A stretch of DNA of 33,831 nt from Candidatus Poribacteria bacterium (GTDB taxonomy: Bacteria; Poribacteria; WGA-4E; WGA-3G): NCBI GenBank assembly GCA_003635305.1, contig PYJE01000203.1:1-33831 (forward strand). The letters are read 5' to 3'. Both the position numbers and the translations under genes were made by a program. Positions 1 through 33,831 of this stretch are shown here, one piece after another (within the stretch, counting starts at the first letter, position 1; each line of letters begins with the position of its first letter). The notes beneath the pieces are model-generated. The model had not been told where the DNA came from, did not search any database, and saw nothing but the letters and a program-made list of their open reading frames with translations.

Positions 1-626
1 AGTTCGGTATAAACGCGGTTGAAGAAATCGGGGTTGTAACCGAGCGCGGGCTGAATCACCTCGCGTGTCGGGATTTCGTCGTTGAGCAGCACCTCGATGC
101 GCGCCAACCCTTGCACCACGTTCAGCAGCGTGAGAAAACAGGTAATGACATCGCGGTTGACATAGAACTGCTTCTCGGCGTAAACGAGGTTTGGCAGTGT
201 GCTAGCGGCGACGTTCAGTAGTTGGAGTTGCTTGTCGCGTTCACCGATGCCGTGACGATTCGCGTTTTTGTCATACCACTCTCGGATAGATGCGTCGCGG
301 GAAAAGAGCAGTGTGCTGTGCGAGAAGTAGGAGTGCATGACAGAGCCTTGCTGCGCGCCTTCGATTCGCTGTTTAAAGCTGTTGCGCGGGGTCAGTGAGG
401 CGTGAATGTTGACACCGTTTTCTACTAGCACGAAAAGAGCTTGCGTCGGACGAATGCCGTCTCTGCCGATGATTTCGACATCCAGGTCAGATTTTTCCCA
501 GACTTGCGCGTAGGAGAAGCTGCCTGCGACGATGACGGCGAGGATATAAGGGGCTGCCTTGACTTTTTCGACGAGGGTTTTGACTGCTTCGTGGTATTGT
601 TGTTCGATGGCATCTTGTGATTTCAT
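1..626 (-). CDS. Nucleotidyltransferase-like protein, C-terminus beyond the window edge
   Basis: Open frame from ATG (626..624) to the window edge, absent from the ORF track because it has no stop. Translation MKSQDAIEQQYHEAVKTLVEKVKAAPYILAVIVAGSFSYAQVWEKSDLDVEIIG... has the pol-beta NTase signature GS(x)nDLDVEII. Confidence 0.75.
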   Translation of the reverse strand, partial: MKSQDAIEQQYHEAVKTLVEKVKAAPYILAVIVAGSFSYAQVWEKSDLDVEIIGRDGIRPTQALFVLVENGVNIHASLTPRNSFKQRIEGAQQGSVMHSYFSHSTLLFSRDASIREWYDKNANRHGIGERDKQLQLLNVAASTLPNLVYAEKQFYVNRDVITCFLTLLNVVQGLARIEVLLNDEIPTREVIQPALGYNPDFFNRVYTE

Positions 627-673
627 GAGAATTTCTCCGGTGTTGCGTTTCGTGGACGCAGCCTGAGCTCCGT

Positions 674-757
674 AGGCGCGGTTTGTAACCGCGCCTATGC
701 TGCGTTTCGTGGACGTAGCCTGAAACTCCGTAGGCGTGGTTTGTAACCGCGCCTATC
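674..757. repeat. Two palindromic GTAGGCGCGGTTTGTAACCGCGCCTA-type repeats
   Basis: Two copies within a tandem 'gcgtttcgtggacgYagcctgaRctccgtaggcgYggtttgtaaccgcgcctat'; same family recurs across the window. Confidence 0.8.
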
Positions 758-836
758 GGGCGCGACGCGAGGTGTTTCATTATTAATGATACCATATATG
801 CGTTAAGAATGCAAGAGAAAATTTTGGAAAATAAAT

Positions 837-865
837 TTGACATTTGCTCATTTTTGTGGTATCCT
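837..865 (+). promoter_or_regulatory. Sigma70-like promoter
   Basis: TTGACA (837-842), 17 nt spacer, TATCCT (860-865), upstream of the ORF at 908. Confidence 0.55.
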
Positions 866-907
866 AATAGTAAGTTCTCTCATAGAATAGAGGAAAGGAG
901 GCTTTTT

Positions 908-1174
908 ATGTCTTACTACTACGGACGGGCGAAGATACCCGTTAGAAATCTCCGTATTCGCGTTAAACCTGAAAATCTGGACGGTAACATCGTGACAGAA
1001 TTGGAGATAGAGTTGTATGATGCGAAATCTCGCGGGTTTGGCAAAATTCAGAAAATATTCCGTTGGGAGAAACGGCACCGCTCTCAAGGACACCCCCTTA
1101 TTGTTGCAATGTGGATCCAAATTGGCAGCGAGAAGAGGGGTTTGGTGTTTAAAGAAGAAGTGCCGGGAAACTAG
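908..1174 (+). CDS. Hypothetical protein (88 aa)
   Basis: ATG at 908 preceded by 'gaaaggaggcttttt' SD; the ORF-track start at 809 lies upstream of the promoter, so 908 is preferred. Confidence 0.55.
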   Translation: MSYYYGRAKIPVRNLRIRVKPENLDGNIVTELEIELYDAKSRGFGKIQKIFRWEKRHRSQGHPLIVAMWIQIGSEKRGLVFKEEVPGN

Positions 1175-1324
1175 GGCAAGATCTGGCGATCTTGCCCTAC
1201 GGAAGGGGGCCAGTGGCCCCCCTACTGTAGTTTGCGATCGCCTGATCGCAAACAGGCTCTTGCCCTACAGTAAGGGGCCCACCGGTAGGCGCGGTTTGTA
1301 ACCGCGCCTACGGCGTTCGGGCTG
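1147..1324. repeat. 178-bp intergenic repeat, copy 1, with four consecutive hairpins
   Basis: Near-identical to 1973-2150. Contains perfect stems TAGGGCAAGATC/GATCTTGCCCTA, GGGGGCC/GGCCCCC, GTTTGCGATC/GATCGCAAAC, GTAGGCGCGGTT/AACCGCGCCTAC. Confidence 0.85.
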
Positions 1325-1391
1325 CGCCCGCGCGGATGAATAGTTTGAAGGACTCGGTGCGGATAAGCTTTCTGTGCCACTCATTTTTTTC

Positions 1392-1421
1392 TTGACATTT
1401 TAACGGAAAATGTGCTACAAT
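1392..1421 (+). promoter_or_regulatory. Sigma70-like promoter
   Basis: TTGACA (1392-1397), 18 nt, TACAAT (1416-1421). Confidence 0.65.
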
Positions 1422-1456
1422 AAAATATCAAAACGCCTTGAAGGAGGCATCCACAG

Positions 1457-1873
1457 ATGGACAACAAGTTGAAACATTTAGAGCTCATTCAACATGTCAT
1501 CAACCGGCTGGCGAACAGTTCCTTTTACTTGAAGGGATGGACTGTTATCTTCGTCGCCGCGGTGTTGGGTTTCGCGACGAAAGATTCCCAACCGCTCTAT
1601 ATTGGGGTGGCTTTCATTCCGACGTTCTCTTTCTGGAGTTTGGATGGCTATTATCTCAATCAAGAGCGGCTTTTCCGCAGGTTATACGACGCGGTGCGAG
1701 TCATGGACAACGGAGAAGTAGACTTCGCGATGTCTACGACTCTGTTCAAGCAGCGCGGCGATTGGGGAAAAGCCGTTTTTTCATCAACGCTTGGAGTTTT
1801 TTATGGCGTGATTCTGCTCGTGGTTGTGTTAGTGCTTCTTTGGCAGCTGTTTGGACAGCCGATGGCTAACTAG
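1457..1873 (+). CDS. Small integral membrane protein
   Basis: ATG with SD 'aaggagg' at 1441-1447; two hydrophobic segments (GWTVIFVAAVLGFA..., GVILLVVVLVLLWQLF). Overlapping ORF 1438-1869 in another frame rejected. Confidence 0.75.
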   Translation: MDNKLKHLELIQHVINRLANSSFYLKGWTVIFVAAVLGFATKDSQPLYIGVAFIPTFSFWSLDGYYLNQERLFRRLYDAVRVMDNGEVDFAMSTTLFKQRGDWGKAVFSSTLGVFYGVILLVVVLVLLWQLFGQPMAN

Positions 1874-1972
1874 AAGGTTTCCACCACCGAAAAAAGTTGT
1901 TGTCGGGGAGTGCGACAGGCTGCACACCGGCACAACTTTTTGCCATAATAGAAAGCGACTTTCCAGAATTTA

Positions 1973-2204
1973 GTTTAAAGAAGAAGTGCTGGGAAACTAA
2001 GGCAAGATCTGGTGCTCTTGCCCTACGGAAGGGGGCCAGTGGCCCCCCTACTGTAGTTTGCGATCGCCTGATCGCAAACAGGCTCTTGCCCTACAGTAGG
2101 GGGCTCACCGGTAGGCGCGGTTTCAAACCGCGCCTACGGCGTTCGGGCTGTAAGTTGCGCTCGCCTGATCGCAAACAGGCTCTTGCCCTACAGCAGGGGG
2201 CCGA
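1973..2204. repeat. 178-bp intergenic repeat, copy 2 (1973-2150), plus a partial third unit (about 2153-2204)
   Basis: Direct alignment by eye with 1147-1324, including the last 28 bp of the 908-1174 ORF; 'gcgctcgcctgatcgcaaacaggctcttgccctacag' then recurs. Confidence 0.85.
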
Positions 2205-2216
2205 AAGAAAAAAACC

Positions 2217-2972
2217 CTACCACCCCTTCAGCGCGCCCCAAGTCGTCGCTAATTTGCCGGAAGGCGAGACAGCCAGCGCAGTCTCCCACCCCTCATCAGC
2301 AAGGAATTGGATGTCCTCCTCCGCTAGCGCAACGCCTTTCTTAGAAATGAAAACCTCGTCTAAGCCACCGATAAGGTTCTCACTGCCCCAGCCGCCGAAC
2401 TTGAGTGGTGCCGGGTTATCCATGTTCGCGCCGACGTTCCGCTCCGTGTCCTTTTTGCCATCGACATACAGGGAGATAACGCCTTTCCGCCGCACGGCGA
2501 CGGTGTGATGCCACCCTTTCTCGACAATCTCGGTTTTGCCATCGTCGATGTGCTGTCCGCCGCCTTCAAAAATGAAAACGCCCGTGGCTCTATCGATGCT
2601 GGAGCTCATCGCCCAGAACCCGGCACCGCCGTTGCGTTTGATGACGACGTAGGCATCCAGATTCTGCGAATCCATCCAACACCCGACGGTGAAATCGTCG
2701 TCCTCAAAATCGAAAAGTTCGTTGTGTTCAATGGTGACATACTTGGGGCTGCCATCGAACTCTAACGCTTTGCCAAACTTGCCGTCAATCCACTTGGGGC
2801 CGTCAAATTCGCCGTCGTTGCCGTTGTCGGTGAGGTCCTTGACGGTATTGCCTTTTCCTTCATCGAAGAGCCATACGCCGGCGAAGTCGTCCAAGTGAAT
2901 CTCGGCGTGGCTGTGTGAGATAGCGATGAGGGTAAGCGCGACGAGACTGATAAACAGATTGCGAAGTGTCAT
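2217..2972 (-). CDS. LamG/concanavalin A-like domain secreted protein
   Basis: Signal peptide plus LamG features (GVWLFDEGKGNTVKDLTDNGNDGEFDGPKW..., GWHHTVAVRRKGVISLYVDGK); C-terminus GKLATTWGALKGW. Confidence 0.85.
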   Translation of the reverse strand: MTLRNLFISLVALTLIAISHSHAEIHLDDFAGVWLFDEGKGNTVKDLTDNGNDGEFDGPKWIDGKFGKALEFDGSPKYVTIEHNELFDFEDDDFTVGCWMDSQNLDAYVVIKRNGGAGFWAMSSSIDRATGVFIFEGGGQHIDDGKTEIVEKGWHHTVAVRRKGVISLYVDGKKDTERNVGANMDNPAPLKFGGWGSENLIGGLDEVFISKKGVALAEEDIQFLADEGWETALAVSPSGKLATTWGALKGW

Positions 2973-3046
2973 ATTTATTCCTCCTTTTGTCAGTTAGTAG
3001 GAGAGCCCTCCCGTTCTCGATGTTCGACATATCTTTTTCGTCAGTC

Positions 3047-4123
3047 CTATTCAATGTCCACCGAGGTTCCTGATTCAGCCGAAGCGTAAATCGCATCGGT
3101 GATTTTCTGAACGATAAGTGCCTGCTCAAGGCTTGTCATCGGTTGCCGATGTTCTCGGATGGCGGCGGCGAAGTCGGCTAACGGGGTTTCATGCCGCGTC
3201 TCGCCGCCTGTGCGATTGCGAAACGCCTCGATGAACTCTGGAGACAAATACTCGGTATCGACACCGTGTTCGGTTGTCGTCTCGTTATAGATGACTTTTT
3301 CCGGGTATCGGATATCCATGTTGAGGGCGAGAGAGCCTTCCGAACCGATGATGCGCCAGTCATCGTGGGAGTCGGCTGTCGTGTATTCGCCTCGCTCCAT
3401 GCTGATGAGGGTTCCGTCTTCACACCGAATCAGTGCGGCGTAGTGCGTCTCTGCATCGGAGCCGGGGGCAATGTGCGGTTCAAACACCGGCGGCACTGTC
3501 CACGTTTGCGCGAACACTGTCTTCGGTTTGAGTTGCCATCCCGTAATGCCGAGCAGGTAGTCGATGTCGTAACATCCCCAGTTGACGAGGATGCCGCCGC
3601 CGTTGAGCGCCTTAATCAACCGCCATGCTGGGCGCGGTGTTTCCGGTATCTCTTTTGCGCTGAAGATGGCGCGGCAATAGACGGTGCGGAGTTCTCCGAG
3701 TTTGCCGCTAGTGATAATCTCGGTTGCGATGCGCGCCGATTCGGTGAACCGTTTGCGCGAGGAACAGCACGCCGATGTCAATTCCCCCCGCGCCGCGATG
3801 AGCTGCCGCACTTCGGCGGCGTTCATCGCAATCGGTTTCTCTATGAGGACGTGCTTGCCTTTGTCAAACGCGCGCAGTGCCATTTCAGTTCGGTGCTGCG
3901 TCGGAAAGGCGAGGACGACTGCCTCAATCTCATCGTCGTTGAGCAGTGCTTCACCGGTTGTGTAAAGTTTCGGTGGCGTGAAGCGTTCGGCGGCGCGCTG
4001 GCGGTTTTTTTCAATCAAATCTGCCGCGGCGACGAGTTCTATGTGCGGTGCTTTCGTGGCGATACTCAGATGCCTGCTGCCGATGACACCGCATCCGATG
4101 ATGCCGACTTTTACTGGGTTCAT
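3047..4123 (-). CDS. Gfo/Idh/MocA family oxidoreductase
   Basis: MNPVKVGIIGCGVIGSRHLSIA Rossmann motif and GKHVLIEKPIA motif; ATG at 4123 preferred over the track's 4228 start. Confidence 0.92.
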   Translation of the reverse strand: MNPVKVGIIGCGVIGSRHLSIATKAPHIELVAAADLIEKNRQRAAERFTPPKLYTTGEALLNDDEIEAVVLAFPTQHRTEMALRAFDKGKHVLIEKPIAMNAAEVRQLIAARGELTSACCSSRKRFTESARIATEIITSGKLGELRTVYCRAIFSAKEIPETPRPAWRLIKALNGGGILVNWGCYDIDYLLGITGWQLKPKTVFAQTWTVPPVFEPHIAPGSDAETHYAALIRCEDGTLISMERGEYTTADSHDDWRIIGSEGSLALNMDIRYPEKVIYNETTTEHGVDTEYLSPEFIEAFRNRTGGETRHETPLADFAAAIREHRQPMTSLEQALIVQKITDAIYASAESGTSVDIE

Positions 4124-4133
4124 TAAGATGCTC

Positions 4134-4925
4134 CTATCGCGCCGCTTTGAGGTGTGCCCATCGCGTCGCAAGTTTGCCGTTCGGTTCAACGGCGAGGCCT
4201 TCCGCCTCGAAAATCTGTTTGACTTCATCGGCAGAGAGTGCCTTGCTGTAAATCATTACCTCGTCAATGATGCCGACAAATCCGCCATCACTGGCGTGGC
4301 CAATCTCGGTTTCCGAACCGCCGGTAGTCATTGGGCCGTTGTAAACCTGCTCCTTCTCTAATTCGCCATCGACATAGAGCAGCATATCCTTTTTGTTGAC
4401 GACACCGACGAGGTGGTGCCATTCGCCTTTGTTAAAAGCGGCTGCGCCGAACCCGCCATCGCCTTGCCAGCCGGGTTGCACGATAAACTCCATCTCTTGT
4501 CCGGCATTTCTGCCATCAAATCGCAATGCCCAGCCGTTGACATCGCGCTGCGCGACGATGGTGCCGCAACAGCCGGCGACAACGCCTTGCACAGGACTAT
4601 CGCTGTCGGCATTTACCCAAGCGACAACGCTCATCTCTTCCTCACCGGCAAATTCTAAGGTGGCAGTGCCGGGAATGTGGACAGAATTCTCGCCGTTAAA
4701 CTCTAATGCCATCCCGACTTTACCGGCGACAGGTTTCGGATTTCCTTCAAGTTCGCCATCGTTATCACCTAAAACGTCTTCCACAGTGTTGCCGGTGATG
4801 GTGCCATCGTCAAAGGGCCAATAACTGACGACTCCGTCAAGTGGCAGTTGGGCGTGTATCATCGGGACATTCACGCAGAGAACGGCGATGCAGATGATGA
4901 GAAGTGCTGATATTTTTGGAAACAT
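4134..4925 (-). CDS. LamG/concanavalin A-like domain secreted protein
   Basis: GVVSYWPFDDGTITGNTVEDVLGDNDGELEGNPK..., KGEWHHLVGVVNKKDMLLYVDGE; C-terminus GKLATRWAHLKAAR. Confidence 0.87.
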   Translation of the reverse strand: MFPKISALLIICIAVLCVNVPMIHAQLPLDGVVSYWPFDDGTITGNTVEDVLGDNDGELEGNPKPVAGKVGMALEFNGENSVHIPGTATLEFAGEEEMSVVAWVNADSDSPVQGVVAGCCGTIVAQRDVNGWALRFDGRNAGQEMEFIVQPGWQGDGGFGAAAFNKGEWHHLVGVVNKKDMLLYVDGELEKEQVYNGPMTTGGSETEIGHASDGGFVGIIDEVMIYSKALSADEVKQIFEAEGLAVEPNGKLATRWAHLKAAR

Positions 4926-4986
4926 GGTGGGGGTTATCTCCTTAAATGGGCGGATATGGATGTCCGTCCTGATGAATTGAATTGAT

Positions 4987-5125
4987 GCGCGCTTGGAAAG
5001 CGCGCCTACCGGTGTGTTGATGGGCGCGCTTAGAAAGCGCGCCTACCGGGGTATCAATGGGCACTCTTACGAAAGCGCGCCTACCGGTGTATCGATAGAC
5101 GCGCTTGGAAAGCGCGCCTACCGGT
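4987..5125. repeat. Four tandem palindromic GCGCGCTTGGAAAGCGCGCCTACCGG units, period about 36-38 bp
   Basis: Four copies beginning near 4987, 5023, 5060 and 5098; copy 3 has a degraded left arm (gcactcttacgaaagcgcgc). Confidence 0.85.
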
Positions 5126-5137
5126 GTGCGGATTGCA

Positions 5138-5923
5138 TTAATACTGCGCTTTGACATTCGCCCAGGTAGTCGGCAGCTTGTCAACCGGCTCAACCGGTGT
5201 CAAAAGCGATGCAGACAATCCCTTGTCCATCAACGCCTGAATGTCGTCGGCACCTAAAGCGACGTTAAAGATAGCGACTTCGTCAATGATAGCGTTGCCG
5301 AAGCGGCCGTCGCAACACGTATCCCTACCGATGTAAAGGGGGCCGTCGTCGGCATCAATTGCATCGGTGTTGAGCGTCATCGTGCTCTCGGCGACACCGT
5401 CGATGTAGATATTCCACTCGCCGGTTGCGCTGTCAAACGTAGTCGTATAGAGATGCCACTCGGTGATATCCGCCGGGCCGACTTCGCCATCGCGCCAGCC
5501 GCCGGGTTTATTCCAACAACCGCCGTTACAAATCGGCCATGAGACGTTTTTAGTGTCGGCGTTGGGGTGGATGATGTAGGCATCCCGTTTCTCCACGAAC
5601 CAGCCGTGCTGCGCCCAGGTGTCTGTCATACTTTTCACCCAGAGGGAGACGGTGATTGCGTCGGTAGGGTTCACGTGTGCGGGGACTTCAACGTAAGCAC
5701 CTACGCCGTCAAGTTCCAGCGCGCCGCCGAACTTCCCGCTCACCCACTTCGGGCCGCCCATCAGCGCGGCATCGAGCCCGCTATCGGAGGCATCCGTGGC
5801 AACGTCGCCGCTGCCTTCGTCAAAAAGCCACAAGCCTGTCACGTTGTTCATATCCAACGCCGCATGCGACACGGCGGCGATGAGCAAGCAACTGACAGCT
5901 ACAAAGGTTAAAATAGTTCTCAT
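5138..5923 (-). CDS. LamG/concanavalin A-like domain secreted protein
   Basis: MRTILTFVAVSCLLIAAVSHA signal peptide; GLWLFDEGSGDVATDASDSGLDAALMGGPKW; C-terminus DKLPTTWANVKAQY. Start moved from 5974 to 5923. Confidence 0.86.
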   Translation of the reverse strand: MRTILTFVAVSCLLIAAVSHAALDMNNVTGLWLFDEGSGDVATDASDSGLDAALMGGPKWVSGKFGGALELDGVGAYVEVPAHVNPTDAITVSLWVKSMTDTWAQHGWFVEKRDAYIIHPNADTKNVSWPICNGGCWNKPGGWRDGEVGPADITEWHLYTTTFDSATGEWNIYIDGVAESTMTLNTDAIDADDGPLYIGRDTCCDGRFGNAIIDEVAIFNVALGADDIQALMDKGLSASLLTPVEPVDKLPTTWANVKAQY

Positions 5924-5944
5924 GAGAGTTAATCTCCTCAGGAC

Positions 5945-6190
5945 TGATCGGAGCAGGATTTTCAAGATTTGCAAGATTGTCAGGATTAAGAGAGCGGTTT
6001 TCGATGACGTAACCCTCCTCTTGCTAATCGTGTTAAATCCTGTAAATCCTGCTCTATGGTTTAAAAATTAGGGTTCGGAGCAGGATTTTCAAGATGTTCA
6101 AGAGATGAGCAGGATTAAGAAACCGTTCACGCGCATCGTAACCCTCATCTTGCGCTTCGTGTAAATCCTGTAAATCCTGCTCCTATCTGC
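5945..6190. repeat. CARGATT-type repeat element, locus 1a (two hairpin-like units)
   Basis: Left arms 'gagcaggattttcaagatttgcaagattgtcaggatt', right arms 'aatcctgtaaatcctgctc'; units about 5951-6054 and 6077-6182. Confidence 0.85.
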
Positions 6191-6197
6191 TGTGCAA

Positions 6198-6226
6198 AGT
6201 ATAGCATACCTTTCAAAAAAAGTCAA
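6198..6226 (-). promoter_or_regulatory. Sigma70-like promoter on the minus strand
   Basis: Minus strand: TTGACT (6226-6221), 17 nt, TATACT (6203-6198). Transcript would run through repeat locus 1a into the LamG gene at 5923. Confidence 0.6.
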
Positions 6227-6274
6227 GGAGGAAAAAACTGGCTCAGGGTGTCCGCCAGGTTTCCTTAATCCTGT

Positions 6275-6548
6275 CAATCCAAGCAGGATTTCCAAGATTA
6301 AGCAGGATTTCCAAGATTAAGCAAGATGAGCAAGCTTAAGCAGGATTTCCAAGATTAAGCAGGATTTCCAAGATTAAGCAGGATTAGCAAGATAAGAACA
6401 GCCATCCTGACAATCAGAGCAGGATTTTCAGAATGGACAAGAGGGAGCAGGATTTCCAGGAGTAGCAGGATAAGAGAGAGACGTTCGGTGAACGTCGCCC
6501 TCATCCTGAAAATCGTGTCTTTTCTTGCAAATCCTGCTTATATCCTGC
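6275..6548. repeat. CARGATT-type repeat element, locus 1b, with 19-bp tandem AAGCAGGATTTCCAAGATT
   Basis: Several exact 19-mers at about 6281-6380, then a hairpin-like unit ending at the HAD stop codon. Confidence 0.87.
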
Positions 6549-7424
6549 TCAGCATGGAAAGAGATATTCCAACAAACGCGCGCCATCGCGGAAATCAGGG
6601 ATGATGATATCGGCACCGGCACGGATAAGCCGTTCCCGTTTATCGGCGTTCATGTTGTAGACGTTGTCCTCAATGGATGCAACACCGATGGCAATCGCGC
6701 CGACGGCTTTGGCGTTCTCAATCTCCACATATCCATCGCCGACGATGAGGAGTTCGCTGCCGCGAAGCCCGAAATCGGAGAGGATATTCTGGATAACCAT
6801 CGCCTTGGAGAATTTCTGATAGTCGCGCAGCGCGCCGAAGATGCCGCCGTTAAAAAAGTCGGCAACGCCGAGCAGTTCTGCTTCGTTCCGGACAAATTCG
6901 ACATCGGTGCCGCTGGCGAGGTAGCAGGTGATGTCCATGTCGCGTAGGCTTTGTAGAAATTCGAGTGACATCGGCACGCGGAGAGGTTCCGCGGAAAGTG
7001 TGCCGGCGGCGAGCCCGGCAATCCGTGCCTCAACGACAGGAAGCAGGCGGCGGTTGTATGCGTCTTTATAGGCGAGCGGTTCTTGCGGTGTGCCGCCGCG
7101 TCTCGCGATTTCTTCGCCTAACTGCATCATCTGATAGATAGTCTGCTTGCCTGTCAGTCTATCCACGAATGCCACAACGATTGCCTCTAATGCCGCGCGC
7201 GTTTCAGAGGTATCGGTTTCGGTGAGGAGGAAGTCCACCATCATCGGCACCATGACGTTCTGCCAGCCATCTCGGATGAGCGAGATAGTGCCATCGAAAT
7301 CGAAGACGACATGGCCGATGTGGCCGATATCGATGTCGCGATGGATTTCGATTGCGGTTCCGTTTAAGGTGTGAGAAGCGTTTTGCACTGTTGTTTGCAC
7401 CGTTGTTTGCACTGTTGGTTCCAC
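6549..7424 (-). CDS. HAD-superfamily hydrolase
   Basis: VVFDFDGTISL (motif I), LIVGDGYVEIENAKAVGAIAIGVA (C-terminal motif). GTG start at 7424; a start further in is possible. Confidence 0.82.
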   Translation of the reverse strand: MEPTVQTTVQTTVQNASHTLNGTAIEIHRDIDIGHIGHVVFDFDGTISLIRDGWQNVMVPMMVDFLLTETDTSETRAALEAIVVAFVDRLTGKQTIYQMMQLGEEIARRGGTPQEPLAYKDAYNRRLLPVVEARIAGLAAGTLSAEPLRVPMSLEFLQSLRDMDITCYLASGTDVEFVRNEAELLGVADFFNGGIFGALRDYQKFSKAMVIQNILSDFGLRGSELLIVGDGYVEIENAKAVGAIAIGVASIEDNVYNMNADKRERLIRAGADIIIPDFRDGARLLEYLFPC

Positions 7425-7531
7425 TGCGCGTCCTCGTGATTGCAGGGGTTGATTTTTCTGCGCTTTTGTGATAGTATAATACCGTTTACAAAGTTACGCA
7501 AGCCATTTTTGGCGGCACGGGAACACAAGGC

Positions 7532-8428
7532 ATGAACGAGAAAGAGATTCTCAAAAAAATTCGGCGCATTGACATTCTCACAAACCGGCTCGTGAACACC
7601 GTCTTTGCAGGCGAATACCACAGCGTCTTCAAGGGACAGGGGATTACCTTCGACGAAGTGCGCGAGTATCAGGCTGGCGACGAGGTGCGCACAATTGATT
7701 GGAACGTCACGGCGCGCATGAGACAGGCATACATTAAAAAATACGTCGAAGAACGCGAGCGCGTGATGATGCTGGTTGTCGATATGAGTGCCTCAACGGC
7801 GTTCGGGAGTGTCGCCGAGACGAAGGCGGAGATTGCGGCGGAACTCGCCGCGCTGCTCGCGTTTTCTGCCATCAAAAACAACGACAAGGTAGGGCTTATC
7901 TGCTTTACCGATTCGGTGGAGCATTACGTCGCGCCGCGGAAAGGCAAGAGACATGTTCTGCGCGTCGTGCGCGATATCCTCCAATGGCACGAGCGAGGCA
8001 CTGTCGGCACTGCGGGCAAGATGACAAACATCGCCGAGGCATTGGTGTTCACTGCACGCGTTCTCAAACCGCACGGTGTAGTGTTCCTCATCTCCGATTT
8101 TCAGGACACCGGCTATGAGCAGCAGCTGCGGCTTATTGGCAAACGGCACTCGCTCATCGCGATGACACTCCAAGACAGGCGCGAGACGGCACTGCCCAAC
8201 GTAGGCTTGATTGAGTTGCAGGATGCCGAGACAGGGGAGAACGTCATCGTGGACACGCGTTCGGCGGCGGCGCGGCAATTGTATGCGGAACTGAAACAGC
8301 GCGCCGAGGCGGAACGTCGGCACATGTTTCGGGCAAGTCAGGTGGATAACATTGACATCCGCACAGATGAACCGTATGTCAAACCGCTGCTCCGATTTTT
8401 CCGTCAGCGTGGCGCGAGACGTTTGTAA
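7532..8428 (+). CDS. DUF58 domain-containing protein
   Basis: GEYHSVFKGQGITFDEVREYQAGDEVRTIDWNVTARM is characteristic of DUF58; vWA-like VVDMSASTAFGS. Confidence 0.9.
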   Translation: MNEKEILKKIRRIDILTNRLVNTVFAGEYHSVFKGQGITFDEVREYQAGDEVRTIDWNVTARMRQAYIKKYVEERERVMMLVVDMSASTAFGSVAETKAEIAAELAALLAFSAIKNNDKVGLICFTDSVEHYVAPRKGKRHVLRVVRDILQWHERGTVGTAGKMTNIAEALVFTARVLKPHGVVFLISDFQDTGYEQQLRLIGKRHSLIAMTLQDRRETALPNVGLIELQDAETGENVIVDTRSAAARQLYAELKQRAEAERRHMFRASQVDNIDIRTDEPYVKPLLRFFRQRGARRL

Positions 8429-8476
8429 GCATCGGGCGGGACGCTACAGCGGCGTTCATAGCCGCCTACTGCAATT

Positions 8477-9247
8477 ATGGGCACACTTGAGATAAAAAAC
8501 CTCACGCGAAGTTTCGCACAGAACGACACGCGTCTGCCGGTGTTGAATGCGTTAACCTTCACCGTTGCGAAAGGAGAGTTCGTTGCACTGTTGGGGCCTT
8601 CTGGGTGTGGTAAAAGCACGCTGTTTAATATCGTTGCAGGGTTGCTAGCACCGGACAGCGGCGAGGTTTATCTCAACGGCGAGCGCGTTTACGGCAGCAC
8701 CGGCAGGTTCGCCTACATGCAACAGAAGGACTTGCTTTTGCAGTGGCGCACCGTTCTGAAAAACGTGCTAATCGGCCCCGAGATTCAGAAGGAGCCGCTG
8801 GATACCGCAAAAACGGAGGCAATGCAGCTCTTGGCGCAACTCGGCTTAAGCGGGTTTGAGAGAAGTTATCCGATGCAACTTTCAGGCGGTATGCGGCAAC
8901 GGGTTGCATTAGTGCGGACGCTCCTGTTTCGGAAGGAGATACTGCTGTTAGACGAACCCTTCGGCGCGCTGGATGCGATGACGCGCACCGTCATGCAATC
9001 TATACTGCTTGATGTATGGCGCGATGGCGGCCAGACTATCTTGCTCATCACGCACGATATTGAGGAGGCACTGTTGCTCGCCGACAAAATCTGTCTCTTA
9101 ACGGCGCGCCCGGCGACGCTTAAAGCGGAGATGGCTGTCCCGCTACCGAGGCCCCGCGATGTCACCGATGCCGCCTTCATTGAACTGAAGCGGACGTTAT
9201 TAGAGATGTTGCAGGTAGAGATGGCGCAGGTTTTCAGCGAGGCTTAG
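8477..9247 (+). CDS. ABC transporter ATP-binding protein, nitrate/sulfonate/taurine (TauB/SsuB) type
   Basis: Walker A GPSGCGKST, signature LSGGMRQRVALVRTL, Walker B EILLLDEPFGALD. Confidence 0.92.
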   Translation: MGTLEIKNLTRSFAQNDTRLPVLNALTFTVAKGEFVALLGPSGCGKSTLFNIVAGLLAPDSGEVYLNGERVYGSTGRFAYMQQKDLLLQWRTVLKNVLIGPEIQKEPLDTAKTEAMQLLAQLGLSGFERSYPMQLSGGMRQRVALVRTLLFRKEILLLDEPFGALDAMTRTVMQSILLDVWRDGGQTILLITHDIEEALLLADKICLLTARPATLKAEMAVPLPRPRDVTDAAFIELKRTLLEMLQVEMAQVFSEA

Positions 9248-9257
9248 TTAATTCATG

Positions 9258-9840
9258 TGAGCAGGATGTTCAAGAGATGAGCAGGATTTACAGGATTTTC
9301 AAGATTTTCAGGATGAAGAGGATAAGAGGTTAACGTGCCACAACAGTTGTCTCTTCCTCTTGCTAATCTTGTGAATCGTGAGCAGGATTATAGGATTAAC
9401 ACGATTAACAGGATAAGAGGTTTTCTGAACTGCAACGTTTTCCTCTTCATCTTGCTAATCTTGCGAATCTTGTAAATCCTGCTCCTGCTTCGATTTTCAG
9501 GATGAAGAGGAAAACGTAGGTGAACGGAAGTCTCTTATCCTGTGAATCTTGTGAATCTTGTAAATCGGAGCAGGATGTCCAAGATTTTCACGATTGTCAG
9601 GATGAAGCGAGAGGATGCCCCGGAACGTTTGCTTTAATCCTGTAAATTCGGAGCAGGATGTCCAAGATTTCCAAGATTGTCAGGATGAAGAGAGAGAGGA
9701 TGCCCCGGAACGTTTGCTTTAATCTTGTAAATCGGAGCAGGATGTCCAAGATTTCCAAGATTGTCAGGATGAAGAGAGCGGATGCCCTGGAACGTTTGCT
9801 TAATCCTGTTAATCCTGCTTCATCTTGTAAATCCTGCTCG
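9258..9840. repeat. CARGATT-type repeat element, locus 2, with three tandem units of about 83 bp
   Basis: Units start with gagcaggatgtccaagatt at 9568, 9651 and 9735; shares an exact 52-mer (9492-9543) with locus 3. Confidence 0.9.
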
Positions 9841-9843
9841 GGC

Positions 9844-9872
9844 TTGACAAATGTCTTTAGATAGGGTATCCT
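9844..9872 (+). promoter_or_regulatory. Sigma70-like promoter abutting repeat locus 2
   Basis: TTGACA (9844-9849), 17 nt, TATCCT (9867-9872). Confidence 0.5.
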
Positions 9873-9935
9873 ATCTATTAAACTGAAAGTCTCGCGAGTT
9901 CAGCGTGCAAGACTTTCACGATAGAGGAATTTGCA

Positions 9936-10904
9936 ATGCCGTATCTCAAAATTCCCAAGGGGTGGGACATTCCTGAAAGCCACGTTACCCCGGAATCAGA
10001 CTATATGAACCGCCGCAGTTTCATTAAAGAACTCGGTGTGGTGGGTGCAGGTGCGCTGTCGCTATCGTTGTTGAGTCCCGACGCGTTCGCACGCCCGAAA
10101 AACGTTGAAGAACAATTGGCGGCGTTTCAGGACAAGCCGCTAGCTGTCGAACACAACCCGCAATTTACTGTGGAACGGCAGATGACAGACGAAGTCGTTG
10201 CCGCTACCTATAACAACTTTTATGAGTTCAGTAGCGGCAAGAAAAATCTTTGGAAACTGATGGAAGACTTTGAGACGCGCCCGTGGCAACTTGAAATCGG
10301 CGGGCTCGTTCACAAACCGATGACGTTAGATGTAGACGATTTGCTCAGGCAGATGCCGCTTGAAGAACGCGTCTACCGCTTCCGGTGCGTTGAAACCTGG
10401 GCGATGGTGGTGCCGTGGATAGGGTTTCCACTGAAAGCCTTGCTGGAGAAAGTCCAACCGACTTCTGATGCAAAATATGTGGAGATGCTCACCTTTTGGA
10501 ATGCGGATGTAGCACCGCAGCAACGGAACTCTCGTCTTCCGTGGCCCTATGTTGAAGGGTTGACACTTGCAGAGGCGATGAACGAGTTAACGCTGCTCAC
10601 CGTCGGCATCTATGGGCACATCTTACCGCCACAGCACGGCGCGCCTATCCGACTCATTGTGCCGTGGAAATACGGATTTAAGAGCATCAAGTCGATTGTG
10701 CGGATGACGTTAACGAACAAACAGCCGCGAACCTTCTGGCATACGCTATCGCCGCGGGAATATGGGTTTGAGTCGAACGTCAACCCGACTGTGCCACATC
10801 CACGCTGGAGTCAGGCGACAGAGTGGATGATAGGCACACGCGAACGGCATCCGACGCAGCTTTACAACGGCTACGGTGATGCCGTCGCGCATCTATACGA
10901 ATAA
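9936..10904 (+). CDS. msrP: Protein-methionine-sulfoxide reductase catalytic subunit MsrP (YedY), Tat substrate
   Basis: N-terminal NRRSFIKEL twin-arginine motif; molybdopterin-domain motif RFRCVETWAMVVPWIGFPL; PRTFWHTLSPREYGFESNVNP; NGYGDAVAHLYE end. Confidence 0.93.
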   Translation: MPYLKIPKGWDIPESHVTPESDYMNRRSFIKELGVVGAGALSLSLLSPDAFARPKNVEEQLAAFQDKPLAVEHNPQFTVERQMTDEVVAATYNNFYEFSSGKKNLWKLMEDFETRPWQLEIGGLVHKPMTLDVDDLLRQMPLEERVYRFRCVETWAMVVPWIGFPLKALLEKVQPTSDAKYVEMLTFWNADVAPQQRNSRLPWPYVEGLTLAEAMNELTLLTVGIYGHILPPQHGAPIRLIVPWKYGFKSIKSIVRMTLTNKQPRTFWHTLSPREYGFESNVNPTVPHPRWSQATEWMIGTRERHPTQLYNGYGDAVAHLYE

Positions 10905-10971
10905 TTCGACACCGTAGGCGCGCTTTCCAAGCGCGCTCTGGAGGATGCCGTCGCGCATCTATACGAATAAT
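10878..10971. repeat. Exact 28-bp direct repeat of the msrP 3' end flanking a palindromic repeat
   Basis: gatgccgtcgcgcatctatacgaataat at 10878-10905 and 10944-10971; gtaggcgcgctttccaagcgcgc between. Confidence 0.92.
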
Positions 10972-10998
10972 GTCAGTCGTTCGCGAGAGGAAACCGGT

Positions 10999-11919
10999 AT
11001 GCCAACGCAGCCAACAATCGCCGTTTTCAGTTTATGGCTGCTGTTTCCCGCAGCGGCATCGGCCGTCTGGGAGGTGGCAGAAAGCCCGCATTTTCGCGTC
11101 TATTTCAGAGCGGGCACCGTCGCGCCGGCACCGATAGTTCAGCACGCCGAAGAGTTCTACGCGGAGATGCATCGGCTCACGCGTGGGATGCCGAACGCGA
11201 AGATTGACATCCGCATCTGTCACACGCAGGCGGATTTTCAGGCGGCGGTGCATGCCCCGATACAAGATTGGGCGGTGGGGTGCGCCTTCCCACGGCAACG
11301 GCGCATTTTTATCCAAAATCCGACGCACCTCGCGCTCGCGAAACTTCAGTTAGCGCAGGTGCTGCGGCACGAGATTGCGCACGTCCTCTTCTGGCAGTAT
11401 ACGCAGAAGGCCTCAGCCGACATCCCGCTCTGGTTCGTCGAAGGTATCGCTATCTATCTCGCAAAAGAATGGGTGCCGAGTCGGCACGAGACGTTACTCA
11501 GTCGTATTTTCTCGAACACGCTCATGCCGCTGTCCGAGCTAGCGCGCGAGTTCCCCACTGCCCAGGGGGATGCAGATTTGGCGTATGCGCAAAGTCAAGA
11601 CGCGCTCCGCTGGCTCGTGGAAGTCAAGGGTAGCGAGACGCTCTGGGCCCTGGTGGAACACCTCCACGCGGGGCACCCTTTCCACACCGCTTTTGAAGAT
11701 ACCGTCGGCTGGGATGTCGCCACCTTTGATGCGCGGTGGCGGGCATCGCTGCCGGAACGTTACCAATGGATGGCACTCTTCTCTAATGTTTATCTCTTTT
11801 GGGGTGGGATTGGCGGATTGGCACTGCTCAGTTATCTCTTCTGTCGGCAGCGCAGGCGCAAGCATCTGAAAAAACTCGCGGAACAGGAACAAGAGATAGA
11901 TGCTTTTTTTGAGGCGTAG
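10999..11919 (+). CDS. Peptidase MA-like (gluzincin) metalloprotease, membrane anchored
   Basis: Signal peptide; VLRHEIAHVLFW (HExxH) followed by PLWFVEGIAIYLA; C-terminal TM helix. Start moved from 10945 to 10999. Confidence 0.82.
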   Translation: MPTQPTIAVFSLWLLFPAAASAVWEVAESPHFRVYFRAGTVAPAPIVQHAEEFYAEMHRLTRGMPNAKIDIRICHTQADFQAAVHAPIQDWAVGCAFPRQRRIFIQNPTHLALAKLQLAQVLRHEIAHVLFWQYTQKASADIPLWFVEGIAIYLAKEWVPSRHETLLSRIFSNTLMPLSELAREFPTAQGDADLAYAQSQDALRWLVEVKGSETLWALVEHLHAGHPFHTAFEDTVGWDVATFDARWRASLPERYQWMALFSNVYLFWGGIGGLALLSYLFCRQRRRKHLKKLAEQEQEIDAFFEA

Positions 11920-11926
11920 CAACATC

Positions 11927-12934
11927 ATGAACGGTTCTCTCATACTCGTGTCCTTTTGGCTGGCTTGCTTCGTTGCAGTGGCAGCGGCACAGCCAAAGCA
12001 CCTCTCACAGTATCCTAATCACCTCACGCGCGATGGACACCTCCTCATCTTGCCGGCCCGGGGGACGCTCTACATCGTTTCCGATTTGCACGCGCATTGG
12101 AACGATTTCAACGTCTGGCTGGAACAGACGCAGCTGCTCGCGCGGATTGAAGCCGGCGAAGATGTGTATGGGCTCATCCTCGGCGATGCGATTGACTATA
12201 AACCCGAAGAACCAAGGCAGCCACCTTACGGCGACACGCTTATCATTGAACGCGTGATGGAGATTCGGCAGCACCTCGGCGAGCGCGGCGAACGGCTCAT
12301 CTACTTGCGCGGCAATCACGAATTTGCAGCGGCGGATACCTACGCCAAACTGAAACAGCACGGCATGACGGCGCAAAATCGGGCGCGCCTCATTCGCTCA
12401 CTGTATAACGGGCCATCGGGTGCCTATTATCAGCAGTTCAATTTCATCGAGAGAATGACAGACGAGCACTATGCGTTTCTGATGAGCCTCCCCACTGTCG
12501 TTATTGGAAAAAACGGGTGTGTTGCTGTACACGCCGGACCGGCGCGTCGGCTCACGGGCCTGGCTGATTTGGTTGCGCCGGGGCCAAAAACCTTAGAAGA
12601 ACTCCTCTGGCATCGTCCGAATGTCGCACTCAGCGGCGGCTATACGGTGGCGCATACGGCTAATTTTTTGAAAACGCTGCGCGCGCAGTTGCTAGTTGTC
12701 GGGCATACGCCTATCCGTTATTTCCCACCGCAAAATGTGCGCGATGGCGTTGCGACATTCGGTGAGAATCAGCTCATTTTCTCGACAGGCTATGGCGGGT
12801 TGCCGGGCGTGCCAACCTATATTGAAATAGATTTAGCGGAAACGTATCCATCGGTGCATGCCCTGAAATTAGGCGTGAATATCCATCATCTCTATCCGGA
12901 AGGACATCGCGTCCGGAAGGAGGAAGCGCGCTAG
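11927..12934 (+). CDS. Calcineurin-like metallophosphoesterase, secreted
   Basis: Motifs YIVSDLHAHW, LILGDAIDY, YLRGNHEF, VVGHTPI; signal peptide from M at 11927. Confidence 0.88.
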   Translation: MNGSLILVSFWLACFVAVAAAQPKHLSQYPNHLTRDGHLLILPARGTLYIVSDLHAHWNDFNVWLEQTQLLARIEAGEDVYGLILGDAIDYKPEEPRQPPYGDTLIIERVMEIRQHLGERGERLIYLRGNHEFAAADTYAKLKQHGMTAQNRARLIRSLYNGPSGAYYQQFNFIERMTDEHYAFLMSLPTVVIGKNGCVAVHAGPARRLTGLADLVAPGPKTLEELLWHRPNVALSGGYTVAHTANFLKTLRAQLLVVGHTPIRYFPPQNVRDGVATFGENQLIFSTGYGGLPGVPTYIEIDLAETYPSVHALKLGVNIHHLYPEGHRVRKEEAR

Positions 12935-13804
12935 ATGCGGCCACTGCTTTATATCATGACACCGGTGTTGATTCTCACCGTCGTGTTGGCATCTCGGTTT
13001 GTCACATGGGACAGTGTGAAAGGTGAAAATCGCGAGGCACTCGCGTACGTGCAAGAAGGCACGAAGTCTCTCCGCGAATGGCAGCTGCCGCAGGCGATAA
13101 CGGCGTTCACACAGGCAATAGCGGTTGACGCGCGGTATGCGGAGGCGTATGTGAAACGTGGCCTCGCCTATTATCGTTCTGCACAGTATGAAGATGCCAT
13201 CGCGGATTACACGCGGACGTTATCTCTCAACCGGTATCACGCCGATGCCTATGCGAGCCGCGGCGATGCCTACCGCGCGGGAGGCGATGCGCAGCGCGCT
13301 ATCGCTGACTATACCGCCGCGCTGAAAAAGAGGTGGAGCGCGACGGTGATGCTAAAACGCGCGATAACCTATCAACAACAGGGCAAACTGACAGAAGCTT
13401 TTGTGGACTACGATGCTGTCCTTCAGCGGCGGCCCAGCGCAACGGCTTACTACGCCCGCGGCACCGCTTATCTCAGCATCGGCGAGGTGAAACTAGCTCT
13501 GGCTGACATGGATAAGGCTGTTGTCTTAGAGCCACGATTTGCATTGGCGTATGTCCGCCGCGGGCACATTTATGCACAATTAGGACACGCCGCCTCGGCA
13601 CAGGCAGATGCTGCACACGCCGTTCAGTTGTTCACCGAGGCGATTCAGCAGTGGCAAGGCGAAGCGCACGCGCTCATCGCTGTTTACTATTGGCGCGCCA
13701 TCGCCTATCATCAATTGAATGAAATTGACGCGGCACGAGACGATGCCGATACCGCCACGAAACAGTTTTTTCAATTTTTTCTTGAAAAATTAAAAAATTT
13801 GTGA
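12935..13804 (+). CDS. TPR-repeat protein
   Basis: Repeated AYVKRGLAYYRSAQYEDAIADYTRTLSLN-like TPR units; abuts the upstream stop codon. Confidence 0.9.
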   Translation: MRPLLYIMTPVLILTVVLASRFVTWDSVKGENREALAYVQEGTKSLREWQLPQAITAFTQAIAVDARYAEAYVKRGLAYYRSAQYEDAIADYTRTLSLNRYHADAYASRGDAYRAGGDAQRAIADYTAALKKRWSATVMLKRAITYQQQGKLTEAFVDYDAVLQRRPSATAYYARGTAYLSIGEVKLALADMDKAVVLEPRFALAYVRRGHIYAQLGHAASAQADAAHAVQLFTEAIQQWQGEAHALIAVYYWRAIAYHQLNEIDAARDDADTATKQFFQFFLEKLKNL

Positions 13805-13869
13805 TAGACTCTTAAGTGTCCAGTCGTGATGTCACATTGGAAAACTGACGAGAATTCGGAGGTACCTCG

Positions 13870-14454
13870 GTGCCGGAACATCAACCCGATAACGGTGAGG
13901 AAAGAACGCCACTTCCAGAACCCGAAGAGGATAACGAGAAGTACGTCGCTTTTCCGGGCGGCATCCCGAAGCGATGGTTCAACCCCGCGTTTTATGTCTT
14001 TCTCGCGATACTTGCTATCTACACGGTAGCGGCAATCATTGGCGAATTTCAGGAAGGCGCGAAGTTAAAAACATCGCTTGTCGGGATAGTCAGATTCATC
14101 TGGATGCATCTTGCTGACTTCTATTTCACCTTAGTTATCGCTACTATTGTGATTTGTAAAGTATTGGAGCGTGTCATGTATTATCTAGACGCGAAGCGGC
14201 AAGCCGCGCGGGATAGACGGCGTGCTGAACGAGCCGAACGGCTTATCGAAGAATATAAACTGCTCATTGAGGAGGAGCGGCAGCGCGCTGAACAAGCGCG
14301 GCAACGCGCCGAACAGCGTGCCGAACAGGAACAGCAGCGTGCCGAACAGGAACAGCAGCGCGCCGAACAGGAACAGCAGCGCGCCGAACGGGCCGAGGCT
14401 GAAAAAGAACGGCTTCTGCAAGAATTGCAGAAGTATCGCGAAGACGAGGATTAA
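13870..14454 (+). CDS. Membrane protein with C-terminal coiled coil (RAEQEQQ repeats)
   Basis: GTG start; two hydrophobic segments (YVFLAILAIYTVAAII; FTLVIATIVICKVL) then a charged helix with a 21-bp tandem repeat (14317-14379). Confidence 0.7.
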   Translation: MPEHQPDNGEERTPLPEPEEDNEKYVAFPGGIPKRWFNPAFYVFLAILAIYTVAAIIGEFQEGAKLKTSLVGIVRFIWMHLADFYFTLVIATIVICKVLERVMYYLDAKRQAARDRRRAERAERLIEEYKLLIEEERQRAEQARQRAEQRAEQEQQRAEQEQQRAEQEQQRAERAEAEKERLLQELQKYREDED

Positions 14455-14520
14455 GAACGGACAATTCCTCGCATAACCGCCTCTGTATCGCTAAGCAGAG
14501 GCAGGAGGTTCTCAGTATTC

Positions 14521-14796
14521 ATGACAGGAGACGCATTGGGATTAATTGAGACGCGGGGCTTAGTCGGCAGCATTGAAGCCGCCGATGCCATGGTAAAAGC
14601 AGCGAACGTTCAACTCATCGGCTATGAACAGGTGGGCGGTGGTTACGTGACGGTGATGGTGCGCGGCGATGTCGGCGCAGTGAAAGCAGCAACAGATGCC
14701 GGTGCCGAAGCAGCATCGCGCGTCGGAGAAGTCGTATCCGTCCATGTCATCCCGCGCCCCCACACGGAAGTCGAAACTATCTTACGGAAAGCGTAA
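14521..14796 (+). CDS. Bacterial microcompartment hexameric shell protein (BMC-H)
   Basis: [61 protein letters not shown] is a canonical BMC domain; SD 'caggagg' upstream. Confidence 0.95.
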
Positions 14797-14827
14797 GCCC
14801 GCACCGAAACGAAAAGGGAGATAAGGC

Positions 14828-15532
14828 ATGCCAGAACGTGCCCTTGTTGAACTCATCACTCAGCGAGTGATGAAGCGACTGACAACCGAACAGGCGTGTA
14901 GCGGATGTGCCTTACGCACCTGCAACGCCGGCAACCGCGCCTGCGATGCCGCCAGCCAACAACAGAAGATTCCGGTGGGAATCTCCGCACGACACGCACA
15001 CGTGACACAGGAACACCTCGAAATCCTTTACGGGGCGGGCCATCAACTCACCGTCTACGCACCGCTCTATCAACCGGAGGCATTCGCCGCGGCTGAAACG
15101 CTCACTATCGTCGGGAAGCGGATGCGGGCCATTGAGTCTGTCCGCATCCTCGGGCCCGTCCGCGACTACTCCCAAGTTGAAGTAGCGCAAACGGAAGCGA
15201 TTCGACTCGGTTTAAATCCACCCATTCGGGATTCCGGGGCCCTTGCAGGAGCAGAACCGATAACTCTCGTCGGACCGGGGGGAACTGTCTATTTGGAAGA
15301 AGGCGCGATTTGTGCCACCCGGCACATTCACATGACACCGGCAGAAGCAGCAGCATTCGGCGTTGACGAAAACTCGCGGCTGAAAGTGCGTTTTCCCGGC
15401 GAACGCGCGCTAACGCTTGAAAACATTCGCCCCAAAATTCACGAATCTTATGTGCTACAGATGCACCTTGACACCGATGATGCTAATGCCGCTGGATTGA
15501 GAGGCGGTGAGGCAGTGGAACTCGCACGATGA
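14828..15532 (+). CDS. pduL: PduL-type phosphate acyltransferase
   Basis: IPVGISARHAHVTQEHLEILYG and EEGAICATRHIHMTPAEAAAFGV zinc-binding motifs; amphipathic N-terminal helix. Confidence 0.93.
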   Translation: MPERALVELITQRVMKRLTTEQACSGCALRTCNAGNRACDAASQQQKIPVGISARHAHVTQEHLEILYGAGHQLTVYAPLYQPEAFAAAETLTIVGKRMRAIESVRILGPVRDYSQVEVAQTEAIRLGLNPPIRDSGALAGAEPITLVGPGGTVYLEEGAICATRHIHMTPAEAAAFGVDENSRLKVRFPGERALTLENIRPKIHESYVLQMHLDTDDANAAGLRGGEAVELAR

Positions 15533-15554
15533 ATTTCGCACGCGGACGAAAAAG

Positions 15555-16301
15555 ATGAATCAGGAACTTACCGCTCAGGTGCGGAGAATCACTGAAAAAG
15601 TGCTGAAAGAACGGGCACAAACCGCCGCACAAAACCGAAAGGTGCTCGCTATCTTCGGAACAACGCAGAACGGATTGGATATCCCACTCCAGCAACTCCA
15701 GCAGTGCCAACAAGACGGATGGAAAATTCAAATAATTTTGTCCGAACTTGCCACTAAAACGTTAAGCCTCTCGCCGATTCGTGCAGCGTTTGGCGAAGAG
15801 AACATCTGGCAGGAGAATGAACTGCGCGACATTGACGATATTGTCGATACCTATCCGTTGATTGTGCTCCCCGCGCTCGCCTATCCGATGGCAGCGAAAC
15901 TTGCACTACGGTTAGTGGATACGCCTTGCACCTACTTAGTGTTTGAGGCTTTGCGGCAAGAAAAAAGGGTGATAGCCGCCTCCGATGCATTCGGAACACG
16001 TGCGCAATTCACGAGTCGAAAATCGTTCGGACAGCTTCTTGAGACAGAATATGTCAACCTTTTATCCGAACTCGGCGTTCAATGGGTAACAGCGGCACGC
16101 CTCGCCGAAGCCATCAATGAAGCGAATACGGCGACGCGGATAACCGTTGAAACAGCGGTAATCAGCGCGTCTGTGATTGCAAACCTCGCGCCTGATATCC
16201 AAGAATTGGGCTACATCACGCCAGCGATAGTTACGCCACTTGCCCGTGAGCACGCGCAAAAGAGAGGCATAAAACTGATACCGAAACGTAAATCGGATTG
16301 A
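15555..16301 (+). CDS. Flavoprotein-like protein associated with the BMC genes
   Basis: MNQELTAQVRRITEKVLKERAQ... then VLAIFGTTQNGLDIPLQQLQQ, a flavoprotein-like fold by eye; third gene of a same-strand cluster. Start at 15555 preferred over 15507. Confidence 0.65.
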   Translation: MNQELTAQVRRITEKVLKERAQTAAQNRKVLAIFGTTQNGLDIPLQQLQQCQQDGWKIQIILSELATKTLSLSPIRAAFGEENIWQENELRDIDDIVDTYPLIVLPALAYPMAAKLALRLVDTPCTYLVFEALRQEKRVIAASDAFGTRAQFTSRKSFGQLLETEYVNLLSELGVQWVTAARLAEAINEANTATRITVETAVISASVIANLAPDIQELGYITPAIVTPLAREHAQKRGIKLIPKRKSD

Positions 16302-16312
16302 TTCTTGACATT

Positions 16313-16562
16313 TGAGCAAGATGTTCAAGAGATAAGCAGGATTTCCAAGAGATGAGCAGGATTTCCAAGATTTCCAAGATTTTCAGGATGAAGAGGAAAA
16401 CGTAGGTGAACGGAAGTCTCTTATCCTGTTCATCGTGTAAATCCTGTGAATCCTGCTTCGATTTTCAGGATGAAGAGGGAGAGGATGCACCGGAACGTTT
16501 GCTTAATCCTGTTAATCTTGCTTAATCTTGTAAATCCTGCTTAATCCTGTAAATCCTGCTTA
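16313..16562. repeat. CARGATT-type repeat element, locus 3
   Basis: Contains 52-mer gattttcaggatgaagaggaaaacgtaggtgaacggaagtctcttatcctgt (16378-16429), identical to 9492-9543. Confidence 0.9.
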
Positions 16563-16565
16563 GGC

Positions 16566-16594
16566 TTGACAAAAAAGTGGTTTGATGTTACAAT
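16566..16594 (+). promoter_or_regulatory. Sigma70-like promoter abutting repeat locus 3
   Basis: TTGACA (16566-16571), 17 nt, TACAAT (16589-16594). Confidence 0.68.
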
Positions 16595-16636
16595 GTCATC
16601 AACCAATGCAGAAACTTAAACGTAGGAGGAATTCTC

Positions 16637-18211
16637 ATGAAGACCAGGGTTTTCACGCTGATGATAGCCGGCCTGCTCGGTTTATTCTTGATAACCGGGC
16701 TGTCAACCCCTGCCGATGCGGCTTACGATGATTACGCCGACAGGCTGAGTCGCGAGCATCGCGTCGCGAATGAGGTTGACGAATGGATAGAACGCGGCAG
16801 CGCGACAATCACCGCGAGCCCCCTCTTTGACGAGGGTGTCCGGCTCACCGCCTGGGAAAGTTCCGCGCAAAACGCGGAGAACTACGAATTCGCCATCGCC
16901 AGTGCTGTCTACCTCTTTGAAATTCCGAGAGGGGCACAGTCCATTGATATCTTAGTGCGATACCGAGGCGAACCGCGCCAACTTGAGATTGAAGACTACG
17001 AGGAGCCGATTGCCGGCCGCGTCTGGATTCGCAATACCAAACGCGAACTGACACGCCGCGGCTACCACGACAAAAATGCTGAGGAGACACGCTACGGGGA
17101 TACCTTCGTGCTGCGCGCGAAAAACCGCTCCGAACGCATCAAAATCCCAGCGGCAGGCCATGTGAAGGACGGATGGATGGAACTCCATGTCGTCGCTGAA
17201 GGGGGTGAGCAGCTTGACGTTGAATACGTTGAAGTGTCTGCCTATCGCAGGCAGCCGAAGGTTCGCGTCATTCAACGCTATCTGCCTACCTACCGGTGGC
17301 GGCCGTGGCATCGGTATACCTACCTCTACTTTTACGATGGCCCGATTTATTACGCGACGGACTTCGATGCCTATTACCGATGGAGTTATCCCATCTACGA
17401 ACATCGCTATCTTGCCATCCGTTCGTCTTATGGGGGATATCTCGGCCGGTATCGCGCTTATTATCCGAGTGCCTATTACCGTTGCTATTCGCCCTATTAC
17501 GGTTATGGGCATTACGGCTACAAGGGGACACCGAAGGTGCATCAGCGGCGGACGCAGCTGAATCGGTGGAGCAAGCAGCACGAAGCGACGCGGCGGCAAT
17601 ATACGCGCAGCCGATTGTCTGCTAGCAACAGCACGGTGCGAAAAAATATCCGCACCACGTTGAAAAACCACCGGCGACAAGCACCTGCTACCACAAAGCG
17701 GGTTGCACGTGAGTCCATGATTTCGGAGAAACGGCGCGCTATCGCCTCCGCGCAGACACTGCAGCGCAGCAAGGTGAGACAGCGGAGTTACAGCGCGGAT
17801 AGGACGCTCAGCAAACAGCGGCGATATCCGACGACTTCCACAAGGTTCGATGCGAATCGTTATCGCCGTTCGACGAGCACACGGGAGACGCAGCCGCTCT
17901 ATCGGCGTTCAGCGACGACTTCGCCAACTCGCTCCTACTCTTCCAGTTCAACGAGTTCTCGGAGTGATTTGCGGACGAAGCAGCGGCGTTCAACGACAAG
18001 CAGTGAGCAACGCACACGTTCAAGCGTGAGCCGTTCTTCGTCAACTAAGTCGCGTGTGAGTCGTTCGTCGTCTTCAACGTCCCGGACGCGCCCGACGACA
18101 TCATCAAGTTCGTCGCGCACGCGCGCTAGTAGCAGTAGTGACGATGACGAACAGCGGAGTCGGACAACGCAGCGGAGTCGGACAACGCAACGGACGAAAC
18201 GTCGTCGTTAA
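16637..18211 (+). CDS. Secreted protein with Tyr-rich middle and Arg/Ser/Thr-rich C-terminal tail
   Basis: Signal peptide MKTRVFTLMIAGLLGLFLITGLSTPADA; SD 'taggagga'; tail RSSSTSSRSDLRTKQRRSTTSSEQRTRSS...TKRRR; 18-bp tandem repeat at 18152-18187. Confidence 0.8.
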   Translation: MKTRVFTLMIAGLLGLFLITGLSTPADAAYDDYADRLSREHRVANEVDEWIERGSATITASPLFDEGVRLTAWESSAQNAENYEFAIASAVYLFEIPRGAQSIDILVRYRGEPRQLEIEDYEEPIAGRVWIRNTKRELTRRGYHDKNAEETRYGDTFVLRAKNRSERIKIPAAGHVKDGWMELHVVAEGGEQLDVEYVEVSAYRRQPKVRVIQRYLPTYRWRPWHRYTYLYFYDGPIYYATDFDAYYRWSYPIYEHRYLAIRSSYGGYLGRYRAYYPSAYYRCYSPYYGYGHYGYKGTPKVHQRRTQLNRWSKQHEATRRQYTRSRLSASNSTVRKNIRTTLKNHRRQAPATTKRVARESMISEKRRAIASAQTLQRSKVRQRSYSADRTLSKQRRYPTTSTRFDANRYRRSTSTRETQPLYRRSATTSPTRSYSSSSTSSRSDLRTKQRRSTTSSEQRTRSSVSRSSSTKSRVSRSSSSTSRTRPTTSSSSSRTRASSSSDDDEQRSRTTQRSRTTQRTKRRR

Positions 18212-18223
18212 CTTTTTGTCATG

Positions 18224-18260
18224 GCGCGAAGCGTTCGATGAAATCGAACGTCTCGCGCCT
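18224..18260. terminator. Imperfect hairpin, possible terminator without a clear U-tract
   Basis: ggcgcgaagcgttcgat ... atcgaacgtctcgcgcc downstream of the 18211 stop. Confidence 0.4.
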
Positions 18261-18283
18261 ATTTAAAAAATCAGATACCACCT

Positions 18284-18859
18284 ATGCGGTTTTTGCTCAC
18301 GATTTTGCTCTTACTGCTATGTCTCCCGTGCGGATTTGCTGATGAGGCGGCAAGTCCCGCGCCAGAGAACCCGCCTGCCGAAGTGAAGAAAGAGGACGCG
18401 GCAGAGGAAGAACTCATCTCGCCTGTCGGCGCGATGGTGCGTTCCGCCGTTTTTCCGGGATGGGGACAGATTTACAGCCGGCGTTATTTTCGCAGCGGCC
18501 TCATTGTGCTCGGCCTCGGCGGTTCAGCCGTCGGTGCTTTGCTAGCAGAACGCTCCTTTCGGCAGCGATATAACGCTTACGCAACGCTCGCGAACCTCGA
18601 ACCTGATAACGAAGAAGGGGTTTTAGCGAGTTACGAATACGCGAATCAGCGGTACAAACTCCGCATGTTTTTTCTCTACGCCGGTGTCGGAATTTGGCTC
18701 TATAGTGTCATCGATTCTTACGTGAGCGCGAATTTTTACAACGCGGCAACGGAAATCCGTTCCATTCAGCAAGACGCAGAGCAGGTGGAGAAAAAATTAG
18801 GCATTCAAGTCGGTGCCTCGCCTTCACACCTCTATTTGGGCATCGTCAAAACTTTTTAA
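18284..18859 (+). CDS. DUF5683-like membrane protein
   Basis: Signal peptide; AVFPGWGQIYSRRYFRSGLIVLGLG motif; second TM region with YSVIDSYVSANFYN. Confidence 0.78.
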   Translation: MRFLLTILLLLLCLPCGFADEAASPAPENPPAEVKKEDAAEEELISPVGAMVRSAVFPGWGQIYSRRYFRSGLIVLGLGGSAVGALLAERSFRQRYNAYATLANLEPDNEEGVLASYEYANQRYKLRMFFLYAGVGIWLYSVIDSYVSANFYNAATEIRSIQQDAEQVEKKLGIQVGASPSHLYLGIVKTF

Positions 18860-18889
18860 TACAGATAGGGATGGACGCGGAACGTCCCC

Positions 18890-18945
18890 CGTAGGCACGG
18901 TTTCAAACCGCGCTGCAGCAGCGCGCTTGCAAAACGCGCCTACTA
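18890..18945. repeat. Degenerate palindromic repeat pair
   Basis: gtaggcacggtttcaaaccgcgctgcagcagcgcgcttgcaaaacgcgccta. Confidence 0.65.
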
Positions 18946-18992
18946 GTAAAATCGGATGTTTCACGCCATCTAAAAAGAGAGGACATTTCACC

Positions 18993-19568
18993 ATGTTCAG
19001 GATTTTCACAACCTCGCGAACCGCACTCGCACTCGGCGTGTTTTGCCTGATTATCAGTCTGACCGGGTGCGGGGACGTTGAAAAGGTTAATCAGGTGCCA
19101 CCCGAAGAACTCCTCGCCATTAACGCTGTCTTAAAACAGTGGCGCGAAGGCTATGAATTGGAAGATGTTGAAACCTACATCAATGCCTTTTGGGAAGAAG
19201 GCTTCCTTTACGTATCCGACTTAGGCACCGATGGCGACAAAACCGATGATTTGATGTTTGACGACATCCGCGATGAGCGCGCTTCTGCTATCCGCGTCTT
19301 CTCGCAATTTCAGGATATTGAGATAGAGCTCTCTGTCCCACCGGAAATAGAACTTAACAACGAAGGGAACCGGGCAGAAGTGCGGAATCATTACCGCATC
19401 CAAGGGTTCGTCGCCGATGGCGAGTCGTTGGAAGGTGGGTATACCGGCTGGTTCGCCGAGGGCGACAATCTTTTCATCTTTGAGAAGCGCGAAGGCGAAT
19501 GGCGTATCTCCGAATGGCATGACGAAGCCTTCAACAACGAAGAAATTCGCATCGCCAATAATTTGTAG
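18993..19568 (+). CDS. Lipoprotein with NTF2/SnoaL-like domain
   Basis: Lipobox LTGCGD; INAVLKQWREGYELEDVETYINAFWEEGFLYVSD and C-terminal EKREGEWRISEWHDE resemble NTF2-like folds. Start 18993 preferred over 18813. Confidence 0.72.
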   Translation: MFRIFTTSRTALALGVFCLIISLTGCGDVEKVNQVPPEELLAINAVLKQWREGYELEDVETYINAFWEEGFLYVSDLGTDGDKTDDLMFDDIRDERASAIRVFSQFQDIEIELSVPPEIELNNEGNRAEVRNHYRIQGFVADGESLEGGYTGWFAEGDNLFIFEKREGEWRISEWHDEAFNNEEIRIANNL

Positions 19569-19721
19569 CCCCCGAGTGCCAGGGTGGATTTCTGTATCCA
19601 CCCCTCTCTCGCGTGTGCTGATGCGACACCTTGGAACGTGGCGCGGGGGGCTGTCCCCCGCTCCTGTTTGAGCCTGAAACGCAATCAAAGGAGAGGCAAT
19701 TTTTTGCCCCATCATCCCCTC

Positions 19722-21134
19722 ATGCCGCAAAGCGAAGAACATCTCCGCGACTACCTCCACCTCCTCCGCAAGCACGATTTCACTATCTGCTTGTGCGTTT
19801 TGCTCGTCCTCGGCACAGCCCTTGTCGTCGCCCTGCGTTTGCCGAAGACGTATGCCGCCTCCACCTTAATGCAGCTCGTCCAACCGAGTGCCACACCGTC
19901 CCTCTCCTCAACGAACCTGTTTCAAAGCGTCTTGTCTGGTGGCGGCGATAGGCGCGCAATGGAGACACTCAGCAGCCGCTTCACCACAGAATCCATGTTG
20001 CATACCGCAATGACAAATTTGGAAGACACGCGGAACATCGAAGGCGTAGCCCATCTGCCTCCCATCGGCAAACTCAAACGGGTGTTGAAAGCGCAAGTGC
20101 AACCCGATTCCGATTACATCGTGCTGACACTGGAATTGACTGAAGCGGAAGGCGGCGAACGGAACGCCGCACTCCTCGTCAACCAACTCGTGGAAGATAT
20201 GCAGGTGCTTCGCAGCGTTGATGAGCAGACGAAACTCGCTGAACGTCGACGCTTCCTCAACGAAAAACAGACGGAAATCGAACGTGAGACAGACAAATCT
20301 CTCAACGCCATCCTTCAATTCGTCCGAGAAAATGGGAGCCCCGAAATATGGACACCGATGCTTACCAATCTACTTGAACGGCGCGCGAGTTTGAAAACAG
20401 CATTGGAAGCAACGCGACAAAACCTTGAGGCGACGCGCGCGCATATCGCGTATTTAGAGGAGCAACTCCGCCTCCTCCCCGAACAAGTCTCGCTCTCCGA
20501 AACGACAGCACACAATCCAGTCTGGCTTTTTCAGCAGGAGAAACTCTTCTCCCTCAAATCGCAGCGCGTGGCGGATGCTGAAAAAGTCGGCAAAGATGTC
20601 TCGGAATTGAAGGGACTGGACGCGCAGATTACTGAGGTGGCGGCGGAAACCGAACGCACCACGCCAACGACAGCAACAGTCACCACCGGCACCTCCCCGC
20701 GTTATACCTATATCCAAAATCAACTTCTCGATTTAACGCCGGCACTTTCGCGCTATGAAAACGCACAGCAACAGCTGAAAGCGCAACTCCGGCAACTGAA
20801 TACGGAATTGGAACAGTTGATATCGCAGATTCCCGAAAACCAGTATCTCCTCACGCAGTTGCTCGCACGGGTTCAGAAAGCGAATGCATTGACAGAAGAG
20901 ATTGCCAAGCGCGCGCTGGAAGCGGAAATTTTAAGCGCGGAATCCACCGTGCCAACCTCTCGTAATCGGTTAGGCGGCATTGAGATTATTGACAGAGCCG
21001 TTCCTAGAAAGATTCCTGTCAGTCCGCAACTGAAACTCATCGTCATCATCGCCGGGGTTGTGGGGTTGGCGTTGGGGGTAAGCATCGCATTGTGCATTGA
21101 GTATTTTATACCCAATTCGGGCTCGCCATCGTAA
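19722..21134 (+). CDS. Wzz/chain-length-determinant-like polysaccharide co-polymerase
   Basis: N-terminal MPQSEEHLRDYLHLLRKHDFTICLCVLLVLGTALVVALRLPKTYAAST, long coiled coil, C-terminal IIDRAVPRKIPVSPQLKLIVIIAGVVGLALGVSIALCIEY. SD 'aaaggagagg'. Confidence 0.87.
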   Translation: MPQSEEHLRDYLHLLRKHDFTICLCVLLVLGTALVVALRLPKTYAASTLMQLVQPSATPSLSSTNLFQSVLSGGGDRRAMETLSSRFTTESMLHTAMTNLEDTRNIEGVAHLPPIGKLKRVLKAQVQPDSDYIVLTLELTEAEGGERNAALLVNQLVEDMQVLRSVDEQTKLAERRRFLNEKQTEIERETDKSLNAILQFVRENGSPEIWTPMLTNLLERRASLKTALEATRQNLEATRAHIAYLEEQLRLLPEQVSLSETTAHNPVWLFQQEKLFSLKSQRVADAEKVGKDVSELKGLDAQITEVAAETERTTPTTATVTTGTSPRYTYIQNQLLDLTPALSRYENAQQQLKAQLRQLNTELEQLISQIPENQYLLTQLLARVQKANALTEEIAKRALEAEILSAESTVPTSRNRLGGIEIIDRAVPRKIPVSPQLKLIVIIAGVVGLALGVSIALCIEYFIPNSGSPS

Positions 21135-21248
21135 GGGGGATGTCTATGTTTTCCCCCTGTGTTTTCCACTAACAACCGACAGTTATAGACATCTGTCTTT
21201 ACAGTTCATCCAAAAACTGAAACGTTCTGCTGCACATGATATTTCTTC

Positions 21249-21277
21249 TTGACATTTTCGGTGTTTTCGGGTATAAT
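21249..21277 (+). promoter_or_regulatory. Consensus sigma70-type promoter with leaderless spacing
   Basis: TTGACA (21249-21254), 17 nt, TATAAT (21272-21277); ATG at 21284, 6 nt after the -10. Confidence 0.8.
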
Positions 21278-21283
21278 AATTCC

Positions 21284-22015
21284 ATGTTCACTTATACGCA
21301 AACGCCTCGGGTCTATCTGGATCCGACGGTTATCAGTTATTTGGTGGCAGAACCGAGCCGAAATCCACAGCTCGCCTTGTGGCAATCGGAAAGCCGCCGT
21401 TTTTGGCAAGAGTATCATCATCAGTTTGCGTTTGTGGTTTCTGACACGGTTCTTTATGAAATCCGCAGAGGAGACGCGATGGAAGCGAGGAAGCGGCTCG
21501 CGGCAGTCGCACAATTTACCAAATTGTCTACGACTCCAAAGGTTGATGCGCTTGTCCAGCAGTTGCTTGCCTCGCGCGCCGTGCCCGAAAGCGCGGAAGC
21601 GGATGCAGCGCATATCGCCATCGCCACGGTGCATGGCGTGGATTACCTCGTCTCTTGGAATCACAAGCATCTTGTGAATGAAAACCAACTCAAGCAAATC
21701 AACCGTGTGTGCGAGGCGGCCGGCTTTCGGCCTGTCATCATCTGCACACCGACAACCTTAATGGAGGAATTTATCATGAAAGAAAAATTTGTTGGGAAGT
21801 GTTATCTCCCCGGCTTCGATCCGGAGACTTACACAGATCCGGTTCTCGAAGAGTGCTACCGTATCAAGCGGGAAATCAGCGAGGAGTTCGAGACGTATGA
21901 GGAACGCCGCGCGTATTTCATTGCGCTAGAGATAGAGAATCGGAAGAAGGGGGACAAGTATGCGCCGATTCCGCCGCACTTGGAACGGTATCCTCACCAG
22001 GAGGACGTAGACTAA
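21284..22015 (+). CDS. PIN-domain (VapC-like) toxin fused in frame to an antitoxin-like C-terminal module, copy 1
   Basis: PIN residues YLDPTVISYL, VLYEIRRGD, ADAAHIAIATVHGVDYLVSWNHKHL; no stop before DPVLEECYRIKREISEEFETYEERR module. Confidence 0.85.
   Translation: MFTYTQTPRVYLDPTVISYLVAEPSRNPQLALWQSESRRFWQEYHHQFAFVVSDTVLYEIRRGDAMEARKRLAAVAQFTKLSTTPKVDALVQQLLASRAVPESAEADAAHIAIATVHGVDYLVSWNHKHLVNENQLKQINRVCEAAGFRPVIICTPTTLMEEFIMKEKFVGKCYLPGFDPETYTDPVLEECYRIKREISEEFETYEERRAYFIALEIENRKKGDKYAPIPPHLERYPHQEDVD
21776..22015 (+). CDS. Candidate internally initiated antitoxin-like ORF A1 (79 aa)
   Basis: In-frame ATG at 21776 with GGAGG 8 nt upstream (atGGAGGaatttatcATG); equivalent stand-alone ORFs occur downstream. 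Confidence 0.6.
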   Translation: MKEKFVGKCYLPGFDPETYTDPVLEECYRIKREISEEFETYEERRAYFIALEIENRKKGDKYAPIPPHLERYPHQEDVD

Positions 22016-22040
22016 TCGCCGCGCGCCTGCGACGACGTGT

Positions 22041-22066
22041 CAGGGTGGAGAGACACATCCACCCTG
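22041..22066. terminator. Array hairpin 1 (function uncertain)
   Basis: cagggtgga...tccaccctg inverted repeat after A1. Confidence 0.6.
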
Positions 22067-22130
22067 GCATGTCCGCTTTCCAAACTGAACCTACATCTGC
22101 ACACCAACAACCTTAATGGAGGAATTTATC

Positions 22131-22370
22131 ATGAAAGAAAAATTTGTTGGGAAGTGTTATCTCCCCGGCTTCGATCCGGAGACTTACACAGATCCGGTTC
22201 TCGAAGAGTGCTACCGTATCAAGCGGGAAATCAGCGAGGAGTTCGAGACGTTCGAGGAACGCCGTGATTATCTCATTGCGCTAGAGATAGAGAGTCGGAA
22301 GAAGGGGGACAAGTATGCGCCGATTCCGCCGCACTTGGAGCGATATCCTCACCAGGAGGACGTAGACTAA
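22131..22370 (+). CDS. Stand-alone antitoxin-like ORF A2
   Basis: MKEKFVGKCYLPGFDPETYTDPVLEECYRIKREISEEFETFEERRDYLIALEIESRKKG...; same GGAGG leader. Confidence 0.72.
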   Translation: MKEKFVGKCYLPGFDPETYTDPVLEECYRIKREISEEFETFEERRDYLIALEIESRKKGDKYAPIPPHLERYPHQEDVD

Positions 22371-22418
22371 TCGCCGCGCGCCCGGGAAGACGTGTGCGGC
22401 GCGCCTGCGACGACGTGT

Positions 22419-22441
22419 CAGGGTGGAGGACATCCACCCTG
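22419..22441. terminator. Array hairpin 2 (function uncertain)
   Basis: cagggtgga...tccaccctg after A2. Confidence 0.6.
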
Positions 22442-22492
22442 GCATGTCCGCTTTCCAAAATGAGCCTATTAACTGTTGCACACCATAATTTC

Positions 22493-22521
22493 TTGACATT
22501 TTCTGCGTCTGCGGGTATAAT
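22493..22521 (+). promoter_or_regulatory. Consensus sigma70-type promoter with leaderless spacing, copy 2
   Basis: TTGACA (22493-22498), 17 nt, TATAAT (22516-22521); ATG at 22528, 6 nt after the -10. Confidence 0.8.
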
Positions 22522-22527
22522 GCTTCC

Positions 22528-23256
22528 ATGTTCACTTATACACGAACGCCTCGGGTCTATCTCGATCCGACGGTTATCAGTTATTTGGTGGCTGACCCGA
22601 GTACTCACGCGAAATTAGCTGCGTGGCAGGCGGAAAGTCGTCGCTTTTGGCACGACTTCCAGCATCAATTTGCGTTTGTGGTTTCCGGCACGGTTCTTGA
22701 TGAGATTTGCAGAGGAGACGCGATGGAAGCGAGGAAGCGGCTTGCGGCAGTTGCACATCTCACCAAATTGCCTACGACTTTAGCGGCAGATGCACTCGCA
22801 CAGCAGTTGCTCTCGGCGCGCGCCGTGCCCAAAAGCGCAGCGGCAGATGCAGAACATATCGCCATTGCCACGGTGCATGGCGTGGATTACCTCGTCTCTT
22901 GGAATCACAAGCATCTCGTGAATGCAAACCAACTCAGGCAAATCAACCGCGTGTGCGAGGCGGCAGGGTATCGGCCTGTCATCATCTGCACACCGACAAC
23001 CTTAATGGAGGCATTTATCATGAAAGAGATAATTCAAAAGTATCCGGTTCCCGACTTCGATCCGGAGACTTACACAGATCCGGTTCTCGAAGAGTGCTAC
23101 CGTATCAAGCGGGAAATCAGCGAGGAGTTCGAGACGTTCGAGGAACGCCGTGATTATCTCATTGCGCTAGAGATAGAGAGTCGGAAGAAGGGGGACAAGT
23201 ATGCGCCGATTCCGCCGCACTTAGAGCGATATCCTCACCAGGAGGACGTAGACTAA
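22528..23256 (+). CDS. PIN-domain toxin fused to antitoxin-like module, copy 2 (internal ORF A3 at 23020-23256)
   Basis: YLDPTVISYLVADPS, VLDEICRGD, ADAEHIAIATVHGVDYLVSWNHKHL; in-frame ATG at 23020 preceded by ATGGAGGCATTTATC. Confidence 0.85.
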   Translation: MFTYTRTPRVYLDPTVISYLVADPSTHAKLAAWQAESRRFWHDFQHQFAFVVSGTVLDEICRGDAMEARKRLAAVAHLTKLPTTLAADALAQQLLSARAVPKSAAADAEHIAIATVHGVDYLVSWNHKHLVNANQLRQINRVCEAAGYRPVIICTPTTLMEAFIMKEIIQKYPVPDFDPETYTDPVLEECYRIKREISEEFETFEERRDYLIALEIESRKKGDKYAPIPPHLERYPHQEDVD

Positions 23257-23300
23257 TCGCCGCGCGCCCGGGAAGACGTGTGCGGCGCGCCTGCGATGAC

Positions 23301-23332
23301 GTGTCAGGGTGGAGAGACATCCACCCTGACAC
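23301..23332. terminator. Array hairpin 3 (function uncertain)
   Basis: Perfect 13-bp stem gtgtcagggtgga/tccaccctgacac after A3. Confidence 0.65.
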
Positions 23333-23372
23333 GCCGCGGGCACGTCCGCTTTCCAAAATGGAGGCATTTATC

Positions 23373-23609
23373 ATGAAAGAGATAATTCAAAAGTATCCGG
23401 TTCCCGACTTTGATCCGGAGACTTACACAGATCCGGTTCTCGAAGAGTGCTACCGTATCAAGCGGGAAATCAGCGAGGAGTTCGAGACGTATGAGGAACG
23501 CCGCGCGTATTTCATTGCGCTAGAGATAGAGAATCGGAAGAAGGGGGACAAGTATGCGCCGATTCCGCCGCACTTGGAACGGTATCCTCACCAGGAGGAC
23601 GTAGACTAA
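23373..23609 (+). CDS. Stand-alone antitoxin-like ORF A4
   Basis: MKEIIQKYPVPDFDPETYTDPVLEECYRIKREISEEFETYEERRAYFIALEIENRKKG...; ATGGAGGCATTTATC leader. Confidence 0.72.
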   Translation: MKEIIQKYPVPDFDPETYTDPVLEECYRIKREISEEFETYEERRAYFIALEIENRKKGDKYAPIPPHLERYPHQEDVD

Positions 23610-23657
23610 TCGCCGCGCGCCCGGGAAGACGTGTGCGGCGCGCCTGCGACGACGTGT

Positions 23658-23683
23658 CAGGATGGAGAGAGACATCCACCCTG
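23658..23683. terminator. Array hairpin 4 (function uncertain)
   Basis: caggatgga...tccaccctg with one mismatch, after A4. Confidence 0.55.
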
Positions 23684-23747
23684 GCACGTCCGCTTTCCAA
23701 ACTGAACCTACATCTGCACACCGACAACCTTAATGGAGGCATTTATC

Positions 23748-23987
23748 ATGAAAGAAAAATTTGTTGGGAAGTGTTATCTCCCCGGCTTCGATCCGGAGAC
23801 TTACACAGATCCGGTGCTTGAAGAGTGCTACCGTATCAAGCGAGAGATCAGCGAGGAGTTCGAGACGTTTGAGGAACGCCGTGATTATCTCATTGCGCTA
23901 GAGATAGAGAATCGGAAGAAGGGGCACAAATATGCGCCGATTCCTCCGCACTTGGAGCGGTATCCTCACCAGGAGGACGTAGACTAA
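23748..23987 (+). CDS. Stand-alone antitoxin-like ORF A5
   Basis: MKEKFVGKCYLPGFDPETYTDPVLEECYRIKREISEEFETFEERRDYLIALEIENRKKGHKY...; ATGGAGGCATTTATC leader. Confidence 0.72.
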   Translation: MKEKFVGKCYLPGFDPETYTDPVLEECYRIKREISEEFETFEERRDYLIALEIENRKKGHKYAPIPPHLERYPHQEDVD

Positions 23988-24010
23988 TCGCCGCGCGCCT
24001 GCGATGACGT

Positions 24011-24041
24011 GTCAGGGCGGAGGTAAAAAATCCGCCCTGAT
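24011..24041. terminator. Array hairpin 5 (function uncertain)
   Basis: cagggcgga...tccgccctg, with a compensatory base-pair change relative to copies 1-3. Confidence 0.6.
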
Positions 24042-24401
24042 ACTCAGTGCGTCCGAAAATTGCATCTGGTAAGTCTGCATAAAAATATGGACATTTTTTG
24101 CAAAATGTGTATAATATCACCGATAAGAATTGGCGCGCGAGGCCGGCATCAGTTCGCGCCTGCCGATTTTTATGTTACAAAACCCGCGCGCTTGCGCGGA
24201 ATACGCTTGAAAAAATACTGCATTTTATGGTATGATGTGACAAAATCATATCACATGACGATGCGGATGCCTTTTTTCTGTCCGAGCGATTCAGTTCTCC
24301 CTTTCTGTTACCGGGAGGCGGCCCGTTGTCAATTTTCACTTTCACTACTTGTGGACAGCCAAACCGAAAACTGAATGTCTCTGTTTTTCTGTAAAAAATT
24401 G

Positions 24402-24430
24402 TTGACAGAAAATTGGATTTCTGTTATTTT
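24402..24430 (+). promoter_or_regulatory. Candidate promoter with a leader of about 285 nt
   Basis: TTGACA (24402-24407), 17 nt, TATTTT (24425-24430). Confidence 0.45.
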
Positions 24431-24721
24431 TAATGCTAAATCTAGTTTTGTGGAAATCTTATCAACCTTTTTGCGCATTTCTCACAAAACGAACCCTTAA
24501 TGCGTTGTCGCGGGGCTAATTCCCTGCAACGGCGCGGCATTCCGTGCAATGCCGCGCTGGACAGCTGAACGTCCAACTTACAAAACGAAAAACTTCTGTT
24601 TTTCGTTTACACGCTCAGGCAGTTTCTGCAACGAATTAAGGTTTTTGTTCGGAGTCGGAGCCGGGGCGGCCGCGGCTGCCTCCATTCGGCTCAATCATTC
24701 CCAAGGAGGAAAAACAAACTA

Positions 24722-27700
24722 ATGAACGAGTTAAGACAATCTTTTGATGTTTTGCTTGTAGTCACTTGCATCCTGAGCGCATTTGTGCTATACGGCTGTG
24801 GCGCGCAAAGCCTCGGGCCGCAAGAACCCCTCTTACCCACAATTGAGGGCGGTGCCAAATTCTCTGCCCGATTCCAATTGGAAGAAGAACCGCAGTTCTT
24901 CTATGACCTGTTCGGAAAGGAACTGCTTGAGGGTAACGAGGTCTATAACTATCGCGAGCAAAAAGGGTTCAACCAAAACGGCGAATTGATTGTCGGTTGG
25001 ACCGGACAGCTGGATAGTGAAAGATTCTCTGCGCAACTCGACCGAACCGTCTTAACGGAAGACAGCTTCCGCGGCCGCTACACCGAGTTCGCCATCGGCG
25101 ATAATATGCGTTTCAAACCCGCAACGTTGTTCCCGAACCGCTACATTCTCTACAAAACCGAGTTTGACGGGTTCCGATGGGATATCTCCTTCGCACAGGA
25201 ACGGCACCTCTTTACGTTGATTAACTCGCGGATCTCTAACCCAGTCCAATTGACAGACGCAGCGGCAAACCTCGCACCGACACTCGGCCGCCGAAACGGG
25301 TTAAACGAAGACGCAGGCGTGCGGCACATTGAAAACGCACGACTCGTCGGATTCCGCGCACAAGGGCTCCTCGGTGACATCTTCCGCGTCGGATTTACTT
25401 ACGTCAATCTGCATAAGGAACACCCCGAACGCGTGGAAAACCCGCTCATGGGAACAGTGGCCAACACGCCGCCAGAATCCATATCCGTCGTCTTCCGCGA
25501 TGACTCGCCCGAAGACAACCACGGTGTCGTCACCCAATTCTCTGGGTATGACGAAAACAAACATGGACAGAACATCCAAGGCGGTGTCGGTGCAGCTTTC
25601 AAATCCATGACGGTGACTGTCATCACGCAGGAAGTCGAAGACCTCACGCCTGAGGAAATTGCTGACGGGGTTGAAGCCGCCATTCAGCCAGAACAAACGC
25701 AGAAAATTGAGGTGTTTGTCAACGATATTACACCGATTGATGTCGGCGGCCTCCCCTCAGAAATTCGCGACTCTGTTGATGGCGAATGGAAAATCGTGGA
25801 CGGGTTTAATAAAATGAAATATGACCTCATTTTTGCAGACCACGACATCGAACCGCGCACCGTCAAATCTGTTGTCTTTGACATAGTGGTAGCCGGGGAT
25901 TACAACATCGCTGTCATCGGGGTCAGTGAGGCCAACAAAGCCGCCGAAGGCGCAGATCCTTTCGTCGAAGAATGGATTAAAACCGAAGACGGCCACATTG
26001 AAATGCCCTACCGCGATGTCATCCAAGCACCCGGCAACTACGGGCAATCCTCGGATTACACCAGCAACCGGACGAGCCTCTATGATAATCCCAGTGACTG
26101 GGAAGGCGAAGGCAGACCGAGGAAAATCCGGTACCGTTACGGGGCAGCGCGCGCCGCCGTCCTCTATGGACTTGACCTGGAAGGAACAATCGGTAATGTC
26201 TTCCTGCGGGCACACTACTCCATTAACGGGAAATACAAGCAGTATCCTACCCTGCCCAAAGACAAGGTGGGTTTCAGCCGGACGACTCCTACCATCATCA
26301 GCGATGAAGGGGATGAGGAAGAAACCGGCATTTCCATCGATCCGGCCACCGGCTTGACTTTGGACCGGAATGGGATACCTACCTACGCCGAAACCGAAGG
26401 CGAACGCTTTGAAGCACGCCTCGGCGGTGATGGCTCCGACGAAAGCGGCGATGGACAACTCGGCAGAGAAGCCGCCTGGTTCATCCAACTCCGCTCGCGC
26501 TTCGGTAAGTTGTATCTCGAAGGGGTCTGGTATCACATCGACCCGGGCTATACCACCACGTATCTGAACTTCGGTTCTAATTCCGATAGGGACCAGACTT
26601 ACTCGTTGGAACGAACGCCGGAATCGCAGTCAGAGCAAGACCCGTGGGACGAAACCAATTATGCCCTCATCGAAGATGACGATGATGACGACGACTGGCC
26701 GGACGACATCGACTTCGATGGAGTCCTACCGCGTGCTGATGACAGGGACCAGAACGGCGTTCTGGACTTCCAAGAAGACTTCCTCATCTTTGACGCGGAC
26801 CCGCCCGTGTTCACCGACCTCGTCGATCTGAACAATAACGGCACCATCGACTCACTCGAAGATGACTTTGAACCGCAATATGAATACGGCGTTGACCGGG
26901 CAGGCTATCACGTTACAGCAGAATATGACCTGTTGGATAACCTCTCCCTCAAAGTCGGGTGGTTAAACGAAAGCGAAGTCTCGAGCCGCCGGCAGAACGA
27001 TTCCAGATACCTCCATGTCACCTATCAGCGTGACATTCCGGACTTTGGAACCGTGCTCTTCCAGAACAGGTTCGTCCGCGTTCGCGATGACATTCCCGAT
27101 TACACTATCACACTGCGTGTCGGTGAATTGGAACCGGTCCAAATCTCTGATGAGTTGGATTACTACAATGCGCGTGTCAACACGACGACGCTCCAGTTCC
27201 TTTACACGGCAATTCCGAACTTGACGCTGGAAGCGAAGTTCCTCGTCGTCTTGCAACGTCAGTATGAGCAGGACGAGGAGAACGCTATCTTCTTGGATGT
27301 TGAGTATGAACCGCAGACAGAGAACTTTGAGGCAGATGAGCGCGTTGACTTCATGGTGCCTGTTGAACAGGTGCGTGCTTCGGGTGAAAAGCGGGAATAC
27401 CCGTTTTACCCAGACCACGGCATTAACGCCTTGGATGCGGAAGACCCGGGCCTCATTTACGATGCGGAGAATTGGAAGACACGCCGCTATCCCGAACGGG
27501 ATATTCGGAATCAGCAGACGATTCTGAAGGCGCGCTATGAGATTCCGCTCGGCGATTTGCCGTTCATTGACAGAATCGGTGAAGATTTAACGCTTACACC
27601 GATGGTGAAATACATCTGGGATCGGGCGTTTGATAGAGGTGCCGAAGAGATTCCCGATGCACTCAACCCGCGGCTGTTCGTGCCAACCGATGACGAACCC

Positions 27701-28048
27701 GTTGAATACTTGCGTTTCAACCGCCGAAGCCGTGAAGACGTGCTCGGCGTGCGGCTCGATTATCAGTTCACCCAGCGAATGAACATCCTCGGCGGCTTCC
27801 AATACCGGAAATTCACCAACCGGGATAACAACTTCAAGAACTACTTGACGAACTTCCCGGCTGATGAAGACACCCCGGTCCTCTTCCGGCCAGACTTGCG
27901 GACACGCATCTTTGAAGTCCAAGCCATCAACCGTGGGGAATGGCTCGGATTTAACATCGTTATCCTCGCAGGTTACCGCCGGACTACCATCCTCCTCGAA
28001 AACACGACGAGTAACACGACGTTCGTGCGAGCGATGATGGGGTTCTAA
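24722..28048 (+). CDS. Large outer-membrane/beta-barrel-like protein with EF-hand-like acidic insert
   Basis: N-terminal lipoprotein-like signal (AFVLYGCGAQ); alternating-residue strands; EF-hand loops DRDQNGVLDFQE and DLNNNGTIDSLE; SD 'aaggagga'. Confidence 0.72.
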   Translation: MNELRQSFDVLLVVTCILSAFVLYGCGAQSLGPQEPLLPTIEGGAKFSARFQLEEEPQFFYDLFGKELLEGNEVYNYREQKGFNQNGELIVGWTGQLDSERFSAQLDRTVLTEDSFRGRYTEFAIGDNMRFKPATLFPNRYILYKTEFDGFRWDISFAQERHLFTLINSRISNPVQLTDAAANLAPTLGRRNGLNEDAGVRHIENARLVGFRAQGLLGDIFRVGFTYVNLHKEHPERVENPLMGTVANTPPESISVVFRDDSPEDNHGVVTQFSGYDENKHGQNIQGGVGAAFKSMTVTVITQEVEDLTPEEIADGVEAAIQPEQTQKIEVFVNDITPIDVGGLPSEIRDSVDGEWKIVDGFNKMKYDLIFADHDIEPRTVKSVVFDIVVAGDYNIAVIGVSEANKAAEGADPFVEEWIKTEDGHIEMPYRDVIQAPGNYGQSSDYTSNRTSLYDNPSDWEGEGRPRKIRYRYGAARAAVLYGLDLEGTIGNVFLRAHYSINGKYKQYPTLPKDKVGFSRTTPTIISDEGDEEETGISIDPATGLTLDRNGIPTYAETEGERFEARLGGDGSDESGDGQLGREAAWFIQLRSRFGKLYLEGVWYHIDPGYTTTYLNFGSNSDRDQTYSLERTPESQSEQDPWDETNYALIEDDDDDDDWPDDIDFDGVLPRADDRDQNGVLDFQEDFLIFDADPPVFTDLVDLNNNGTIDSLEDDFEPQYEYGVDRAGYHVTAEYDLLDNLSLKVGWLNESEVSSRRQNDSRYLHVTYQRDIPDFGTVLFQNRFVRVRDDIPDYTITLRVGELEPVQISDELDYYNARVNTTTLQFLYTAIPNLTLEAKFLVVLQRQYEQDEENAIFLDVEYEPQTENFEADERVDFMVPVEQVRASGEKREYPFYPDHGINALDAEDPGLIYDAENWKTRRYPERDIRNQQTILKARYEIPLGDLPFIDRIGEDLTLTPMVKYIWDRAFDRGAEEIPDALNPRLFVPTDDEPVEYLRFNRRSREDVLGVRLDYQFTQRMNILGGFQYRKFTNRDNNFKNYLTNFPADEDTPVLFRPDLRTRIFEVQAINRGEWLGFNIVILAGYRRTTILLENTTSNTTFVRAMMGF

Positions 28049-28063
28049 ACGTGTTTGTGGCGA

Positions 28064-28090
28064 ACTGGGCACGACGCGTTCGTGCCCAGT
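28064..28090. terminator. Perfect 11-bp stem hairpin after the outer-membrane-like gene
   Basis: actgggcacga cgcgt tcgtgcccagt; no U-tract. Confidence 0.5.
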
Positions 28091-28303
28091 CACGCCGTAA
28101 TCTCATAAGATGCTTTTCCCACGATAACGTGGGAGAAACCGATGATACTCACACCTGAAAAAAAGTGCGTAACTTCTGAACGACTCAGGTGTTTAAGACT
28201 TTAGAAACTTGATGGGACTGTTGCGGTAGATATTAGCGCGCGTCATTACAAACCGCGCCGATAGCCCCGCCCCACAAGTTACCCTAAGGAGGAATCAGAA
28301 CGA

Positions 28304-29308
28304 ATGACCCGTTTAAGTTTGATGTTGATGTTAGTGGCTTGTCTAGCGATGTTTTCAGGCATCGCCATCGCACAAGACGCAGATGTTGCGACGAGCGGCG
28401 GCACAGTCCGCGGCGATATTGTTGATACCACGACAGCCCAAAATCCTATTCCGGATGTGCGTGTGCTCATCGTCAACGCAGCCGGTGCAGAATTTGAGGC
28501 GACAACCGATGCCGGCGGCACTTATGAACGTTCCGGCATCCCCGCCGGCCGTTACCTGATTAGTATCTACCGAGAAGGATACGGCGACCGGACGGGTAAA
28601 CCCGTTACCGTCGTTAATGGCGGAGACCACTTTGTCCCGCTTAAGATGACAAAGAAGGACAATATCGTCACCTTCTTCCAGAAATTCGGATTCGTTTTCT
28701 GGCCGCTGGCACTCTGCTCCATCACGGCGATGACTTTCATTATTGAAAGACTTTTCACGTTCGTGCGGAGCCGTTCGCGGATTGGCACGGAACAGTTCAT
28801 CGCGAGCATCACCGACTCCCTGCGGAAAGAGAACATTATGGAAGCGGTTTCTATCTGTGAAGAGGCTGGCGGCCCGCTTGCGAACGTCCTCAAGGCGGGG
28901 CTCCTGCGCTACAGCCAGGCCCAGATTGAGGAACGCGAAGTCTCCAAAGAGGAAATTCAGGAAGCGATTGAAGAAGCGAGTCTTCTTGAGATTCCGGAAT
29001 TGGAAAGAAACCTGCCTGTGCTTGGCACGGTTGCAGTCGTCTCACCGCTGTTTGGCCTGCTCGGGACGGTGACAGGGATGATTAGTGCGTTTACCACAAT
29101 CGCATTGGAGGGAACCGGCGATCCGCAGCAACTCGCGGGCGGTATCTCACAGGCACTCCTGACAACCGCTGCCGGGCTGACAGTCGCCATTCCGTGCCTG
29201 ATTTTCTTCCAGCTGTTTGATAGCTGGGTGAACCGGCACATGGTAGAAATCTCTCAGGTTTCCACTGAGATTGTCAACCAGTTGATTGTGGGTGACGCTA
29301 CTGCTTAG
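28304..29308 (+). CDS. exbB: ExbB/TolQ/MotA proton channel with N-terminal carboxypeptidase-regulatory-like domain
   Basis: Signal peptide; GGTVRGDIVDTTTAQNPIPDVRVLIVNAAGAEFEATTDAGGTYERSGIPAGRY; MotA/ExbB motifs ...LERNLPVLGTVAVVSPLFGLLGTVTGMISAF, GISQALLTTAAGLTVAIPCLIFF. Confidence 0.9.
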   Translation: MTRLSLMLMLVACLAMFSGIAIAQDADVATSGGTVRGDIVDTTTAQNPIPDVRVLIVNAAGAEFEATTDAGGTYERSGIPAGRYLISIYREGYGDRTGKPVTVVNGGDHFVPLKMTKKDNIVTFFQKFGFVFWPLALCSITAMTFIIERLFTFVRSRSRIGTEQFIASITDSLRKENIMEAVSICEEAGGPLANVLKAGLLRYSQAQIEEREVSKEEIQEAIEEASLLEIPELERNLPVLGTVAVVSPLFGLLGTVTGMISAFTTIALEGTGDPQQLAGGISQALLTTAAGLTVAIPCLIFFQLFDSWVNRHMVEISQVSTEIVNQLIVGDATA

Positions 29309-29379
29309 TGTGGCCCGAGCGATATCGGTGGGCGCGCAGGGCATGCGCGCCCCCGGTTGACACAGAGGAGGACTCTGAC

Positions 29380-29832
29380 ATGCAACAACAACTCGCCGAA
29401 GGCAAGTTGAACCTGGTTGCCGCGAAAATTAGGGAACGCAAGGCACCGACGCTGAGTATGGCACCGATGATTGATTGCGTCTTCCTGCTCCTGATTTTCT
29501 TCATGGTATCGACGACGTTCTCGCCGATTCCGGGCCTCCGGGTGCAACTGCCACCGCCGGGGAAACCCTCTCCGGATAAACCGAAGGGACTGACGGTGCG
29601 TATTGCGAACCCCGACGCTGGCCAAAGCAGAGGCACCATGGTCCTGAACGACGAAGTCGTTGAGATTGATGAAATGTTTAACCGCTTCATCAACGCGCCG
29701 GAGGAAGCCACCAGCATGCTGATTATCCAATCCGAACGCGACGTGCTTCACGAGCAAATCGTGCAGGTGATGGATATTGCGAAGCAGGCTGGTATTGACA
29801 AAATCGGGTTCGCGATTGTCGCTAGAGACTGA
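29380..29832 (+). CDS. exbD: Biopolymer transport protein ExbD/TolR family (1)
   Basis: LSMAPMIDCVFLLLIFFMVSTTF motif; start at 29380 with 'gaggag' upstream. Confidence 0.92.
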   Translation: MQQQLAEGKLNLVAAKIRERKAPTLSMAPMIDCVFLLLIFFMVSTTFSPIPGLRVQLPPPGKPSPDKPKGLTVRIANPDAGQSRGTMVLNDEVVEIDEMFNRFINAPEEATSMLIIQSERDVLHEQIVQVMDIAKQAGIDKIGFAIVARD

Positions 29833-29885
29833 ACGTAGGGCTCTCGCGATATGAACATACCCCCAAATGGACAGACCCGGGACGG

Positions 29886-29915
29886 GTAGGCGCGCTTTCA
29901 AATCGCGCCTCTGGG
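29886..29915. repeat. Palindromic GTAGGCGCGCTTTCAAATCGCGCCTC repeat between the two exbD genes
   Basis: Inverted repeat match to the dispersed family. Confidence 0.75.
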
Positions 29916-29947
29916 ACATTGGGGCTGTCCAGAAAAAGGAGATTCAG

Positions 29948-30370
29948 ATGGCTATCAACATGTCCCGAAGAAGGAATAAGGGCGAAGACGATGACATTCC
30001 GATGGCACCGATGATCGACTGCGTCTTTTTGCTGTTGATTTTCTTCATGGTATCGGCTGTCATGCGGGTTCCCCCGCCGTTCACTGTCACGCTGCCAGAT
30101 TCCGCGACGCAGCATGAATTCACCCGCAAGAAGTTCAACCTCTTTATCAGCAGTGATGGACGTATCTCTATCGATGACCAGGAGATGCTGTCACTGGCGG
30201 ACATGGAGCTCTGGATCGCGGCGCATGAAAACCAGATTAGCACGCTGATTATCAAAGCGGATAAGCGTGCGAAGCACGGCGTTGTGATTGACGTGGTGGA
30301 ACGCGCGAAAATGCGCTCCAGTAAACCGGAGGGACTTGAAATCGCATTTGCGGTTTCGGAAGAGGACTAG
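29948..30370 (+). CDS. exbD: Biopolymer transport protein ExbD/TolR family (2)
   Basis: IPMAPMIDCVFLLLIFFMVSAVM motif; SD 'aaaaaggag'. Confidence 0.92.
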   Translation: MAINMSRRRNKGEDDDIPMAPMIDCVFLLLIFFMVSAVMRVPPPFTVTLPDSATQHEFTRKKFNLFISSDGRISIDDQEMLSLADMELWIAAHENQISTLIIKADKRAKHGVVIDVVERAKMRSSKPEGLEIAFAVSEED

Positions 30371-30394
30371 TTCCTCATTCGGCGGAAAAAAAAG

Positions 30395-30425
30395 AAAAAA
30401 GGCAGCCGCGGCTGCCTTTTTTTCT
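30395..30425. terminator. Rho-independent terminator
   Basis: A-tract, GGCAGCCGCGGCTGCC (30401-30416), then TTTTTTT. Confidence 0.9.
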
Positions 30426-30454
30426 TGCAAAGCGAGACGGTTTTGTGGTATCCT
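30425..30454 (+). promoter_or_regulatory. Weak sigma70-like promoter
   Basis: TTGCAA (30425-30430), 18 nt, TATCCT (30449-30454); shares TTTTGTGGTATCCTAAT with the promoter at 837-865. Confidence 0.4.
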
Positions 30455-30536
30455 AATTGATTCAGGCCGGACGCGAATGCCAGAATCCCCCACCGGTAGG
30501 CGCGGTTTGACTACTCACAGTTTTGGGCGTACGTCG

Positions 30537-30624
30537 TTGATGGCGCGGTTTCAAACCGCGCCTACCGGATGCGTCTGCGGTTGATGGCGCGGTTTCAAAC
30601 CGCGCCTACCGGATGCGTCTGCGT
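30537..30624. repeat. Two tandem palindromic repeat units, 44-bp period
   Basis: ttgatggcgcggtttcaaaccgcgcctaccggatgcgtctgcg twice (from 30537 and 30581); a partial relative at about 30494. Confidence 0.88.
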
Positions 30625-30704
30625 CAGTCCTATTCTGAGTTACAAACCGCCTCTGGCAGAGGCACCTGGTCCTTCACCTGGACAGGCATTCGGAGGTAAA
30701 CGAA

Positions 30705-31250
30705 ATGGTTCAGACGCACCCCATCCCGGAAGTGGCATTAAATGCCATTGCTGAACAGGTTGGTAGATTGTTCCCATTGATCGGGGGCGGTTGGGATCCG
30801 CCGCGGCAAGTGCCCAAACCCGATCAAACCTACCAGGTCTGGTTTTTGCCTGCCGATGCGATTGCGGCAGGGACAGTTGATTTTTTGGCGCGCGCGCAAA
30901 ACACCGAACGGTGGCATTGCCAAATTTGGTGGGACAGCAAACCGATGTTTGTCGCACGGTTCATCGTCCGTAACGGAGATACCTCAGATTTGGAGCTGAG
31001 GCAAGTGTTAATCAACGAATATGCGAATAGCATTGACGAAGCCATTCGCTGGGTTGATACAAACGTTGAAGGCAACCCGTTGATACGCATCCTTGACATT
31101 CCTTCATGTTATATCACCGCCCTCTGGTTGATTGATGGTGATGAAAATAGGCTAGTCATCGCACGCCTTCCCCCGGGTCCGCAGGTGCTGAAACGTTTGG
31201 AGGTGTATTCAGCGCGCGCCTTCTTGACGAAAGTGCGGCAAAAGCGGTGA
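30705..31250 (+). CDS. Hypothetical protein (181 aa)
   Basis: Intact ORF with 'cggaggtaaacgaa' SD; no recognised motif. Confidence 0.65.
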   Translation: MVQTHPIPEVALNAIAEQVGRLFPLIGGGWDPPRQVPKPDQTYQVWFLPADAIAAGTVDFLARAQNTERWHCQIWWDSKPMFVARFIVRNGDTSDLELRQVLINEYANSIDEAIRWVDTNVEGNPLIRILDIPSCYITALWLIDGDENRLVIARLPPGPQVLKRLEVYSARAFLTKVRQKR

Positions 31251-31294
31251 GTTCCGAGCTCCCTTGCCACACCGAAACGTTTCCGCAAAACAAA

Positions 31295-31319
31295 AGGGCG
31301 AGGCAGAAAGCCTCGCCCT
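31295..31319. terminator. Hairpin between convergent genes
   Basis: AGGGCGAGGC agaaa GCCTCGCCCT, preceded by caaaacaaa. Confidence 0.65.
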
Positions 31320-31335
31320 ACGAAATAACGAAACA

Positions 31336-33831
31336 TCACCGTTTCCGCGGCCGCCGCGGCGTTCTCTTTCTCGGCCGCCGAACAGGAGCAGGTGGCGGCG
31401 GGGGCGGCGGTGTCACAACTTTGCAGAAGCACGGTAGGAACGCCTCCCACTCGGAGAGGATTTGCACCGCGCGGCAGCTGCCTGTCAACTCAGCATGTTG
31501 ACTGATAAGCGAGCGCAAGCACGCAACATCTGCCGCAGCCGTGACAGGTTCAAGTTTAATCAATTCTGGGTTGCATCGCTGCTGGAACTGTCCGCCTTCG
31601 TCCAGCACGTAGGCGGTGCCGCCTGTCATCCCGGCACCGAAGTTGCGTCCCGTCTCGCCAAGAATCACGACGGTTCCCTCTGTCATATACTCGCACCCGT
31701 GGTCTCCCACACCTTCCACTACGGCGGTGGCACCGCTGTTTCGGACACAGAACCGTTCGCCGGCTTTCCCCGCGGCGTAAAGTGTGCCACCGGTTGCGCC
31801 GTATAACACCGTGTTCCCGATGATGGTATTCTCATGCGAAGGGAACCGCGCCGTTTCAGAAGGTTTGATGACGATTTCCCCACCTGCTAACCCTTTTCCG
31901 ACATAGTCGTTCGCCTCGCCTGTCAACTGAAGGTGCATCCCCTTGCCACAGAAAGCACCGAAACTTTGCCCGGCACTGCCCCTGAAATGACAGCGAATTG
32001 TGCCATCAGGCAAGCCTGCGTCGCCGTAGCGCGTTGCGATGAGCCCGGAGACTTTCGCGCCCACCGTGCGGTGCGTATTCCGAATGGCGTAAGACAATTC
32101 AATCGGCGTTTGCTGCGCGATGGCCGCTTCAGCATCTTGCAAAATCCTGTCGTCGAGTGGCGGGTCTTTCCGGTCATTCCGTTCTTGGGTGTGGTAGCGC
32201 GGTTTCGTGCCGGTTGCATCCGCAGGTGTGAGGATTTCATCCAAGTTCAGCAGTGCGGCTTTTGGATAGTCCGATAAATCGGCGCGTGCCAGCAATTCGG
32301 GGCGGCCGATGATATCGTTCAGGGAACGGTAGCCGAGGTTCGCCAAGATGGCGCGCACCTCGTTCGCGACACCCATCATGAAGTTGACAACCATCTCTGG
32401 AGTGCCGGGGTACTTGGCGCGCAGGCCCGGGTCTTGCGTTGCGATGCCGACGGGACAAGTGTTCAGATGGCATTGCCGCGCCATCACACAGCCTGTAGCT
32501 ACCATCGCCATTGTGCCGAACCCGTATTCTTCCGCGCCTAGCATCGCCGCGATGACGATATCGCGTCCGGAACGCATACCGCCATCAACCCGCAGCACGA
32601 CACGTTCGCGCAAATCGTTTTGGACGAGGGAACGTTGCGTTTCCGCTAGCCCGAGTTCCCACGGGGTGCCGGCGTTCTTGATGGAGCTCAGCGGCGACGC
32701 ACCGGTGCCGCCCTCATGCCCGCTAATCTGAATCACATCGGCGTAACCTTTCGCCACGCCTGACGCAATCGTGCCAACCAAGAATTCCGATACTAACTTG
32801 ACTGCAATCTTCGCGCGCGGGTTCGCCTGCTTCAAATCATAGATGAGTTGCGCTAGATCTTCGATGGAATAAATGTCGTGGTGCGGCGGCGGTGAAATCA
32901 ACGGGACACCCGGCACCGAATGCCGAATCGCCGCAATCTCTGCCGTCACTTTATGCCCCGGAATCTGTCCACCTTCTCCCGGTTTTGAGCCTTGCGCCAT
33001 TTTAATTTCTAATTCCTGCGCGGAGGCGAGATACGTCGGTGTCACACCGAACCGTCCGGATGCCACCTGCTTCAAAGCACTTGAGGCGAGTTCTCCATCC
33101 GGTCTTCGCTGATAGCGTCCGCTGTCTTCGCCGCCTTCACCGCTGCCAGATTTCGCGCCGAGGCGGTTCATGGCGATAGCCAACGTCTCATGTGTTTCAC
33201 GGCTGAGCGCGCCGAAGGACATGCTCCCTGTTGTAAATCGGCGGACGATATCCGCTGCCGGCTCTACTGCGTCTAACGGGATAGGCGTGCCGGGTTTGAA
33301 ATCCAGCAATTCCCGTAAACTGGAAGGCTCACCGCTCTCAACGGCGTTGACGTATGTCTCATAATCCTCCGTTTTTCCTGCCTTGACAAACTTGTGGAGC
33401 GATTTGAACACAGAGGGGTTATAGGCGTGGAACTCGCCGTTTCTGCGGAAGCGGAAATAACCAGCCTCTTCCAAGTGGCCCTCGACACCCGAAAACGCCT
33501 TCGTGTGGAAATGGAGCGTCTCATCGGCGATATGCTCAAACCCAATGCCGTCCAAGCGCGAGGTAGTGCCGGTAAAGCAACGAGCTATCACCTCTGCACT
33601 AATACCGATTGCCTCGAAAATTTGGGCACCGCGATAACTTGACACCGTGGATATGCCCATCTTCGCCATAATTTTCAAGATGCCTTTCTCAATGGCTTCC
33701 TTATAGTTCGCCACCGCGGTTTCAGCGGTGAGTCCGTCGAGTTCCTCCTTCTCGGCGAGTTGCGCGATGGTGGAGAAGACGAGATACGGATTGATGGCAT
33801 TGGCACCATAACCGAGCAGGACAGCAAAATG
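31336..33831 (-). CDS. gltB: Glutamate synthase large subunit (GltB), C-terminal part; 5' end beyond the window
   Basis: LLGYGANAINPYLVFSTIAQL upstream of the track's GTG start is in frame to the edge; TGSMSFGALSRETHETLAIAMNRLGAKSGSGEGGED, GHEGGTGASPLSSIKNAGTPWELGL, GADGG-like VDGGMRSGRDIVIAAMLGAEEYGFGT, CHLNTCPVGIATQ. Confidence 0.97.
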   Translation of the reverse strand, partial: HFAVLLGYGANAINPYLVFSTIAQLAEKEELDGLTAETAVANYKEAIEKGILKIMAKMGISTVSSYRGAQIFEAIGISAEVIARCFTGTTSRLDGIGFEHIADETLHFHTKAFSGVEGHLEEAGYFRFRRNGEFHAYNPSVFKSLHKFVKAGKTEDYETYVNAVESGEPSSLRELLDFKPGTPIPLDAVEPAADIVRRFTTGSMSFGALSRETHETLAIAMNRLGAKSGSGEGGEDSGRYQRRPDGELASSALKQVASGRFGVTPTYLASAQELEIKMAQGSKPGEGGQIPGHKVTAEIAAIRHSVPGVPLISPPPHHDIYSIEDLAQLIYDLKQANPRAKIAVKLVSEFLVGTIASGVAKGYADVIQISGHEGGTGASPLSSIKNAGTPWELGLAETQRSLVQNDLRERVVLRVDGGMRSGRDIVIAAMLGAEEYGFGTMAMVATGCVMARQCHLNTCPVGIATQDPGLRAKYPGTPEMVVNFMMGVANEVRAILANLGYRSLNDIIGRPELLARADLSDYPKAALLNLDEILTPADATGTKPRYHTQERNDRKDPPLDDRILQDAEAAIAQQTPIELSYAIRNTHRTVGAKVSGLIATRYGDAGLPDGTIRCHFRGSAGQSFGAFCGKGMHLQLTGEANDYVGKGLAGGEIVIKPSETARFPSHENTIIGNTVLYGATGGTLYAAGKAGERFCVRNSGATAVVEGVGDHGCEYMTEGTVVILGETGRNFGAGMTGGTAYVLDEGGQFQQRCNPELIKLEPVTAAADVACLRSLISQHAELTGSCRAVQILSEWEAFLPCFCKVVTPPPPPPPAPVRRPRKRTPRRPRKR

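Follow-up and report, generated by a model that had tools for sequence, protein, structure and literature searches.

An array of genes in Candidatus Poribacteria, a sponge-symbiont bacterium, is at present best read as an antitoxin-biased toxin–antitoxin (TA) locus, toxicity, binding, neutralisation and buffering all being putative. It lies in a stretch of 33,831 nucleotides, referred to below as the window, and quite probably derives from a toxin-first, VapC-like type II module whose two reading frames became fused, which holds an internal start for the free antitoxin-like part and to which solo copies of that part were added. Four things are new here: an internal start that is conserved, fusion throughout one family, the series of copy numbers at one orthologous site and the insertion of the array; a literature search returned no paper on fused TA genes with an internal start for the antitoxin, nor any on Poribacteria PIN modules.

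The units follow one another on the forward strand, from 21249 to 24047, in the order T1-A1, A2, T2-A3, A4 and A5, where T denotes a PIN toxin-like domain and A the antitoxin-like module. The T1-A1 ORF (21284..22015; 243 aa), delimited by the ORF list, profiles and alignment, joins a PIN domain in frame to the 79-aa module A1 (21776..22015; profile and alignment); the earliest in-frame ATG of this frame is at 21236. A second fused ORF, T2-A3 (22528..23256; 242 aa; ORF list and profiles), is 83% identical to the first, and the solo genes A2 (22131..22370), A4 (23373..23609) and A5 (23748..23987), taken from the ORF list and profile, encode 78–79 aa each. The original prediction – two PIN ORFs each running into the module, plus three stand-alone copies, and hence two toxin-like against five antitoxin-like modules on one strand – agrees with the ORFs and with a profile search of the window, which returned two PIN and five A matches, all on the forward strand.

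The array contains a 300-nt repeat in five copies, 64–95% identical to the reference copy and thus far above chance. A2 and A5 have the same N-terminus as A1 (MKEKFVGKCYLPGFDPETY), whereas A4 begins like A3 (MKEIIQKYPVPDFDPETY) and resembles A1 in its second half, which suggests that the copies have recombined among themselves. In front of each solo gene lies a duplicate of the last stretch of the PIN gene – 37 nt before A2 (22094..22130) and A5 (23711..23747), the final 16 nt before A4, all on the forward strand – and this piece carries ATGGAGG...ATG, including the ribosome-binding site GGAGG of A2 (22118–22122), A4 (23360–23364) and A5 (23735–23739).

The toxin-like part, as modelled, is PIN-folded like VapC toxins. 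An AF2 model built from 25 homologues reaches a pTM of 0.85, and its top solved Foldseek matches are VapC structures (TM by target 0.60–0.68, probability up to 1.00), although no match reaches E 0.001 and some of the weaker ones are tryptophanyl-tRNA synthetases. The HMM search proposed along with the original prediction placed PIN below the Pfam cut-off (PF01850; T2 at E 0.0017) and found no Pfam or NCBIfam family for A; searches of PDB sequences, using the profile of the fused ORF and that of A, yielded chance-level matches only. Four positions of the PIN alignment would be candidates for the acidic active site of PIN motifs: position 13, occupied by Asp or Glu; E59 and D107, both without variation; and a fourth at which nearly all sequences have Asn (N126). 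The two PIN domains of the array differ by a dN of 0.10 against a dS of 0.44, so that both have been under past constraint. From the fold, we infer an RNase-type toxin.

The best 80 named relatives all come from Candidatus Poribacteria MAGs. Full-length fused ORFs, with toxin and antitoxin-like domains in one uninterrupted frame, number 76; among the matches listed they occur in a single family (f1), where fusion is general, whereas in other Poribacteria families A is a separate small ORF directly behind PIN, so that the fusion looks derived from a split, toxin-first arrangement. More distant split relatives in plasmid records bear the annotation 'type II toxin-antitoxin system VapC family toxin'; on a Thiodictyon plasmid, the A module is its own small ORF just behind a PIN annotated as a VapC family toxin, and on a Leptospira plasmid an overlapping small ORF is weakly similar to A. 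One locus of the unfused subfamily (L160, G081:C1:6361800-6366000) has a split PIN with three A-like ORFs in tandem behind it, an antitoxin excess there too. Elsewhere, at L029 (1471-2151), a full PIN and the intact start region of A are followed, in frame, by unrelated sequence in place of A.

By comparison with its relatives, the array is an insertion of roughly 2.9 kb specific to the window's lineage (21109..24078), flanked on one side by the gene of a protein with a Wzz/GNVR domain and on the other by a large ORF, 1108 aa long and conserved, that matches no Pfam family. In four relatives (G001, G004, G034 and G002), these flanking genes lie about 0.9 kb apart and the array is absent; aligned with G001, homology ends at about 21108 and picks up again at about 24079. 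The window's ORF list has no transposase-sized ORF inside the array, a phage origin was rejected, as phage records gave no match, and a PADLOC search produced no convincing match. At the right edge (24079–24140), a promoter-like TGGACA-TATAAT stretch is conserved in G001.

The survey of copy number that the original prediction called for found a series at one orthologous site, whose upstream flank is common to 17 sampled genomes and both flanks to at least 11 (77–95% identity). The site holds TA in L063, L055, L168 and L172 and, judged by the upstream flank, in L170 and L171; TA-A in L047, L049, L162, L163 and L165 and, by upstream flank, L166; TA-A-A in L159 (by upstream flank); a truncated toxin with A-A in L164; and A-A, the toxin gone, in L050, whose flanks are 93–94% identical to those of L047. 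Within the window's genus, L040 (A-TA) and L045 (TA-A) have both flanks in common. An excess of antitoxin recurs within the clade.

The same asymmetry is seen in eight near-closed genomes, where every full-length PIN (22/22) has A directly behind it, counting one A recognised on closer reading and one PIN, in G004, with an internal stop. The A matches listed there number 51, and at 23 loci A is present but no full-length PIN: 16 with A only (some showing small PIN remnants on closer reading), one A-A and six with a PIN remnant. At several toxin-less loci, all that is left of PIN is its end, in which the start of A lies, and some solo A genes in relatives are truncated. Being the shorter of the two, A would tend to outlast T under random decay alone; taking A as about one third of the target, the chance that decay spared it in all 23 losses would be about 0.7^23, near 3e-4, for loci that are not fully independent and of which some have a truncated A. 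Median dN/dS is 0.13 for solo A pairs and 0.15 for fused A pairs – noisy values over 56 codons, from pairs that are not independent – and the solo copies look constrained. Such a distribution across genomes is that of a toxin and its antitoxin, and the antitoxin-biased expansion originally proposed is supported by this imbalance and constraint.

The spare copies may have been kept mainly for protection in trans, as anti-addiction against related toxins that are encoded elsewhere in the genome or brought in by transfer, rather than for local dosage. We consider this possible but less likely than not; it bears solely on what the spare copies do and is compatible with our preferred explanation. 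A-only loci are common in the near-closed genomes, the window's own genome has further fused T-A loci and the array is itself an insertion, all of which would suit such a role, but many extra A genes stand directly behind their own T, which fits dosage equally well. One of the own-genome loci (L042, G000:C109:20800-25200) comprises a more divergent fused PIN-A, its junction without MKE, and a solo A.

What sets the fused genes apart is a second start within the frame. An internal Shine-Dalgarno (SD) motif, GGAGG, is followed after 8 nt by the in-frame ATG of A1 at 21776 (21763..21778, forward strand), and GGAGG likewise precedes the in-frame ATG of A3 at 23020 (23007..23022, forward strand); the typical junction reads ATG GAG GAx ATx CAG ATG AAA GAA. 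Among 72 dereplicated full-length fused ORFs, two of them unscorable for SD, the motif lies about 8 nt upstream of an internal in-frame ATG or GTG in 70/70, as compared with 7/53 for the remaining internal Met codons. Within the motif, the Glu codon is GAG in 63 of 64, against 36% (548/1543) over all Glu codons of the fused ORFs and 3 to 89% in other well-populated Glu columns, and where Glu has been replaced, the DNA stays SD-like (AGGAGA, AGGGAG, CAGGAG). The toxin's own start has an SD in just 2 of 73 distinct cases, whereas among 20 other long ORFs in the window, 12 show one at the first start codon. Given this conserved internal motif and codon bias, and toxin starts nearly all without an SD, A is probably also translated separately from within the fused gene.

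It might nevertheless be supposed that the fused protein is the sole functional form, a PIN nuclease inhibited in cis in the manner of EzeT (PMC4826407), with the internal start a relic of an earlier operon of two genes and the solo A genes debris. Apart from the EzeT precedent, the generality of fusion in one Poribacteria family, with split modules in others, means that the ribosome-binding site could be ancestral. A relic, however, would be expected to decay, and both GAG and SD have been kept over divergent sequences; the solo genes, too, look constrained, A2, A4 and A5 retaining SD and start exactly. We regard this account as unlikely.

The toxin start, for its part, looks different. Both T1 (21249..21277) and T2 (22493..22521) are preceded on the forward strand by TTGACA-N17-TATAAT, a perfect sigma-70 consensus (12/12), and as the −10 element ends 6 nt upstream of the ATG, their message is predicted to be leaderless or nearly so. 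The arrangement is clear in the window and in one own-genome relative; as a clade-wide rule, a leaderless start found no support, a promoter score of at least 9 being found in 11/73 fused genes versus 12% in shuffles. Split PINs at three loci (L061, L062 and L160) likewise have a perfect TTGACA-N17-TATAAT right at the toxin start.

Under the preferred explanation – that of a fused toxin-first module with surplus antitoxin – an ancestral two-gene module would have had its toxin and antitoxin frames fused, the fused ORF being expressed from a strong promoter and probably leaderless, without an SD. The second start inside the frame, with its conserved SD, would make free A, which, being SD-driven, would be expected to outnumber the T-A fusion; A would then act in cis within the fusion and in trans when free. 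Tandem duplication would have added the solo A genes, each together with the fragment of the PIN 3′ terminus in which its ribosome-binding site lies, and these may raise antitoxin dosage and tolerate toxin loss. More tentatively, a single gene could yield both a self-inhibited leaderless fusion and free A from an SD in the toxin's last codons, with solo-copy dosage differing by species; if so, the ratio of T-A to free A would depend on which translation start is used and might change where leaderless initiation is favoured.

Parts of this scheme have counterparts in known systems. VapBC shares the PIN fold, nearest to VapC structures, and a small adjoining partner, but has a separate antitoxin gene upstream, whereas the modules of the window are toxin-first and fused in frame (split but toxin-first in other Poribacteria), their partner has no recognised DNA-binding antitoxin domain and there are extra antitoxin copies. 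EzeT, in which the antitoxin is N-terminal and equimolar (PMC4826407), and Slr1999, a HicA-HicB fusion (PMC4963859), also place toxin and antitoxin on one polypeptide, apparently through fusion of a two-gene operon. Unlike EzeT, the fused ORFs described here have a C-terminal antitoxin, a conserved internal start and solo copies alongside; the solo genes and the internal ribosome-binding site point to a separate A, neither cis-only nor equimolar. An in-frame internal start that yields a second, regulatory product from one gene is known from McrB-L and McrB-S (PMC3874153), as is predicted for the window, albeit in a restriction system with unrelated proteins, where the shorter protein is no antidote but a truncated form of McrB. 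For Synechocystis 6803, toxin-first TA loci that are leaderless, being transcribed from the toxin start codon, have been reported (PMC4963859); there, the two genes are separate and start sites were measured, whereas in the window the leaderless toxin is predicted.

The puzzle of fused toxin–antitoxins is that they leave no room for surplus antitoxin; a second in-frame start and spare antidote genes may be the way out taken in this Poribacteria clade. As the signal lies at codon level, it can be tested directly by single synonymous changes. The orthologous site, meanwhile, offers a natural series of antitoxin copy numbers, including toxin loss with the antitoxin kept, which should help in studying the decay of TA modules and the possible retention of solo antitoxins as immunity.

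The A module itself has no recognised antitoxin or DNA-binding domain – one split relative touches NF050009, far under the cut-off – and AF2 models it alone as two helices (pTM 0.47). Both the want of a matching antitoxin family and the model of two helices only would suit an accessory subunit that targets the PIN nuclease to RNA or protein, extra copies changing the targeting, but such a role, which we hold to be rather improbable, would leave unexplained why a full-length PIN never occurs without A and why A persists after PIN is lost. At three loci (L190, 1580-2227; L072, 2527-3174; L073, 2489-3148), the A module is prolonged by some 150 aa; at L190, where no toxin adjoins it, this extension has no confident Pfam match.

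Even with an own genome that is a MAG, 87% complete and in 213 contigs, an assembly artefact is unlikely, since the copies differ, sit within a 33.8-kb contig and have like arrays of the same architecture in near-closed genomes, and that the array should be either an artefact or a functionless repeat expansion is hardly credible, its copy divergence being mainly synonymous.

The hairpin foreseen behind every unit is present in all five cases, on the forward strand and 3′ of A1 (H1, 22032..22075), A2 (H2, 22410..22450), A3 (H3, 23296..23336), A4 (H4, 23649..23692) and A5 (H5, 24004..24047). Folding against shuffled sequences gives z of −3.8 to −5.8, each hairpin beating nearly all shuffles. A terminator scan of the array detected no U-tract after them, so that they are not typical intrinsic terminators, and a dispersed genomic repeat was likewise rejected, as the own genome has the hairpin in this array only. 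H5 carries one compensatory change, a base pair altered on both sides from T-A to C-G.
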